A DNA stretch of 64,000 nucleotides from Posidoniimonas polymericola (GTDB taxonomy: Bacteria; Planctomycetota; Planctomycetia; Pirellulales; Lacipirellulaceae). Location: the NCBI RefSeq assembly GCF_007859935.1, contig NZ_SJPO01000001.1:372001-436000 (forward strand). The letters run 5' to 3'. The notes below the pieces were generated by a model that was not told the DNA's origin, searched no databases, and saw only the letters and a list, made by a program, of their open reading frames with translations. Made by a program: the position numbers and the translations under genes. Each line of letters starts with the position of its first letter. The stretch's first letter is position 1. Of this stretch, positions 1 through 64,000 are shown in pieces.

Positions 1-17
1 GGGCCAAAACCGGGGAG

Positions 18-92
18 CCGGCGGCGTAAGCCGTCGGAGCAGCGCTACGGCCGAGGCTGCCGGCGGAATCCTCCGGCGCCTGACGGCGCCGG
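18..92. repeat. Pair of GC-rich REP-like hairpins upstream of the oxidase gene
   Basis: Two small hairpins sit in the leader region. The first (18-37) pairs CCGGCGGC with GCCGTCGG around a GTAA loop, with one G-T mismatch. The second (73-92) pairs CCGGCGCC with GGCGCCGG around TGAC. The form is that of short palindromes scattered between genes in planctomycete genomes. No gene is visible in 1-283. Confidence 0.5.
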
Positions 93-283
93 CTCTTGCT
101 AGTCCCAGCTCGGGCGAGCCCGGCTCACGCTACTCCGGCGACAGATTGTCGCGGGTGGTTGCCTCGGGCCGTCCGCCGCCCGATGCTAGAAGCAAGATTG
201 GCCTGTCTCACCTCACACGAGCAGGCGGCGATCGTCGCTCCACGCCACCGGACCACCAATCCAATCCCCCCGAGCCTACGCGG

Positions 284-1720
284 ATGTTCTACTACCCGGT
301 CAACGACTTCGGCCCCGTGATGAAGGGGATGATTATCGGCGGGCTGGGGATCTTCCACGTCTACCTGGCGCAGTTCGCGATCGGCGGCGGGCTGCTGATG
401 AGCTGGTTCCAGTGGCGCTCGATGCGGAAGGAACGGGCTGACGGCGAGCTCTACACCCGGTTTATCGACGGCCTGTTCCGCGTGCTGGTGCTGGTGTCGT
501 TTGTGACCGGCGCCGTGACCGGTGTGGCGATGTGGTTCACCACCATCCAGATCAGCCCCCGCACGATCGGGCTGATGGTCGACCAGTTCCACTGGATGTG
601 GGCGATCGAGTGGACCTTCTTCAGCCTGGAGGTCGCCGCGGGGTACGCGTTCTACCGCCGCGGGCCGTCGCTCGACCCGCGGAGCCGGCTGACGCTGCTG
701 CTGCTGTACTCGCTGGCGGCGTGGATGAGCCTGTTCTGGATCAACGGCATTTTGTCGTGGCAGCTGACGCCCGGCGGCTGGCACGAGAGCCACAACGTGT
801 GGGCCGGGTTCTTCAACCCAACGTTCTGGCCGTCGACCATCTTCCGCACCCTCAGCTCGATGGCGACCGCCGCGCTGGTGGCGTGCCTGGTGGTGAACCT
901 CAGCCCGCGTTTCGACGCCGACGAGCGGCGGACGCTGGTGCACGCGTCGTTCCGGTTCCTCGTGCCGATGGCGGCGATGCCGCTCTTGGGCTTCTGGTTC
1001 CTGGCGGCCGTGCACCCCGAGTCGCGGAGCTGGGCGCTAGGGGGGAGCATCGCGATGACGATGTTCCTCGGGATCGGCGTCGGCGCGTCGGCGTTGATCG
1101 GCGCCTACGCCGTGGTGGTGATGTTCAAGCCGAGCATCACCGTCAACGGGGCGACCGCCGCGCTGCTGATCGCCCTCGGCTTCGGCGCCACCGCCGGCGC
1201 CGAGTTTGTCCGCGAGGGGATCCGCAAGCCGTACACCGTGCACGGCACGCTCTACTCGAACTCGATCTCGCAGGACGAGGTCGCCGAGCTCCGCCGCGTC
1301 GGCTGCACCACGGGCGACCCGTACCCGCTGCTCGGCGACCAAGAGCTCCCGGAGCAGGTCGCCCTCGGCGCGCACGTGTTCCGCGTGCAGTGCGGCGTCT
1401 GCCACACGTGGGACGGCGCCAACGGCCTGGCCCACCTGACCAACGGCTGGACCGACGATCAGCTGCGGCTCAACATCGCCCAGCTGCAGCGGACCAAGGC
1501 GTTCATGCCGCCCTTTGCCGGCACGGCCCAGGAGCTCGAGGCGCTGGTGCAGTGGCTCCGCTGGGGCCACGCCGAGCAGCCCGCCGAGTGGGCCAACAGC
1601 GACGACGCGGCGGTGATCGAGCAGATCCAACGCCACCTGGACGAGGTCGGGGTCGAGCCCGGGATTGAGGTTGCCGAGAGCAAGCCGTTGGGCGCGAAAA
1701 CCGAACCCAACGGAGACTGA
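284..1720 (+). CDS. Cytochrome bd-like oxidase subunit I fused to a C-terminal cytochrome c domain
   Basis: The 478-residue product has about eight hydrophobic segments, then a soluble heme c domain. The membrane part has a CydA-like order: TGAVTGVAM near 75-83 (compare VTGIPMEF in CydA) and EWTFFSLE near 109-116, where CydA carries its conserved acidic residues. The tail has a CGVCH heme site (C370-H374) and a likely axial Met in FMPPFAG (M408). Quinol oxidases lack such a domain. Bd-superfamily branches that appear to lack the quinol site and carry heme c are known, so electrons may arrive from a c-type donor; that is inference. The ATG at 284 was chosen because residues encoded upstream are Pro/Arg-rich and not membrane-like. 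The likely partner begins at 2628. Confidence 0.75.
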   Translation: MFYYPVNDFGPVMKGMIIGGLGIFHVYLAQFAIGGGLLMSWFQWRSMRKERADGELYTRFIDGLFRVLVLVSFVTGAVTGVAMWFTTIQISPRTIGLMVDQFHWMWAIEWTFFSLEVAAGYAFYRRGPSLDPRSRLTLLLLYSLAAWMSLFWINGILSWQLTPGGWHESHNVWAGFFNPTFWPSTIFRTLSSMATAALVACLVVNLSPRFDADERRTLVHASFRFLVPMAAMPLLGFWFLAAVHPESRSWALGGSIAMTMFLGIGVGASALIGAYAVVVMFKPSITVNGATAALLIALGFGATAGAEFVREGIRKPYTVHGTLYSNSISQDEVAELRRVGCTTGDPYPLLGDQELPEQVALGAHVFRVQCGVCHTWDGANGLAHLTNGWTDDQLRLNIAQLQRTKAFMPPFAGTAQELEALVQWLRWGHAEQPAEWANSDDAAVIEQIQRHLDEVGVEPGIEVAESKPLGAKTEPNGD

Positions 1721-2390
1721 AAAGTTGAGGTTTTAGGGAGGAAAACTGCCGTATGGCGCGGTCCAATAGAGGGCTCGGAAGGTTCTTTGTTGGTGGTTGG
1801 GATCGGCACGAGAAGGCACGAGAAGGCGATAGCGGTTTTTCGAGGGCGGCGCTCAATCACAATCCCCCTCCCCCAAGGGTGAGGGGCTAGGGGAGGAGGC
1901 CTCGGCAAGATGGCGGAGCTTGGATCCTTCCGATTAGTTGTGACCCTGGAAGCATAAGGAGGAGGAGCTGCGCTCCGCTAGTTTATTGGGCCCCCTCTCC
2001 TAACCTCTCCCCTTTTGGGGGAGAGGCATTGTTGCGCGCCGCTTCGCGGCACTGCTGTGGGTCGACGTTCAAGCAATGAGTTTTGTCCCCTTCGGCGGTT
2101 GGAAAAGTAGAAAATCAGCGGAAACGAAAGGCATGGCTGGGACAAAACCCCCGGTGGGGCGAGCGTGCTGCTCCGTGGCGTTGCCCGTAGCAGATATCCG
2201 ACCGCAGAGTTTTGTCCCCTGTGGCCGTTTAGAAAGTCGTATTCCGGCGGAGTGGGAGCCGTGGTCGGGACAAAACTCGGCGGAGGAATTGAGGAGCTTC
2301 GCTCCGCTGTTTTTTAGGCCCCCTCTCCTAGCCTCTCCCCCTGCCGGGGAGAGGGATGGTACGCGCTGCTTCGCGGCATTGCTCTGAGTC
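1721..2390. repeat. Gene-free gap with a duplicated module and two TTTTGTCCC hairpins
   Basis: No gene is supported here. A block at 1962-2055 (GAGGAGCTGCGCTCCGCT, then a C/T-rich CCCCTCTCC stretch, then GCGCCGCTTCGCGGCA) recurs in diverged form at 2291-2380. Between the copies lie two hairpins: TTTTGTCCC at 2081-2089 with GGGACAAAA at 2139-2147, and GAGTTTTGTCCC at 2207-2218 with GGGACAAAACTC at 2267-2278. A related C-rich stretch occurs near 1861-1897. The region looks like a patchwork of dispersed repeats. Confidence 0.75.
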
Positions 2391-2610
2391 ACCTGCCAAC
2401 TGCCAACTGCCACCTGCCAACTGCCAACTGCCAACTGCCAACTGCCAACTGCCAACTGCCAACTGCCAACTGCCAACTGACACCTGCCAACTGCCAACTG
2501 CCAACTGCCACCTGCCACCTGCCAACTGCCAACTGCCAACTGCCAACTGCCAACTGACAACTGACAACTGACAACTGACAACTGACAACTGACAACTGAC
2601 AACTGACAAC
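2391..2610. repeat. 31-copy heptanucleotide tandem repeat (AACTGCC/ACCTGCC/AACTGAC)
   Basis: The array has 31 uninterrupted 7-bp units plus three bases. Units 1-23 are mostly AACTGCC with scattered ACCTGCC variants and one AACTGAC. Units 24-31 (2552-2607) are all AACTGAC, showing segmental homogenisation. The array ends 17 bp before the next start codon. Because 7 is not a multiple of 3, it is open in several frames on both strands, which creates false reading frames. It recalls the short tandemly repeated heptamers known in cyanobacteria. Slippage could change the leader length of the downstream gene. Confidence 0.97.
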
Positions 2611-2627
2611 CACCCCCTACCCACCCC

Positions 2628-3707
2628 ATGTTTCCCTTCGACCAACCGACACCCACTGCCTTTTACTTGGTGCTGTACCTCGGCACGCTGCTGCTGCACG
2701 TTGTGCCGATGAACTACGTGCTGGCGGGGTCGAGCTACCTGGCGTTGCTCGGCGTTTGGGAGACCGCCCGAGGCCAGGTGAGCGAGCCGCACCGGGCGAT
2801 CGCGGCCGGGCTGCGGGACTGGATGCCGTTTGCGCTCAGCATCGCGATCACCGCCGGCGTGGCGCCGTTGTTGTTCCTGCAGGTGCTGTACAAGGAGCCG
2901 TTCTACACGGCCAACCTGCTGCTGCTGCACCGCTGGATGGCGATCCTGCCGATCTTGATCGTGGCGTTCTACCTGCTGTACCTGCAGAAGTCGAAGCGGT
3001 TTGTCGCCCGGCCGGCGGCGGTGCGGATGCTGGTGTCGGTCGGCATCTTCTGCTGCTTTGGTTTCGTCGCGTGGAGCTGGACCGAGAACCACCTGCTCAG
3101 CACGCGGGGGCAGGAAGTCTGGATCGAGCAGTACACCCAGGGGGGCTGGTTCTACGGCGACTGGGAGCTGCCCGCGCGGCTGGCGTTGTGGTGGGTCGGG
3201 GCGTTTCCGATGCTGGCGATGATCCTCGCCTGGCAGGTCCCGGCCGCCCGGGCGTCGCTGGTGCGGTTGGCTCTCGTGGCGCTCGCCGCCTCGGCAGTCG
3301 CCGGCGTGGTGTACTTCCTGCAGATCCCGGCCGCTGCGCGGTCGCAGATTGTTTCGCGTGGTTGGCCCTACCTCACGCTTGGCCTGCTCGGTGGGGCCGG
3401 GCAGGCGGCCGTGTGGACGCTCGCCTGGCGGGTGCGTGAGCTGACTGCCGGCCTGCTGGCGGGGCTCTCGGCGGCCGCGGTGCTGGCGGCGCTCGGCGTG
3501 ACGGTGCTGCGTGAGCTGAGGCGGCTTTCGGCGATCGACATCACCGCGTACTACGACCAGCACGCCGAGGCCGCGGGCGTGGGGGGCTGGTGGCTGTTCG
3601 TGCTGCTGCTGCTGATGAACGCCGGCCTGATTGCGTGGGTGATCCGGATCGCGTGCCGCCCGGCGGCCGAGCCGAACCCCCAGAAAGCCAATTCAGCGAC
3701 TGAGTAA
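2628..3707 (+). CDS. Multi-pass membrane protein, probable partner subunit of the bd-like oxidase
   Basis: The 359-residue integral membrane protein has about eight or nine hydrophobic segments and no signal peptide. Segment 2-3 reads LSIAITAGVAPLLFLQVLY, which resembles the heme-bearing helix region of bd-type subunits, and several His residues lie at helix ends (LLLHVVP, LLLHRWM). It follows the cytochrome c-fused subunit on the same strand, so I infer that it completes that oxidase. The gap of about 900 bp, filled with repeats, makes co-transcription uncertain. The ATG at 2628 follows directly on the heptamer array, and no Shine-Dalgarno sequence is visible. The family is not recognised with certainty. 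Confidence 0.7.
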   Translation: MFPFDQPTPTAFYLVLYLGTLLLHVVPMNYVLAGSSYLALLGVWETARGQVSEPHRAIAAGLRDWMPFALSIAITAGVAPLLFLQVLYKEPFYTANLLLLHRWMAILPILIVAFYLLYLQKSKRFVARPAAVRMLVSVGIFCCFGFVAWSWTENHLLSTRGQEVWIEQYTQGGWFYGDWELPARLALWWVGAFPMLAMILAWQVPAARASLVRLALVALAASAVAGVVYFLQIPAAARSQIVSRGWPYLTLGLLGGAGQAAVWTLAWRVRELTAGLLAGLSAAAVLAALGVTVLRELRRLSAIDITAYYDQHAEAAGVGGWWLFVLLLLMNAGLIAWVIRIACRPAAEPNPQKANSATE

Positions 3708-3801
3708 GCTGGCACACCAACGCCCCGGCTGGGTCGCGTAGAATGAGCACACGCGTGGCTGCCGGCCGCGCCCTGACCAATTCCAACCAGGGGTCCCCGC
3801 C

Positions 3802-4518
3802 ATGAAGTGCCTCGCCCAGAAGCTGCTGATCGTCACGTGTTTGTTCGCCGCCGCCAACGCCTTCGGTGAGGAGCCGCCGCTGCTGAAGCCCGAGCTGGAG
3901 AAGATGAGCCAGGGCGCTGCCGATCGGGTGCCGCCCGAAATGCTGCGAATGTTCGCTCAGGGGATCGCCGAGGTCCGCGACACCGGCATTGAGGGCAAGG
4001 CGGCCAACGTCGGCGACCCCGCGCCCGACGCGACGCTCTATGACTCCGAGGGCGACAAGGTCGAGTTCAGCTCGCTGTGGGCCGAAGGGCCGGTGGTGCT
4101 GACCTTCTATCGCGGCGGCTGGTGCCCGTACTGCAACCTGCAGCTGCAGAACCTGCAGAAGTCGGTCGCGGCGCTCGAGGGCGCCGGAGCGCGTGTCGTG
4201 GCGGTCGCGCCGGAGCTGCCCGAGAAGGTCGGCGAGACGGTCGCCAAGCACGACCTCAGCTTCTTGGTGTTGTCGGACAAGCACAACGCGCTCGCCAAGA
4301 AGCTCGGCATTGTGTTCAAGCTGCCGGACGTGATCCTGCCGGTCTACCGCGACCGGTTGAAGCTGGCCGAGTACAACGGCGACCAGGCGTTCGAGCTGCC
4401 GCTGGCGGCGACCTACGTGATTGATGCCGACGGCGTGATCCGCTACGCGTTCCTCGACGCCGACTACGCCAAGCGGGCCGAGCCGCGCGACGTGCTGGCG
4501 GCGTTGAAGAAGCTATAA
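3802..4518 (+). CDS. Exported peroxiredoxin-like (AhpC/TSA) protein
   Basis: The 238-residue protein starts with a signal peptide (MKCLAQKLLIVTCLFAAANA) and continues into a thioredoxin fold. The active site reads FYRGGWCPYCNLQL near residue 110, a CxxC form used by peroxiredoxin-like proteins and not the single peroxidatic Cys of classical TSA. It probably reduces peroxides or acts as a thiol oxidoreductase outside the cytoplasm. A helical stretch of about 50 residues separates the signal from the catalytic domain. It lies 94 bp downstream of the oxidase partner gene and could share its redox context. The stop is 10 bp from the convergent HYExAFE gene. Confidence 0.82.
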   Translation: MKCLAQKLLIVTCLFAAANAFGEEPPLLKPELEKMSQGAADRVPPEMLRMFAQGIAEVRDTGIEGKAANVGDPAPDATLYDSEGDKVEFSSLWAEGPVVLTFYRGGWCPYCNLQLQNLQKSVAALEGAGARVVAVAPELPEKVGETVAKHDLSFLVLSDKHNALAKKLGIVFKLPDVILPVYRDRLKLAEYNGDQAFELPLAATYVIDADGVIRYAFLDADYAKRAEPRDVLAALKKL

Positions 4519-4528
4519 CACGAACGGA

Positions 4529-5074
4529 TTAACGAGCCGCGGCGGGCTCGGCGAAGAACAACTCGCCGACGCCCCGCGCGGCCTGGCGGAACTCGGCCGC
4601 CGGCATCGCCAGCGTCTGCCATTTTTCCGACAACGGCCGGGCGGCCCGGACGTAGCGGTCGAGCGGCACGCCAACAAACGCGTACGCGGCGCCGCGGTAG
4701 TGCAGCACCTGCTCGACCGGCACCGGCGACGCCTCGGCGGTCAGGTGGTAGGCGAACACCAGCAGCGCGTCGAAGCCGGCGCCGAACCGGGCCCGCCAGC
4801 GGGTGAGCGAGTCGAGGTCGTCGCGGGTGGTCCAGTTCTTCCAGTACTGCCGCTGCTTGACCCCGGCCGGGAAGCGTCGGCCTTTGACGTCGACCAGCCA
4901 CGAGGTCCCGGTTCCCTCAGCCGAGGCCGACGGGGTGACCAGGAAGTCCACGCTCTTGAGCGACGCGTCCTCGGCCAGCGCGCGGCGCTGCTCGTCGACC
5001 GCGACGTAGGCGATCCGCTCGGCGCGGAGGTACGCCTCGAAGGCGGCCTCGTAGTGGTTGTGGCGGTTGGCCAT
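4529..5074 (-). CDS. HYExAFE family protein, possible PD-(D/E)XK nuclease fold
   Basis: The 181-residue protein opens with NHYEAAFEAYL, the signature that names the HYExAFE family, which I know mainly from planctomycetes. SVDFLV (D43) is followed by WLVDVKGRRF (D62, K64), the spacing of a PD-(D/E)XK nuclease core, and a basic KQRQYWKNW segment comes next. Nuclease activity is therefore a reasonable inference but is not established for the family. It is convergent with the peroxiredoxin gene and has no operon partner. There is no signal peptide or membrane segment, so it should be cytoplasmic. Confidence 0.78.
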   Translation of the reverse strand: MANRHNHYEAAFEAYLRAERIAYVAVDEQRRALAEDASLKSVDFLVTPSASAEGTGTSWLVDVKGRRFPAGVKQRQYWKNWTTRDDLDSLTRWRARFGAGFDALLVFAYHLTAEASPVPVEQVLHYRGAAYAFVGVPLDRYVRAARPLSEKWQTLAMPAAEFRQAARGVGELFFAEPAAAR

Positions 5075-5344
5075 CGGGAGCAGCGGGGCGAGGGTGACAG
5101 AAAGGTCCGGCGCCAGCAGCGGTTACCAGCATAGCGGAATTCGAGGCCCACAGGGCTTCTTTTCTGCTTGGCGGCGGGCCGGATTGGCGACAACCGTGCG
5201 TCCTTACCGGGGAGCTAAATCCGCCATTCCGCTCGCCCGAGCAAACGCCTATCATCGGCGCGGGGCCGTCTGCGTGCTAGCATGCGCGGACGGAATTCGC
5301 CGTGAAAACCAGACCCTTGGGAACACTTTTACAAAGCTGCCGCC

Positions 5345-6760
5345 ATGAGCAACACCCGCACCGAACGCGACACGATGGGCGAGATGCAGGTCCCGTCGGA
5401 CGCGCTGTACGGCGCGTCGACCGCCCGCGCTGTCGATAACTTCCCGATCGCCCACCAGCCGGTCCCGGCCGACGTGGTGCACGCGTTTGGCTACCTCAAG
5501 GCGGCCTGCGCCGAGGCCAACCTGCAGCTCGGCAAGCTCGACGCCAAGCGGGCCGAGGTGATCATCGCCGCGTCGATGGAGGTGGCCGAGGGGAAGCACG
5601 ACGAGCACTTCCCGGTGGACGTCTACCAGACCGGCAGCGGCACCAGCACAAACATGAACGCCAACGAGGTGATCGCCAACCTGGCGAACCTCAAGCTCGG
5701 ATTCGAGCTTGGCGCCAAGGGCGCCGACGGCGCGGTGCACCCCAACGACCACGTCAACATGGGGCAGAGCTCCAATGACACCTTCCCCACGGCGATGCAC
5801 ATCGCCGGCGCCGCCGCGATCAGCGGTCGGCTCGCGCCCGCGCTCGAGCGTCTCGCAACGGCCCTCGGCGACAAGGCCAAGGCGTGGGACAAGATCGTCA
5901 AGATCGGACGCACCCACCTGATGGACGCCACGCCGATCCGCGTCGGGCAGGTGTTCGGCGGCTACGCGGCCCAGGCCGGCTACTCGGCGACCCGCGCCGG
6001 CCGCGCGCTGGCCCGGCTGCTGGAGAACATGCCGATCGGCGGCACTGCGGTCGGCACCGGCATCAACACCCACCCCGAGTTCGCCGCCAAGGTCTGCGCG
6101 GCGCTCTCCAAGCAGCTCGGCGTCGAGTTCGCCGAGGCCAACAACCACCCGGAAGCTCAGGCCGCCAAGGACTCGTTTGTCGAGGCCCACGGCGAGCTCA
6201 AGGCGATCGCCGTCGCGCTCTCCAAGATCGCCAACGACATCCGCCACCTCGGCAGCGGGCCGCGGTGCTCGCTCGGCGAGCTCATGCTGCCGGCTACCCA
6301 GCCCGGCTCTTCGATCATGCCGGGCAAGGTGAACCCGGTGATGTGCGAGTCGATCATGCAGGTCGCCTGCCGCGTGATTGGCAACGACGCCACCGTGACC
6401 ACCGCCGGGCTCGGCGGCGTTGGTTCTATTTTCGAGCTCAACGTCGCGATGCCGGTGATGATCGACGCCTTCATGCAGTCGGTCACGCTGCTGACCAACG
6501 GCGCGGGCGTGTTTGTCGACAAATTGGTCGAAGGCCTCGAGGTCGACGCCGAGCGTTGCCGCGGGCTGATCGACCAGTCGCTGATGATGGTCACCTCGCT
6601 CGCGCCGGAGATCGGCTACGAGAAGGCGGCCAAGCTCGCCAAGGACGCCCTCAAGTCGGGGCAGACCATCCGTGAGATCTGCCTCGAGGAGAAGGTGCTC
6701 GGCGAGGCCGAGCTCGACAAGCTGCTAGAGCCCATGAGCATGACCGACCCGCACGCCTAG
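5345..6760 (+). CDS. fumC: Class II fumarate hydratase
   Basis: The 471-residue cytoplasmic enzyme interconverts fumarate and malate in the TCA cycle. Hallmarks are GSGTSTNMNANEVIAN near residue 98, the substrate region VHPNDHVNMGQSSNDTFPTA near 135, and the fumarase/aspartase signature GSSIMPGKVNP near 320. Length and motif order match the class II, iron-sulfur-free fumarases. Aspartase and argininosuccinate lyase share the superfamily, but the NMNANEVI and HPNDHVN context favours fumarase. The gene stands alone between unrelated neighbours. The ATG at 5345 places the conserved RTERDTMGEMQVP start close to the N-terminus. Confidence 0.95.
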   Translation: MSNTRTERDTMGEMQVPSDALYGASTARAVDNFPIAHQPVPADVVHAFGYLKAACAEANLQLGKLDAKRAEVIIAASMEVAEGKHDEHFPVDVYQTGSGTSTNMNANEVIANLANLKLGFELGAKGADGAVHPNDHVNMGQSSNDTFPTAMHIAGAAAISGRLAPALERLATALGDKAKAWDKIVKIGRTHLMDATPIRVGQVFGGYAAQAGYSATRAGRALARLLENMPIGGTAVGTGINTHPEFAAKVCAALSKQLGVEFAEANNHPEAQAAKDSFVEAHGELKAIAVALSKIANDIRHLGSGPRCSLGELMLPATQPGSSIMPGKVNPVMCESIMQVACRVIGNDATVTTAGLGGVGSIFELNVAMPVMIDAFMQSVTLLTNGAGVFVDKLVEGLEVDAERCRGLIDQSLMMVTSLAPEIGYEKAAKLAKDALKSGQTIREICLEEKVLGEAELDKLLEPMSMTDPHA

Positions 6761-6851
6761 GCTTCAGCAGGAAGCTGGAGTTGGGCCCGCGGCCCAAGCT
6801 ACAACCGCCCACCCCGCCAGGGGTGGGACCGCACGACCAAGGAACTCTCGC

Positions 6852-8186
6852 ATGGACGCGAAACGTTTCTCTCCCATTCTGGTGGCTCTTGCAGCGCTGA
6901 ACGCCACCCCTTCGGCGGTCGGCGAGCCGGCCGCGCTGCCGTCGCCAGTCGAGCCGCCGCTGCGGCTCGCACAGCCAGTCGAGCCGCCACGGCCGCTCGC
7001 GCAGCCCGACGAGCCGGCGCCGCTCGCGCTGCCGCGGTCGATCTCCGCGGCGCCGCCGCGCCCCGGCGTGCACGACGCGTTCGACCTCGAGCGGCCGCCC
7101 GCCAGCCCGGGGCCGCTGCCGCCCGTTCGCCATGAGCAGGGCCGCGACGACCAAGTCCATCAAACATCGCTCGAGCCGGAGTCGCCCCGCCGCCAGCAGC
7201 TCCTGGCCCTCTACAACGAGGCCGAGCGGATGGCGGGCCGTGGGCGGTCCGCCGCCGACCTCACCGACTTGATTGAACGCTGCGAGCTGGCGGCCGAGCG
7301 GCTCGGGCCCGACGATTCGCCGGAGCTTACCCGGCTCACCTCGTGGGCCTACAACCGCCGGGGCGAGCTGCACGCCGCCGCCAACCAGCCACGCGACGCG
7401 TTCGCCGACTTCCAGCACGCCGTGGTGCTCGACGACCAGAACGCCCCCGCGCTGGTCAACCGCGGCGTCACGCTCGCCCAGTACGGCAAGACCAAGGAGG
7501 CCCTGGCCGACTTTTCCGCCGCCTTGGCGCACGACCCGCGTAGCGCGCTCGGCTACCGCAACCGCGCCGAGCTGCTGGCCGGCGCCGGCCAGCACGACCG
7601 CGCGATCAACGACTACAACAACGCCATCGCCCTGCACCCCGCCGACCCGGCCCTGCACGCCGGCCGCGGCTTCGCCCAGGCGCAGCTCGGCCGCTACAGC
7701 CACGCCGTGCGTGACTACAGCGAGTCGCTCCGCCTGATGCCGGGCGACGCCGACACGCTGGTGCTCCGCGCCAACGCTTACGCCGAGGTCGGCTACTACG
7801 AGCAGGCGGTCGCCGACCTCGACGCCGCGCTGGCCCTCGCGCCCGCCTCGGCGTCGGCCTACCAGAGCGTCGCGTGGCTGCTGTCGACCTGCCCCGACGC
7901 GCGGTTCCGCGACCCGGCCAAGGCGGTCGAGTCCGCCCGCCGGGCCCTCCGCTTCGGCGCCCAGGGCGACCCCTGGCTGCTCGACGTCGCCGCGGCGGCC
8001 TACGCCGGGGCCGGTCATTTCGAAGAAGCCATCCGCATCCAGCAGCAGGCCGCCATGCTCGCGCCGCTCGAGGCCCGCCGCGAGCTGCAGCAACGCCTTG
8101 CGCTCTACCAGCAGGGCCAGCCCTACCGCCAGCCGCCGGTCCGCACGGCCGTTGCCCCAGTCGTGAGAGCCCAGGCGAACCGCTAG
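6852..8186 (+). CDS. Secreted tetratricopeptide-repeat protein
   Basis: The 444-residue protein has a weak N-terminal export signal (MDAKRFSPILVALAALNATP), a Pro/Leu-rich spacer in which a PVEPPLRLAQ-type unit is repeated up to about residue 60, and then successive TPR units from about 150 to 420. Typical TPR spacing is visible in AFADFQHAVVLDDQNAPALV, ALADFSAALAHDPRSALGYR and AVADLDAALALAPASASAYQ. Such proteins are protein-protein scaffolds, and the client is unknown. The stop codon (8184-8186) is in frame with the following lipoprotein gene and only 27 bp before its likely start, so the two are probably co-transcribed. Confidence 0.8.
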   Translation: MDAKRFSPILVALAALNATPSAVGEPAALPSPVEPPLRLAQPVEPPRPLAQPDEPAPLALPRSISAAPPRPGVHDAFDLERPPASPGPLPPVRHEQGRDDQVHQTSLEPESPRRQQLLALYNEAERMAGRGRSAADLTDLIERCELAAERLGPDDSPELTRLTSWAYNRRGELHAAANQPRDAFADFQHAVVLDDQNAPALVNRGVTLAQYGKTKEALADFSAALAHDPRSALGYRNRAELLAGAGQHDRAINDYNNAIALHPADPALHAGRGFAQAQLGRYSHAVRDYSESLRLMPGDADTLVLRANAYAEVGYYEQAVADLDAALALAPASASAYQSVAWLLSTCPDARFRDPAKAVESARRALRFGAQGDPWLLDVAAAAYAGAGHFEEAIRIQQQAAMLAPLEARRELQQRLALYQQGQPYRQPPVRTAVAPVVRAQANR

Positions 8187-8252
8187 CTGCGTTCCAACCG
8201 GGAGACGGCGACCATCCATCCCACGTTCCTCAGTGCCGCGCTGTCGTGCCTT

Positions 8253-9026
8253 GTGCTTGCCGCCTGCACGGGCTGCACCGGTTCGCGTTGGGGCCGCAGC
8301 CACCCCAGCTACGCGGCCAAGTACCCTCGCCACACCGGCAACCTGGCGCGGATGGCCAAGCAGGCGGTCGACGCCCGCCACGTCGCGGGCGAAACGGGTC
8401 TCTACTCGGGCGTGAGCGGACGCGACGAACCGGCTGGCGGGGCGGTTCACTTGGGTGGTTTTCACTATCCTGAGTACCTCAACGGCGCCGTCGAGACGCG
8501 GCTGGGAATCCAAGGGGTTGGGGTTCCGAATAAGGACTTCTTCTCCGGCGGTTTCGAGTGTGGAGCCCGGCTTCAATCGCCATCGCGGCTGGCGCCATTC
8601 GTTGGCATCGGCGGCTACGCAGGCGGCAACGAAAAAGACGACGGCCGCGACAACAACGGCAACGGCTACATTGACGAGGACTTTGAGAAGAACGACACCA
8701 GCTACGACGTCGCCGTGATCCCAGAGGTTGGCGTCCACTTTTGGACTACTCCCTACATTCGCACGTCGGCATCGGCGAGCTACTACGTCACCTCCGCCGG
8801 CGGTGATTCCGATTTCATGCTGTACGGCGTCAGCCTGTCGGTCCTGACCAAACCGAAGTCGCCTGCCTACACTGACCCAAGTGAGTTTTGCCCGATCGAT
8901 TGCGGCGACGCCACCGACAGCAGCGGGCTCTTCCCCGGCGAACTCTACCCCAGCGAGCCCTGGCCGCAGGCCGACTCCACCGAGCCGCCGCTCAACCCGG
9001 CCTACGAAGGCCTGCTCGATCCCTAA
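8253..9026 (+). CDS. Predicted lipoprotein, probably started upstream at an ATC codon
   Basis: The first standard start codon is GTG 8253 (VLAACTGCTGS), but that falls inside a lipobox (LAAC). In-frame codons upstream encode HPTFLSAALSCLVLAAC, a proper hydrophobic lipoprotein signal. No ATG, GTG or TTG exists between the preceding stop (8184) and 8253. An ATC at 8214 lies 9 nt after GGGAG (8200-8204) and is the best candidate start; CTG 8187 is another option. The mature part has an Asp/Asn-rich loop (GNEKDDGRDNNGNGYIDEDF) resembling a Ca-binding segment and a beta-rich body like an outer-membrane beta-barrel domain. Function unknown. Confidence 0.65.
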   Translation: MLAACTGCTGSRWGRSHPSYAAKYPRHTGNLARMAKQAVDARHVAGETGLYSGVSGRDEPAGGAVHLGGFHYPEYLNGAVETRLGIQGVGVPNKDFFSGGFECGARLQSPSRLAPFVGIGGYAGGNEKDDGRDNNGNGYIDEDFEKNDTSYDVAVIPEVGVHFWTTPYIRTSASASYYVTSAGGDSDFMLYGVSLSVLTKPKSPAYTDPSEFCPIDCGDATDSSGLFPGELYPSEPWPQADSTEPPLNPAYEGLLDP

Positions 9027-9076
9027 CCCGCCGCCTAAGGGCGAACCAAGCCCGCCATCCGGTTGTCCTCCCTCGC

Positions 9077-9820
9077 ATGTCCGAATACCGCTGGAACCAG
9101 TCCGACGCCGCCCGCGACTACGACGCCGCGGCGCCGGTGATTCACCCGCTCTACCTCGAACAGCACGCCGCGCTTGTCGACGCGTTGCCGTTTGACCCGC
9201 TCAAGGAGTTCCGCCTCTTGGACCTCGGCGGCGGGTCGGGCCGCCTGGCCGAGCGGGTGCTCGACCGCTTCCGCTACGCCACGGTGATCGTGCTCGACCA
9301 GTCGCAGCCGTTTGTGGGCCTGGCCCACGAGCGGCTCCGCCGCTTCGGCTCGCGGGCGAGGACCGTCTGCCGGCCGATGCAGGAAGCGTGGGGCGCCGAC
9401 TTGTCGCCCGCCGGGGCGCGGCTCGACGCGGTGGTCAGCACCTCGGCGATCCACCACCTGGAGTCGGCCGAGAAGCTGGAGCTGTTCCGCATGATCCGGG
9501 CCGCGCTCCGGCCGGGCGGCGTGTTCTTGAACGGCGACGAGCACCGCCCCGAGTCGGACGCCGAGTACCGCGCGCTGCTCGAGGAGTGGGGCCGTCACAT
9601 GGAGGAGGCGCACGCCTCGGGCGAGATCCCGGAGTCGTTTGGGCCGATCATCGAGAAGTGGCGGACCCGCAACCTCGAAGAGTTCGGCGGCCCCCGGTCA
9701 TCGGGTGACGACTGTCATGAAACGGTCGAGGGGCAGGCCGCGTTGCTCAGCGAAGCAGGCTTCGCCAGCATTGAGGTCCCATGGCACGAACGGCTGTGGG
9801 CCGTCACGGCAGCGTCGTAG
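9077..9820 (+). CDS. SAM-dependent class I methyltransferase
   Basis: The 247-residue cytoplasmic protein has a Rossmann-type methyltransferase core. Motif I is LLDLGGGSGRLAE near residue 49, an acidic strand end follows (VIVLDQSQPF), and the later motif VVSTSAIHHLE matches the IHH form common in small-molecule methyltransferases. GGVFLNGDEHRPES is the post-motif strand. The substrate cannot be read from the sequence. The ATG at 9077 was chosen because the N-terminal MSEYRWNQSDAARDYDAAA is typical of the family and upstream residues are low-complexity Arg/Pro. It ends 50 bp before the convergent rplU. Confidence 0.82.
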   Translation: MSEYRWNQSDAARDYDAAAPVIHPLYLEQHAALVDALPFDPLKEFRLLDLGGGSGRLAERVLDRFRYATVIVLDQSQPFVGLAHERLRRFGSRARTVCRPMQEAWGADLSPAGARLDAVVSTSAIHHLESAEKLELFRMIRAALRPGGVFLNGDEHRPESDAEYRALLEEWGRHMEEAHASGEIPESFGPIIEKWRTRNLEEFGGPRSSGDDCHETVEGQAALLSEAGFASIEVPWHERLWAVTAAS

Positions 9821-9869
9821 CGAGGGATTCTACGAAGCGTCGCGGCTCCGCCGCGCCTAGCAAATCAAG

Positions 9870-10181
9870 CTAGCTCTTGATGCCGCTGATCTTGATGGTG
9901 GTGAACAAGGCGCGGTGGCCGTTCTTGATGCGGCTGTTCTTGCGGCGACGCATCTTCATGACGTCGATCTTCTTGCCCTGCGTCGTGGCGACCACCTCGG
10001 CCGAGACGCTCGCACCGTCCACCATGGGGGCGCCCAGCGTGACCTTGTCGCCCGAGCCAACGGCCAGCACCCGGTCGAAGGTCAGGCTCTCGCCTTCCTT
10101 CAGTCCGCGATAATCAATGGCCAGCTGCTGGCCTTCTTCGACTTTGTATTGCTTGCCGCCGTCGGTGATGATCGCGTACAT
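9870..10181 (-). CDS. rplU: 50S ribosomal protein bL21
   Basis: The 103-residue protein begins MYAIITDGGKQYKVEEGQ and ends with the basic KMRRRKNSRIKNGHRALFT region that binds 23S rRNA, exactly the length and layout of bL21. The start at 10181 is fixed by family alignment; an in-frame extension to 10334 runs through repeat DNA and should not be translated. In most bacteria rplU is followed by rpmA (bL27). Here the next gene downstream is a convergent methyltransferase, so rpmA is not adjacent. Confidence 0.96.
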   Translation of the reverse strand: MYAIITDGGKQYKVEEGQQLAIDYRGLKEGESLTFDRVLAVGSGDKVTLGAPMVDGASVSAEVVATTQGKKIDVMKMRRRKNSRIKNGHRALFTTIKISGIKS

Positions 10182-10306
10182 GGCTAGGTTCGACTCGTAG
10201 GACGCTAGTAAAGGGCCCGCAAGGGACCGGTTGAGAATCTCAGATTTTAGCGGCGGATCGGCAACCTGTCGAGGGGCGATCGCCCGCGGACGGCCGCTGC
10301 CGGATC

Positions 10307-10351
10307 GACTTTTGTCCCTAATTCCGACATGCAATCATAGGGACAAAAGTC
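10307..10351. repeat. TTTTGTCC-type hairpin, copy 3
   Basis: GACTTTTGTCCCT (10307-10319) pairs perfectly with AGGGACAAAAGTC (10339-10351) around a 19-nt loop. It shares its core with the hairpins at 2081-2147, 2207-2278 and 10431-10470. It lies in the 593-bp gap (10182-10774) between rplU and rtcB, which otherwise shows a short duplicated CGCGGCAGGCCCCCC unit (10499-10529) and no gene. Confidence 0.85.
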
Positions 10352-10430
10352 CGGCCCCATTTCTCGCGGCGATCTCTGTAAGTTGTTTTTGTGGAGATGG
10401 TTACGGCGAATTCCGTGCGACGCCGGCTCC

Positions 10431-10470
10431 GACTTTTGTCCGATTCGGCTCGCTGGCCGGGACAAAAGTC
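10431..10470. repeat. TTTTGTCC-type hairpin, copy 4
   Basis: GACTTTTGTCC (10431-10441) pairs with GGACAAAAGTC (10460-10470), an 11-bp perfect stem with an 18-nt loop. It lies 80 bp after copy 3. The paired arrangement of two hairpins mirrors the pair at 2081-2278. Confidence 0.85.
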
Positions 10471-10774
10471 CCTTCTGCGTGTTGGTCCCACGGGCGCCCG
10501 CGGCAGGCCCCCCCCGCGGCAGGCCCCCCATTGCCCCGCCCCGTGCAACCATTGGAGCCGCCTTGGTGGCTCTTTTCTACCGAAATCCAGACAAGCCCTA
10601 GGGGCAGTTAAGCTTCGCTCACTACCGCTGTCGCGAACCCAGTAGCGGGCAACCGTGTCTAAGCAGCACCCGCCTGTGCGGCGGCGGGCCCTTTGAGTGG
10701 CCGCGCCGTGGCTCCCCTGCAATCAGAAACACAGCGACCCCAGCTAGCGACACTCCACCGCGGAGGGCCAAGCC

Positions 10775-11701
10775 ATGAAACTCACTAACCTATCGGCCGA
10801 ACCGACCGGCAAGCTCCACTCCTGGTTGCCGACCGACCTGGAGGCCGAGGAGGTCGTGTTCCTGCCCGACGCGTGCCCCGGCAAGTCGCCGCTGCCAACC
10901 GGCACGGCCGTGCTGACCCATCAGCCTGACTGGCGGCGGTTCGCGGTCTCCGACTGCGGGTGCGGCATGCGGCTGCTCCGCTCGGGCCTCGCGCCGGGCG
11001 AGCTCGACCAGCGGCGGTGGGACGCCGTAGCCGACCGGCTGCGCCGCAATAGGGGCCGCCTCGGCGACCTGGGCGGGGGCAACCACTTCCTCGACGCGCT
11101 CGAGCCGTACGACGACGGCCCGCTGTCGTTCCTGGTGCACACCGGCTCGCGGAACGAGTCGGGGCACGTCGACGACCTGGTCGGCTCGCCCGACCGGTTC
11201 GACGCCGAGTTCGACCGCAACGTCGACTGGGCGTGCGACAACCGCGCCGCCGTGCACGACGCGCTCGAGGCGGAGTTCGGCCCGCTCGAGCTGGTGCTCG
11301 ACCTGCCGCACAACACGTACGAGCGGCTGGCCGACGGCGGGGCCGTGATCCGCAAGGGCTCGGTGCGGGTCGAGCCGGGTGACCTGACGGTGCTGCCGTC
11401 GCACATGGCCGGCGACGTCGCGTTGGTCCGGGCCACCGCCGCGGTCGCGGGGACGCTCGACTCGATGAGCCACGGCACGGGCCGCAGCATGTCGCGGGCG
11501 GACTGCAAGCCGCTTGCCGAGCAGTACGACTTCGCCGCCCTCCGCGCCCGGGGGCTGCTGCCCACCGGGCTGGCCGACGCTTCGCTGCGGACCGACGGGC
11601 CGTTTGCCTACCGCGACCTTGACGACTGCCTGCGGCTGATCGACGGCTACGTCGAGACCGTCGCGCGGTACGCGGTGGTCGGGTACATGGGTCACCTGTA
11701 G
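10775..11701 (+). CDS. rtcB: RtcB-type RNA ligase (PrfH-associated, RtcB2-like)
   Basis: The 308-residue protein is shorter than canonical RtcB (about 400-480). All metal and catalytic positions appear present: SDCGCGM (C63), LGGGNHFLD (H104), VHTGSR (H122), LPHN (H179) and [10 protein letters not shown] (H233, the expected guanylated His). RtcB ligases join 2',3'-cyclic phosphate or 3'-phosphate ends to 5'-OH ends using GTP and Mn(II). The gene is followed 23 bp later by prfH. That pairing defines the RtcB2-PrfH module, reported to reseal 16S rRNA cut in the decoding centre and release stalled ribosomes. The precise substrate here is inference. Confidence 0.9.
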
Positions 11702-11724
11702 TCAACGAAGAAGGAGTCTTTGCG

Positions 11725-12357
11725 ATGGACAACCCGACCTGGCTGCTGGTGACCACCGGGCACGGTCCGGCCGAGTGCGAGCTGTTTGCGGCGCACCTGG
11801 TCGGCCTGATCAGCGCCGACGCCGAGTCGGCTGGCGTCGGCTGCGAGCTGGCCAGCACAACGGGCGGCGCGTGCGAGCGCGGCGTCGCCTCGGCGTTGTT
11901 GTCGTTGTCACGGGGCGATGTCGACGAGTTTGCGTCGCGTTGGGTCGGGACCCATCAGTGGGTCTGCCCCAGCCCGGTGCGCCCCCGCGCCCGCCGCAAG
12001 AACTGGTTCATCGGCGTCACCGCGCTGCGGGCGCCCCAGGCGCCCGCGTGGCGCGAGTCCGACCTGCGCGTCGACACGTTCCGCAGCTCGGGGCCGGGCG
12101 GCCAGCACGCCAACAAGTCCGACACCGCGGTCCGCGTGACGCACGTGCCGACCGGCCTGGCGGCGGTGGCGCAGGAGGAACGCTCGCAGCGCCGCAACCG
12201 CGACCTGGCGCTCGCCCGATTTGCCGAGCTGTTCGCGGCGCAGGGCGAACGCGGCCGCCGCTCCGCCGCGACCGAGGTCTGGCGCCAGCACGCGGCGCTG
12301 CAGCGCGGCGCCGCGGTCGCGGTCTACCAGGGGCGCCAATTCCAGCGACAAGCCTAG
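11725..12357 (+). CDS. prfH: Peptide chain release factor homolog PrfH
   Basis: The 210-residue protein retains the catalytic release-factor domain: [19 protein letters not shown] (G125-G126-Q127), then the basic [12 protein letters not shown] helix that enters the peptidyl-transferase centre. It lacks the codon-reading domain of RF1/RF2 and instead has an N-terminal segment of about 100 residues, as PrfH does. It should hydrolyse peptidyl-tRNA on ribosomes that cannot decode normally. AAGAAGGAGTC precedes the ATG as a Shine-Dalgarno sequence, and the 23-bp gap to rtcB indicates an operon. A strong palindrome (12443-12476) follows the stop. Confidence 0.92.
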
Positions 12358-12442
12358 TGGGCGTTCGTCGTACCAGACCCTGCGTGATGCTGGGGAGGGC
12401 ACAAACGGTTCCGGCGGGGCGCCCACAACGGGGCGTCAATAT

Positions 12443-12476
12443 GTCGAGCCCCGACCACAGGTGGTCGGGGCTCGAC
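12443..12476. terminator. Perfect 16-bp palindrome between convergent genes
   Basis: GTCGAGCCCCGACCAC (12443-12458) and GTGGTCGGGGCTCGAC (12461-12476) form a perfect 16-bp stem with a 2-nt loop. It sits between the prfH stop and the 3' end of the minus-strand acidic protein gene, the right place for a two-way terminator. No T-tract follows, so it could instead be a dispersed palindromic repeat. Confidence 0.6.
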
Positions 12477-12545
12477 GGGTTCCATTGATCACGGCTCGCG
12501 GGCCACAGTTCAAGGGTCGAGCGGTGAAGGCCCGATTCCCCGGGC

Positions 12546-13637
12546 CTAGACCATCGGCGCGGGATCGATGTCGCCGTAGAAGCCGGCAAACACGAAGTCG
12601 GCGAGCTTCTCTTCAAGCATGTCGTCGGCGACCGCCTGCGAGCCGTAGTCGCCTTCGTCGCCCGGCTTCGGGTCGACGACGCTCCCGCCCGAAATTGCGA
12701 ACGCGGGGACCTCGGCTCCGCCGCCCTCGCCGCCCGCTTCGTCGGACGCGGGGTCGCGATCGAAATCTCCAATCACGTCGGGAACGCCCAGCTTGTTGCT
12801 GTCGTCGTCGGTGTAGGGGGCGTAGTCGCCGTCGCCGGGCACGCAGCCCCCTTCATCCTCGCCCTCGACGCCCCATTCGACTTTCTCGTCATCCTCGCCA
12901 TTGTTGTCGTCGTCGTTGGTGTCGTCCCACGCCCACTCGACGGCGTCATCGCTGGGGTCGTCGCTGGAGTCGCCGCCGCTGTCGTCCGATGAGCTGTCCT
13001 CCCAGGCCCACTGGACTTCGTCGTCTTCCCATTCATCTTCGACGGTCTCGGCCCCAGTGAAGAAAATTTGCCCCTTGCTATTCCCCGACGCCCAACTGCG
13101 TGCGACAAGGTCCCCGTCCTCGTCTTCTCCATTGTCCCCACCGTTGCGGTAGACCTCCGCCCCATCCCACTGCAAGTCAAACCCGTCATCGGTCGATATC
13201 AGCCAGCGGTCGATGCCTGGGGACTTTGCCGAGACGTTGCCGTCCTGATCGAAACCGATCTCATCTCCCGGCTCCAGCCGCAAGCGGATCCGATAACCGT
13301 TCTTAGTCTGGACGTCATAGAATCCGTTGCCCAGGGGTTTGACCGGGTCGTCCTGCCGAAGCTGCGCGTCGCGATCGGCCGACAAGCCTCCCTTGGAGAT
13401 CTCAACGCTGAGGGCGGGCTTCAGCACTTGTTGGCCGCTTTCGCTATCAAGCGCGTGGTCCGCGATCGAATCGACCAGTTTTGACGGATCGAGGTCTTGG
13501 ACCATTGGCTGACCAACGTAGACGCTCGCGGCGAGCGCCTTCGGATCGACAGCTGGGGCGTCAACGCCCAGGTCGGCGGCCATCAGGACTCGGGTTTCGA
13601 GGGACTCAAGGGTGCGGAAACGGCGGTGCGAACTCAT
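12546..13637 (-). CDS. Acidic secreted/surface protein with planctomycete LE-x-LE-x-R leader
   Basis: The 363-residue protein starts MSSHRRFRTLESLETRVLMAAD, the leader typical of very large planctomycete surface proteins (compare LEPRxLLSA). The body is strikingly acidic, with runs of Asp/Glu/Ser from about 215 to 310. A Trp-centred unit recurs within it (DEVQWAWED, DAVEWAWDD, EKVEWGVEG). There is no membrane anchor or dockerin at the C-terminus. It may bind cations or sit in the cell surface layer; no enzymatic motif is visible. The start at 13637 was chosen because the leader begins there; the upstream in-frame extension is unrelated Pro/Arg-rich sequence. Confidence 0.75.
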   Translation of the reverse strand: MSSHRRFRTLESLETRVLMAADLGVDAPAVDPKALAASVYVGQPMVQDLDPSKLVDSIADHALDSESGQQVLKPALSVEISKGGLSADRDAQLRQDDPVKPLGNGFYDVQTKNGYRIRLRLEPGDEIGFDQDGNVSAKSPGIDRWLISTDDGFDLQWDGAEVYRNGGDNGEDEDGDLVARSWASGNSKGQIFFTGAETVEDEWEDDEVQWAWEDSSSDDSGGDSSDDPSDDAVEWAWDDTNDDDNNGEDDEKVEWGVEGEDEGGCVPGDGDYAPYTDDDSNKLGVPDVIGDFDRDPASDEAGGEGGGAEVPAFAISGGSVVDPKPGDEGDYGSQAVADDMLEEKLADFVFAGFYGDIDPAPMV

Positions 13638-14123
13638 GTTGGGATTCCGGTAGCAAGGAAGGGGGTGCGTCGGCGCCCTCGAACGAGGGTTCAGATCCCG
13701 CGGCACAAGGCTCTTACGAACGGGCCGCGGAGCTGTTACCGAAACCTCAATAATTCTTCCGACCAGGATGTGGCAGACGGCAGGCGCTGCCGTGTTTGAC
13801 GATGATTCTGCTGGAAAACGGCCTGTCGGCGCTGCGCACTCGGTGGCGATGAGGGGCGGCCGCGACAAACGTCCCTGGCGAACTGAGGTTTAGGGCAGGG
13901 TCCCCGTTCGCCTTGAACTGGCGGTGGTCTGGGCGCTCCAACAAGGAATGCTTGGCCACACTGTGTGTGCCATTCGGTGTTGGGAACCCGTCGGCGGAAA
14001 CTCCGCCGCCTTGTCGCCTTCTCCCGCGGTCTCCTGCCAACGCCGACCTGCTCACGATTCCCCAGAGTTCTCCTGCACGACCAAGCCGTGCGAGACCGGC
14101 GTCTGTTCGTGCGGCGTGTTCGT

Positions 14124-14262
14124 CGACGCGCGCAAGTTGCAGTCGCCAATCACGATCTAGGTCGCAGCGTTTGATTTCTTTGAAACCGTGATGGTAGACG
14201 CCGGCTTCCACCTGGGGTTGTTCGAGCGGTTTGAAGCGGCCGAGGTGTGCTTGAGCGAAGGC
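14124..14262 (+). pseudogene. Decayed remnant of a paralog of the STAS-like gene at 14517
   Basis: From 14174 the plus strand reads DFFETVMVDAGFHLGLFER, matching DFFETVMLNAGYNLRLFGS in the intact protein downstream. In another frame just upstream (about 14135-14173) it reads VAVANHDLGRSV, matching VALIPDPTDRSL. The two halves are out of register by one base, with no start codon and a different tail. The rest of the 879-bp gap 13638-14516 has lower GC than its neighbours and contains no gene I can support. Confidence 0.6.
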
Positions 14263-14516
14263 TCATTAAGTAGGCCTAAGGAGCACGCCCCGCTCAGCAG
14301 AGGTCGTCCAAAGGTCATCGTTGAACAGGCGCCCGCCGCGTGCGAGATCTTCGGAAACTGTTTCCTACTATCGCGTTGCTCGCAAGCCGCTTCCCAATTG
14401 ACGCAGAACGCGCGCGTCGAGGGGTTTCCGCCTAGCCGCCGCGCGGCAGGCCAGATAACGTTAAGGCAGACGGGGGGCGTCTGTCGTAGGTTTGTAGCGA
14501 TGGAAGGAGGGCCTGC

Positions 14517-14945
14517 ATGTCCCCAAGATTCTCGATACGTCTGCCAGAAGGGGGCCGGTACCTGGTAGCGGATGGCCTGCAAGGGCCCGTGACGTTTGAG
14601 GTCGGCGTCGAGATTGCACTCGGCCTGATCGCGGCCGACGAGCCGCGCCGTTGGCGACGCTACCTGGTCGACCTCCGCGGCGGTCCGACCGTTGCCTCGG
14701 ACGCCGAGAAGTACGCGTTCGCCTACCACAAGCTCGACTCGGTCGGCGCTCCGCGCGACTCAAGGGTTGCGTTGATCCCCGACCCGACCGACCGGTCGCT
14801 CGACTTCTTCGAGACCGTCATGCTGAACGCCGGCTACAACCTGCGGCTATTCGGCAGCGAACCGGACGCCGCCGCGTGGCTGCTGGCCGGGGACGACGCC
14901 GTGGAACGCCGCCCGGCAGGGCCGCCCCACCGCGACGCCAGCTAG
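14517..14945 (+). CDS. Small SpoIIAA/STAS-like protein
   Basis: The 142-residue cytoplasmic protein has alternating strands and helices: RYLVADGLQGPVTFEVGVEI, RYLVDLRGGP (an acidic strand end as in SpoIIAA-like domains), SRVALIPDPTDRSLDFFETV, then NLRLFGSEPDAAAWLL. The pattern resembles the SpoIIAA-like STAS domain found in many small bacterial proteins, but no phosphorylatable Ser can be assigned. The ATG is preceded by GGAGG (about 8 nt upstream), unusually clear for this window. A decayed relative lies just upstream. It is convergent with the RNase E/G gene, separated by a terminator hairpin. Confidence 0.65.
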   Translation: MSPRFSIRLPEGGRYLVADGLQGPVTFEVGVEIALGLIAADEPRRWRRYLVDLRGGPTVASDAEKYAFAYHKLDSVGAPRDSRVALIPDPTDRSLDFFETVMLNAGYNLRLFGSEPDAAAWLLAGDDAVERRPAGPPHRDAS

Positions 14946-14990
14946 AACCTGCCGCAGAAGGGCACACGGCAGAGCACGCGACAGAACACA

Positions 14991-15020
14991 CGGCGGTCGC
15001 CACGGACGTGGCGACCGCCG
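14991..15020. terminator. 13-bp terminator-like hairpin between convergent genes
   Basis: CGGCGGTCGCCAC (14991-15003) and GTGGCGACCGCCG (15008-15020) form a perfect stem with a GGAC loop. It lies between the ends of the STAS-like gene (plus) and the RNase E/G gene (minus) and could end both transcripts. There is no obvious T-tract on either side. Confidence 0.65.
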
Positions 15021-15054
15021 GTGCTGCTGACGCTTGCTGGACCGTGGGGCGTCG

Positions 15055-16743
15055 CTAGCGGGTCTCGAACCGGACGTCGTGCCCGGCGTCGTCGGTGCAC
15101 TCGATCTCGAGGTGCTCGGCCCCCAGGCCCTCGCGGCCCTGGATCAGGATCTCGACCTCGCCCTCGTCCTCGATGCGGGCGAGCTCGCGCCGCTTGCGGT
15201 TGTTGAGGTAGGTCGCGACCTCCTCCTCAACGGTCACGGAGATCCGCGCGACGTCCTCGAGCTGCGAGGCCATGATCAGCTTGCGGACCACCTCGATCGA
15301 CATGCTCTCGGCGCTCTTCACCAGGCCGCTGCCGACGCAGCTCGGGCACTCCTTGTAGACGCTCCGCTTGAGGCTCGGGCGGATCCGCTGGCGGGTCATC
15401 TCGATCAGCCCGAACGGGCTGGTGCGGAGGATCTTGGTCCGGGCGCGGTCGCGTTTGACGGCGTCGCGGAGGGTCCGCTCGACCAGCCGGCGGTGCTTCT
15501 CCTTGCGCATGTCGATGAAGTCGTTGACCACCACGCCGCCCAGGTCGCGGAGGCGCAGCTGGCGGGCGATCTCCTTGGCGGCGTTCTGGTTGAGCTGGCA
15601 GGCGGCGTCCTCGGCGGAGCCGGCCTGGCGGAAGTTGCCGCTGTTGACGTCGATCGCGACGAGGGCCTCGGTCTGGTCGATGACCAGCGAGCCGCCGCCG
15701 CGGAGCGGGACCTTCCGCTGGTTGATCAGCGCGATCTCCTCGTCGAGCTTGTAGCGGTTGAACAGCGGCTCCTTGGCGTCGTGCAGCTGCAGCCGGCTGA
15801 CGTACCGCGGCATGACGATCTGCAGGAAGTCGCGGGCGCGTTCGAAGGCCGACGGCTCGTCGATGTGGATGGCGTCGATCTCGCTGGTGAAGATGTCGCG
15901 GATCGTGCGGATGACGATGTCGGACTCCTCGTAGATGTCGCACGGCCCCTCGGCGTTCTTGATCCGCTTGACAATCAGCTTCCACAGCCGCACCAGGTAG
16001 GCGAGGTCGCGGGAGAGGTCCTTCTTGGTGCGGTCGGTGCCGGCGGTGCGGACGATGAAGCCGAGGCCCTTGGGCGGGGCCAGCTCGCGGAGGATGTCGC
16101 GCAGGCGGCGGCGGTCGTCGTCGTCCTCGATCTTCCGGGAGACGCCGATCCGGCCCAACGCCGGCATCAGTACCAGGTACCGCCCGGGGATGCTGATGTA
16201 GGTCGAGAGGGTGGGCCCCTTGGTGCCGATGCCCTCCTTGATGACCTGCACAACGACCTCGTCGCCGCGTTGGAAGATGTCCTGGATGGGGGGCTTCACG
16301 CGTGGCCGCACGCCGGGACGCAGGCGCCGCTGGCGGGTGTCCTTCTTGGTGGCGACCGCGCCGTTCTCGTCGACGTCGACGTCTTCATCGTTGTCGATGT
16401 CGTCGTTGTCTTCGTCGTCGTCCGATTCGTCGACCGCTTCGGACGAGCGGCCGGCCTGGCTGCCGTCGGGCTCGATCGGCAGGCTGGGGTCGTAGCCCCC
16501 CTGGCGGAAGTACTGCGGCTCGACGTCCGAGATGTGCAGGAAGCCGTTGCGTCCGACGCCGAAGTCGACGAACGCGGCCTGGATGCTCGGCTCGAGGTTG
16601 ACGATGCGGCCCTTGTAGATGTTTCCGACGTAGTTGTCCTGGCTGCTGCGCTCGACGTAGAGCTCCTCCAGCACGCCGTTCTCAACGATCGCGATCCGGC
16701 ATTCTTCCGGCTGCGCGACGTTGATCAGCATTTCTTGTTTCAT
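15055..16743 (-). CDS. rng: RNase E/G family endoribonuclease
   Basis: The 562-residue cytoplasmic enzyme cuts single-stranded RNA in mRNA decay and rRNA maturation. The N-terminal S1 domain (NYVGNIYKGRIVNLEPSIQA, about 38-56) is split by an Asp-rich, disordered insert of about 70 residues (roughly 82-152) before it resumes at FQRGDEVVVQVIKEG. The catalytic Asp pair is in AIDVNSGNF (D365) and VVNDFIDM (D408), and the zinc-link Cys are in KECPSCVGSG (C466, C469). Length and the absence of a long C-terminal scaffold favour the RNase G or short RNase E type. It lies 72 bp after ptsI, so RNA turnover may be co-transcribed with the PTS genes. Confidence 0.9.
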   Translation of the reverse strand: MKQEMLINVAQPEECRIAIVENGVLEELYVERSSQDNYVGNIYKGRIVNLEPSIQAAFVDFGVGRNGFLHISDVEPQYFRQGGYDPSLPIEPDGSQAGRSSEAVDESDDDEDNDDIDNDEDVDVDENGAVATKKDTRQRRLRPGVRPRVKPPIQDIFQRGDEVVVQVIKEGIGTKGPTLSTYISIPGRYLVLMPALGRIGVSRKIEDDDDRRRLRDILRELAPPKGLGFIVRTAGTDRTKKDLSRDLAYLVRLWKLIVKRIKNAEGPCDIYEESDIVIRTIRDIFTSEIDAIHIDEPSAFERARDFLQIVMPRYVSRLQLHDAKEPLFNRYKLDEEIALINQRKVPLRGGGSLVIDQTEALVAIDVNSGNFRQAGSAEDAACQLNQNAAKEIARQLRLRDLGGVVVNDFIDMRKEKHRRLVERTLRDAVKRDRARTKILRTSPFGLIEMTRQRIRPSLKRSVYKECPSCVGSGLVKSAESMSIEVVRKLIMASQLEDVARISVTVEEEVATYLNNRKRRELARIEDEGEVEILIQGREGLGAEHLEIECTDDAGHDVRFETR

Positions 16744-16815
16744 GGCGGTGAGTAGTTTGAGTGTGGTGTTTGGTAAGCGGCTGACGGGGGCCGGCGACCG
16801 CCGGCGGGCAGCCTA

Positions 16816-18558
16816 TTAGTCGATGTGTTCTGGCAAGCGTTTCAGTAGTTCTTCGCGGAGCAGCGCCTTGACGTCGCGCGAGCTCTCCATCTCTAGCACG
16901 CGCTGGGCGACCGCCTCGCACTCCGGGATCGAGACGCTGCGGCACAGCCGTTTGAGTTCCGGCGCCGCGGCGGGGGTGGTGCTCAGGCTCCGCAGCCCAA
17001 GCCCCAAGAGGAGCATCGTGTACAGGGGGTTGCCGCTCATCTGGCCGCACATGCTGATCGGCTTGCCGTGCGCGTCGGCGCTGTCGATCGACATCTTGAT
17101 GAGCTTGATCACCGCCGGGTCGGCGCTCGTGTACAGGCTGGCGACGTCCTTGTTGCTCCGGTCGACCGCCAGCGTGTACTGCACGAGGTCGTTGGTGCCG
17201 ATGCTGAAGAAGTCCACCTCGTCGCAGAAGTGGTCCATCATCATCACCGCCGACGGGACCTCGACCATCATGCCGACCTTGATGTCGCGGTCGAACGGCA
17301 CGCCCTCCTCCTCGAGGTCCTCCATCGCGTCGGCCAGCACCATCTTGGCCCGCCGCAGCTCGATCAGCGTGCTGATCAGCGGGAACATGATGCGGATGTT
17401 CTTCGTGACGCTCGCCCGCAGGATCGCACGCAGCTGCGTGCGGAACATGTCCACGTGTTTGAGCGCCAGGCGGATGCTACGCAGGCCCAGGAACGGGTTC
17501 CGCTCGTCCTCCGGGTCGGGCAGGGCGGGCAGCTTGTCGGCGCCGAGGTCGAGCGTCCGCATCACGACCGGGAAGCCGGCCATCGCCTCGGCGACGTCGC
17601 GGTACGCCTGGTAGTGCTCCTCCTCGGTCGGCTCGCCCTTGTTGGCCAGGTAGAGGAACTCGGTGCGGTACAGGCCGATGCCGTTGACGCCGCGGTCCAG
17701 GCACTGCTGCGCCTCGCTGGGGAACTCGATGTTCCCCAGCAGCTGCACCTGAATGCCGTCGGTGGTCTCGGCCGGCAGGTCCTTGAGGCTGGTCAGACGG
17801 TTGGCCAGGTCTCGCTGGTGGTCGACCTCGTGCCGGTAGCGGGCGAGTGTCTCCTCGTCCGGCTGGAGGATGATCAGCCCCTCGTCGCCGTCGATGATGA
17901 CGGTCTCGCCGCCGGACGCGTCGGACAGGAACGCGCCGACGCCTACCACGGCCGGGATGCCGAGCCCCTCGGCCACGATCGCGGTGTGGCTGCCGGGGCC
18001 GCCGACCTCCGTGGCGAAGCCGCGGACGAACCGCGGGTTCATGTGCGCCGTTTCGCTGGGCGTGAGGTTGCGGGCGAGCACCAGCACCTCGCTGGTGATC
18101 TTGGCAAGGTCCTCACGCCGCTCGCCGAGCAGGCGGTGGAGCAGCCGCTTCTCGATGTCGAAGACGTCGTTGGCGCGCTCGGCCATGTAGTCGCCCTTGA
18201 GCGACTGGAAGACCTTGGCGTACCGCCGCAGGGCGCGGCTCACGGCGTACTCGGGCGAGTAGTGCCGGTCGCGGATCATCTCCTCCAGCTCCTCGCGGAG
18301 CCGGGGGTCGTTGAGCATCTGCACGTGGGCCGAGAAGATCGACGCGTACTCGTCGCCCAGCTGCTCGGAGACCCGCTGGCGGCTCTCCTCGATGTCGGAG
18401 GTGACGCGGGCGATGGCCTCGTGCAGGCGTGTGAGCTCGCGCTGGACCACATTGCGCGCAAGGAACCGCCGGGGGATCCGGAATCCCTCGTTGTCGAGCA
18501 CGATCGCTTCGCCGATGGCGACGCCAGGCGAAACGGCGATTCCCTGTAGGCGTTTCAT
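16816..18558 (-). CDS. ptsI: Phosphoenolpyruvate-protein phosphotransferase (PTS Enzyme I)
   Basis: The 580-residue cytoplasmic protein transfers phosphate from PEP to HPr. The phosphohistidine site is GGPGSHTAIVAEGLGIPAV (H191), the PEP-binding barrel has VMRTLDLGADK and IMFPLISTL, and the active-site Cys is in SMCGQMSGNP. It starts directly with the swivel domain (MKRLQGIAVSPGVAIGEA), without the GAF domain of PtsP/EI-Ntr. It lies downstream of ptsN and ptsH with no sugar permease nearby, so it probably feeds a regulatory phosphorelay. A 416-bp structured gap separates it from ptsH. Confidence 0.95.
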   Translation of the reverse strand: MKRLQGIAVSPGVAIGEAIVLDNEGFRIPRRFLARNVVQRELTRLHEAIARVTSDIEESRQRVSEQLGDEYASIFSAHVQMLNDPRLREELEEMIRDRHYSPEYAVSRALRRYAKVFQSLKGDYMAERANDVFDIEKRLLHRLLGERREDLAKITSEVLVLARNLTPSETAHMNPRFVRGFATEVGGPGSHTAIVAEGLGIPAVVGVGAFLSDASGGETVIIDGDEGLIILQPDEETLARYRHEVDHQRDLANRLTSLKDLPAETTDGIQVQLLGNIEFPSEAQQCLDRGVNGIGLYRTEFLYLANKGEPTEEEHYQAYRDVAEAMAGFPVVMRTLDLGADKLPALPDPEDERNPFLGLRSIRLALKHVDMFRTQLRAILRASVTKNIRIMFPLISTLIELRRAKMVLADAMEDLEEEGVPFDRDIKVGMMVEVPSAVMMMDHFCDEVDFFSIGTNDLVQYTLAVDRSNKDVASLYTSADPAVIKLIKMSIDSADAHGKPISMCGQMSGNPLYTMLLLGLGLRSLSTTPAAAPELKRLCRSVSIPECEAVAQRVLEMESSRDVKALLREELLKRLPEHID

Positions 18559-18974
18559 AGCGCCCTTTCGGGCACAGCCCCGGGGGCCGCGAGCGGCGGC
18601 CGCGGGGCAATCGGCCCGCGCCGCCCCGCGCCGGGACGGCCGGGGCCGCCCCTGGGCCTCTGAGAGCAGGCGCGCGGCCGGTTGCTGGCAGCAACCGCGG
18701 CCGCTGGTTGGGGCCGCTCTCAGACCCGAGCCGCGCGGCGATCGCCGACGGCTCTTGGCTGAGGGTGTGCAGTAGTTCTTGTGTTAGTAATCGGCGGGGC
18801 CGCCGGGCGGTCGCCCGGTCGCTCTCGCCGCTTTGCCCGCTGTGTGCGGGTCCGCTGTGTCTGTAGCAGACGCAGTGCCCTTGGCGGACGCTGTGTCTCA
18901 CGTGGCCTGGCAGCCGTGGTTCGGGCTTGTTTGGGTCGCTCGTCCGCTCTGCGGGGTCGTGCCCGCGGCGGCTC
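18559..18974. other. Gene-free, GC-rich gap between ptsH and ptsI with nested stem-loop
   Basis: No reading frame here is credible. The most ordered part is 18660-18723: CTGAGAGC at 18660-18667 pairs with GCTCTCAG at 18716-18723, enclosing GGTTGCT (18680-18686) paired with AGCAACC (18690-18696). It could be a transcript-internal structure, a processing site or a small RNA. On the minus strand it lies in the leader of ptsI. Several Leu/Arg-rich frames in the gap are composition artefacts. Confidence 0.45.
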
Positions 18975-19283
18975 TCAGCTCGCCTGATCCTGCGTGGCTG
19001 TTTGGTCGTCGCTGTCGTAGTAGGCGCCGATCAGCTCGGCGATCTTCTCGACGGCCTGGGGGGCGTCTACCCCGCTGGCCGCGACGGTGATCGTTGATCC
19101 TTGGCGGGCGCCCAGCGTCATGATCTGCAGGGCGGCCTTGGCGTCTACCTTGTATCCCTCTAACTCAAGCGTGATTTGTGACTCGTAACGCATGGCCTCG
19201 GTCGCGACGAGGCTGGCCGGTCGGATGTGCAACCCGTTGGGGTTTTGCACCAACACGATCTGGGTTTGTTGAACGTCGGCCAT
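18975..19283 (-). CDS. ptsH: PTS phosphocarrier protein HPr
   Basis: The 102-residue cytoplasmic phosphocarrier has the active site in NPNGLHIRPAS (H19), which is phosphorylated by Enzyme I and passed to EIIA. The position of the Firmicutes regulatory Ser46 carries KAALQIMTLG and no SIMGVM-like serine, so HPr-kinase control of that type is unlikely. The C-terminus has an acidic tail (YYDSDDQTATQDQAS) beyond the usual 85-90 residues. The ATG at 19283 gives the standard MADVQQTQIVLV start. It lies between ptsN and ptsI on the same strand. Confidence 0.94.
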   Translation of the reverse strand: MADVQQTQIVLVQNPNGLHIRPASLVATEAMRYESQITLELEGYKVDAKAALQIMTLGARQGSTITVAASGVDAPQAVEKIAELIGAYYDSDDQTATQDQAS

Positions 19284-19358
19284 CGCAATGCTCGTCGCAA
19301 AGCCCGTCCCTTGCACAACGCGTCGCGACGCCCGGCGTCGGGCGTCGGCGGCGGGCGG

Positions 19359-19835
19359 CTAGGAACCGAACTGGTTGTTGTCGGCCTCTTCCAGCAGCTG
19401 CCAGATGTCCTCGGAGGTTGAGCTCTGCTTCAGGAACCGGCAGAACGAGTCGTCGCGGAGCTGCCGCGAGATGTTCTCCAGCGCCCGCAGGTGGTCGCCC
19501 GGCCGGTCCGGCGGCGAGACCAGCAGGAACAGCAGGTGGACCTTCTCGCCGTCGAGGCTCTCGAAGTCGACGCCCCCCTCGCTGACGGCCACGGCGCCGC
19601 ACAGCTTGTTGACGGTGGGGTGCTTGGTGTGGGGAACCGCGACGCCGCGGCCGATGCCGGTGCTGCCGAGCTCCTCACGCTTCATGATCGCCTGGACGAT
19701 GCTGTCGAAGTTCTCCTCCGCGATCTCGCCGGCCTCCATCAGGGCGGTGGCCATCTCGCGGATGACGTCCTCTTTTTCGGTGGCCTCGAGGCGGGGCCGG
19801 ATGGCTTCCTTACGGATGAAGTCAGAAAATTTCAT
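19359..19835 (-). CDS. ptsN: PTS IIA component, nitrogen-regulatory (PtsN) type
   Basis: The 158-residue cytoplasmic protein has the fructose/mannitol-type EIIA fold. STGIGRGVAVPHTKHPTV carries the phosphorylated His (H69), and VHLLFLLVSPPDRPGDHLRAL is the conserved helix region. No EIIB or EIIC domain is attached or encoded nearby, so it is likely a regulatory EIIA of the PtsN kind, accepting phosphate from the HPr and Enzyme I encoded just downstream. Its neighbour raiA also lies beside ptsN in proteobacterial rpoN operons, although no rpoN is seen here. Confidence 0.92.
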   Translation of the reverse strand: MKFSDFIRKEAIRPRLEATEKEDVIREMATALMEAGEIAEENFDSIVQAIMKREELGSTGIGRGVAVPHTKHPTVNKLCGAVAVSEGGVDFESLDGEKVHLLFLLVSPPDRPGDHLRALENISRQLRDDSFCRFLKQSSTSEDIWQLLEEADNNQFGS

Positions 19836-20015
19836 CTGTCACTTGTGTCCTTGTGTCTTAACGCTTTTTCTGGCGCTGTGTCTGGCTCGTAGCGGGGCGC
19901 CGCGGCCTTGGCCGCGTCCCGCCGGGGGCCCCGGGCCGGCCGACAAGGTCATCGCCGGCTGGGCGGGGGGTCGCTTTTATTGGGGCGCCGGCGTTGCCCG
20001 GGGCGCCGCGTGCGA

Positions 20016-20405
20016 TCAGTCGTCGCTGTCGTCGAAGCTGTCGTCCGCGACCGCCTCGGCCGTCTCGCCGGCTGCCGTATCGTCCTCTATCCGCTTGACC
20101 GAGGCGTCCCGGTTGCGGGTCTGTACCTTGTCCTTGTAACGGCGCAGCTGCTGCTCCATCTTGTGCAGCGCGCTGTCGAAGACCGCTATTAGATTATCGC
20201 CTTGATCGTGCGATACAAAGTCGTGTTTGTGTTCCGCCGACACATTCACGTCTACCCGCGGCTTGTTCGCGTCCTTCAGGTCCACCACGACCTCGATGGC
20301 GCTCAGACGGTCAAACAATCTGAGCAGTTTCTCTGCCTTGGTGACAAACTTCTCCTGGGTCGCTTCATTCAGGTGCCCGTGCCTGGTCGTGACGTTAATC
20401 TGCAC
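20016..20405 (-). CDS. raiA: Ribosome hibernation/HPF-RaiA family protein
   Basis: The 129-residue protein begins MQINVTTRHGHLNEATQEKF and has KAEKLLRLFDRLSAIEVVVDL, HKHDFVSHDQGDNLIAVFDSA and LHKMEQQLRRYKDKVQ, the beta-alpha fold of short hibernation factors that bind the 30S decoding region. It has no long-HPF C-terminal dimerisation domain, only an acidic tail (DDSFDDSDD). It is expected to silence ribosomes in starvation. It heads the raiA-ptsN-ptsH-ptsI-rng series on the minus strand, suggesting that translation dormancy and PTS signalling are expressed together. Confidence 0.92.
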   Translation of the reverse strand: MQINVTTRHGHLNEATQEKFVTKAEKLLRLFDRLSAIEVVVDLKDANKPRVDVNVSAEHKHDFVSHDQGDNLIAVFDSALHKMEQQLRRYKDKVQTRNRDASVKRIEDDTAAGETAEAVADDSFDDSDD

Positions 20406-20680
20406 CGAGTATTCCTTAGCGAGACGTTAGCTGAATCCAGTCAAATAAGATCGCGCGGCCCAACCGGCCGAGGGCCTCATTGTAGCGGCCGCGAGAAAAA
20501 GACGGAACCGAGCTAACTTGGGGCGGTCGTGGGGGTGGCGCAACGCCGCCCCCCAGGCCGAAACCACAGAAAATGAGGCGTTCGAGGGCTGTTTGACACC
20601 GGCGGAAGCCCTTCCCCCGCCCGCGGCCCGGCGGGGGCTCGTCCGTCGTTGTGCGCGGAGCCGCAGTCTTGAGCCGCCGG

Positions 20681-23002
20681 CTACTCCGCCGAGTTCATCA
20701 GCCCCGCGGGGCTCAGATCGCCGTCCTCGAGCCGCGCCCGCTGCCGGTTGATGGCGGTCTCCCGACCGCCGGTCGTGCCGGTCGGGCTGAACACCTGGCG
20801 GCGGCCGGTGATCTGCTCCAGGTTGCTGTTGGCCAGCACGCGGACGTCCAGCTGGTCGCTCGAAAGCCGGTCGATGAGCGTCCGCATGGCGCCGACCCGC
20901 CACTCTTCCGGCGTCCGGCCGACCTGCTGCAGGTTGTACCCGCAGAGCATCTCCCACAGCTGCTCGGCGACCTCCACCGGCCGCTGCCGGTGCAGCTCCT
21001 CGTGCACCGCCTGGGCGAGCGCCGGGCTGCTGGTCATCGCGAACCGCAGGGCGGCGATCTCGTCGGTCCAGGAGAGGTGCTGCTCCTCGTCCCGGAGCGC
21101 TTTGATGGTAGAGTCGAATTGTCCGATGTGCACCGCGCAGATCGTCGCCAGGGCGCGCTCCTCTTTGCGCTTCGAGTTGTTGAGCGTGGCGAGCTGCGTC
21201 CAGACCGGCGGGCCGACCTGGATCTGCGCCGCCAGCCGTGGCGACGCCTCGCGGGCTACCTGCGAGTTGGCCCGGTCGTCGAGCCAGTCGGGGTCGGCGT
21301 TGTAGGCCTGGATCTTGCCGACCTGCTCGTCGGACATCAGCCACATGCCGCGCTGGTCGGCGTTGACGTCGAAGCCGTCGCCCGACCACTGCACGTCGCC
21401 AACCGGGGCGTAGCACTCGGCCACCAGGGGTGCGGCCTGCTTGCGCGGATCGACCCCCGGCTGGAACTGCCGCTTGACCTCCACCGCCAGCGACGACGCC
21501 TCGCCAAGGGTCAGCCGCCCGAAGCGCTGACCCACGGAGAATGAAACCTCCGACGGCGCCTTGCCCATGTTGGTCAGCAGCACGCGGCCGTACACCAGGT
21601 TGATGTCGGGCGTGCGCTGGCCGAGGCTGGTGGCGTCCAGCCGGGTGCCGTCGAACAGGTCGAGCACGACCTCCGAGTCAAACGCCACGGCGGGGCGGTA
21701 GGTGGGCAGCGACAACAGTTTGTCGCCCGGCATCACCTCGCTGCGGTCGGCGATGCGCCGCCAGTTTTCGGTGTCCGGGTCCTTGCGGAGCAGCACGGCG
21801 CCCTGCGAGAAGACCAGGCCCAGCCGCCGCGGGGGCTCGGGCTCGGCCGGCGCTGGCGGCGCCGCGGGTTCGGCGGTCGGACCGTCGTCGCCGCTGTCAG
21901 AGATTGCCGCGGGGCCGTCGGTCATCGGGCTATCAGATCCATCGGCGTCGGTCGGGTCGCCCGGGATCGGCGGCTCGTCCTGGGGCAGCGGGCTGGTCGG
22001 CTGCTCCGACGACGCCATCGGCACGGCAGCGGCCGCGTCGTCCGGCGACTCCATCGGCTCCACCGGCTCCACACCCGGGGGCGGGCCGAGGGGGAGCGGC
22101 TCGTCGGCCGGCGATGACTCACGAGCCGGCGGCTCGCTGGTCGGCAGCCCCGCGGGCGTGTCACTCAACGGCCCGCCATCAGCCGAGTCGTCGCCCGCCG
22201 GCTTGTCGACCGCGGGGGCATTGTTCGTGGGGACATCGATCGGTGGTGGCAGAGGCGTGTCGCCCGACTCGGGGTCGGGTTTGGCGGTGGCCTCACCGCC
22301 GGTTTCTGCTGGTCCGCCCTCAGGGGTCGTGGCCAATGGCGGCGGCTCGGTCGGCGCTTCGGCGTCGCCGGCGTTGGCGACCGCCGGCGCGTCGTCACGC
22401 ATCCAGCCGCCCGGTCCGAACGCGAGCAGCGCCGTCACGCCCAGCACAAGCAGCGCCGCGATCGCCGGCAGCAGCCGGGTCAGCATCGAGCGTTCCGACG
22501 CGCGGAGGTAATCGGGGATCTCCGACACGCCGCTGTGCTCGGTCACCGGCGGGCCGACTTCCGCCGCGCCGGCGGGGGGCGAGGCAGTCGCGGCCGCGGC
22601 GCCGCGGCCCATCGCGTACAGCCGGTCCTTGGTCGCGGGGTCGATCTCGGCCCGCTGGCCGAGCACCATCGTCAGCACGTGGTGGCACAGCGCCGCCTCG
22701 GCCAGGTGCGAGTCGGCGTCGGGGAAGGTTTCGAGGTCCAGGCACCGCTTCTCGAACTCCGTGACGTCGTCCGGCGGCAGCGTGTTGTCGAGGTACTCCG
22801 CCACGACGTTTGCGTCGCTGTGCGGCCCGCTGGCGTGCAGGTCGGGCGCCGGTTGCCGCAGCCGTCGCGTGGCGTCGCGGGTGCGGTGCAGCAGGTCGTT
22901 CGCGACGTCGCTCGCGGCTACCCGCTTGGCGAGCTCCTCCTGGTCCTGCGGTTCAAGAATGTTGTCGAGGTAAGCCAGCAGCGTGCGGAGGGTAAGTCGC
23001 AT
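20681..23002 (-). CDS. Single-pass membrane protein with anti-sigma-like N-terminus and FecR-like exterior
   Basis: The 773-residue protein has a cytoplasmic N-terminus with two copies of a YLDNxLxPxDxxEFEKR-type unit (about 11-27 and 70-87), a membrane helix (about 174-197), a Pro/Glu-rich linker to about 380, and a beta-rich exterior (LGLVFSQGAVLLRK, VMPGDKLLSLPTY, VVLDLFDGTRLDA) resembling FecR-type sensor domains. The architecture fits a planctomycete regulator that senses outside the cell and acts on a sigma factor or kinase inside, but no sigma gene is adjacent, so the partner is unknown. It precedes raiA by 275 bp on the same strand. Confidence 0.7.
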   Translation of the reverse strand: MRLTLRTLLAYLDNILEPQDQEELAKRVAASDVANDLLHRTRDATRRLRQPAPDLHASGPHSDANVVAEYLDNTLPPDDVTEFEKRCLDLETFPDADSHLAEAALCHHVLTMVLGQRAEIDPATKDRLYAMGRGAAAATASPPAGAAEVGPPVTEHSGVSEIPDYLRASERSMLTRLLPAIAALLVLGVTALLAFGPGGWMRDDAPAVANAGDAEAPTEPPPLATTPEGGPAETGGEATAKPDPESGDTPLPPPIDVPTNNAPAVDKPAGDDSADGGPLSDTPAGLPTSEPPARESSPADEPLPLGPPPGVEPVEPMESPDDAAAAVPMASSEQPTSPLPQDEPPIPGDPTDADGSDSPMTDGPAAISDSGDDGPTAEPAAPPAPAEPEPPRRLGLVFSQGAVLLRKDPDTENWRRIADRSEVMPGDKLLSLPTYRPAVAFDSEVVLDLFDGTRLDATSLGQRTPDINLVYGRVLLTNMGKAPSEVSFSVGQRFGRLTLGEASSLAVEVKRQFQPGVDPRKQAAPLVAECYAPVGDVQWSGDGFDVNADQRGMWLMSDEQVGKIQAYNADPDWLDDRANSQVAREASPRLAAQIQVGPPVWTQLATLNNSKRKEERALATICAVHIGQFDSTIKALRDEEQHLSWTDEIAALRFAMTSSPALAQAVHEELHRQRPVEVAEQLWEMLCGYNLQQVGRTPEEWRVGAMRTLIDRLSSDQLDVRVLANSNLEQITGRRQVFSPTGTTGGRETAINRQRARLEDGDLSPAGLMNSAE

Positions 23003-23285
23003 AACAAATCGGCGCCGTTTGAGGGGGTGTCGCGGGCGGGGAACGCCCGTCAGTAGTTGTTAGTGCGAATCTGCGCCGCGCTCCGTGCAAGATTCTGCGA
23101 AAAAGAAAAAAGAGGGTGAATCCAGCCGGCAAGCGTCGCCCCCTCCGTTGAGGAAGCGTGGCGCGGAATCAGGTAAGATTTTCAAGCAGATCGGCGGCTC
23201 GGCCGGCGTTGTTCTAGCGGCGCGGCCTGGGCCCGGCGTCCTGCTTGCTTGTCTTTGGCCAGCCAAACGTTTGGGGAGGCTTCGT

Positions 23286-24758
23286 ATGAAGGTAGCTGTT
23301 CTGATCTGCGTCGCCGCGGTGTCGGCCTTTGCGGGGGCAGGCCAAACGCACGCCGCCGCACGCCCCAACATCGTCTACATCCTGTGCGACGACCTCGGCA
23401 TCGGCGACGTCCACGCCTTCAACCCCGACCGCGGCAAGATCGCGACCCCGTCGATCGACCGATTGGCGGCCGAGGGGATGATGCTGACCGACGCGCACAC
23501 GTCGTCGTCGGTCTGCACGCCGAGCCGCTACAGCATCCTCACGGGCCGCTACGCATGGCGTACCCGCCTGCAGTCGGGCGTGCTGTGGGGCAAGGGGGCG
23601 CCGCTGATCGCCGAGGGCCGGCCGACGGTCGCCTCGTTTCTGAAAGAGCAGGGGTACGCGACCGCGTGCCTCGGCAAGTGGCACCTCGGCCTGGGTTTCG
23701 CCGACGAGGAGTACACGGCGCCGCTGACCGACTCGCCCATCGACCACGGCTTCGACTACTTCTTCGGCATCTCGGCGTCGCTCGACATCCCGCCATTTGC
23801 ATGGATCGAGAACCGCCGGTTCACCGAGGTCCCCAGCGTCAAGAAGACATTCTACCGTGAAGGCGAGGCCGCACCCGGCTTCGAGGCGGTCGACGTGCTG
23901 CCTACCCTGACCGACAGGGCGGTCGCCTACGTCCGCGAGCACGCCCCGCGCGACGAGCCGTACTTCCTGTACCTGCCGTACGCCTCGCCCCACACGCCGA
24001 TCGTGCCGACCGAAGAGTGGCGCGGCCGCAGCGGCCTGGGCGACTACGCCGACTTCGTGATGCAAACCGACCACTCGATCGGCCAAGTGATGGAGGCGAT
24101 CGACGCCTCGGGCGAGGCCGACAACACGATCGTCATCGTGACCAGCGACAATGGCTTCGCGCCCGCCGCTGGCGTCGAACGGCACGAAGACAACGGTCAC
24201 TTCCCCAGCGCCGGATTCCGCGGCTACAAGGCGGACGTCTGGGAGGGGGGGCACCGTGTGCCGCTGGTCGTGCGGTGGCCAGCGGTCGTGGCGGCCGGGT
24301 CGCGTTCGGAGCAGCTGGTGGGGCTGATCGACCTATTCGCCACCGTTGCCGACGTGCTCGAACAGGACCCGCCTGCCGGCGCGGCCGAGGACTCGGTCAG
24401 CCTGCTGCCGATCCTCCAGGGGCACGACGAGCCGGTCCGCGACTCCACCATCCACCACTCGATCGACGGCTGCTTCGCCCTGCGTGACGGCGCGTGGAAG
24501 CTGGCCCGCTGCGCCGGCTCCGGCGGCTGGGCCCAGCCCCGTGAGAAGCAGGCGGCCCAGCAGGGCCTGCCCCCGGTCCAGCTGTACAACCTGACCGCAG
24601 ACATCGCGGAGCAGCACAACCTGCAGGCCGAGCGGTCCGACGTGGTCGAGCGGATGAACACCAAGCTGACCGAAGCGGTCCGCTCGGGCCGCACCACGCC
24701 GGGCGGGCCAGCGGAGAATGACGTCCCGGTAACCATCGACAAGAAGCCCAAGAAATAG
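23286..24758 (+). CDS. Secreted arylsulfatase-like sulfatase (first of tandem pair)
   Basis: The 490-residue enzyme has a signal peptide (MKVAVLICVAAVSAFAGAGQ). The alkaline-phosphatase-fold metal site begins at NIVYILCDDLGIGD, and the maturation motif SSSVCTPSRYSILTGR has C77 as the residue expected to become formylglycine. Downstream metal and substrate residues are in LGKWHLGLG and SDNGF. It hydrolyses sulfate esters, probably of algal polysaccharides, outside the cytoplasm; the true substrate is unknown. The ATG at 23286 was chosen because the signal peptide starts there. The next sulfatase follows after 9 bp, so they form an operon. No sulfatase-maturing enzyme is encoded beside them. 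Confidence 0.92.
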   Translation: MKVAVLICVAAVSAFAGAGQTHAAARPNIVYILCDDLGIGDVHAFNPDRGKIATPSIDRLAAEGMMLTDAHTSSSVCTPSRYSILTGRYAWRTRLQSGVLWGKGAPLIAEGRPTVASFLKEQGYATACLGKWHLGLGFADEEYTAPLTDSPIDHGFDYFFGISASLDIPPFAWIENRRFTEVPSVKKTFYREGEAAPGFEAVDVLPTLTDRAVAYVREHAPRDEPYFLYLPYASPHTPIVPTEEWRGRSGLGDYADFVMQTDHSIGQVMEAIDASGEADNTIVIVTSDNGFAPAAGVERHEDNGHFPSAGFRGYKADVWEGGHRVPLVVRWPAVVAAGSRSEQLVGLIDLFATVADVLEQDPPAGAAEDSVSLLPILQGHDEPVRDSTIHHSIDGCFALRDGAWKLARCAGSGGWAQPREKQAAQQGLPPVQLYNLTADIAEQHNLQAERSDVVERMNTKLTEAVRSGRTTPGGPAENDVPVTIDKKPKK

Positions 24759-24767
24759 GCAGGCGGC

Positions 24768-26156
24768 ATGCACCGTTTTTTGATTAGTCTGACGGCCGCG
24801 TTCGCCGCGGCGCTCCTCGCGCCGACGGCGGGCCACACCGCCGCGCCCAATATCGTCCTGATTGTGGCCGACGACCTCGGCTGGAACGACGTCGGCTACC
24901 ACGGCGGCAGGGTCCGCACGCCGCGGATCGACCAGCTGGCGTTCGAGGGGGTCGAGCTCGACCGCTTCTACGTCTGCCCGGTCTGCTCGCCCACCCGCTC
25001 GGGGCTGATGACCGGCCGCTACCCCAACCGCTTCGGCCTGCACAACGACGTCATCCCGCCGTGGCGGGACTTTGGTCTGGCGACCGACGAGCAGTGCCTG
25101 CCCCAACTGCTGGCCGCCGCGGGCTACGACCGCCGCGCGTGCATCGGCAAGTGGCACCTGGGGCACTCGCGGCGGAGCTACCACCCGCTGTCGCGTGGCT
25201 TCACCGATTTCTACGGGCACCTCAACGGCGCGATCGACTACTTCACGCACCTCCGCGAGGGCGAGCTCGACTGGCACCGCGGCTTCGACGCCTGCCGCGA
25301 CGAGGGCTACAGCACCACGCTGCTGGCCGACGAGGCGGTGCGGTTCATCGAGGCCTCGTCCAGTGAAAAGCCCTACTTCGTCTACCTGCCGTTCAACGCT
25401 CCCCACTCGCCGCTGCAGGCAGAGGAAGACCAACTCGCACGCTTCGGCTTCGACCCGGGCAAGCCGCGGTTCGGCAGGAACAACAACCGGGAGGGCTTCG
25501 GTGAGCAGGGACGCGGCAACACCAAGCGGCAGACCTACCGGGCGATGGTCGCCGCGCTGGACGAGTCGATCGGCCGGGTGCTCGACGCGGTCGAGGCGAC
25601 CGGCGACGCCGACAACACGCTGGTGTGGTTTCTGAGCGACAACGGCGGCACGCCCCAGCACGGCGGCAACAACAAGCCGCTGCGCGGCGCGAAGGGGAGC
25701 GTGTGGGAAGGGGGAGTGCGCGTGCCGTCGGTGATCCGCTGGCCGGCCGCTATCGAGGGGGGCCGGCAGTTCGAGTCGCTCGCCGCGTACGTCGACGTGC
25801 TGCCGACGCTGCTCGCCGCGACCGGGGGCGGGCCAACCCCCAAGAACGAGATCGACGGCGCCAACCTGCTGCCGATGCTCGCCGACCAAGCGCCGGCCGG
25901 GCAGCGCAGCCTGTACCTCGGCAGGCGCGCGGTCGTGACCCGCGAGTGGAAGCTCAAGGGCGACGAGCTGTTCCACGTGTCGGTCGACCCCAACGAGACG
26001 GCCGACGTCGCCGCGGATCACCCGGAGGTAGTCAAGGAACTCCGCGAGGATCTAGCGCGGTACGAGGCGTTAACCTCCGATATGCAGAACCTGCCCTACG
26101 GCGCGGGGCACGAGGGGTTTGTTGCGCCGAAGAATTGGAACATCGAGCGTGAGTAG
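24768..26156 (+). CDS. Secreted sulfatase (second of tandem pair)
   Basis: The 462-residue enzyme has a signal peptide (MHRFLISLTAAFAAALLAPT), metal-binding NIVLIVADDLGWNDVGYHG and the maturation motif CPVCSPTRSGLMTGRYP, with C73 the expected formylglycine. Further landmarks are CIGKWHLGHS, FLSDNGG and GAKGSVWEGGVRVP. It differs clearly from the preceding sulfatase outside the motifs, so the pair probably removes sulfate from different positions of one polymer. It is followed by a convergent DUF255 gene. A transport or glycoside hydrolase partner is not visible. Confidence 0.92.
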   Translation: MHRFLISLTAAFAAALLAPTAGHTAAPNIVLIVADDLGWNDVGYHGGRVRTPRIDQLAFEGVELDRFYVCPVCSPTRSGLMTGRYPNRFGLHNDVIPPWRDFGLATDEQCLPQLLAAAGYDRRACIGKWHLGHSRRSYHPLSRGFTDFYGHLNGAIDYFTHLREGELDWHRGFDACRDEGYSTTLLADEAVRFIEASSSEKPYFVYLPFNAPHSPLQAEEDQLARFGFDPGKPRFGRNNNREGFGEQGRGNTKRQTYRAMVAALDESIGRVLDAVEATGDADNTLVWFLSDNGGTPQHGGNNKPLRGAKGSVWEGGVRVPSVIRWPAAIEGGRQFESLAAYVDVLPTLLAATGGGPTPKNEIDGANLLPMLADQAPAGQRSLYLGRRAVVTREWKLKGDELFHVSVDPNETADVAADHPEVVKELREDLARYEALTSDMQNLPYGAGHEGFVAPKNWNIERE

Positions 26157-26226
26157 CAGCGCACGAAATCAGCAGCCGACAGTTTACCCCCGTCGGCTCG
26201 GGAATGGCTCGCTCAGGTCCACTCCG

Positions 26227-28281
<2,055 letters not shown>

Positions 28282-28577
28282 TAAGCAAAAAGCTAGGCAA
28301 ATGGTGAGAGATCGGACTGCTAGCTGCCCACAAAGTAGGCAGGCGTCACCCTAGCATTACGGTTCCGCAGTCCTGGTCAACTGCCCGGCATCGGCCTGGT
28401 TGACGGACAATCCCGCAAATGGGCGTCGTTCGAGCGGCCCGCAGTCGCGAATGGCACAACGGTTGCATTGCCCCAAGCTCCTTCCTATGCCGGCCCCCAG
28501 CGGCCCCCGCCCCGACGGGATCGCCCCGTGCGATCCCTCTTTGCACCGTCGCCCCGACGGTCCCCCCGAAAGAAGAG

Positions 28578-29435
28578 ATGCCAGCGATGCAAAAAGGTTT
28601 TCTGATCGACATGGACGGCGTGATCTACCGCAGCAGCCAGCTGATCCCTGGTGCGGTGGAATTCATCAAGCTGTTAACCAAATGGGATATCCCGTTCCTG
28701 TTCCTCACCAACAACAGCCAGCGGACCCGCCGCGACACCGCCACCAAGCTGGTGCGGATGGGGATGCCTATTCAGGAGAGCCACATCTACACCTGCGCGA
28801 TGGCGACCGCCCGGTTCCTCGCCCGGCAGAAGCCCGAGGGCACCGCCTACGTGATCGGCGAGGGCGGGCTGCTCAACGCGCTGCACTCTAACGGCTACTC
28901 GATCGTCGACAAGCACCCCGACTACGTGGTGGTCGGCGAGGGCCGCACGCTGTCGTTCGAGATGCTCGAGCACGCCGTGCAGATGGTGCTCGACGGAGCC
29001 AAGCTGATCGCCACGAACCTCGACCCGAACTGCCCCACCAACACCGGCACCCGGCCGGGATGCGGGGCGATCGTCAAGCTGATCGAGGAGGCGACCGGCA
29101 TCCAGGCGTTCAGCGTCGGCAAGCCGAGCCCGGTGATGATGCGCTCCGCCCGCAAGGAGATTGGCATGACCACCTCCGACACGATCATGATCGGCGACAC
29201 CATGTCGACCGACATCATCGGCGGCGTGCAGATGGGCTACAAGACCGTGCTGGTGCTGACCGGCACCACCAGCCGCGAAGACCTGAAGAAGTTCGCCTAC
29301 CAGCCCGACCTGGTGGTCGAGTCGATCGCCGACCTCTGCAACGAAGAAACCCTGCTGAAGGAACTCATGCAGGCCCGCAGCCGCGAGGATGATTCTCCTT
29401 CGGAAGTCCTGCAGTGGGCCGGCGCGGCGAACTAG
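28578..29435 (+). CDS. HAD-superfamily hydrolase, subfamily IIA (NagD-like)
   Basis: The 285-residue cytoplasmic phosphatase has HAD motif I FLIDMDGVIYRSSQ, motif II FLFLTNNSQRTRRD, the motif III Lys in VGKPSPVMM and motif IV MIGDTMSTDIIGG. A class IIA cap lies between motifs II and III. Relatives act on nucleotides or small sugar phosphates, and the substrate here is unknown. Two starts are possible: ATG 28578 (MPAMQKG) or ATG 28587 (MQKG); both follow GAAAGAAGAG, and the second gives the commoner N-terminus. A T-rich terminator hairpin follows at 29466. Confidence 0.92.
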   Translation: MPAMQKGFLIDMDGVIYRSSQLIPGAVEFIKLLTKWDIPFLFLTNNSQRTRRDTATKLVRMGMPIQESHIYTCAMATARFLARQKPEGTAYVIGEGGLLNALHSNGYSIVDKHPDYVVVGEGRTLSFEMLEHAVQMVLDGAKLIATNLDPNCPTNTGTRPGCGAIVKLIEEATGIQAFSVGKPSPVMMRSARKEIGMTTSDTIMIGDTMSTDIIGGVQMGYKTVLVLTGTTSREDLKKFAYQPDLVVESIADLCNEETLLKELMQARSREDDSPSEVLQWAGAAN

Positions 29436-29465
29436 TCGCAACACGAAGACGAACGGCTTGAACGG

Positions 29466-29503
29466 GGCCCCGCTGCTTGCCAGCGGGGCCCTGTTTTGTT
29501 CTT
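29466..29503 (+). terminator. Rho-independent terminator after the HAD gene
   Basis: GGCCCCGCTG (29466-29475) pairs with CAGCGGGGCC (29481-29490) around a CTTGC loop, followed by CTGTTTTGTTCTT. It lies 30 bp past the HAD stop codon and before the REP hairpins. Confidence 0.82.
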
Positions 29504-29531
29504 GCGGATCAACGGATCGGCAACGCGAAAA

Positions 29532-29614
29532 CCAACGGCTTCCGCCGTTGGCTACCGAAGATCGGCTGGCTTCAGCGGCAGCGAGAGTCCGTAGCTGCCG
29601 GCGGAAGCCGGCAG
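29532..29614. repeat. REP-type inverted hairpin pair, left of the RAYT gene
   Basis: CCAACGGC-TTCC-GCCGTTGG (29532-29551) and CTGCCGGC-GGAA-GCCGGCAG (29595-29614) are two perfect 8-bp hairpins. Their loops (TTCC and GGAA) are reverse complements, so the pair is head-to-head like a BIME. Nearly identical copies lie on the other side of the transposase gene at 30169-30188 and 30236-30255. Confidence 0.9.
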
Positions 29615-29651
29615 TTTTGCCTACCGGCAACGCCGCAATTACGATGGCGGC

Positions 29652-30149
29652 ATGCCGGATTACCTCTTCACCATGCACGCTTACCAGAGTTGGATGCCCG
29701 ATCGTCCCCAAGGGTACGTTCGCCGAGGGGACGGGTTACTCGAACCGGATAGTGGAAGGGCGTTTGCCTACCGCCAGTCGGCCACCGAATCGCCAATCCT
29801 ATTCGGCCCTGCCGAGTACCCCGTGATGGCGTGGATCACCCACGACTGCTGCCAGAACCGCGGCTGGCAACTTCGTGCCATTGCGATCATCCCGAGCCAC
29901 ACGCACCTCGTGGTAAGCTGGCGGGACGTGACCGAATGTGGAAAGGTCTTCGCCAAGATCAAGAACCTGGTGAGCCTCGAGCTGAACCGCAGCGGGGATC
30001 GGCGCCGTGAGCATTGGTTCAGCCGCTCCGGCAGCAAGCAGCAGGTGAAGGATCGCGAGCACTATGAGCGGCTGCTCTGCCGCTACCTACCGAAGCACAA
30101 CGGCTACTTCTGGCGAGAGGGCATGCCGCCACCGCAGAAGCCGGCGTGA
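29652..30149 (+). CDS. REP-associated tyrosine transposase (RAYT, Y1/HUH type)
   Basis: The 165-residue protein carries the HUH pair in PSHTHLVVSW and a C-terminal EHYERLLCRYL segment whose Tyr is the likely nucleophile, as in IS200/IS605-like TnpA and RAYT proteins. RAYTs are single-copy, domesticated transposases that recognise and may spread REP hairpins. Matching hairpin pairs flank this gene on both sides, which strongly supports the call. The helix after the Tyr (LPKHNGYFWRE) differs from the usual NPxR-like region, so it may be a divergent subgroup. It lies between the HAD gene and mnmA. Confidence 0.82.
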   Translation: MPDYLFTMHAYQSWMPDRPQGYVRRGDGLLEPDSGRAFAYRQSATESPILFGPAEYPVMAWITHDCCQNRGWQLRAIAIIPSHTHLVVSWRDVTECGKVFAKIKNLVSLELNRSGDRRREHWFSRSGSKQQVKDREHYERLLCRYLPKHNGYFWREGMPPPQKPA

Positions 30150-30168
30150 GCGGTGGGCAACGCGGAAA

Positions 30169-30320
30169 CCAACGGCTTCCGCCGTTGGCTGCGGAGGAAA
30201 TGCGAGGAGGATCCATTCGAAGCGTTGGAGAGTAGCTGCCGGCGGAAGCCGGCAGTTTTCGCGTTCCTAGTCAGAGGGTGCGATCGCAGCCAATCCGAAA
30301 TCCGTACGGCTTCCGCCGTA
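30169..30320. repeat. REP-type hairpins, right of the RAYT gene
   Basis: CCAACGGC-TTCC-GCCGTTGG (30169-30188) and CTGCCGGC-GGAA-GCCGGCAG (30236-30255) repeat the left pair base for base in their stems. A third, shorter hairpin TACGGC-TTCC-GCCGTA (30305-30320) lies just before the 3' end of mnmA. All share the core GGC-TTCC-GCC or its complement. Confidence 0.9.
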
Positions 30321-30322
30321 GG

Positions 30323-31459
30323 TTACTCGATCCACCCGCCACCGAGCACTCGCTCGCCTTCGAAGCAGACCACCGCCTGGCCGGGGGCGACGCCGAACTG
30401 GGGCGTTTCGAATCGCACGCTCAGCTTGTTGTCGGCGAGCACGGTCAGCTCGGCCAACGCCGGCTTGGCGTTGTAGCGGATCTGCGCCAGGCAGCGGCGC
30501 TGCTCGCCGGGGGTCACGTCCACCAGCCAGTTGGCGCCGCTGGCGGTGAGCTGCGTCGAGTCGAGCGCCGCGCGATCGCCCAGCACGACGCGGTTTGTGT
30601 CGGGTTCGATCCGCACGACGAACGCCCGCTCGCCGAGCGCGACGCCGAGCCCCTTGCGCTGGCCGACCGTGAAGCCCTCGATGCCGTTGTGCCGGCCGAC
30701 GACGCGGCCGTCGGTGGTGACCAGCTCGCCGGCGCGGCCGCCGGCGTCCGAGTTGTTCTGCTCGAGTCGGCGGCGGACAAACTGGTCGTAGCGGCCGCTG
30801 GTGACGAAGCAGATTTCTTGGCTGTCCTTCTTCTCAGCGACGTTCAGACCGATGCCGGCGGCCAGCTCGCGGATCTTCGGCTTCTCGAAGCCGCCGACCG
30901 GCAGCAGCATCCGCGACAAGTCGCGGCGCTTAATGCCGAAGAGCACGTAGGATTGGTCCTTTGCTTGGTCGATTCCGCGGAGCAACGCCGGTTCGTCGCC
31001 GGAGCTATCGATCCGCGCGTAGTGGCCGGTCGCGACGTACTTGGCGCCGACCGAGTCGGCGTAGTCGAACAGCTTGCCGAACTTGATCCAGTTGTTGCAC
31101 TGCACGCACGGGTTGGGGGTCCGCCCCCGGGCGTACTCGGCGGCGAAGTAGTCCATGATCTGGCCGAACTCTTCGTTCAGGTCCAGGGCATAAAAGGGGA
31201 TGCCCAATCGGTCGGAGACCCGCCGCGCGTCCTCGGCGTCGGCGGCGGTGCAGCAGCCCTGCTTGTGGTCCAGGCGGTTGACGATCGGCAGCGAGCCCAC
31301 GCCCGTGGGGGCCGGGCCCTCGTCGGTGGAGCAAACGGCCGGCGACTGCTCGCCGTGCCGCATGAACACGCCGATCACTTGGTGGCCGGCCTCGAGGAGC
31401 AGGTGCGCGGCGACGCTCGAATCAACGCCGCCGGACATGGCTAGGACAACGAGGGGCAT
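30323..31459 (-). CDS. mnmA: tRNA-specific 2-thiouridylase
   Basis: The 378-residue cytoplasmic enzyme makes 2-thiouridine at U34 of tRNAs for Lys, Glu and Gln. The PP-loop is AMSGGVDSSVAAHLL at the N-terminus, followed by PNPCVQCNNWIKFGKL with the catalytic Cys, YVATGHYARI, and the second Cys in SQEICFV. Length and motif order match MnmA. It is read divergently from prfB, so tRNA modification and translation termination share a 139-bp promoter region. The 3' end abuts a REP hairpin only 3 bp after the stop codon. Confidence 0.95.
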   Translation of the reverse strand: MPLVVLAMSGGVDSSVAAHLLLEAGHQVIGVFMRHGEQSPAVCSTDEGPAPTGVGSLPIVNRLDHKQGCCTAADAEDARRVSDRLGIPFYALDLNEEFGQIMDYFAAEYARGRTPNPCVQCNNWIKFGKLFDYADSVGAKYVATGHYARIDSSGDEPALLRGIDQAKDQSYVLFGIKRRDLSRMLLPVGGFEKPKIRELAAGIGLNVAEKKDSQEICFVTSGRYDQFVRRRLEQNNSDAGGRAGELVTTDGRVVGRHNGIEGFTVGQRKGLGVALGERAFVVRIEPDTNRVVLGDRAALDSTQLTASGANWLVDVTPGEQRRCLAQIRYNAKPALAELTVLADNKLSVRFETPQFGVAPGQAVVCFEGERVLGGGWIE

Positions 31460-31598
31460 GGGCTCGTGGTAGGGGTATAGGAACGAATTGCCTTCATCTT
31501 AGCCCAGCCCGCCAGAGTTGGGACCGGCGCCCTCGCAGCTTTCCGCCAGCGCGCCTACAATGCTCAATCCCAACCGCACCGAGTAGGAGGCAAACTAG

Positions 31599-32718
31599 GT
31601 GGACAAGCAATGGTACGATCGCGCCGCCGCGATCCAGGAGGCCCTGACGCAGCTCAGGGACTCTCTTTGACTACGCTAGCAAGAAGCAACGGATTATAGA
31701 GATCGAGCAGTCTCAGGCCGCGCCCGACTTCTGGAACAACCAGGAGCAGGCGCAGGCCGCGATCGCCGAACTCAAGGGGCTGGCGACGATAGTCGCCCCG
31801 CTCGACGAGGGGATCGCCGCCAACGAGGACCTGTCCGCGGCCATCGAGATGGCCGAGGAGGACGAGTCCTTCGCCGAGGAGGCGCCCGGCATGGTCGAGG
31901 CCCTCGAGGCGCTGATCGAGAAGCTCAAGCTCTCGGCGCTGCTCAGCGGCCCACACGACAACACCGGCGCCATCATCAGCATCAACGCCCGCGACGGCGG
32001 CACCGACGCCAACGACTGGGCCGAGATGCTGCTGCGGATGTACATCCAGTGGTCGCAGAAGCACGAGTACAAGGCCGAGCTGCTCGACCGCCAGGACAAC
32101 GACGAGGCCGGCATCAACAACGCCACGATCGCGGTCCGCGGCCCGATGGCCTACGGCTACCTCAAGGGCGAGAGCGGCATGCACCGGCTAGTGCGGATCA
32201 GCCCGTTCAACTCCGAGGGCAAGCGGCAGACCAGCTTCGCCGCGGTCGACGTGTCGCCCGAGATCAGCGACTCGGTGGACGTCGAGATCGACGAGGCGGA
32301 CGTCCGTGAAGACACGTTCCGCGCGAGCGGAGCCGGCGGCCAGCACGTCAACAAGACCGACTCCGCGATCCGCCTGACGCACATCCCCACCAACATCGTG
32401 GTGCAGTGCCAGGCCGAGCGGTCGCAGCACAAGAACCGGGCCAGCGCGTGGAAGATGCTCCGCGCCCGGCTCGCCCGCGTCGAGGAAGAAAAGCGAGAGG
32501 CCGAGGAAGCGGCCAAGTACCAGCAGCAGGCCAAGACCGGCTTCGGCAGCCAGATCCGCAACTACTTCCTGCACCCCGACCAGCGGGTCAAGGACGCCCG
32601 CACCAAGTACCAGCAGGGCAACTTCCACGCCGTGATGGACGGCGAGATCCAGGGCTTCCTCGAGGCGACCCTCCGCTGGCGGGCCGGGCAGCCGATTGAG
32701 GACGACGACGAGGACTAG
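31599..32718 (+). CDS. prfB: Peptide chain release factor 2, with programmed +1 frameshift
   Basis: Translation starts at GTG 31599, 7 nt after TAGGAGGC. It reads 23 codons to an in-frame TGA (31668-31670) and must shift +1 at CTT-TGA-C to continue as [14 protein letters not shown]. The whole protein is about 372 residues. GAGGQHVNK holds the GGQ motif for peptidyl-tRNA hydrolysis, and [14 protein letters not shown] is typical of RF2. The internal AGG-GAC-TCT-CTT-TGA context matches the known autoregulatory site, at which low RF2 favours the shift. It terminates at UGA and UAA. The GTG start is set by the Shine-Dalgarno spacing and the frame. Confidence 0.96.
31656..31671 (+). promoter_or_regulatory. 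RF2 autoregulatory frameshift site (CTTTGAC with internal SD-like AGG)
   Basis: AGG-GAC-TCT-CTT-TGA-C gives the slippery CTT codon, the poorly read TGA-C stop and an upstream AGGGA that can pair with 16S rRNA, spaced as in the E. coli prfB site. The +1 frame is open for the rest of the gene, whereas the zero frame ends here. Confidence 0.93.
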
Positions 32719-32825
32719 CTTGGGCCTGGGCGACTCATCGGAGGCAATAGCCGCGGCCCCGTCCGCCGACCGCTACTTAAGGCCGTTGCGTAGAGGATTG
32801 TCTTCATCCCACAGTGGGGGCAGCT

Positions 32826-33461
32826 ATGTTCGCTCGCAGACCGACGCACCCTGCCGTCGAACACGCGGTGGCGACGCCATCCGGGCTGCTCGTGGCGGTC
32901 TTCGCGCGCGACGAGAAGCGGTACACGCATCGAATCGAGGTCCGGCGGCCGGGCGAAGATGTCGTCGTGCTGCTCCAGGCGCTCAGCGGTCGCGATCCCC
33001 GCATCCCGGCCAGCCCGCCGCTGCACGGGCTGAACGTCGACGAAATCGGCTACGCGCCGCGGCCATTGGTCGCCGAGGCGAAGCTGATTGGCATGTCGAC
33101 CGACAGCAGCTGGCGGGTCGCCCTTGGCCCCGCGCCGGGCAGGGCCGACGCCCTGCGGTACGCGGCGAGCTGCCGCCTGGCGAGCATGTTCCCGGAGGTG
33201 CGTTCGAGCTACCGCGCGGCCGGCGCGACGCTCATTGAAAAGTCGAACGAGGCCGCGACACTACGCACCGCGGGCGTGCGGTGGCGGATCTCGTTGCAAG
33301 CAACCGAGCAGCTGCCGCGGTCGCCGTTCTGCCGAATCGAGCTGCCGAGTTCACTCGAGTGGTCGAAGCGGCCATCGGTTGCGGTAGTCGCCGAGCCAGC
33401 GATGAACGCGCAGCCGCCGCTGCGGCTGGGGTGGTGCTTCGAGGTGTCGTTGGAAGAATGA
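32826..33461 (+). CDS. Hypothetical cytoplasmic protein
   Basis: The 211-residue protein has no signal peptide or membrane helix. It opens with MFARRPTHPAVEHAVATPSGLLVAV and shows alternating beta strands (TPSGLLVAVFARDEKRYTHR, EDVVVLLQAL, SSWRVALGP, GVRWRISLQA, LRLGWCFEVSLEE). I do not recognise a family or catalytic motif. ATG 32826 follows GGGGGC and is preferred over an in-frame GTG at 32814. It is 107 bp downstream of prfB on the same strand, and codon use matches its neighbours, so it is likely real. Confidence 0.55.
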   Translation: MFARRPTHPAVEHAVATPSGLLVAVFARDEKRYTHRIEVRRPGEDVVVLLQALSGRDPRIPASPPLHGLNVDEIGYAPRPLVAEAKLIGMSTDSSWRVALGPAPGRADALRYAASCRLASMFPEVRSSYRAAGATLIEKSNEAATLRTAGVRWRISLQATEQLPRSPFCRIELPSSLEWSKRPSVAVVAEPAMNAQPPLRLGWCFEVSLEE

Positions 33462-33489
33462 CGCCTCGTCGGTGCTCGAGATGCTAGCC

Positions 33490-33756
33490 TCACGGCAGCG
33501 ATTGGATATCGTTGGGCAGTCGGCTCAGCTCAGCCCAGCGTTCACCGCCACCTTCCAACTCATCGGGGTCGTCTCGCGTGTTCCAGGCGTAGCTGATGTG
33601 GGCCATCACGTGCCCGAGATTGATCTTGTAGTCGACTTCGTCGACAGCGCCGTGCTCGGTCATGCGATCGATCAGGTCGCCGAGGTGCTCGCGGGCGTCG
33701 TCGAGCTGATGGAGCAGCAGGGCCCAGGCGACGGGGTTTTATCGCTGATTGATCAT
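33490..33756 (-). pseudogene. Small helical protein gene interrupted by an in-frame TAA
   Basis: On the minus strand, ATG 33756 reads MINQR, hits TAA (33741-33739), then continues in the same frame for 82 codons. The continuation looks like a real protein (WALLLHQLDDAREHLGDLI, HGAVDEVDYKINLGHVMAHI, YAWNTRDDPDE). No ATG, GTG or TTG lies between the TAA and the Met at 33663, which would leave only 57 residues. Codon use and the amphipathic helices argue that the frame was selected. The simplest reading is a recent nonsense mutation, but a CTG start or a sequencing error is possible. It overlaps no other gene. Confidence 0.55.
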
Positions 33757-33803
33757 AGCGGCAGTTGTTTGGTGGGGGCGGAGAGACCTGCTAGAATAAT
33801 GCC

Positions 33804-34406
33804 ATGAGCACCGCCGCTGGCCAACCCGATCTGCCCCTCTCGTTCTCCCTGCCGCAGACGCTGGGGCCGTACCGGGCGGCGGACTATCTGAAGCTGCCCG
33901 AGGGCGAGCCGGTTGAGCTGATCCGAGGGGAGTACATTGTGTCGCCGGCGCCGAACTATACGCATCAAGCAATATCGCTTTGCATGTCTGCGTTACTGCT
34001 TGAGTGGACCAAGCAGGGTGGGGGGCGAGGCGCAGCGGCGCCTTTTGACGTGAAGCTGTCAGACTCCACAATTGTCCAGCCCGACCTTGCGTATGTGTCG
34101 CTCGCTCGCAAGGACGTTATCAAGGAGCGTGCCGAGGGCGCCCCGGATCTGGTCGTCGAGATTGTCAGCCCCTCGAACGCCGCCCGCGACCGGGTTCACA
34201 AGCTGGCGCTCTACGCCGAGCACGGCGTGCCGGAGTACTGGATCGTTGACCCCGCGGAGCGGGTGATCGAGTTCTTGCTGCTCGACGGCGACCGCTACAA
34301 GGTCGAGCCGCTCACCAGCGACTCGTACCAGTCGCCGCGGCTGGCGGAGGTGTCGATCGACCTGCGGGAGTTCTGGGCGGACGTCGCGAAGCTGATCGGC
34401 GGTTGA
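33804..34406 (+). CDS. Uma2 family (DUF820) putative endonuclease
   Basis: The 200-residue protein has the Uma2 layout: YLKLPEGEPVELIRGEYIVSPAPNY at the front, then IVQPDLAYVS and APDLVVEIVSPSNAARDR, the PD-(D/E)XK-type acidic positions, and YAEHGVPEYWIVDPAERVIE. The family is abundant in cyanobacteria and planctomycetes and is predicted to be nuclease-like, with unknown biological role. Its start lies 47 bp from the broken small gene on the opposite strand. It has no toxin-antitoxin partner that I can see. Confidence 0.88.
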   Translation: MSTAAGQPDLPLSFSLPQTLGPYRAADYLKLPEGEPVELIRGEYIVSPAPNYTHQAISLCMSALLLEWTKQGGGRGAAAPFDVKLSDSTIVQPDLAYVSLARKDVIKERAEGAPDLVVEIVSPSNAARDRVHKLALYAEHGVPEYWIVDPAERVIEFLLLDGDRYKVEPLTSDSYQSPRLAEVSIDLREFWADVAKLIGG

Positions 34407-34413
34407 GTCGGGC

Positions 34414-35412
34414 TCAGCCCTTCTCGGCCAGCATCTTGTCGAGCGCGGCGAACACGCCCTCGCTGGCGCGTTCCATCTCGGCGACCGCGGCGGGGACCCC
34501 CTGGCGGTCGGAGCCGGGTCCGAGCATCGAGAAGATCTTGCGGGTCGCCTCGTGGACGCCGGCGTGGGGACGCTCGAGTGTAGCGTAGGACGGCGCCCGC
34601 GAGAAGTTCTCCTTGCCGGCGCCGCTGCCGTACCACTTGCCTAGGCGGCAGCCGGTGCTGTCGACGAAGTCGAAGGTCGGCTTGTCCGACAGGATGCTCA
34701 GGTACGTGTTCACCTTCCACAGCACGTGGTCGAGCTTGGCCAGGCTCATGAACACGCGGTCGCTGGTCGCGACCAGCCGCTCCTGGGTCTGGGCGTTCTG
34801 CTCGCGGGCCGAATCGAGGGTCGACTCGAACGAGGTGATGGTCCCCTCGATCCGTCCGGTGCGCTCGTCGAGCCGCTGGATCCCCTCGGACAGGTCGGTC
34901 GACGAGCGGCGGATCTCACCGACGGTCTTGGCGATCTGGCTGGCCGCCTTCTGCGACTGGTCCGACAGCTCCTTGACCTCGGTGGCGACCACCGCGAAGC
35001 CGCGGCCCGACTCGCCGGCGCGGGCGGCCTCGATCGTGGCGTTCAGCGCCAAGAGGTTGGTCTGGTCGGCGATGTCGCGGATCGAGCCCGCGACGTCGCC
35101 CACGGCGTGCAGCTGCGAGTCGGACTTCGCGACGTGCTCCCGCGCCAGCGAGACATCCTGGCGCATGACCTCGGCGCCGGAACGGATCTCGGCGAATTGG
35201 CGGGACATTTCGGCGAACAGCTCGGCCGCCTCTGCCAGCAGGCGGTCATTCTCTTGATTGTGCGCAACCGACTCGGCCAGGTTCGACTGGATATTGGCCA
35301 GCGCCGTGCGGAGGTGGTCGTTCTCTGCACGGAGCATCGCGACGAGTTCGTCGTTGGCGCGGGCGTGGTCGGTGGGGGCTTCGAGGGTGCTGTTCATCTT
35401 GGTGGCTGCCAT
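34414..35412 (-). CDS. Soluble methyl-accepting chemotaxis-type receptor with CZB domain
   Basis: The 332-residue protein has no transmembrane segment. A coiled-coil N-terminus leads into the receptor signalling hairpin ([22 protein letters not shown], then [18 protein letters not shown]). The C-terminus is a chemoreceptor zinc-binding (CZB) domain: [25 protein letters not shown], and later His residues (ERPHAGVHE), consistent with a His3-Cys zinc site that can sense oxidants or zinc. It should act in the cytoplasm on CheA/CheW, none of which is in this window. ATG 35412 is preferred; ATG 35397 (MNSTLEAP) is also possible. Confidence 0.9.
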
Positions 35413-35607
35413 CAGGGTGCGAGGGGCGTCCGTCCGCCAGGACGCCGTGTAGAAGCCTAGGACACCCACGGGGCTATTCCGCTGAGCCGCCCCTCGATTG
35501 CGGGAGCGTGAGCCGGCGGGGCGTCGCGCCCCGCACCGTATCGCAGCATACGCCGGTTTTGACGGTTCTGCGAGAAGCGCGCCCGCGTCCAGTGTAGCAA
35601 CGGGCCA

Positions 35608-36489
35608 CTAACGCCGTCGCCGCAGCGCGAGCGACGGCGTCGCGAATAGCAGCAGCAGCGTCGCGGACCCGGGTTCAGGGATTAACTGGATGAACCCGCC
35701 CACGTCGGGGATCACGACTACCCGGAACACGTTGGGCGGCGGGCCCGGCAGCATCGCGCCTGCCTTCTTGTCGACCGTCACGCGGAAAAAGCCGTCCACC
35801 GAAAATCGGTCGTCAAACGCCGGCATCACGATGGGGCCGAACACGCCGTTGTCGTTCAGCACGGTCGAGGCGTTCAGGCCCCCGGCGACATTGAACGCGT
35901 CGAAGGTCTCGGTGTCCGACAGGGTGACCGCCGCCGCGCCGGGCGCGCCGGTCGTGGTGTCGGTCCAGGTGGCCGAGAATTCGTAATTGATCCGGTAGCC
36001 TTCCGGGGCGAAGCCGTTGAGGCCCAGCGTGAGGCTCAGCGGGACCGCGGGGATGCCGGTTCCATCGACGAAGAAGTCGAGGTTAAAGTCGAACCGGTAC
36101 TCGATCACGCCGTCGCCGGCCGCCAGGTCGCCGTTGTCGGTGAACGCGCCCGAGGGCGCGACGGTGAACACGCCGAAGTGGTTGCTGTTGCTAGGGTCGA
36201 AGGGGGAGGACTGGGTCCAGTGGGAGAAGGCCCCGACCGCCTGCACGACCGACTGATTGGGCGGGTCGCTGGAGACCGCGCCTTGAGAGACGAGACTCCC
36301 CTTGTCCAGTTGCGGGATGATGCCGGGGAGGCCATTGAGCGGCGAGGTCGAGGTTTGGACGCCGACGTCGGTGAAGTCGGCGGTCAGGGACCACAACCCG
36401 GTTCCGGTGCTGCCCCGAGTTCCCGCCAACGCTAGGCCACCGGGCGACGCTACTACGGCCGCAACCAACACGCACCAGTGCGCTCGCAT
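35608..36489 (-). CDS. PEP-CTERM sorted extracellular protein
   Basis: The 293-residue protein has a signal peptide (MRAHWCVLVAAVVASPGGLALA), a beta-rich body with many Thr/Asn/Gly, and a C-terminal sorting signal IPEPGSATLLLLFATPSLAL followed by RRRR. That tripartite tail is recognised by an exosortase, which cleaves it and anchors or exports the protein. There is no enzyme motif. The ATG at 36489 follows GGGAGTTGGG, a usable Shine-Dalgarno sequence. The body resembles other orphan planctomycete PEP-CTERM proteins, and its function is unknown. Confidence 0.88.
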   Translation of the reverse strand: MRAHWCVLVAAVVASPGGLALAGTRGSTGTGLWSLTADFTDVGVQTSTSPLNGLPGIIPQLDKGSLVSQGAVSSDPPNQSVVQAVGAFSHWTQSSPFDPSNSNHFGVFTVAPSGAFTDNGDLAAGDGVIEYRFDFNLDFFVDGTGIPAVPLSLTLGLNGFAPEGYRINYEFSATWTDTTTGAPGAAAVTLSDTETFDAFNVAGGLNASTVLNDNGVFGPIVMPAFDDRFSVDGFFRVTVDKKAGAMLPGPPPNVFRVVVIPDVGGFIQLIPEPGSATLLLLFATPSLALRRRR

Positions 36490-36666
36490 GAGACCCAACT
36501 CCCTTCGAGAAATGAGTGGAAGAACTAGGGACGCCGCAGCTATGTGAGGAAGCCCGATTCCGAGGAGGGTAGCACCACGCTCGCAGGCCGACAAGCACAC
36601 GGGGCGCCAGCGGCGCGACTGCCGGCGCCACGTGGTGAATCTCTAGATCCCGACTAGCTGAGAGGC

Positions 36667-37524
36667 TTACCGGCGCCCGAGCAGCGGGAAGAACTGCCCG
36701 CCGAGCGGCTGACCCTTGGGGACCGCGGGCACGCCCTCAAGCAGCGGCTCGTCGGAGTCGCTCGCGACGCCGTCCGCCACCAGGTTGACGACGACCACGC
36801 GGCGGGGGCGGTCGCTCTTGTTGGCGGGCGAGCCGTGCACCGTGAGCGGCGCGTGGAACGCCGCGTGGCCGCGCGGCGCAACCACGGAGACCGGCGCCTC
36901 GAGTGCGGCGTACTGCTCTGCGGTCAGCACGCCGCGGATTGCTTGCATGTCGCCGGCCAGGCCGGTCACCGGCAGGAGTTCCCAATTGTGGCTGCCGGGG
37001 ACGTACTGGATGGTGCCGTTGTCGGCGTCGCAGTCGTCCAGCGGGATCCAGATAGTGAGGTGCCGCATCGGCTTGGTGCGGGTCCAGTACGAGTAGTCCT
37101 GGTGCCAGGCCACAACGCCGCCGTGGTGGGCCGGTTTGCAGAACAGCTGGTCGTGCCAGAAGCGGGGCGGCGCGCCGAGCAGCTGCCGCGCTGCGCCGAC
37201 CAGCAGCGGGTTCCACAGCAGGTCGTGGAAACCTTCACGCAGCCGCCAGGCGCCCAACGCGTGGAACAAGGCCGTGTCGGGCGTGGTCGACTCGTTCGTG
37301 TGGTACTCGTACCACAGCTCGCGGCCGGCGTGGACGGGGTCGAAGAACTCGTCGAGCTCGCGGCACAACGCGTCGCACTGCTCGCCGGTCAGCAGCGGGA
37401 CGCCCGCGAGGAACCCCTGGCGGCCAAATGCGTCGACCTGGTTGGCCGATAGCGGGGCAGGGGAGACACCATCGGCGGGCGGGAACAGCCCGCCGATGGG
37501 GCGGTGGACGGTAGAGAGATCCAT
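36667..37524 (-). CDS. Phytanoyl-CoA dioxygenase (PhyH) family oxygenase
   Basis: The 285-residue cytoplasmic protein fits the Fe(II)/2-oxoglutarate PhyH fold. VAWHQDYSYWTR carries the HxD metal pair, IPLDDCDADNGTIQYVPGSHNW is the typical strand after it, and APLTVHGSPANKSDRPRR holds the distal His and the 2-oxoglutarate-binding Arg. It likely hydroxylates a small molecule; the substrate is unknown and no biosynthetic cluster surrounds it. The ATG at 37524 was chosen because the upstream in-frame extension is Cys/Arg-rich and unlike the family. Confidence 0.9.
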   Translation of the reverse strand: MDLSTVHRPIGGLFPPADGVSPAPLSANQVDAFGRQGFLAGVPLLTGEQCDALCRELDEFFDPVHAGRELWYEYHTNESTTPDTALFHALGAWRLREGFHDLLWNPLLVGAARQLLGAPPRFWHDQLFCKPAHHGGVVAWHQDYSYWTRTKPMRHLTIWIPLDDCDADNGTIQYVPGSHNWELLPVTGLAGDMQAIRGVLTAEQYAALEAPVSVVAPRGHAAFHAPLTVHGSPANKSDRPRRVVVVNLVADGVASDSDEPLLEGVPAVPKGQPLGGQFFPLLGRR

Positions 37525-37711
37525 GCAAGTTTCCCTGTCCAGGGCGGTGCGGGGCTGCTGTGTGTCGCATTCTCGACGATGAAATTGTAACCGATCGGCG
37601 TTGTCCGGTATTAGGGGATGGCCCGTTTGTGCGCCGCACGGAACAGAACAGAAGACGCAGCGGCCCCGCCCGAGGCAGGCGGAGCCGCCCACTACGAGGC
37701 GGATTCCGCGA

Positions 37712-39289
37712 ATGAGTTCAGGCACGCGTTTGCGCTATTGTTTTCTGCTCACCCTGGGCACGATCGGCCCGCTGCTGGTGAGCACCCTGGCCCACGCCGA
37801 CGTCTTCCCGCGGCGGGGCGTCTCGAAGAGCACCGGAGCCCGGGACGGCATCTACCTGGTGCTGCGTGACGTCGGCGACAGCCCGCTCTCGGCGTCGGAC
37901 GTCACCCGGATCCGCACCAGCGAAGAGCAGACCCGCCGCTTCTACGCCGAGAACTCCGGCGGCAAGTTCGACATCGCCTACGACCACATCCTCGACGTGC
38001 CGCTGACGCTCAACGCGGACCGCACCCGGCCCGAGGGCTGGTTCGAGCTGGCCGAGAACTACGTCCGCAGCAACTACGGCATCGAGCCGGAAGACTTCCA
38101 CCTCAACGTGTTCGACGTCGAGCGCACCACGCCGGACCCGAACCAGGGCTGGTCGGGCATCGCGATCATCCCCAGCAACAACATCGCCGTGCAGCCGGAC
38201 GTGTCGAGCAGCTGGGGGCAGATCGTCGTGGACCACGAGCTGGGCCACCGCATCGGCGCGCCGCACTCGGGCGCCTACCGCGCGGTCAACGACAACAACT
38301 ACAAGCCGTACGTTTGGGACGCCGCCGCCGGCCAATACGCTGTGTACAACTCCGACCTGCACGGCCACCAGGCGATGCCGCTCGGCATCCACAAGGACGA
38401 GTACGGCAACCCCTTCAGCGTGATGGGCAACATCAGCCACGAAGACTTCGCCATCAGCGACAAGCTGCACACCTACGGCTGGCTCAACGAGGACCAGGTG
38501 CCGGAGCTGTCGGAGCTGGGCGAGGGGACCTACCGCATCTACGCCCACGACACGCTCGAGAGCGTCTACAACGATGCGAACGATGTGTACGGCGTCACGG
38601 AAACCTACCAGCCCGACAAGCTGTACGGGCTGACCTACACCCGGCGGGCCGAACGCTTCAACACCAGCCGCGGCCAGTTCGAGCAGTACAACCAAGAGCT
38701 GACGATCGAGTACCGCGCCGGCCGTGGCGGCGTGCAGTTTTACCTCGACAACGCCGTCATCGACCTCGACCTTGAGGGCGGCTCCGACCGCAACAACCGC
38801 GAGCGCGAGCTCGAGTCGGGCAAGAGGGTTAGCGACCTCGACTTCGCCACCTCGGTCTTCTACACCAACACCGAGGGGGAAGACTTCCTCAGCTTCAACC
38901 CCCCCGCCCCCACGGACGTCTGGGACCTGAACGATTCCTACTTCGACTTCCGCGCCCTGCGGGGGTACAGCGACGAGTTTGGCTCGTTCATCGACCTGCA
39001 GGTCACCGCGCTCTACCGCCACCCCGACGGTGACTACAACGACGACGGCGTTGTTGACGCGGCCGACTACGTCGTGTGGCGTGACAACCGCCGGGCGGAT
39101 CCGGGCACGCTGCCCAACGACCCGAACAACGTCCGGATCGGCACGGCCCAGTACCAGACCTGGCTCGACAACTACGGCGCCACGAAGTTCGGCGGGTCGG
39201 CCACCGCTGCCGCCGCCGTGCCCGAGCCCGCCGCCTGGGCCCTGGCGTGCCTGGCCCTGATCGCGACGCGTCGACGCGGCCGGGCTTAG
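37712..39289 (+). CDS. Secreted metzincin-type metalloprotease with dockerin-like segment and PEP-CTERM tail (copy 1)
   Basis: The 525-residue protein has a signal peptide to about residue 28. The zinc site is HELGHRIGAPH (H175, E176, H179, G182, H185), an exact HExxHxxGxxH metzincin consensus, and the Met-turn candidate is PFSVMGNIS near 240. A dockerin type I-like stretch (DGDYNDDGVVDAADYVVW) precedes the sorting tail VPEPAAWALACLALIA-TRRRGRA. It likely digests protein at the cell surface. The family is not one I can name more precisely, although M11/gametolysin-like peptidases share the layout. A close paralog follows 197 bp downstream. Confidence 0.85.
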   Translation: MSSGTRLRYCFLLTLGTIGPLLVSTLAHADVFPRRGVSKSTGARDGIYLVLRDVGDSPLSASDVTRIRTSEEQTRRFYAENSGGKFDIAYDHILDVPLTLNADRTRPEGWFELAENYVRSNYGIEPEDFHLNVFDVERTTPDPNQGWSGIAIIPSNNIAVQPDVSSSWGQIVVDHELGHRIGAPHSGAYRAVNDNNYKPYVWDAAAGQYAVYNSDLHGHQAMPLGIHKDEYGNPFSVMGNISHEDFAISDKLHTYGWLNEDQVPELSELGEGTYRIYAHDTLESVYNDANDVYGVTETYQPDKLYGLTYTRRAERFNTSRGQFEQYNQELTIEYRAGRGGVQFYLDNAVIDLDLEGGSDRNNRERELESGKRVSDLDFATSVFYTNTEGEDFLSFNPPAPTDVWDLNDSYFDFRALRGYSDEFGSFIDLQVTALYRHPDGDYNDDGVVDAADYVVWRDNRRADPGTLPNDPNNVRIGTAQYQTWLDNYGATKFGGSATAAAAVPEPAAWALACLALIATRRRGRA

Positions 39290-39486
39290 CCCCCCGGGCC
39301 GGCGCCTGCGGGACGCCGCGACCGACCCTGCCCGACACGGTGGTCGTCGGTCTGGCCGATTCTGTTGAAAACGACGCTCAGAAAACGCTCATCCCTGGCG
39401 TTTGCTTGTTGGGGAAGCGGTCTGCTCTGATCGCGGCTACGGGCTGCTGATCCTCCCCACGGAACCAAATAGGCGGAGGTTGGCTG

Positions 39487-41124
39487 ATGACTCGAGGCGG
39501 CTGCGCGCAGACGGTGTGGGTTGGTTTAGCGGCGGTCGTCGGGGTGATGGCGTCGGCCGCGGCCGACGCGGCCGTGTTCCCTGGTGCGGGCAGCAATAAG
39601 AGCACCGGGCTCCGGTCGGCCCTCTACATGAAGGTCCGCGACGTCGACGACGCGCCGTTGACGATTGACGAGCGGCAGACAATCGAGAGCGTCGAGGAGA
39701 AGACCCGCCGCTTCTACGCCGCCAGCTCCGGCGGCCAGTTCGACATCCGCTTCGACCAGGTGGTCGACGTCGCGCTCCAGCTCAATGCCGACGGCACACG
39801 CCCCAACCAGTGGTTCGCCAAGTCCGAGGACTACGTCCGCGATACCTACGGAATCGAGCCAGAGGACTTCCACCTCAACCTGTTCGATGTCAACCGCACG
39901 ACCGCCGATCCGAACCAGGGCTGGTCGGGCATCGCCATCCTGCCCGGCAACAACATTGCCGTGCAGGCCAACGTGGCGAACAGCTGGGGGCAGATCGTTG
40001 TGGACCACGAGCTGGGCCACCGCATTGGCACGCCGCACTCTGGCGCCTACCGCGCTGTCAACAACGCCAACTACACCCCCTACGTCTGGGACGCAGACCA
40101 GAACGAGTACGCAGTGTACAACTCGACAGCGCACGGGCTGCAGCCGACCACCTTCGGCATGCAGCTCGACAGCTACGGCAACCCCTTCAGCGTGATGGGC
40201 AACATCAGCCACGACCAGTTTTCGGTGAAGACCAAGCACGACAAGTTCGGCTGGCTTACCGACCAGCAGGTCCCTGACCTGGCCGACCTGGCGGACGGGA
40301 CCTACCGCATCTACGCGCACGACGAGCTCGAGGTGGTCTACGACGAGGCGAACGACGCCTACGGGGTCGAGTCAACCTACGCCGCCGATAAGCTGTACGG
40401 CCTGCAGTACTCGCGGGGCGGCGAGCAGTTCAACCCCGACCGCCGCCGCTTCGAGCCCTCCACGCAGAACCTGACGCTCGAGTACCGCAGCGGCCGCGAC
40501 GGCGTGCAGTTCTACCTCGGCGGCGCGATCCTGGACCTCGACCTCGAGGGGGGAACCAACCGCAGCGGCCGGGAGAAGGAGCTCGAGGTCGGCCAGACGC
40601 TCAGCGACCTCGACATCGGCGTGTCGACCTTCTGGACCAGCGCCGACGGCCAGGACTTCCTCAGTTTCAATCCGCCTGCGCCGACCGACCCGTTCGAGCT
40701 GAGCAGCGTCTGGCGGGAGTTCTCGGTGCTGGGGACCGCCGCCGACGAGGTCGGCAGCTACATCGAGGTCGCGGTCTCGTCGGTGACGGCCGGCATCTTG
40801 GGCGACCTCAACGGCGACACGCTGCTCGACCAGTTCGACCTCATTCTGTTCCGCGACAACTGGCTGAACGACCTCTCGGGCCTCGACCGCCTGTCGCGGC
40901 GTTCCCTCGGCGACCTCGACGGCGACGGCCGCGTCGACAGCGACGACTGGTCGCTGCTCCGCGGCGCCTTTGCGACGCAGGGCGTGTCAGTGGTCGGCGG
41001 GGCTGTCGTGCCAGAGCCGACGGCGGCTATGCTGCTGCTGCTCGGCGCGGTGGTCGGCTCCGCCCGCCGGACCCTCCGCGATTCAACCGCACTCGATTCT
41101 TCGACCTCGCCAGGACACCCGTGA
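39487..41124 (+). CDS. Secreted metzincin-type metalloprotease with dockerin-like segment and PEP-CTERM tail (copy 2)
   Basis: The 545-residue paralog of the preceding protease has nearly the same order: signal peptide, TRRFYAASSGGQFDIRFDQ, zinc site HELGHRIGTPH, Met-turn PFSVMGNIS and LDLDLEGGTNRSGREKELE. Its dockerin-like part is longer (GDLNGDTLLDQFDLILF and GDLDGDGRVDSDDWSLL). The sorting motif VPEPTAAMLLLLGAVVG is followed by RR and then about 20 extra residues (TLRDSTALDSSTSPGHP), unusual because PEP-CTERM tails normally end at the Arg cluster. Its TGA shares a base with the next start codon (TGATG), giving translational coupling. Confidence 0.85.
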   Translation: MTRGGCAQTVWVGLAAVVGVMASAAADAAVFPGAGSNKSTGLRSALYMKVRDVDDAPLTIDERQTIESVEEKTRRFYAASSGGQFDIRFDQVVDVALQLNADGTRPNQWFAKSEDYVRDTYGIEPEDFHLNLFDVNRTTADPNQGWSGIAILPGNNIAVQANVANSWGQIVVDHELGHRIGTPHSGAYRAVNNANYTPYVWDADQNEYAVYNSTAHGLQPTTFGMQLDSYGNPFSVMGNISHDQFSVKTKHDKFGWLTDQQVPDLADLADGTYRIYAHDELEVVYDEANDAYGVESTYAADKLYGLQYSRGGEQFNPDRRRFEPSTQNLTLEYRSGRDGVQFYLGGAILDLDLEGGTNRSGREKELEVGQTLSDLDIGVSTFWTSADGQDFLSFNPPAPTDPFELSSVWREFSVLGTAADEVGSYIEVAVSSVTAGILGDLNGDTLLDQFDLILFRDNWLNDLSGLDRLSRRSLGDLDGDGRVDSDDWSLLRGAFATQGVSVVGGAVVPEPTAAMLLLLGAVVGSARRTLRDSTALDSSTSPGHP

Positions 41125-42077
41125 TGCTCCGATCTTTGCTGCTGATAAACACGCTGCTAGTGACGAATCTGCTGGCTTGCGCGAGCGCCGCGGAGTCGGC
41201 GATCGAGGCCGGCCGCCGGGTGCTGGCCGCCGACTACAGCGTCGGCCGCATTGCGCTGATCGACCCCGACGGATCGATTGCCTGGGAGCACAAGATCGGC
41301 CCGATCCACGACCTGCAGCTGCTCGACAACGGCCACGTGCTGTTTCAGCTCTCGTGGACCCGCATCGTGGAGGTCGACCCGGCCGACAACCGCATTGTGT
41401 GGGAGTACGACAGCGCCGGGGGCGACAACCAGGGGCAGCGGGTCGAGGTGCACTCGTTCCAGCGGCTGCCCGACGGGCGCACAATGATCGCCGAGTCGGG
41501 GCCGGGCCGCGTCATCGAGGTTGACCAGGCAGGCGAGATCCGCCACGAGTTGAAGCTGAAGGTCGACCACCCCGACCCGCACCGCGACACCCGGCTGGTC
41601 CGCAAGCTGGCGAGCGGCAACTACCTGGTCGCCCACGAGGGGGACGGCGCCGTCCGCGAGTACGCGGCCGACGGCGAGGTGGTGTGGGAGTACGAGGTCC
41701 CGCTGTTCGGCCGCAAGCGTCGTGGCGGGCACGCCGCGGAGGCGTGGGGCAACGCCGTGTTCGCCGCCGAGCGGCTCGCGAATGGCAACACGCTGATCGC
41801 CACCGGCAACGGCCACGGCGTCATCGAGGTGACGCCTGACAAAGAGGTCGTCTGGCGGCTCAAGCAGCGGGACCTGCCGGGCGTGACGCTCGCCTGGGTC
41901 ACGACCCTGCAGCCGCTGCCCAGCGGCAATGTCATCCTAGGCAACTGCCACGCCGGGCCGGACAACCCGCAGATCGTCGAGGTGAATCGCGACAAACAGG
42001 TAGTGTGGTCGTTCGAGGATCATGAGAACTTCGGCGACGCGCTGTCCAATTCGTGGGTTGTCGGGGTAGGGGAATAG
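41124..42077 (+). CDS. Exported beta-propeller protein (PQQ-like/arylsulfotransferase-like)
   Basis: The 317-residue protein has an N-terminal export signal (MLRSLLLINTLLVTNLLACASAAES); LLAC could be a lipobox or ASA a signal peptidase I site. The rest is built of repeating blades ending in W-E-Y/H or V-W-x motifs (SIAWEHKIG, RIVWEYDSA, EVVWEYEVP, EVVWRLKQR, QVVWSFEDH), typical of PQQ-like propellers and arylsulfotransferase-like proteins. No catalytic residue can be assigned. The ATG overlaps the stop of the protease gene upstream, so the two are made together; it may bind or process the same surface substrate. Confidence 0.78.
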   Translation: MLRSLLLINTLLVTNLLACASAAESAIEAGRRVLAADYSVGRIALIDPDGSIAWEHKIGPIHDLQLLDNGHVLFQLSWTRIVEVDPADNRIVWEYDSAGGDNQGQRVEVHSFQRLPDGRTMIAESGPGRVIEVDQAGEIRHELKLKVDHPDPHRDTRLVRKLASGNYLVAHEGDGAVREYAADGEVVWEYEVPLFGRKRRGGHAAEAWGNAVFAAERLANGNTLIATGNGHGVIEVTPDKEVVWRLKQRDLPGVTLAWVTTLQPLPSGNVILGNCHAGPDNPQIVEVNRDKQVVWSFEDHENFGDALSNSWVVGVGE

Positions 42078-42193
42078 CGGCCGTGATTAGCCGTGCTCGT
42101 CTCCGCTTCCCAATGTTGGCCACGCGCGTATAGTGAAGTGTCCGGGCCCGATTTTGGCGCCTGGCGATCCTCCTTGATGCCCTTCCAACCGGC

Positions 42194-42916
42194 GTGCCAG
42201 CACCGACCGCACAACCCGATCCCGCCCCGCCCGAGACTGCCCAGCCCGAGCCCGCCAAGCCGGAGCTGGTCGTGCTGATCCACGGCATTGGGTCCACCCG
42301 CTGGCTGCTGTGGCCGCTAGCGCGTCGACTCCAGCGGGCGGGCTACGCGACGCGGCTGTGGGGCTACTTCTCGCTGCTGGGGTCAAACCGCCAGATCGGA
42401 CGGCGGCTGGCGGGGCACCTGCGGCGGCTGGCCGAGTCCGGCGAGTACGGGCGGGTGCACATCGTCGCGCACAGCATGGGCGGGATCGCGACCCGTTGCG
42501 CGCTCGCGGAATTCGAACAGCTCGGTGAGCGGACCCCGCACCTGCTCGGCAGGATCGTGATGGTCGGCACCCCCAACCGCGGCTCGCACACGGCCACCCA
42601 ACTCACGCGGCTGCACGGCCGTCTGAGCCCCACGCTGTACGAGCTGCGCGACACCCCCGACAGCTTTGTGAACAACCTCCCCGCGCCGCCCGAGCACGTC
42701 GAGATCGGCGTCATCGCGACCCGCGCCGACCGGGTGGTCGCACTCGACGCGACGCACCTCCCGGGGCAGCGCGACCATTGCCTGGTCGAGGGGATGCACA
42801 CCGGGGCGTTGTGGACGCCCGAGTGCGCCGGACAGGTCGAGCACTTCCTGCGGCACGGCGAATTCCACCGCGCCGACGCCCCGGCGCGGCTGACCGAGCG
42901 GGCGGTGCTGTCTTAG
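42194..42916 (+). CDS. Alpha/beta-hydrolase, lipase/PGAP1-like
   Basis: The 240-residue protein has ELVVLIHGIGSTRW (oxyanion region), VHIVAHSMGGIATR with the nucleophile Ser, a GTPNRGSH strand typical of lipases, then an acidic turn and a final His (GMHTGAL). It probably hydrolyses an ester, possibly of a lipid. The start is a GTG at 42194, followed by a Pro/Ala-rich lead of about 25 residues with no signal peptide, so it should be cytoplasmic. An ATG-based start is not available. It follows the propeller gene on the same strand. Confidence 0.85.
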   Translation: MPAPTAQPDPAPPETAQPEPAKPELVVLIHGIGSTRWLLWPLARRLQRAGYATRLWGYFSLLGSNRQIGRRLAGHLRRLAESGEYGRVHIVAHSMGGIATRCALAEFEQLGERTPHLLGRIVMVGTPNRGSHTATQLTRLHGRLSPTLYELRDTPDSFVNNLPAPPEHVEIGVIATRADRVVALDATHLPGQRDHCLVEGMHTGALWTPECAGQVEHFLRHGEFHRADAPARLTERAVLS

Positions 42917-42934
42917 CGGCTTCTGCCGGCAGGG

Positions 42935-43255
42935 CTACGGGCTGAGTGACTCGTTGAGCCACTTGCCGTACGCGTGGCTGGCGTGCGAGATCGGCGTCGC
43001 GATCACATCGGGCACGTCGTACGGGTGGAGCGAGCCGATCAGCTCGGCAACCTCGTCGAACGCGGCCGCGCGGCACTTCAGCGTGCAGACGTACTCCTCG
43101 GTCGACTCGACCTCGCCCTGCCAGCGGTAGGTGCTGGTCATCGGGCCGGCGATCTGCACGCAGGCGGCCAGGCGGCGGTCGACCAGCTCGGCGGCGATGC
43201 GTTCGGCGACCGCGCGGTCGCCGGTCGTGGTCTGGATCTGGACAAATTCGGTCAT
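42935..43255 (-). CDS. cutA: CutA-type divalent-cation tolerance protein
   Basis: The 106-residue protein matches CutA throughout: VQIQTTTGDRAVAERIAAEL, RRLAACVQIAGPMTSTYRWQGEVE, EEYVCTLKCRAAAFDEV and LHPYDVPDVIATPISHASHAYGKWL. CutA forms a very stable trimer with a PII-like fold. Its link to copper tolerance in E. coli is weak, so the name should not be read as a function. It is convergent with the hydrolase gene. Confidence 0.95.
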   Translation of the reverse strand: MTEFVQIQTTTGDRAVAERIAAELVDRRLAACVQIAGPMTSTYRWQGEVESTEEYVCTLKCRAAAFDEVAELIGSLHPYDVPDVIATPISHASHAYGKWLNESLSP

Positions 43256-43407
43256 GCTGGTTTTGACGTTGAATGGTTGGGGGTTGGGCGGCCATTCTAC
43301 ACGATCGCGAGCATTTTCTTGCGGGGCGCCGTGGCGTCTGCTAGTGTCGATAGGGGAACGGCACGCACGACGCGCGCCGATCCTCCTCTCTTTTTCCGGG
43401 CCGTGCG

Positions 43408-45129
43408 ATGAAGTCCCTGCTTCTGTGGAGTTGCTTGCTGGTGGCCTGCGGGCTGGCGACGGGGTGTCGGCAAAACCCGCTGATCGACTGGACCAGTCGT
43501 CAAGCCGAAGAGATGGAGCGGCTGACCAGGCTGTTCAAGGAGATCAAAACTCCGGAGGACGCCGACGAGCGGCTCGAAGAGATCCGCGAGTGCTACCAGG
43601 CGATGACCAAGCTCAAGCGGGACGCGCCGGCGCTGTTCCGCAAGCACGCCAAGGACAAAGTGCTGAAGTCCACCGCCGAGTCGACCAACAAGCGGCTGAA
43701 GCGGGCCGATCAGGACCTGACGCGGGCCGCCGGCGCGCTCGAGAACCGGCGAGATTTTTCAGAGCCGTTTGGCTCGATGCTGCGCGTCGAGGCGATGGAG
43801 TTCATGCTCGCCACGGTCGAGGTGATCGGAGAACTGAGCACGATCGAGGGCGTGCCGCCGCAGCCAAAACTCGGGTCGGCCGACGCAATCCGCGAGCCAC
43901 TCCGCATGTACCGCGAGTACGGAACCGCCCAGGTGGTAGAGGTCGAGATGATGGGCCGCGGGCGTGACGCCGCGGGGTTGCTAGAGCGGGCGGCCGGCTC
44001 CAACGCCGAGAGCTACACGATGCCCGACGCTTCGCTGGTGCTAGTTGGTCCTGTCAGCGACTTCGACGACTACCGCCGTGCGCTTGCCGAGCAGGGCGAT
44101 GTCAGCGAGATCGACCCCGGCCGCCGAACGTTCAAGTTCCGACCTGCCGGCGGGTCGGCTTCCAGCAGGTCGATTGCCGACCGGGCCTACGCCGGCAATG
44201 GGCGCTCCGCGTCACGGTTCGGTGGCGGGCTCTTCGACGATGATCCCTCCGACCGGCCCTCCGACCGGTCCTCCGGCAGCGGAGCCGCAGGGGTGGCCGA
44301 CGCGGGCCCGACCGGCCCGCCGCGCACGGAGCAGGAAGCGATCATCCAGCGGATGCTCGCCCAGGCCCGCGGCGAAGTCGTCCCCGCCAACCAGTCCGCC
44401 GGCTCGCCAGCAGACGTATTGACCGCCGCGGCCGAACCGGCGGCGGGGCCCGACTGGTCGAGGCCGGCGCCCCCGGAAGGCGAAGCCGCGCCGCCGCTGC
44501 GCTCCGCGAGCCCAGCCTTGGCGAACCTGTCGCCGAGCGAGCAGCGCTACCTGCGGCTGGCGGAGCAGCTCACGGGCGAGAACCGGTTCGCCAAGCGGAC
44601 CGCGGCCGACAAGCTGCTAGAGATCGCGCCGACCGACATCAAAACCAAGGCGACCCGGCAGAAGGTGGCCCGCGGCTACCGCACGCTGCTGTCGGACGCC
44701 GACTTCATGGCGACCGAGGGCGAGTCCGTCGTCCGCGGCCTCGAGGCGTACGCCGGCCGCCACTGCGTGCCGCTGCTGATCAACCACATCGCCACCCGCC
44801 CGGTAGAGGTTCCGGTCGCCGTGATCGAGGCGATCGCCAAGCACCCTTCCCCCGCGGGCGCCAAGGCGCTGGTGCTGCTGCTGGAGTCGTTGGCCAACCG
44901 CGACCAGGCAGCGGACGCACTCCGCCAATTTGGCCCCGACGCCGAGCCCGCGCTGCTCGCCGCCGTCGCCGAGCTCGACCCGCTGGCCAAGCCGATCGCG
45001 GTCGAGCTGCTCGGCGAGATCGGCACGCGTGCGTCGGTGAGTACGCTTTCGCGGCTGGTCAGGACCGGCCCCTCAGCCAGCCGCGCCGCCGCCAGCGACG
45101 CGCTGCGGCGGGTGCAGGACCGCCTGTAG
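43408..45129 (+). CDS. Lipoprotein with C-terminal HEAT-like repeats
   Basis: The 573-residue protein begins with a lipoprotein signal (MKSLLLWSCLLVACGLATGC, lipid-anchored Cys in ATGC). A charged helical domain follows to about 170, then a Gly/Ser/Asp-rich low-complexity linker (about 235-375), then helical repeats with a HEAT-like rhythm (LVLLLESLANRDQAADALRQ, AKPIAVELLGEIGTRASVST). The repeats suggest a binding scaffold facing the periplasm. No enzymatic motif is seen. A run of about 150 non-coding bases with a hairpin-prone GC stretch separates it from the glycosyltransferase. Confidence 0.75.
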   Translation: MKSLLLWSCLLVACGLATGCRQNPLIDWTSRQAEEMERLTRLFKEIKTPEDADERLEEIRECYQAMTKLKRDAPALFRKHAKDKVLKSTAESTNKRLKRADQDLTRAAGALENRRDFSEPFGSMLRVEAMEFMLATVEVIGELSTIEGVPPQPKLGSADAIREPLRMYREYGTAQVVEVEMMGRGRDAAGLLERAAGSNAESYTMPDASLVLVGPVSDFDDYRRALAEQGDVSEIDPGRRTFKFRPAGGSASSRSIADRAYAGNGRSASRFGGGLFDDDPSDRPSDRSSGSGAAGVADAGPTGPPRTEQEAIIQRMLAQARGEVVPANQSAGSPADVLTAAAEPAAGPDWSRPAPPEGEAAPPLRSASPALANLSPSEQRYLRLAEQLTGENRFAKRTAADKLLEIAPTDIKTKATRQKVARGYRTLLSDADFMATEGESVVRGLEAYAGRHCVPLLINHIATRPVEVPVAVIEAIAKHPSPAGAKALVLLLESLANRDQAADALRQFGPDAEPALLAAVAELDPLAKPIAVELLGEIGTRASVSTLSRLVRTGPSASRAAASDALRRVQDRL

Positions 45130-45281
45130 CGGGAGCGGCTCTGACGCGGCAGCGGCCCTACAGCCGGCGCAGCCGCGCCAGCCGCTACGACCTCCGCCCC
45201 GCCGCCGGGCCCCCGCGGCGTCCCGCGCACTAGGCTTACCAAAAGAGTAGACACCACTCCTTTGGGACGGCCGCCTGCGCG

Positions 45282-46532
45282 ATGAACTCGCTAACTCCTA
45301 TCACGTCTGTCATGATCCCGCCGCTGCGGGTCCTCACGCCCGAGGACCCGGCCGGCGTCAGCGGGGCCAAGCAGCTCCCACGCGTGCTGCACGTGATCAA
45401 CGGCGAGCACTACTCCGGCGCCGAGCGGGTGCAGGACCTGCTCGCGCTGCGGCTGCCGGACCACGGGTTCGAGGCCGGCTTTGTCGCCCTCAAGCCGGGG
45501 CGGTTCGGGAGCTGCCGACGGTCGGTCGACACGCCGCTCGAGGAGCTGGCGATGCGCTCAAGGTGGGACCTGCGGGCCGTCGGCCGGGTGGCCAGGGCGG
45601 CGCAGGCCGGCGGGTACCAGATCATCCACGCCCACACGCCGCGTTCGGCGATGGTCGCCGCGCTGGCCGCGCGGCAGCTCGAGCTCCCGTTTGTGTACCA
45701 CGTGCACAGCCCTACCAGCCGCGACTCGACCCGCTGGCTGGCGAACCTGGTGAACGGCCGCATCGAGCGGCTGAGCATCGCCGGCGCCGCGAAGCTGATC
45801 ACGGTCTCGCCGACCCTGACCGATCACATGAAGTCGTTGGGCGTGCCCGACGAGCGGCTGCGGTGTGTGCTCAACGGCGTGCCGAAGGTCGCCGGGGCCG
45901 AGCCCCGCAAGAAGCGCGAGGGCGTGTGGACGCTCGGCATGGTGGCGTTGTTCCGTCCGCGGAAGGGCGCCGAGGTGCTGCTCGAGGCGCTCGCGCTGCT
46001 CAAGTCCAAGGGGCAGGACGTCCGCCTGAGTGCGATCGGCCCGTTCGAAACCCCCGACTACGAGGAGCACCTGGTGTCGCTGGCGGGGCGGCTGGGGGTC
46101 GGCAACTCCGTGAGTTGGATTGGCTTTACCGAGGGCGTCGGCGCCGAGCTCGATCGGGTCGACGCGCTGGTGCTGCCGAGCCTGTTCGGCGAGGGGCTGC
46201 CGATGGTGGTCCTCGAGGCGATGGCCGCCGGCCTGCCGGTGATCGCCACGCACTGCGAGGGGACCGCCGAGGCGGTTGCCCACCGCGAGACCGGCTACCT
46301 GGTCGAGCCGTCGAGCGTCAGCCAGCTGGCCGGCGCGATCGACTCGCTCCTGACCGGCGAGCTCGACTACGAGCAGGCGTCCGCCCGGTCGATCGCCCGG
46401 CACGCCGAACGCTTCTCCGACGACGCCATGGCCGCGCAGGTGGCTGAGGTGTACCGCGAGCTGCTCGGGCTGCCCGATGCTCGCGCGGAATCAATAGCCG
46501 ATGGATTACATCCATCGGAAGCCCCTGTTTGA
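45282..46532 (+). CDS. Glycosyltransferase family 4 protein
   Basis: The 416-residue cytoplasmic or membrane-associated enzyme has a GT-B fold: PRVLHVINGEHYSGAERV (acceptor side), IIHAHTPRSAMVAALAA, YHVHSP, ITVSPTLTDHM, VALFRPRKGAEVLLEAL (donor-side Lys) and the GT4 signature SLFGEGLPMVVLEAMAAGLP. It transfers a sugar from a nucleotide donor, probably in surface polysaccharide synthesis. The final residues ADGLHPSE are encoded by a REP-like hairpin (46498-46518), so the C-terminus seems to have been extended by repeat DNA. No other sugar genes are nearby. Confidence 0.9.
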   Translation: MNSLTPITSVMIPPLRVLTPEDPAGVSGAKQLPRVLHVINGEHYSGAERVQDLLALRLPDHGFEAGFVALKPGRFGSCRRSVDTPLEELAMRSRWDLRAVGRVARAAQAGGYQIIHAHTPRSAMVAALAARQLELPFVYHVHSPTSRDSTRWLANLVNGRIERLSIAGAAKLITVSPTLTDHMKSLGVPDERLRCVLNGVPKVAGAEPRKKREGVWTLGMVALFRPRKGAEVLLEALALLKSKGQDVRLSAIGPFETPDYEEHLVSLAGRLGVGNSVSWIGFTEGVGAELDRVDALVLPSLFGEGLPMVVLEAMAAGLPVIATHCEGTAEAVAHRETGYLVEPSSVSQLAGAIDSLLTGELDYEQASARSIARHAERFSDDAMAAQVAEVYRELLGLPDARAESIADGLHPSEAPV

Positions 46533-46588
46533 GGCTGCCACCTACGGTCGCACCGCTTGGTGCGCCTCCGACAGATGTAATCTGTCGG
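46498..46588. repeat. Inverted pair of hairpins with complementary loops
   Basis: CCGATGGA-TTACA-TCCATCGG (46498-46518) and CCGACAGA-TGTAA-TCTGTCGG (46568-46588) are perfect 8-bp stems whose loops TTACA and TGTAA are reverse complements. The arrangement is like a BIME. The first hairpin is inside the end of the glycosyltransferase gene, and the second lies just past the 3' end of the minus-strand gene at 46600. Confidence 0.82.
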
Positions 46589-46599
46589 CTACTCATCCG

Positions 46600-47511
46600 C
46601 TACCGCGTGGTCCCGGCTTGCGGGGCGGCGGCCGACTGCGTGTTGGGGGCGTCGATCACGTGCTGCCAACCGAGCGGCGTGCTCGGCGTGGCGAACAGGG
46701 TCGCCCAGCGGAGGCGGTCGATCGTGTTGTTGATGCTGACGCGGTCCTTGTAGAACACGTACGCGCTGCGGCTCGAGTCGGGGCGGATGATGTTCATCGA
46801 CAGCGGCAGCAGCGTGCGGCGGTCCAACTGGATCTCGACCATCTGATACTCGACCGCGTCGGCCATCTTCTTCGGCACCGCCGAGATCTGGATCACGTCC
46901 GGGATCGGCTGCCGTTTGGCGTCCAGCGCCTGGAACGCCTTCATGAAGAACCGGGCCTTGAGCTTGTCGGCCTCGGCGCCGAACAGGAATGGCAGCGGCG
47001 TGTCGACGATGCCCTTGCCCTGCATCTCGGGCGGGATCGGCCGCTCGACCAGCTGCTTGGGGTCGGTGTGGAAGTTGTACTGGAAGACGCTCTTGCCGTC
47101 GCACACCCAGTGCTCGCCGATGGCGTTCTTGTCGTGCTCGTGCTTGCCCTTGGGCGGGCCCTGGTAGCCCGGCTCGACGGACTCGGCCTTCCAGCGGTGG
47201 ATCTTCTCAATCTTGAAGCTCCCCTTGTCCGGCTTCTGGTAGCTGATCTCGCCCTCTTCGATGTTCGAGGCGATGTTGGCCGCCGGGCTGAAGGCGTCGT
47301 ACTCGTAGCGGACAAACGGGCAGCTGAAGGTCTTCACCTGGTCGCTCGACTTCTCCCACACGGCGAGCACCTGGTCGAGGTACTGCTGCTGCTGGGCGTT
47401 GAGCTGGAACCCGGGGGGCGCCTTGGGTTGCACCGGCGCGGTTTGCTGCCCTGCAGCGAGCGGGCAGGCAAGGAACAGGGCGATCAGGGCGTGGTAGATT
47501 AAACGCGTCAT
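46600..47511 (-). CDS. Secreted LolA-like protein, resembling planctomycete family TIGR03009
   Basis: The 303-residue protein has a signal peptide (MTRLIYHALIALFLACPLAAG). The body reads KTFSCPFVRYEYD, GEISYQKPDKGSFKIEKIH and HWVCDGKSVFQYNFHTD, then a strand-rich C-terminus (YQMVEIQLDRRTLLPLSMNI). That order, an outer-membrane lipoprotein carrier-like half-barrel, is what I associate with the planctomycete family TIGR03009, but the assignment is from memory. It may carry or bind a lipidic ligand in the periplasm. It is convergent with the glycosyltransferase. Confidence 0.68.
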   Translation of the reverse strand: MTRLIYHALIALFLACPLAAGQQTAPVQPKAPPGFQLNAQQQQYLDQVLAVWEKSSDQVKTFSCPFVRYEYDAFSPAANIASNIEEGEISYQKPDKGSFKIEKIHRWKAESVEPGYQGPPKGKHEHDKNAIGEHWVCDGKSVFQYNFHTDPKQLVERPIPPEMQGKGIVDTPLPFLFGAEADKLKARFFMKAFQALDAKRQPIPDVIQISAVPKKMADAVEYQMVEIQLDRRTLLPLSMNIIRPDSSRSAYVFYKDRVSINNTIDRLRWATLFATPSTPLGWQHVIDAPNTQSAAAPQAGTTR

Positions 47512-47676
47512 GCGTGGGCCTGTAAGTGGAGGCTTAAGGCTTTCCGGCCGCCCTCCTTGGCGACCGGTTTCGATTTAGGCCGCGGAGTATACCAGCGGCG
47601 GCGTGCTCGACCTATGGCGAAAAGATGCTGCCAGCAGCACGCGTTGACCGAACGCCAACTTCAACCCAAGAAGCTG

Positions 47677-47701
47677 CGTTGAGATTGGCCGTTGGCCAAT
47701 G
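47677..47701. repeat. 25-bp repeat with ATTGGCC palindrome, copy 1
   Basis: A 25-bp stretch beginning CGTTGAG and holding the hairpin ATTGGCC-GTT-GGCCAAT is found here and, base for base, at 50866-50890. It lies just after the 3' end of the minus-strand gene 47718-48296. Confidence 0.9.
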
Positions 47702-47717
47702 AACGGCGGCCCACGTG

Positions 47718-48296
47718 CTAGCTAGCAACAATCTCGAACGCCCACCGCGGGTCGCCCTCGGAGCGTTCGCCTGGCGCCAACACTACCGAGCGGTCTGCCA
47801 GCATCACCTGCGCGGTGGGGTGGCCCTCGATCCCGACCGGCCGGACGACCGCCGTCGGCCTGCCGCTGATTTGCAGCGTCAGCTCTCCGCCGGCGAGCGT
47901 CGCCTCGACGCCCTCGCCGAGCTTGTACTCGGCGGCCACGTGTCCGCGGGTATGCTTAAGCCGGCAGGCGAGGTCGAACGACAGCCGTCCGCCCGGCGCA
48001 CTTTCGTTGCTGTGGGCCCCGTCGCTGCCAGCATCGATGCCGCCGGCTTCAATGCTGGCCGACCAGTAGCGGCCTTCTGCCATGCCGGTCAGGAAGGCGA
48101 TCGACCCGCCGGTGGGGGTGGGCTGCTCGTAGACTTCCTGGAACACCGGCCCGGTGAGCGGCGGGGTCGGCGCGTGGCACGCCAGCAACTCGGCGCCGCC
48201 GATCAGGTAGCGCTGCAGGAAGCGGTCTCCCTCGAGGCGGAACTCGCCGCTCAGGCTGCCGGTTTGAATCGTTGTCGGGGGCTTGGGCTTGGTCAC
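47718..48296 (-). CDS. Hypothetical protein translationally coupled to a Ser/Thr kinase
   Basis: The 192-residue protein has no signal peptide or membrane segment. It is rich in strands (SLSGEFRLEGDRFLQRYLIG, GRLSFDLACRLKHTRGHVAAEY, EATLAGGELTLQISGRPTAV), suggesting a beta-sandwich. Its ATG overlaps the stop of the kinase gene by 4 bp (48293-48296), so it is made together with the kinase and may be its partner or substrate. I do not recognise the family. Confidence 0.68.
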   Translation of the reverse strand: MTKPKPPTTIQTGSLSGEFRLEGDRFLQRYLIGGAELLACHAPTPPLTGPVFQEVYEQPTPTGGSIAFLTGMAEGRYWSASIEAGGIDAGSDGAHSNESAPGGRLSFDLACRLKHTRGHVAAEYKLGEGVEATLAGGELTLQISGRPTAVVRPVGIEGHPTAQVMLADRSVVLAPGERSEGDPRWAFEIVAS

Positions 48297-50245
48297 GGCT
48301 GGGGTGGGTCTGAAGGTTGCGGCTCAGCGGGGGACGAATCGGCAGATTCTCGCTCGGAGGGCGGCGGCCTGGCAGGCGCCAGTTCGTCCATCAAGGCGTC
48401 GCGACGCTCCTGGCGGAGGCGACGCTGCTCGAAGAAGTTGTCGCGGCGGTTGACGCCCTGCTCGCTCAGCGGACCAAACCGCTCGCCGGGCGGGCGGTTG
48501 TCAAAGTCTGGGGGCGGGCCATCGCCCAGCGGTGGGCCGACCTCGTCTCGCGGTCCGAACCGGTCGCGCGGCCCCAGCCGTCCTCGCCCGCCGGGGGGAG
48601 GCCCCAGGGGTTCGCCGTTGGGGCCCAGTCGCGGCGGCTGCCGGCCGTCTGGCGGCGGGCCCAACCCATGCGGGCCGGGTCCTCGGGGCCCCGATCCCCG
48701 GCGTCCGCCGAACCCGTCTTCAAACTGCCCCTCGAGCGGCGGGGTTCCGTTCGCCCCGTCGCCGGCCGCCCCGGGCTCGCGGAAGTCATTCGGCGGACCC
48801 ATCATCGCGAGCACGCCGAGCACCCCTGCTCCGCCGAGCAGCAGCGCCACCGCCGCGGCGATGGCCGCGGTGCGGTTGGCGGCCAGCCAGCGCTGCGCTT
48901 GGGTCGTGACGCTGGCCGCGGCGATCGCGACCGGCTGATCGACGAGGAATCGCCGCAGGTCGGCCGCCAGCGCGGCGCCGTCGGCGTAGCGGTCGGCCGG
49001 GTCGGCCGCCATCGCCTTGAGGATGATCTTCTCCAGGTCGACCGGCACGCGCGGGTTGAGCTTCCGCGGACGCTCGGGGCGGTGCTCGTTGATCTTCTGT
49101 AGCACCTGGCTGGGGGTCGGCGCCTGGAACGGCGAGCGGAAGGTCACCAGCTCGTACAGCGTCAGCCCGAGCGAGTAGAGGTCCGACTTCGCGGTCGCCT
49201 CGCCGCGGAGCTGCTCGGGCGCCATGTACCGGAGCGTGCCGAGCAGCTCGCCGGTGCGGCTCATGTCGTCCTGGTTGATCATCTTGGCCAGGCCGAAGTC
49301 GGTGACCCACACGCGGCCGCTGCGGTCGAGCAGCAGGTTGGCCGGCTTGATGTCGCGGTGCAGGGCCCCGCGGCCGTGCGCGTAGGCGAGCGCGTCGGCC
49401 GCCTGGGCGCCGATCTTCGCCACGCTGCGGTAGTAGGCGGGGTCGAGCGCGTCGATGTCGACGTTGTCGTCGTCCAGCAGCGATTGGCCCAGCGAACCGG
49501 CCCGCACTGCGCTGGGGAGCGACCCCGACGCGGAGAACGCGATGGTGAGCGCCTCGTCGGAGGCGGCGCTCGGCGTCTGGACCTCGGTGGTCCGGGCGAG
49601 GTCGAAGTCGTCGGTCGCCATGGCCGCGGCCAGGCCGTCTTCGAGGCTGCTCGGGGAGCTGGCTTGGAGGGTCTCGTCGGCGGCCAGGCTGACGCTCGAA
49701 CAGGCGGCGAGGGCGTCGCCCCGCGTGCGGCGGCCGACGTGCCGGGTGAGCACGTCGAGGCCGACGCCGTCGATCCGCTGCATCACCAGGTAGTGCAGGC
49801 CGTCCTGCTCGCCGACGCTGTAGATCGGCACAATGCTGGGGTGCTGCAGCGCGGCGGCGGTGCGGGCCTCGCGGCGGAAGCGTTCGAGCTGCCGGGTGTC
49901 GAACAACGCCCGGCCCGGCAGCACCTTCACCGCCACGCGGCGGCCGAGCGACTCCTGCTCGGCCTCGTACACGACGCCCATCCCGCCGCGGCCGATCTCG
50001 CCGAGGATCCGCAGGTCGCCGAGCCGGTCGGGCGCGTCGAAGTCCCGCGGCCCGATGCTCTGCTTGTCGGGCTTGGCGCTCTCGAGCGCGACGATGGTCG
50101 GGAACAGGTCGCGGATCTCCTCGGCCTGATCCGGGTGCGCGGCGGCGTAGTCCTCTACCGTGACCCGCCGCCCGCGGCGACGGTCCTCCAAGAACTGCTC
50201 GGCGAGCAGCTCGATGGGTTCACGGTTTTCAGTCGGCTCCGACAT
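48293..50245 (-). CDS. Membrane Ser/Thr protein kinase (PknB-like) with Pro/Gly-rich C-terminus
   Basis: The 650-residue kinase has GEIGRGGMGVVYEAE (P-loop), VAVKVLP (K107), HRDIKPANLLL (catalytic loop), DFGLAKM and GTLRYMAPEQLRGE. An insert of about 85 acidic/Ser-rich residues sits between the hinge region and the catalytic loop. The N-terminal 60 residues (AEQFLEDRRRGRRVTVEDYAA) are a common planctomycete lead. A single TM helix follows the kinase (AAIAAAVALLLGGAGVLGVL), then a Pro/Gly/Arg-rich exterior. It probably works with the ECF sigma factor upstream (50906-51565). The leader is occupied by one arm of the GxxExxY inverted repeat, 18 bp from the ATG. Confidence 0.93.
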   Translation of the reverse strand: MSEPTENREPIELLAEQFLEDRRRGRRVTVEDYAAAHPDQAEEIRDLFPTIVALESAKPDKQSIGPRDFDAPDRLGDLRILGEIGRGGMGVVYEAEQESLGRRVAVKVLPGRALFDTRQLERFRREARTAAALQHPSIVPIYSVGEQDGLHYLVMQRIDGVGLDVLTRHVGRRTRGDALAACSSVSLAADETLQASSPSSLEDGLAAAMATDDFDLARTTEVQTPSAASDEALTIAFSASGSLPSAVRAGSLGQSLLDDDNVDIDALDPAYYRSVAKIGAQAADALAYAHGRGALHRDIKPANLLLDRSGRVWVTDFGLAKMINQDDMSRTGELLGTLRYMAPEQLRGEATAKSDLYSLGLTLYELVTFRSPFQAPTPSQVLQKINEHRPERPRKLNPRVPVDLEKIILKAMAADPADRYADGAALAADLRRFLVDQPVAIAAASVTTQAQRWLAANRTAAIAAAVALLLGGAGVLGVLAMMGPPNDFREPGAAGDGANGTPPLEGQFEDGFGGRRGSGPRGPGPHGLGPPPDGRQPPRLGPNGEPLGPPPGGRGRLGPRDRFGPRDEVGPPLGDGPPPDFDNRPPGERFGPLSEQGVNRRDNFFEQRRLRQERRDALMDELAPARPPPSERESADSSPAEPQPSDPPQP

Positions 50246-50262
50246 AGGACGTGCTGGTAATG

Positions 50263-50290
50263 AGAACAGGAGGGAGCAGAGAGAGCAGAG
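50263..50290. repeat. Left arm of 28-bp inverted repeat flanking the GxxExxY gene
   Basis: AGAACAG followed by a 21-bp purine-rich stretch (50270-50290) matches the reverse complement of 50771-50798 at 27 of 28 positions. The innermost 21 bp are identical. The arm ends 10 bp from the GxxExxY stop codon and begins 18 bp upstream of the kinase start. Confidence 0.93.
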
Positions 50291-50300
50291 GAGATAGGGC

Positions 50301-50708
50301 TTAAGATCCTTGGTCGGCGCCGGGGAGCATCAACCTCGAGAGGCCGTCAACCAGTCTCATTGTATTGAAGTTAATGACGAGCCCGAGTGGCATGTCGAGT
50401 AGTTTCATGTAGCTTAGGATCTGAGCTTTGTGGATCGGGACGACCGATTGAGTCGCTTTGACGTCTACCAGCAGGCAATCGTTGATCAGCAGATCGAAAC
50501 GCAGCACTTCTTCGCGAGTGAAATGTTTGTAACGCACCGGCACGTTTTTCTGGGACGCGACGTCGTAGCCGCGCAGCTCGAGTTCCTTTGTCAAGCACCA
50601 CTCGTAAACGGACTCGAGCAGGCCGGGACCCATGGCCGTGTGCACTTCGATAGCGGCGCCGATTACGTCCTGGGTGATTGCCGCCGCGTCTTTGAATTTT
50701 GGGTGCAT
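50301..50708 (-). CDS. GxxExxY family protein, PD-(D/E)XK nuclease-like
   Basis: The 135-residue protein carries the naming motif GLLESVY (G29, E32, Y35). The core then reads RFDLLINDCLLVDVKA, giving D72 and D82-x-K84, with QILSY (Q96-x3-Y100) as in RecB-type nucleases. This indicates a PD-(D/E)XK fold; DNA cleavage is not proven for the family. The gene lies between an ECF sigma factor and its likely kinase partner and is bracketed by 28-bp inverted repeats (50263-50290 and 50771-50798), so it looks like a mobile cassette. It is transcribed in the same direction as its neighbours. Confidence 0.9.
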   Translation of the reverse strand: MHPKFKDAAAITQDVIGAAIEVHTAMGPGLLESVYEWCLTKELELRGYDVASQKNVPVRYKHFTREEVLRFDLLINDCLLVDVKATQSVVPIHKAQILSYMKLLDMPLGLVINFNTMRLVDGLSRLMLPGADQGS

Positions 50709-50770
50709 CTCGCCCGACCCGTCTAACGCCGTTTGTTGGATTTGATCTGGAGCGGGCGTTGCTTCAGAGC

Positions 50771-50798
50771 CTCTGCTCTCTCTGCTCCCTCATGTTCT
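50771..50798. repeat. Right arm of 28-bp inverted repeat flanking the GxxExxY gene
   Basis: Reverse complement of the left arm at 27 of 28 bases; the core 21 bp (50771-50791) is pyrimidine-rich on the plus strand. It lies 62 bp upstream of the GxxExxY start codon and before two small palindromes. Confidence 0.93.
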
Positions 50799-50843
50799 TC
50801 TTCTGTCAATGCTGCCGCCTACGTGAAGGTGTGTTTCCAAATA

Positions 50844-50890
50844 CCTAGGGCGTTGCCCTAGGCTACGTTGAGATTGGCCGTTGGCCAATG
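50844..50890. repeat. Two GTT-loop palindromes, including copy 2 of the 25-bp repeat
   Basis: CCTAGGGC-GTT-GCCCTAGG (50844-50862) is followed directly by the 25-bp repeat 50866-50890 holding ATTGGCC-GTT-GGCCAAT. Both hairpins share the GTT loop. They lie just after the sigma factor gene's 3' end (minus strand). Confidence 0.88.
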
Positions 50891-50905
50891 TGGTGATGGG
50901 ACTAG

Positions 50906-51565
50906 CTACTGGTTCAGCAGCGTCTCCAGGCTTTTCATGCCTGGGATGCTGTCGACGACTTCTTTTAACCGCTTGATCGCGCGGACGTATCGGATGCTGG
51001 CGGCTTTGACTTCGATGCCGAGCGCCTCGGCGACCTCGCCGTTGGTCAGCTCCTCGAAGTGACGCAGGGCGATGATTTCTTGGTCGTTCTCGCTCATCGT
51101 GGCGATCGCCTGCTGGAGCTGCTGGCCGAGCTCCTCGCGGATGGCCGCCTGGCTGGGCGAGGTCAGGTGCCCGAGCAGGCAATCTGCTAAGGAAACGCTG
51201 GTCGCCACGGCGTTTCTACTGGGGACGCGGTGCACCTCGCGGCCGGCGTCCCGCATCTGGGCGCCGACGTGCCGGCGGTGGGCGTCGATCAGGGTCTGGG
51301 TCGAGATCAGCCGCAGCCACACGAACAGGCTGCTGTCGGGGTCCTTTGCGACCGCCTTGCGGAAGTGATCCAAGCGGGTCGACGCCTGCAGGAACGCCTC
51401 CTGCAGGATGTCGTCCGGGTCGAGCCGCCCGCGGAGCCGCCGGTCCATGCGGAACATGACGCCGGTGCGGAGCCGCTCGCGGTGCAGGCTGAACGCCTCG
51501 CCGAGGGCCGCGTCGTCGCCATCGACTAGCCGCTGGCGGAGCTGCTCGTCGGTGGCAGGGGACAT
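50906..51565 (-). CDS. ECF-type RNA polymerase sigma factor
   Basis: The 219-residue protein has region 2 (RLRTGVMFRMDRRLRGRLDPDDILQEAFLQA) and region 4 (MSENDQEIIALRHFEELTNGEVAEALGIEVKAASIRYVRAIKRL), the helix-turn-helix that reads the -35 element. The linker contains PSRNAVATSVSLADCLLG. It resembles planctomycete ECF groups that lie beside Ser/Thr kinases. No anti-sigma factor is encoded; the kinase downstream (48293-50245) is the likely regulator, but the GxxExxY cassette now separates the two genes. Confidence 0.92.
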   Translation of the reverse strand: MSPATDEQLRQRLVDGDDAALGEAFSLHRERLRTGVMFRMDRRLRGRLDPDDILQEAFLQASTRLDHFRKAVAKDPDSSLFVWLRLISTQTLIDAHRRHVGAQMRDAGREVHRVPSRNAVATSVSLADCLLGHLTSPSQAAIREELGQQLQQAIATMSENDQEIIALRHFEELTNGEVAEALGIEVKAASIRYVRAIKRLKEVVDSIPGMKSLETLLNQ

Positions 51566-51863
51566 AGATCGCTCGTCGAGGTAGGGGCCGCGATAGCAGG
51601 GGCACAGCTAGTAGTATCGCGGATTGTGCTCTCTCGGAAAACCTCAGGCAAAACGCCCCTCCGGTCGAGCGGCGCCTCAGCCTGCCGCGGCAGCCGGGCG
51701 GTTGCGCTGGCGTGCACCCCGGCGCGAATCTCGGCGGCCGGCTGTAGACCGCGCCCGGCCGCCCGCGTTTAAGAACTCGGATGCGTCATTCAGGACGGCG
51801 CCGCCTGAGGGAGGGCGGACGCGAATCCCCAGTTGGGTCTACGGGACAAAGGAGTACCGTGTC

Positions 51864-52649
51864 ATGTTATTCAAACTCATCGCAACAGGCGTAGCGGCAG
51901 CGGCGGTTTCGGCCGTGACGATCGGCTTCGCCCAGGGCCAGCCAGGCGACAACAACGACGCCCCGCGGCCTGCCCGGTTGGGGCCGATCGCGCCCGGACA
52001 GGTGTTCGACAGGATCGACGCCGACGGCGACGGCGTCGTCACGAAGGAAGAATTTGCCAAACATCAAGAGCAGCGTCAGGCCCGCCGGCCGGGCGGTCCC
52101 CCCGCGGGCGGGCCCGCGGATGTCGGCCCCCAACGCGGTGGTCGCGGCAACGGGCAGGGCATGGGACAAGGTCGCGGACAGGGTCCTGGGCAGGGCCGAC
52201 GCATGGGCCAGGGCCGCAACGCCGGCCGTGGACCGCAGGGCCAAGGCTTCAACGCCGACCAAGGACCGCGGATGGGGCCGCCGATGGGACAGCAGGCCGG
52301 ACGCCGCGGAGGCCAGGGCGGACCCGGTCGGGATGATTTCACCGGCCCGCCGCGGGGCGACTTCTGCCCGCACTGCCAGGGCTCGGGGATGGCTCCGCAG
52401 GGTCCCGGAATGGGGGGTCCCGGAATGGGAGGCCGTGGGATGGGTGGCCGAGGAATGGGTGGCCGAGGAATGGGCGGCCGCGACTTCGGCCCGCCGCCGC
52501 GTCTCGAGGGCGATCAAGCCGCCCCGCCGCGTGGTCCGCGAGGTCAGGGCCGCCGTGGTGAAGGCCGTGGCCGCCGCGGCTTCGACCGCCCGCCGGTCGA
52601 CGACCAGCCCGCCGCCGAAGAGCAAGTGCAGGAAGAATCGGAAACCTGA
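51864..52649 (+). CDS. Secreted EF-hand protein with Gly/Arg/Gln-rich repeats
   Basis: The 261-residue protein has a signal peptide (MLFKLIATGVAAAAVSAVTIGFA) and one EF-hand (DRIDADGDGVVTKEEF) for calcium. A low-complexity body of Gly, Arg, Gln and Pro follows, with a GMGGRGMGGRGMGG array near 195-213 and a single CPHC pair (FCPHCQGSG). The N-terminal calcium loop and repetitive tail are typical of planctomycete extracellular proteins with unknown role. The ATG at 51864 is preceded by AAAGGAGTACC, a good Shine-Dalgarno sequence. It is divergent from the sigma factor gene. Confidence 0.82.
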   Translation: MLFKLIATGVAAAAVSAVTIGFAQGQPGDNNDAPRPARLGPIAPGQVFDRIDADGDGVVTKEEFAKHQEQRQARRPGGPPAGGPADVGPQRGGRGNGQGMGQGRGQGPGQGRRMGQGRNAGRGPQGQGFNADQGPRMGPPMGQQAGRRGGQGGPGRDDFTGPPRGDFCPHCQGSGMAPQGPGMGGPGMGGRGMGGRGMGGRGMGGRDFGPPPRLEGDQAAPPRGPRGQGRRGEGRGRRGFDRPPVDDQPAAEEQVQEESET

Positions 52650-52727
52650 CCTCCGACACAGGCGACCGATCCTCAAAGCACCCGGCAGCGGCCGACGAGA
52701 GTCGGCCGCTGTTCTTGCGCGCGGAGG

Positions 52728-53600
52728 CTACTTTACCGCGGCCGCCGCTTTGGCGCTTGCGACTTCTTCGTAGCCGACGTCGTAGACGCCGAGCTCCATC
52801 AGTTGGGCGGCGAAGGTGTAGGGGTCGGCCGCGTAGACCTCTGGGATCTCGACCGAGATCCGCGACGCGTCGACCGTCTTGACGTACTCAAGGGCCGCCT
52901 CCTCGTTCCATTGGTCGGTCGGGATAAAACAGTCGCGGTACATTCCCTGGATAAGGTCGCGAACGGTGGTTGTCTCGACGACGCCGGCGTACTGTTTTTT
53001 GAGCCGGATCAATACCCGCCCGTTGCGGACGATTGGATGCTGAAACAAAGCCTCCAGCCGCATGCCGTTGACCAGTGTGCCGGTCGCCGCGTCGGACTCC
53101 GCCTCGACGAAGCCCGCCGCCCGGCCGGCTTTCACCCCCTCGGGCGTCAAGAGCGTGGTGGCGATCAAGTAGCCGCCGGCGATGCTCTGGCCCGACAGCG
53201 AGGTGATCCTGCAGGGGAGGATCTCGCCGCGCGTGGCGGGCTGCTTGCCGAGCGTTGCCTGGACCCGCACGAGCTTGAAGAACGGCTGGTACTTCTTGTC
53301 TTCAAGCAGCTTCTCTCGTTGGTCGCTGTCGCCGACCCAGGCGAAGGGGTTTGCGAGCGTTCGCTTCTCGGAGAGCGACAGCGTCTCCGATCGGTCCACC
53401 GCTGCTAGGTCGAGCAGCAGCCCGCAGCCGTTAATCGATTCGGGATGGTAGGTGATCAAGTCGGCAACCTGCCTTAGCTCGCACCGCCCAGGAGAGGAAG
53501 TCGCTGTGTGCGTTGGCGACTCCGGGTAGGCGGCGTGGGCCGATAGCGGCAGCGCCGCGGCAGTAATCAGCGTGAAAACGGCGAGCAGGCGCACGGACAT
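52728..53600 (-). CDS. Secreted FlgI-like (flagellar P-ring-like) domain protein
   Basis: The 290-residue protein has a signal peptide (MSVRLLAVFTLITAAALPLSAHA). The body follows the order of the P-ring protein in a diverged form: LRQVADLITYHPESINGCGLLLDL (compare IKDIA...GYGLVVGL), GGYLIATTLLTPEGVKAGRAAGF and GTLVNGMRLEALF (compare IPNGAIVE). It is shorter than FlgI (about 345-370) and lies outside any flagellar cluster, so it may be a free-standing homolog and not a P-ring subunit. The ATG at 53600 fits the signal peptide. Confidence 0.55.
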   Translation of the reverse strand: MSVRLLAVFTLITAAALPLSAHAAYPESPTHTATSSPGRCELRQVADLITYHPESINGCGLLLDLAAVDRSETLSLSEKRTLANPFAWVGDSDQREKLLEDKKYQPFFKLVRVQATLGKQPATRGEILPCRITSLSGQSIAGGYLIATTLLTPEGVKAGRAAGFVEAESDAATGTLVNGMRLEALFQHPIVRNGRVLIRLKKQYAGVVETTTVRDLIQGMYRDCFIPTDQWNEEAALEYVKTVDASRISVEIPEVYAADPYTFAAQLMELGVYDVGYEEVASAKAAAAVK

Positions 53601-53940
53601 CAAGACCTCGCGACAGAAGAGTTGGCGTAGAGAGAATGTTCGAATGCGATCGTAGTCCACGGTTCCCCGCGGCAACCAGATCAGTTTGTAGCCAGTCGCG
53701 ACGCGTCGCCACGGATCAGCCCATGGCGCCAGCCATGGGACCGACCTGGTACGCGGTCCTACGGCTGGCGCCGCCAGCCAGGGGAACCGCACTTGCCGGT
53801 GTGACCGCTACGGCCGCGCCAACGCGAACGCGGCCGACAACCATTCAGCTAGCATCCCTGGCGGTCCGATGCAGGATCATGGCGCGCCGTCGCTGCGCCG
53901 CGGTCACCACTCCCTTCACGCCGGCCTCAGGAGAATCACC
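53601..53940. repeat. Gene-free gap with two perfect hairpins
   Basis: This 340-bp gap between divergent genes holds CCCATGGC-GCCA-GCCATGGG (53720-53739) and GGCTGGC-GCC-GCCAGCC (53763-53779), both REP-like. I see no reading frame worth reporting apart from the small gene that starts at 53941. Confidence 0.7.
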
Positions 53941-54165
53941 ATGTGGAGAAGCTTCTTCCTCGCGATGGGCGTGTTCTCGCTGCTGCTGGGCGCCGAGTGC
54001 CTGGCGATCGACCAGGCCACCATCAAGCCGCGGATCCAAGGCGGCCAGGTCATCCGCCCCGAGAAGACCGTGCAGCCCCCCGACTGGGCCCCGTGGAGCC
54101 TGATGGCAGGCGGGGCGGTGATCGTCCTCTACACCTTCACACTCCCGCGTCGCGTGAAGGACTAG
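53941..54165 (+). CDS. Small membrane protein
   Basis: The 74-residue protein has a hydrophobic N-terminus (MWRSFFLAMGVFSLLLGAECLAI), a short polar part containing RIQGGQVIRPEKTVQPPDWAPW, and one more membrane helix (SLMAGGAVIVLYTFTLP) ending in RRVKD. The polar loop is probably periplasmic, between two helices. A small protein like this recurs in planctomycetes as far as I recall, with no known role. ATG 53941 starts the hydrophobic segment; upstream in-frame residues are polar and not protein-like. Confidence 0.6.
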   Translation: MWRSFFLAMGVFSLLLGAECLAIDQATIKPRIQGGQVIRPEKTVQPPDWAPWSLMAGGAVIVLYTFTLPRRVKD

Positions 54166-54185
54166 GCGGCCCAAAAGACCGGATG

Positions 54186-54247
54186 GCCAAGCCGAAATGC
54201 CCAATAAGCAGGGATTTAGCCCAAAAATCGGGGCATTTTGGCTTGGC
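54186..54247. promoter_or_regulatory. Long inverted repeat upstream of ilvB
   Basis: GCCAAGCCGAAATGCCC (54186-54202) pairs with GGGCATTTTGGCTTGGC (54231-54247), with one mismatch, around a loop of about 28 nt. It may terminate the small membrane protein transcript or form a leader structure for ilvB, which starts 139 bp later. No Leu/Val/Ile-rich leader peptide accompanies it, so classical attenuation is not supported. Confidence 0.45.
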
Positions 54248-54385
54248 GATCGCTCATTGAACGCCCCGCCATCTGCTTGAAACACCGGCCCGCGGCGGTC
54301 TATCATGAACCGCTTGGCTCTTTCTGGGTCATGACGGTAAGTCCGTTGACCCACCATCCCGATTCCCCCGACCCCGTTTTACGCC

Positions 54386-56185
54386 ATGGCGACTGTCACC
54401 AAGCCAGAGTCCTCGACCGCATCTGAACTCGTTTCCGGGGCCGACATCCTGGTGCAGTCGCTGGTCAACCACGGCGTCGACACCATCTTTGCGTACCCGG
54501 GCGGCTGCAGCATGCCGCTGCACCAGGCCCTCACGCGGCACAAGGACAAGCTGCGGACCATCCTGCCACGGCACGAGCAGGGGGGCGGCTTCGCCGCGCA
54601 GGGCATCGCCCGCTCGACTGGCAAGGTCGGCGTCTGCATGGCGACCTCCGGCCCTGGAGCGACCAACCTGGTCACCGCCATCGCCGACGCCAAGCTCGAC
54701 AGCATCCCGCTGGTCGCGATCACCGGCCAGGTGCCGACCGCGGTCATCGGGTCCGACGCCTTCCAAGAGACGCCCATCGTCGAGGTTTGTCGCGGCATCA
54801 CCAAGCACCACTACCTGGTGACCGACGTCGAGGATGTCGCCCGCGTGATGCGCGAGGCGTTTGTCATCGCCAGCACCGGCCGCCCCGGCCCCGTGCTGGT
54901 CGACATGCCCAAGGACGTGCAGCTCGCCCTCTGCGAGCCGGACTACGACGCGCCGCTCGACCTGCCCGGCTACCTCAACAAGGAAGGCGAGTTCGAGGTC
55001 CCGCAGGCCCGCAGCGAGCAGATCAAGCAGGCGGCCGCCGCGATCAAGCGGGCCAAGAAGCCGGTGATCTACGCCGGCGGCGGCGTGGTCATCTCCGGCG
55101 CCAGCGACGAGGTCCGCACGCTCGTCAAGAAGACCGGCATCCCAATCACCACCACCGTCATGGGCCTGGGCATCTACCCGGGGACCGACCCGCTGTCGCT
55201 CGACATGCTGGGCATGCACGGCAGCGTCTACTCGAACTACGCGGTCGACGAGGCCGACCTGTTGATTGCCCTCGGCGTGCGGTTCGACGACCGCGTCACC
55301 GGCAAGCTCGAGGAGTTCTGCAAGCACGGCAAGATCATCCACGTCGACATCGACGCCGCCGAGCTCAACAAGAACAAGCCGGCCCACATCCCCGTCCAGA
55401 GCGACGTCAAGCAGGCCCTCACGGAGCTCAACAAGATCGTCGAGGCGCCCGAGGACATCAGCCCCTGGGTCGAGCAGTGCCTGGAGTGGAAGAAGAAGTT
55501 CCCCTTCAAGTACGACGAGTCGTACCCCGGCATCACCCAGCAGCACGCCATCAAGACCCTCTGGGAGATCGTCCACGAGAAGGACCCGATCATCTCGGTC
55601 GGCGTCGGGCAGCACCAGATGTGGGCGGCCCAGTTCTACAAGTTCGACAAGCCCCGCACCTGGCTCAGCTCCAGCGGCCTGGGCACGATGGGCTTCGGCC
55701 TGCCGGCCGCGATGGGAGCGCAGAGCGTGTTCCCGGACCGGCTGGTCATCGACATCGACGGCGACGGCTCGTTCCAGATGAACATCCAGGAGCTGTCGAC
55801 CCTGGTCTGCGAGAAGCTACCGGTGAAGGTGCTGCTCTTGAATAACCAGCACCTCGGCATGGTCGTGCAGTGGGAAGACCGCTTCATGCAGGGCAACCGT
55901 GCCCACACGTACCTCGGCCCGGTCGACCACCCCGAGTGGGCCGGCAAGGGCGACGGCATCGGCCGCGCCGGCCGCGACCACCGCTACGCCGACTTCGTCA
56001 AGATCGCCCACGGCTACGGCTGCGGCGGCGCGTACGTCGAGCGTAAGGAGGACCTGCCGGCCGCGATCGAGGAGATGATCGCCTACGACGGACCCTACAT
56101 CCTCGACGTCAACGTGCCGTACCAGGAGCAGGTGCTGCCGATGATCCCGAGTGGCCACACCGTGCGGGATATCATCACGGAGTAG
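54386..56185 (+). CDS. ilvB: Acetolactate synthase, large catalytic subunit
   Basis: The 599-residue ThDP enzyme condenses two pyruvates (or pyruvate and 2-oxobutyrate), the first common step of valine, leucine and isoleucine synthesis. The catalytic Glu is in [13 protein letters not shown] (E64), the FAD/substrate region in [14 protein letters not shown], and the ThDP-Mg motif is [15 protein letters not shown]...[11 protein letters not shown]. Length is usual. The regulatory subunit gene (ilvN) is not adjacent: an SDR gene follows after a strong terminator, so ilvN must lie elsewhere. There is a palindrome in the leader (54186-54247). Confidence 0.95.
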
Positions 56186-56218
56186 GCAGCCGCTCACTGA
56201 TGTCGAGCCACCCACCAA

Positions 56219-56246
56219 CCCCCGGCGGAAGCCGGGGGTTTTTTAT
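56219..56246 (+). terminator. Rho-independent terminator after ilvB
   Basis: CCCCCGGC (56219-56226) pairs with GCCGGGGG (56231-56238) around GGAA, followed by TTTTTTATT. The hairpin centre GGCGGAAGCC is identical to the core of the REP hairpins near 29600 and 30240, so this terminator may have been built from a REP. Confidence 0.93.
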
Positions 56247-56305
56247 TGACGCCCCAGGCGCCCGTCGGGGGCCGGGGCGGGTAAGCTGGTCCGATCCCCT
56301 CTCAA

Positions 56306-57964
56306 TTGCTGTTCTCAAATCCAACGAAAACTGTGGCGGACTCGTCCCACCCATCATCGCCCTCGGCCGAAGACCTCCAGCAGGCCGCCCAAATCCTCGA
56401 GCAGGTCGCCGCCGACCGCGGGCTGCTCGCGCAGCTCCCTGAGGAAGACCGCCAGCGGCTGCTGCGGATCGTGAACCAGGTGGCGCTGCCCGACCGCGGC
56501 TCACGCCGCAAGCTCCGCAAGGAGTTCCACCGCAAGAAGCAGGCGGCGCTCGACGAGCAGCGCAAGGCCGACGCCGAGCGGCTCGCGACGACCGGCATCC
56601 GCGCTCAGTACAGCACGCGCCAGCTCAAGAAGCCAGAGCCCCCCGCGCCGTTCGACACGCCGCCGCCCGCATTAACGCACGATGCTTCGGTAGCCACCGG
56701 TGAAGGGGCAACGGGGCAGGGCGCCGCCGACCCGCTCAGTGATTGGCCCAAGCTCGACCTGCCGCGGACCTGCTACACCTGCAAGGCCGAGTACGACCGC
56801 CTACACCACTTCTACGACGCCCTCTGCCCGGCCTGCAGCCAGCTCAACTGGACCAAGCGCAACCAGACCTGCGACCTCTCGGGCCGCGTGGCGGTGGTGA
56901 CCGGCGCGCGGGTGAAGATCGGCTATCAGGCGGCGCTCAAGCTGCTGCGGGCCGGCGCGCACACGGTAGTGCTGACCCGCTTTCCGCGCGACGCCGCGCG
57001 GCGGTTCCTGGAGGAGGCCGACCACGAGGAGTGGCGGGGCCGCCTCGAGATCCACGGCGCCGACCTCCGCCACACGCCGAGCGTCGAGGCGCTGGCCGAC
57101 CACCTGGCCGGCACGCTGCCGCGGCTCGACTTCCTGTTGAACAACGCCTGCCAGACCGTGCGGCGGCCGCCCGGCTTCTACGCGCACTTGATGGAGGGCG
57201 AGCGGCGGCTCGGCGAGTCGCTCCCCGACGAGGCGCGGCCCATGCTTGCCTCGTACGAGGAGCTCCGCAAGCAGGGCACGCGCGAAAACAAGCCAGAGCT
57301 GGCCGGCGCCGCGCTGGCCGCCCTCGGCGACGGGCTCGCGCGGGACAGCATCGCGGGCATCGTGAAGGCGGCCGAGTTGTCGCAAATCCCGCTCGTGGCC
57401 GGCGACGAGGACCGCGGCGAGCACCTGTTCCCCACCGGCCAGTACGACGTCGACCAGCAGCAGGTCGACCTGCGGAGCGTCAACAGCTGGCGGCTCCGCC
57501 TGGCCGACGTGCCGACCGTTGAGCTGCTAGAGGTGCAGCTAGTGAACGCCATCGCGCCGTTCATCCTCAACGCCCGGCTCAAGCCGCTAATGACCCGAGT
57601 CCCGACGCCCGACAAGCACATCGTCAACGTGTCGGCGATGGAGGGCGTGTTCTATCGGGCGTACAAGACCGACAAGCACCCGCACACCAACATGGCGAAA
57701 GCGGCCCTCAACATGCTGACCCGCACGTCCGCTCAGGACTACGCCCGAGACGGCATCCACATGAACAGCGTCGACACCGGTTGGATCACCGATGAGGACC
57801 CGGCCGAGATCGCGAAGCGGAAGCAGGAAGAGCTGGGCTTCCACCCGCCCTTGGACCTGGTCGACGCCGCGGCCCGGATCTGCGACCCGTACATCGACGG
57901 CCAGCTGACCGGCAATCACGTGTGGGGCAAGTTCTTGAAGGACTACCAGGTGGCGAACTGGTAG
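56306..57964 (+). CDS. Short-chain dehydrogenase/reductase with N-terminal zinc-ribbon-like domain
   Basis: The 552-residue protein has three parts. A charged helical N-terminus runs to about 110. A two-CxxC module (CYTCKAEYDRLHHFYDALCPAC) resembles a zinc ribbon. A C-terminal SDR domain has VAVVTGARVKIGYQAAL (NAD(P) site), LDFLLNNACQTVRR and VSAMEGVFYRAYKTDKHPHTNMAKAAL. The SDR active site reads S...Y-x-x-x-K with Y at RAYKTDKH, a partly degenerate pattern. The zinc ribbon suggests a role in a protein or nucleic acid complex, not simple metabolism. The TTG at 56306 is the longest start; GTG 56333 (VADSSHP) is equally plausible. Confidence 0.82.
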   Translation: MLFSNPTKTVADSSHPSSPSAEDLQQAAQILEQVAADRGLLAQLPEEDRQRLLRIVNQVALPDRGSRRKLRKEFHRKKQAALDEQRKADAERLATTGIRAQYSTRQLKKPEPPAPFDTPPPALTHDASVATGEGATGQGAADPLSDWPKLDLPRTCYTCKAEYDRLHHFYDALCPACSQLNWTKRNQTCDLSGRVAVVTGARVKIGYQAALKLLRAGAHTVVLTRFPRDAARRFLEEADHEEWRGRLEIHGADLRHTPSVEALADHLAGTLPRLDFLLNNACQTVRRPPGFYAHLMEGERRLGESLPDEARPMLASYEELRKQGTRENKPELAGAALAALGDGLARDSIAGIVKAAELSQIPLVAGDEDRGEHLFPTGQYDVDQQQVDLRSVNSWRLRLADVPTVELLEVQLVNAIAPFILNARLKPLMTRVPTPDKHIVNVSAMEGVFYRAYKTDKHPHTNMAKAALNMLTRTSAQDYARDGIHMNSVDTGWITDEDPAEIAKRKQEELGFHPPLDLVDAAARICDPYIDGQLTGNHVWGKFLKDYQVANW

Positions 57965-57973
57965 GCGTGCTCG

Positions 57974-58666
57974 CTAGGCGCTCTGCACTCGTACGGCTTT
58001 CGACGGCCGCAGGGCGAGCAGCAGGAGGATGAGGGCGATTGGCAGCAGGGTCGCCACCGCCCCGTTCCCGTAGGCGATCTGCAGGGCGGCTTCCCCAAAT
58101 TGGTTGGCGGGTAGCGTCCTGACCAGCACGATGGTCGTCGCGATCCTTGCCGCACACGCCGCCAACAGTATCGCACCGGCCGCGGCGGCGAAACCAACGA
58201 CGCCAATACGCGAAAATCCGTGGCCAATAACGGCCCCCCGGGCAGTCAGCATGACCACCGCCCCAAAGGCGATCCACGCGGCGGCCGAGGCCGCCACCGA
58301 AGACCCGCCCATGAGCGTTCCCGTGCCGCCCAGCCAAGCGGTCACGGCTTGAGCCGCCAAGCCGACGGTGTTGGCGACGGCTTGGCAGACAATCAGTGCG
58401 AGGCCGCCGGCCGCCATCCACCGCACCCGCCGTCTCCAGACGGCCGTGGTGTTGACCTTGCTGTACTCGACCGCCAAGTCGGGCGTCCCGCCAACCCGAT
58501 GCGCGGCGACCAGGAACGCCTCTTCCTCGCTGAGGCCCAGTTCCCCAAGCGTGTCCAGCGAGTCACGCAGATGAATCTCGAGCTCGTCGGCGTCGGTGGC
58601 GTCAATCGAGCCGGCCGACTGCAGGTTGGCTCGCCAGTCACTGATCGACTTGTTCAGCTCAAACAT
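57974..58666 (-). CDS. Membrane protein with HAAS-type prefix domain, paired with PadR
   Basis: The 230-residue protein has a soluble N-terminus (ISDWRANLQSAGSIDATDADELEIHLRDSLDTL...LSEEEAFLVAAHRVG, the prefix found before permease-like regions) and about four membrane helices. It overlaps the PadR gene by 13 bp, so the two form an operon. Such pairs are often membrane partners of PadR-regulated ABC systems; here no ATPase is present. Function is unknown beyond that. The ATG at 58666 is the first Met of the recognisable domain. Confidence 0.82.
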   Translation of the reverse strand: MFELNKSISDWRANLQSAGSIDATDADELEIHLRDSLDTLGELGLSEEEAFLVAAHRVGGTPDLAVEYSKVNTTAVWRRRVRWMAAGGLALIVCQAVANTVGLAAQAVTAWLGGTGTLMGGSSVAASAAAWIAFGAVVMLTARGAVIGHGFSRIGVVGFAAAAGAILLAACAARIATTIVLVRTLPANQFGEAALQIAYGNGAVATLLPIALILLLLALRPSKAVRVQSA

Positions 58667-58992
58667 GCCTTGGGTCCCCAGAGGAGGGTGAGGGTATCGT
58701 GCACCGCCAGCCAGTGCTCGCGGTGCTGGGCCAGCGACTTCTTGCCGTTGGCGCTGACGCTGTAGTACTTCCGCCGCCGGCCGTTGTTGGCCTGCTTCCA
58801 GCTCGACTGGATCAGGCCTTCTTTCTCCATGCGGTGGAGTACCGGGTAGAGCATGCCCTCGCTCCACTCGATCTGCCCGCCGGAGGCCTGCCGCACCTGC
58901 TGGATGATGGAGTACCCGTAGTCCTCTCCCCGCGACAGGATCGCAAGGAGCAGGGGGCGGGTAGAAGCAGCGGCGAGTTCTTTGGGAAGCAT
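58654..58992 (-). CDS. PadR family transcriptional regulator
   Basis: The 112-residue winged-helix protein matches PadR: RPLLLAILSRGEDYGYSIIQQVRQASGG, EWSEGMLYPVLHRMEKEGLIQSSW (recognition helix and wing) and RRRKYYSVSANGKKSLAQHREHW. It probably represses its own operon with the membrane protein 57974-58666. The sequence just upstream (59018-59055) contains CCTAGCGTTGCTAGG and another CGCTAGG, candidate operators. The inducer is unknown. Confidence 0.93.
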   Translation of the reverse strand: MLPKELAAASTRPLLLAILSRGEDYGYSIIQQVRQASGGQIEWSEGMLYPVLHRMEKEGLIQSSWKQANNGRRRKYYSVSANGKKSLAQHREHWLAVHDTLTLLWGPKACLS

Positions 58993-59017
58993 GATGTCGC
59001 CCGTGAATACCTAGCGT

Positions 59018-59050
59018 TGCTAGGCTTTTTACTTGTGTCCGCTAGGTATG
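59018..59050. promoter_or_regulatory. Candidate PadR operator
   Basis: Upstream of the PadR start (58992), CTAGCGTTGCTAG (59022-59034) is an interrupted palindrome, and CGCTAGG recurs at 59040-59046. PadR proteins usually bind such two-fold sites in their own promoters. This is a positional inference. Confidence 0.35.
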
Positions 59051-59261
59051 TCAACCAAGTGATGGAGAACCATCGATCCACGATGGGGAATTCGTGCCTG
59101 CGGCGACCTGCGACCTGGATTTTTGGTGGTTTGGGGTGTCTTGCCGGCCCCAGCTGATGCCGATATACTGCGGGGCTCACAAAGCATGCGAGGTCCCTCA
59201 CAGGGCCACGCCTACCGTACAGAACCCCGCCTCGGCGGGCCGCTAAGAGCGGGAGACTCCA

Positions 59262-59465
59262 ATGACCATCGATAAATCACTCAAAGTTAAGCGTGGCTCC
59301 ACGGGTACCCGCAGTGTGCTGACCCGTGTCGAGCGGCTCAAGCAGCTCAAGGACAACGAGCGCTGGAGCGAGGGCGATTCGCCGTTTGGCATCCCAAAGG
59401 TGCGGGTGAAGAAGCTCCAGATGAAGAAGAAGAAGAAGAAGGAAAAGGACGAGGACAAGAAGTAG
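59262..59465 (+). CDS. Small basic protein (planctomycete/verrucomicrobia/chlamydia family)
   Basis: The 67-residue protein MTIDKSLKVKRGSTGTRSVL... has the family features: a short start, RVERLKQLKDNERW in the middle, the GIPKVRVKKLQMKK segment and a long Lys-rich tail (KKKKKKEKDEDKK). I recall this as the small basic protein linked to ribosomes in Chlamydiae, Verrucomicrobia and Planctomycetes; the link to rRNA is from the family name and not shown here. A bidirectional terminator follows at 59572. Confidence 0.9.
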   Translation: MTIDKSLKVKRGSTGTRSVLTRVERLKQLKDNERWSEGDSPFGIPKVRVKKLQMKKKKKKEKDEDKK

Positions 59466-59571
59466 CCTCGGCCGTAGGCGAGCGCCGTCCCGAGCGGGTT
59501 CTTTCCGCTGTAGGGCTCGGGCTATGCGAATCCGACCGGCCCTGCCGGACCTTCCGATGCACATCGCAAGA

Positions 59572-59607
59572 AAAAAGAGTCGCACCAAACTTGGTGCGGC
59601 TCTTTTT
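59572..59607. terminator. Bidirectional terminator between convergent genes
   Basis: AAAAAGAGTCGCACCAA (59572-59588) pairs with TTGGTGCGGCTCTTTTT (59591-59607), a 17-bp stem with one G-T pair and a 2-nt loop. It has A- and T-tracts on the two sides, so it can end transcription in both directions. Confidence 0.92.
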
Positions 59608-59629
59608 GTTTCATGCGGCGCCGTCGACA

Positions 59630-60718
59630 CTACTCGACGTCAAATTCATCCAGCTTGCGATCGAGGGCAGACAGGATAGCGCTCTCCGCCTCGACGCGGC
59701 CGCCGTTCATATCGGCCAGCTGGTCGCTGCGCCGCGCAACCGCCCGGCCGATCAGCCGCTGGAGCGTGGCCGCCGACTGCAGCCGCGGCCCGACGTCAGC
59801 CTCTTCAGGCGAAAGGCCGGCGAGGTAGAGCTGCAGGAAGTTGCGTTGGTCGTTCAGTTCGTCCAGGTCGCGGACGATCGCGGCCAGGCGGAACGCCGAC
59901 AGCTCCTTCGCGCCGACCAGCAGGCCCTCGAGTTCCCGCAGGCGGGAGTTGTAGCCCGCGACGCGGGTCGAGAGCTCGAGCAGGTCGATCTTGACTGCTT
60001 GGCTGCGAGAAACCGGCTTGAACCGCTTGCTGCCTCCGGACACGCCCTGCTGGGCGACCCGCGCCCCGTCGTCGGCGAAGGGGTCGCTCCAGTCGAGCTT
60101 CTGGGCGGCCGGATGGTCGGCCCAGGCGTCGGTTGGGGCCGTGGGCTCTGGTGCTGAGAAGGCGGCAGGCTCTGGCTGCGCTGCGTACTCTGGTTCGGGT
60201 TGGTCCGGGCTCTTCCGCTCGGGCGCCACAACCTCGATTGGGTCCGCGGCAAATGTGGGCGGTTCGACCGGCAGCGGATTGCTAGGTGCGGGGTCGTAGG
60301 CGATTGGGCTGGCGGGTTCTGCGGGCGCTGGTTCTGCCGCCACCACTTCTGCTACGGGCGCCACCTGGGGCGGCAGGAACTCGGGCGGGCTCGGCAGGGC
60401 GCCGCGGCCGCCCAGCATTGAGCCGCGGATCACGCCCTTGAGCCACTGCTCCATGGCGTCGGCGTCCTGGTCGGTGCGGGCCGAAGCGTTCCAGGCGTCG
60501 AGCGTCTGCTGGAGCAGTTCCCGATTGGCTTGGTAGGTCGACTCGTTGCTGCGGTGGCTCTCGCTGCGGAGCTGCAGGTGCTGCGCGGCCCGCCCGACCA
60601 GCGATTGCAGCTCGCTGGTGCGGGCGGTCGGCTGGGCGGTCAGCGTCGTGGGGAATGCCGCGACGATCGCCAGCACAACGGCCGGGCAGATCGAGCAAAG
60701 CTTCGGGGCGGTGGTCAT
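59630..60718 (-). CDS. Secreted Pro/Glu-rich hypothetical protein
   Basis: The 362-residue protein has a signal peptide (MTTAPKLCSICPAVVLAIVAAFPTTLTA), an N-terminal helical stretch, a long Pro/Ala/Glu linker (about 110-200), and a helical C-terminus from about 235 with heptad-like spacing (KIDLLELSTRVAGYNSRLRELEG, FRLAAIVRDLDELNDQRNFLQ, ALDRKLDEFDVE). This resembles an envelope-spanning linker with a coiled-coil end. I do not recognise a family. It is divergent from the VTT gene, sharing an 83-bp promoter gap. Confidence 0.7.
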   Translation of the reverse strand: MTTAPKLCSICPAVVLAIVAAFPTTLTAQPTARTSELQSLVGRAAQHLQLRSESHRSNESTYQANRELLQQTLDAWNASARTDQDADAMEQWLKGVIRGSMLGGRGALPSPPEFLPPQVAPVAEVVAAEPAPAEPASPIAYDPAPSNPLPVEPPTFAADPIEVVAPERKSPDQPEPEYAAQPEPAAFSAPEPTAPTDAWADHPAAQKLDWSDPFADDGARVAQQGVSGGSKRFKPVSRSQAVKIDLLELSTRVAGYNSRLRELEGLLVGAKELSAFRLAAIVRDLDELNDQRNFLQLYLAGLSPEEADVGPRLQSAATLQRLIGRAVARRSDQLADMNGGRVEAESAILSALDRKLDEFDVE

Positions 60719-60801
60719 TGTGTTTCGGGTTCCGGCGACGGTTACAATGAGGGGTCCCGCTTCCGCGGGCGCAGCACGCGTTTAAACCTAGACCCGCCGC
60801 A

Positions 60802-61479
60802 TTGCAAGTCAACCCGCGACCCCCTGACCCGTCCCGGACTCGTCGCACAAAGGGGCGTCTGTGGCCGCTTGTGCTGGTGCTGCTGGCCGTGCCGGTTGTG
60901 CCCGCCGTGCTGCTGGGCGAGGACTGGGTTCGCGGCCTGTGGTCAGGCGAACTCCCCGATCGGGCATTGATCGTGGCTGGCGCCGCGTTGCTGGCGTCGG
61001 ACATCTTGCTGCCGGTCCCCTCGGGGCCGCTGCTTGTGCTGCTGGCGTCGCGGGTCGGCTGGCCGGCCGCCACGGCCGCCGGCGTGATTGGCCTCACGGT
61101 GGGAGGGCTGGCTGGGTACGCCCTGGCCCGCTGGGGCGGCCGTCCGCTGGCCGTCCGCTGGGCGGCGCCGGACGAGCTCGCGCGATGGGAGCAGGCGATC
61201 GCCGCCAATGGCTCGTGGATGGTGCTGGCGTCGCGTCCGATTCCGGTGGCGGCCGAGGCCGTGACCCTGGCGGCCGGGCTCGGCAGGATGACGCTGGGGC
61301 CGTTTGTTGGCTGGCTGCTGGTCGGCAACCTGCTGACCTCGCTGGTTTTTTCGGTGCTCGGTCAGGCGGCGGCTCAGAGCGAGGTGCTGAGCGTCGCGGT
61401 TGTGTTGGCGGTCGCTGCTCCGCTTGCTCTGCATCAATTGGCGAGGAACCGCCACAATAGGCGGGCGCCTAAAGACTGA
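60802..61479 (+). CDS. VTT (DedA/SNARE-associated-like) membrane protein
   Basis: The 225-residue integral membrane protein has about five hydrophobic segments and the VTT-domain landmarks ASDILLPVPSGPLLVLLA, GLTVGGLAGYALARWGGRPL and ASRPIPVAAEAVTLAAGLGRM, where the conserved Arg and the E/G motif lie. VTT proteins are implicated in lipid scrambling or undecaprenyl-phosphate recycling. The start is TTG 60802; no ATG precedes the first helix. It is divergent from the secreted Pro-rich gene. Confidence 0.83.
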   Translation: MQVNPRPPDPSRTRRTKGRLWPLVLVLLAVPVVPAVLLGEDWVRGLWSGELPDRALIVAGAALLASDILLPVPSGPLLVLLASRVGWPAATAAGVIGLTVGGLAGYALARWGGRPLAVRWAAPDELARWEQAIAANGSWMVLASRPIPVAAEAVTLAAGLGRMTLGPFVGWLLVGNLLTSLVFSVLGQAAAQSEVLSVAVVLAVAAPLALHQLARNRHNRRAPKD

Positions 61480-61866
61480 ATTATCCAGGTTTCGGCAAAT
61501 AGCTTGTTTTTTAGGGGTGACTTTGGTTTCGCTCAGATCAGGAGCTGGCGGGCGCCGTTTGCACGGTCGACCCAATCGATAAGAACGAATTGCAAGTGTC
61601 CGACTGGAAAACACCACAGAGCAACTGCCCCTTCAGCGAACGCCGTGTGGCATGCCGATACCCCTCGTGTCGGCACTCCGCAGTTCAATCGCGGCGTTGT
61701 TCGGCATGTACCACTAAGCGATCCAACCTTGCGGGCAGGGCATTGTTGGGATCGTCACAGCGGCGTCGCCGTCGAACAACGGCGGCGCGCGCCGCTGCGC
61801 ACATCCTGATTGCGTCGCGCTCCGCCTGGGCGGGTTCCACGAAACCAACACGTGGGGACCAGTTCC
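61480..61866. other. Gene-free gap before the LuxR-type regulator
   Basis: This 387-bp stretch contains no supported gene. The three frames open here overlap one another and are Arg/Ala-rich. No clear palindrome or Shine-Dalgarno sequence stands out apart from GGGGACC at 61853-61859, which could serve the ATG at 61867. It probably holds the promoter. Confidence 0.5.
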
Positions 61867-62643
61867 ATGCAACGCACGTTCGAAGAGTCGAGTCACTCTG
61901 GCAGCTGCTACGAGGTCGTAGTGGCGTCCCGGGACGGAGAATTCATCTCCACCGTACAGGCGCTGGCCGCGTCGCTCCCGACCCAATTGCAGGTCCGGGT
62001 GACGGCCGACGCCGATCATGTCGAGACCAACGGCCTCACCGCCGCGGTGGTCGTCGACCGCCGTTCTCTGTTAGGCCTGGGGGGCTCGGTCATTGCCCGG
62101 CCGATGCCCGAGGTCCCGGTGCTCTGCGTGCTCGACGGCGCCGAGGGCGCCGCGCTCGAGGCGCTCCGCCGCGGGGCTTGGGACGTGCTGGTGCCGCCGT
62201 TCGAGGCCCGCGACCTGCAGCGGCTGATGGAGCCGCTGGTCGCCGAGGGCGTCCGCCGCGCAGGCGACCGCGAGCTGATCAAAGACTTCTATTCCCGGCT
62301 CAACGCCCTGACCGACGCCGAGAGCGAGGTCATGGAGGCGGTCTGCGACGGCAAGCTCAACAAGCAGATCGCGCGGGAGCTGAATGTCAGCATCCGCACG
62401 GTCGAGCAACGCCGCCGCCGGGTGTTCACCAAGATGGACGTGCCGTCGGCGGTGCCGCTGGCGTGCCGTGTCTCGGAGGTCCGCACGATCGAGCGGCTGT
62501 CTCGGCCCGCCACGCTGAGCCCTCCGCCCGCCGACCCGCTGGGCCACGCACCGGCCATGGGTCCCGCTCCACCGGCGCCGACCCGGATGCCCGCCATCGC
62601 CGTGCCGACCTACAGCGCCGCTCCGATGAACCAGCCTTGCTGA
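61867..62643 (+). CDS. FixJ/NarL-like regulator with LuxR-type DNA-binding domain
   Basis: The 258-residue cytoplasmic protein has a receiver-like N-terminus (YEVVVASRDGEFISTVQALA, AAVVVDRRSLL, VPVLCVLDGAEGAALEALRRG) but no intact phospho-acceptor Asp pocket that I can assign. The LuxR helix-turn-helix is LTDAESEVMEAVCDGKLNKQIARELNVSIRTVEQRRRRVFTKM, near residues 146-188, followed by a Pro/Ala-rich tail. It may act as a pseudo-receiver regulator. No histidine kinase is adjacent. ATG 61867 follows GGGGACC. Confidence 0.82.
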   Translation: MQRTFEESSHSGSCYEVVVASRDGEFISTVQALAASLPTQLQVRVTADADHVETNGLTAAVVVDRRSLLGLGGSVIARPMPEVPVLCVLDGAEGAALEALRRGAWDVLVPPFEARDLQRLMEPLVAEGVRRAGDRELIKDFYSRLNALTDAESEVMEAVCDGKLNKQIARELNVSIRTVEQRRRRVFTKMDVPSAVPLACRVSEVRTIERLSRPATLSPPPADPLGHAPAMGPAPPAPTRMPAIAVPTYSAAPMNQPC

Positions 62644-62717
62644 GCGGCCGCCGGCAGTGGCGACATTGACCCACCTGGGGGCAGGGGCCCGCCGCGACAG
62701 CTTGCGGCGGGCCGGGG

Positions 62718-63800
62718 TCAAAACAGCCATTGCTGGCCGCCGGCCGCGGCCGGCGGCTTGAAGGCGGCGGCGTTGAGCCGCTCGCCGTCTACGTAGCCCA
62801 GCTTCCGCTTGAACGCGCCGAAGGCTTGGCCGATCTGCAGCGCGTACGCGCCCTCGCCGCGGTGGCGGACGCCAAACCGCGAGTCGTTTAGTTTGCCGCC
62901 GCGCACCGCGCCGATCATCGCCGTGACGCGTTCCAGCGACTCTGGCGCCGCGATCCGCAGCCAGTCCATGAACACCTCCTGCACGCCTGGAGGGAGCCGC
63001 AGCAGCGTGTAGCCCGCCTGCACGGCGCCCGCCTCACGGGCGGCGGCGAGGATCGCCGGCAGCTCGCTGTCGGTCAGCCCAGGGATCACCGGCGCGGCCA
63101 TCAGCTGCACCGGGATCCCGGCGTCGGTCAGCTCGCGTATCGCACGGAGCCGCGCCGCGGGGGAGCTGGTCCGCGGCTCCATCTTCCGCGACAGCTCCGC
63201 GTTGAGCGTTGGGATCGAGATCGCCACCCGGCCGGCCCCGTGCGCAGCGAGCTGCTGCAGCACGTCGATGTCGCGGGTCACGCCCGCGTTCTTGGTGATG
63301 ATCCCCACCGGCTGCAGGCACTCGGCCGCGACCTCCAGGCAGCCCCGCGTCAGCCGCAGCTGCCGCTCGATCGGCTGGTAGCAGTCGGTCACCCCGCTGA
63401 AGGCGATGGTCTCTGGGGTGTAGCGGGGCCGCGCGAGCCACTCCCGCAGCAGCGCTGGCGCCCGCCGCTTGACCAGGATCACGCTCTCGAAGTCGATCGC
63501 CGGGTCCAGCCCGAGGAACTCGTGGTACGGCCGGGCGTAGCAGTAGCTGCAGCCATGCTCGCACCCGCGGTAGGGGTTCACGCTGTAGCGAAACATAATG
63601 TCCGGCGAGCTGTTCTCCGTCACCACACTCTGCGAGTCGTCGTCGAAGAACCGCGTCGGCGGCCGCCGGGCGAGGTCCTCCAGGATGTCGTCCTCGGCCA
63701 GGTGCTCGTGGTCGGCCTCGAGCTGCAGCGGCTCAAAGCGGTTGCCGACCGGCGCCTGGGCGCCGCGGCCGCGGAGCGGTTTGCCGGGTTCACGTGCCAT
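62718..63800 (-). CDS. PA0069-type radical SAM protein
   Basis: The 360-residue protein has the radical SAM cluster site GCEHGCSYCYARPYHEF (C-x3-C-x2-C) and other SplB-like landmarks, IAFSGVTDCYQPIERQLRLT, GIITKNAGVTRDIDVL and ISIPTLNAELSRKMEPRT. The PA0069 family is common and of unknown reaction; relatives include spore photoproduct lyase. It starts with MAREPGKPLRGRGAQAPVGNRFEP at 63800; the in-frame extension to 63956 is Arg/Ala-rich. The remaining 200 bp of the window carry no gene. Confidence 0.9.
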   Translation of the reverse strand: MAREPGKPLRGRGAQAPVGNRFEPLQLEADHEHLAEDDILEDLARRPPTRFFDDDSQSVVTENSSPDIMFRYSVNPYRGCEHGCSYCYARPYHEFLGLDPAIDFESVILVKRRAPALLREWLARPRYTPETIAFSGVTDCYQPIERQLRLTRGCLEVAAECLQPVGIITKNAGVTRDIDVLQQLAAHGAGRVAISIPTLNAELSRKMEPRTSSPAARLRAIRELTDAGIPVQLMAAPVIPGLTDSELPAILAAAREAGAVQAGYTLLRLPPGVQEVFMDWLRIAAPESLERVTAMIGAVRGGKLNDSRFGVRHRGEGAYALQIGQAFGAFKRKLGYVDGERLNAAAFKPPAAAGGQQWLF

Positions 63801-64000
63801 GCACGGTAGTATACGGGTGTTTAGTGCCTGTGCAATGCCGCCATCCCTTGCGGTTGCGTTTGCACAACGCAGCGGGGCCCGACGTCCTGGGTTTGCCTCA
63901 CCGGCTCCGTCCGACCGGTTCTGGGCGGTTTGCTCGAAAGCGTTGTGAACAAACACGTTAGCTCCCGGGGCTGGCCTTTTCCGGAGCGACTGGCGCCGCG

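Follow-up and report, generated by a model that had tools for sequence, protein, structure and literature searches.

The REPIN-RAYT systems, in which REP-associated tyrosine transposases occur together with repeats (PMC2817692, PMC3116915), are among the closest described counterparts of the GxxExxY cassettes studied here. In both, a gene of low copy number has the same repeat on either side in opposite orientations, inverted pairs of the repeat without a gene are scattered through intergenic DNA, and gene and repeat co-vary. The enzymes are nevertheless different: that of the GxxExxY cassettes is of the PD-(D/E)XK type (Cas4/RecB-like), whereas RAYTs are IS200/IS605-like HUH tyrosine transposases. 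The arms of the cassettes also consist of tandem units of 8-10 bp without the GTAG or GT(A/G)G head. Those in the window, i.e., the whole stretch of 64,000 nucleotides of Posidoniimonas polymericola DNA that was analysed, start with AACAGGAGG, and those of the family with ACC or AACC. Moreover, in contrast to REPIN-RAYT, several GxxExxY cassettes with individual arms occur per genome, and archaea are included. Having neither the HUH transposase nor the GTAG head that define REPIN-RAYT, the cassettes resemble these systems in behaviour but are not members of them.

The second counterpart is the intervening sequence (IVS) of 23S rRNA. In Coxiella, this element comprises a 28-bp terminal inverted repeat, heptameric repeats and one small ORF (PMC4990558). 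The cassettes share with an IVS carrying an S23p/IVP ORF the small ORF enclosed in terminal inverted repeats with short tandem units. However, the arms of IVP elements have a 7-bp period, their protein has another fold, and RNase III removes the classical IVS from rRNA. The window cassette, for its part, lies between protein genes and encodes a PD-(D/E)XK protein, not S23p/IVP.

Lastly, MITEs and non-autonomous IS derivatives are likewise short and gene-less, with inverted ends identical to those of a gene-bearing copy. Here, in contrast, the gene-bearing copy encodes no transposase of a known class, and the interiors of the GxxExxY mini-elements (the gene-less arm pairs) do not resemble deletion remnants of the gene. 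A classical IS or MITE of a known transposase was considered and rejected: inverted repeats are present, but neither a transposase nor a target duplication was seen. No publication describing a role for the GxxExxY family or for its inverted tandem-unit arms was found; priority is uncertain because most subscription literature lay outside the search. It is probable that the family forms part of a type of small mobile DNA that is widespread and has gone undescribed.

The cassette and its protein

An earlier note on this DNA had reported a GxxExxY gene framed by inverted repeats and placed between an ECF sigma factor and a kinase. Both statements are borne out, and the arms are longer than it gave, with 28 of 29 positions identical and a longest unbroken run of 22, against 27 of 28 and 21. 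The features of the locus are the following:

48293-50245, minus strand: Ser/Thr protein kinase, flanking context outside the cassette
50263-50291, plus strand: arm 1, kinase side; AG followed by three 9-nt units; complementary to arm 2 at 28 of 29 positions
50265-50273: arm 1 unit AACAGGAGG
50274-50282: arm 1 unit GAGCAGAGA
50283-50291: arm 1 unit GAGCAGAGG
50292-50769, no strand: cassette interior; contains the gene, whose two ends are near the arms
50301-50708, minus strand: GxxExxY protein ORF, 135 aa; matches the PF13366 and TIGR04256 profiles
50770-50798, minus strand: arm 2, on the side of the sigma factor; repeats arm 1 in inverted orientation with a single mismatch (AACATGAGG)
50906-51565, minus strand: ECF-type sigma factor, flanking context outside the cassette

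Per 64 kb, about 5e-6 exact inverted matches of 22 nt with halves at most 1.5 kb apart are expected if chance is estimated simply as 4^-22. The runner-up inverted pairs across a 3.5-kb region were just 71-89% complementary. Arm 1 begins 17 nt upstream of the start codon of the kinase. The single ORF between the arms is of the PD-(D/E)XK type, and no transposase is present there. No target-site duplication is visible at the window cassette, in agreement with the earlier note, which had found none to be clear. A second short dispersed hairpin family (CCTAGGGCGTTGCCCTAGG ... GGCCGTTGGCCAAT) lies beside the cassette at 50838-50890 of the window, and is also found at about 356.4 kb of contig G000:C1 (G000 being P. 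polymericola).

The 135-aa ORF matches PF13366 (PDDEXK_3) at 8.6e-36, with 123.3 bits against a cut-off of 22, and TIGR04256 (GxxExxY) at 1.4e-37, with 128.6 bits against a curated cut-off of 35. Judged by sequence, the gene is a clear member of both families. The alignment shows that the PD-(D/E)XK residues are retained (E32, D72 and D82-x-K84, plus Q96xxxY100). The AlphaFold2 model of the protein has a pLDDT of 93. Its best Foldseek match, a weak one, was Cas4 SSO0001 (4ic1), with other RecB-like nucleases also near; no solved structure was found among the sequence relatives of the protein. The protein is predicted to be a minimal nuclease of the Cas4/RecB (QxxxY) type of PD-(D/E)XK enzymes. 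The dN/dS of GxxExxY genes, taken from pairs with unsaturated dS, is about 0.06-0.13. By this measure, the genes are under purifying selection, and certain copies are visibly decaying (in genomes G058 and G098).

Arms, genes and gene-less copies

The arm-gene-arm anatomy is general to the family. For the scoring of arms, the 300 bp following the GxxExxY domain were reverse-complemented and compared to the 300 bp preceding it, with a score of at least 14 required. Inverted arms frame 126 of 151 GxxExxY genes from planctomycetes, many other bacterial phyla and archaea, compared to 0-10% in the controls. In the related-genome set, 30 of 32 GxxExxY loci had arms; among the controls, sigma-factor genes had them in 1 of 29 cases and cross-paired flanks in 9%. 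An additional set gave 38 framed loci out of 40. The distant set, which covers many bacterial phyla as well as methanogenic archaea and was scored with 400-bp flanks, had arms at 58 of 79 loci, the other 21 scoring below 14; its controls gave 10% for cross-paired and 0/63 for displaced flanks. The arms follow a common grammar, namely a start with ACC or AACC and then about three to four tandem units of 8, 9 or 10 bp. IVP four-helix-bundle genes of the same planctomycetes (PF05635, loci L177-L206) are framed by like inverted arms in 22 of 30 cases. The grammar of these arms is otherwise the same, but the tandem unit is strictly 7 bp and thereby matches the heptamers reported for the Coxiella 23S rRNA IVS (PMC4990558).

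The genome of P. polymericola also contains dispersed arm pairs that have the same termini but no gene. The window arm has 23 sites there at three mismatches or fewer, against 0 for a reversed-pattern control. Most of these sites form head-to-head pairs without a gene (at least nine pairs), which sit in intergenic DNA. Three such pairs, folded as single-stranded DNA, gave strong hairpins. The congener (G001), the only other genome of the genus examined, has a sigma factor 92% identical and, at the same locus, one arm and a broken GxxExxY remnant; its one arm site is that remnant itself. The insertion therefore predates the split of both species, and the genus has no empty site at this locus. 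Window-type arm sites were also found in the genomes G006 (7), G013 (9) and G011 (5), and none in the other 20 genomes searched. As predicted, G011 contains a GxxExxY piece with AACAGGAGG arms. The same prediction failed for G006 and G013, where no cognate gene with AACAGGAGG arms was found. Mini-elements can thus persist where no cognate gene is detected.

Arms are specific to their gene. Genes within a single genome differ in arm sequence, and the left and right arms of each match. A score of at least 14 was reached by 96% of own arm pairs and by 3.6% of pairings with arms of other genes of the same genome. The more alike two proteins are, the more alike are their arms (Mantel r=0.48; maximum over 2000 permutations 0.20). 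In Propionivibrio, nearly all units of both gene arms read either CACRGAG or CGCAGAG, depending on the genome. The mini-elements, sampled with a CAC query, show CAC:CGC counts of 15:3 where the gene is CAC-armed and of 3:10 where it is CGC-armed (p=0.0012). Genome G087 is an exception: the resident gene has one unit type and most of the mini-elements have the other. The termini AACCKCTTTCRAC are common to the Propionivibrio mini-elements and the gene-bearing element.

Presence and absence of the cassette at the same site were observed in Thioalkalivibrio and Propionivibrio, but not at the window locus within its genus. In Thioalkalivibrio, seven genomes have a cassette at the fixed site, and in eight this site is empty. 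Off-site arm matches at E<=1e-3 number 3-19 in the filled genomes, and there are none in the eight empty ones. A strict unit pattern gave 9-71 matches in filled and 0-8 in empty genomes; the empty-genome matches listed are a single tandem array. Beside these ranges, G064, a Thioalkalivibrio genome without the gene, has 23, and no cognate gene for its mini-elements was found. Thioalkalivibrio genomes with a single gene nevertheless contain mini-elements of three arm types (A, B and C). The cassette site of Propionivibrio is trpE-trpG. Six genomes with the type-1 gene have about 8-19 off-site matches, compared to 0-1 in genomes with a clean empty site; G086, whose trpE-trpG locus was not found, has 19. 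Shared ancestry could account for the correlation of gene and mini-elements, and its independent support consists of four agreeing sister contrasts: G098/G092, G043/G077 (with a type-2 cassette instead), G089/G102 and G000/G001. The contrast G054/G048 was left out, the G054 locus being a mosaic whose upstream gene is near G056.

Replacement at fixed sites was observed as well. In the Thioalkalivibrio pair G058/G062, the flanking genes are 94% and 91% identical, the GxxExxY genes 65%, and the arms differ; G076 has a third cassette type. In the Propionivibrio pair G043/G077, different cassettes lie between flanks that are 86-88% identical. Going by these alignments, sister species swap whole cassettes, gene and arms together, at one site. 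No exact target site or duplication could be resolved at the Thioalkalivibrio, Propionivibrio and G000/G001 sites, where the flanks are too diverged. A plasmid or phage vehicle was rejected, with matches in 8 of 72,556 plasmids and in no phage record. A broad GxxExxY alignment search returned three viral contigs only.

The suggestion of the earlier note that gene and arms move as a unit is upheld in part. The 21-bp core, which it had proposed to look for at other GxxExxY genes, is absent from both others in the genome, each of which has its own arms. Nor did the empty site sought in close strains appear, the congener having a decayed remnant in the same place. By the note's own refutation test, mobility at the window locus is hence undemonstrated. 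The unit structure itself stands, and the support for mobility comes from the dispersed gene-less copies and from the cassettes present, absent or swapped in other genera.

Proposed movement and possible role of the nuclease

We lean, at somewhat better than even odds, towards reading the window unit as a gene-bearing copy of a small transposable-like element that is REPIN/RAYT-like but would use a Cas4/RecB-type PD-(D/E)XK enzyme, not an HUH transposase. The arms may come out of the duplex as a hairpin or cruciform; alternatively, they may fold at the replication fork while the DNA is single-stranded. The cognate GxxExxY protein would then read the repeated units and cut at the arm base, after which the released piece could be inserted, or copied by repair, into other intergenic DNA. 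Mini-elements would be served in trans and so spread. The gene itself would stay at one or a few sites, where it may be inherited, swapped for other cassette variants or decay. The hairpin at the DNA level, the cut site, and a nuclease that performs or licenses the movement are all steps that we infer. More tentatively, at somewhat less than even chances, the GxxExxY proteins could be the enzymes on which a distinct class of mobile DNA in bacteria and archaea was founded, in which a stand-alone Cas4/RecB-like nuclease recognises tandem-unit arms and propagates mini-elements in trans. The IVP cassettes, including the 23S rRNA intervening sequences, would be a sister class with 7-bp units.

Other machinery, such as host replication and repair or an unlinked transposase, might instead move the arms and mini-elements. 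GxxExxY would then be carried along as a passenger, or would be a domesticated nuclease that processes hairpins and limits palindrome damage. The mini-elements of G064, G006 and G013 without a detectable cognate gene agree with such a division, as do the nesting of several arm types around one another, the IVP four-helix-bundle genes within similar tandem-unit inverted arms, and a Cas4/RecB-like fold suited to hairpin or end processing. We nevertheless regard it as rather unlikely, given that arms correspond to the variant of the gene both inside one genome and across genomes, that the unit type of the mini-elements tracks the resident gene, and that genomes with an empty site have almost no mini-elements.

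The close likeness in layout to the Coxiella IVS (PMC4990558) and the position of the Propionivibrio cassette inside trpE-trpG speak for an element acting at the RNA level. Its arms would pair in the transcript and RNase III would excise the gene from a polycistronic mRNA, hence the kept complementarity. Selection of this kind is poorly compatible with the mismatches between arms, which show no excess of G.U-saved over other changes in the gene-sense transcript (91 vs 101, p=0.52); this lack of bias favours a role or origin at the DNA level. With units of 8-10 instead of 7 bp, gene-less copies that are intergenic and tied to the gene, and no Rfam match, an RNA-level element appears improbable. 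Homing has similarly poor prospects. PD-(D/E)XK homing endonucleases exist, and a nuclease cutting an empty intergenic site, into which recombination copies the cassette, would let cassettes replace each other at one site, in line with the present, empty or swapped cassettes at fixed sites. It would, however, explain neither the tandem-unit arms nor the gene-less copies that carry the same termini at unrelated intergenic sites.

GxxExxY genes are found in many genomes with no assigned role, and our proposal of a nuclease-served mobile element gives them a testable one. It would also explain common intergenic repeats of the CACAGAG, CGCCAAG and CACGAAT types. If the nuclease drives the mini-elements, the combination of a single gene with dispersed inverted pairs evolved at least two times with unrelated enzyme chemistry. 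Furthermore, the pairing of arms and proteins provides ready-made specificity variants for biochemistry.

Positions and nesting of mini-elements

One near-identical mini-element, running from ACC to GGT, occurs in both species of the genus (G000:C1:454411-454481 and G001:C5:230518-230587). A gene starts a short way downstream of it, and the DNA directly outside it is unalignable. Another mini-element of the congener (G001:C5:279601-279748) immediately precedes an mnmA-like gene that begins with MSLVVLAMSGGVDS; the window genome does not have it (corresponding window positions about 31459-31596). A 35-nt inverted repeat of the classical GTAG-REP type (GGTAGGCCGGCAACAAGCGCCAGCG) was found within the loop of a mini-element (L007:1412-1497, at about 292.4 kb of G000:C1).

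In Thioalkalivibrio (L259-L298), mini-elements are nested, with CACGAAG arms outside, an AAGGTC linker and CACAGAG arms inside. At times, ACAGGAAG arms are innermost, and the order varies (L264, L285). In Propionivibrio (L374-L378, L444-L483), all 11 of the 11 element ends located 5-13 nt before a start codon are GAAAGAGGT, which is Shine-Dalgarno-like, while ends elsewhere are usually GAAAGCGGT (difference p=2e-5). The terminus of the element thus seems to serve as the ribosome site of the downstream gene.
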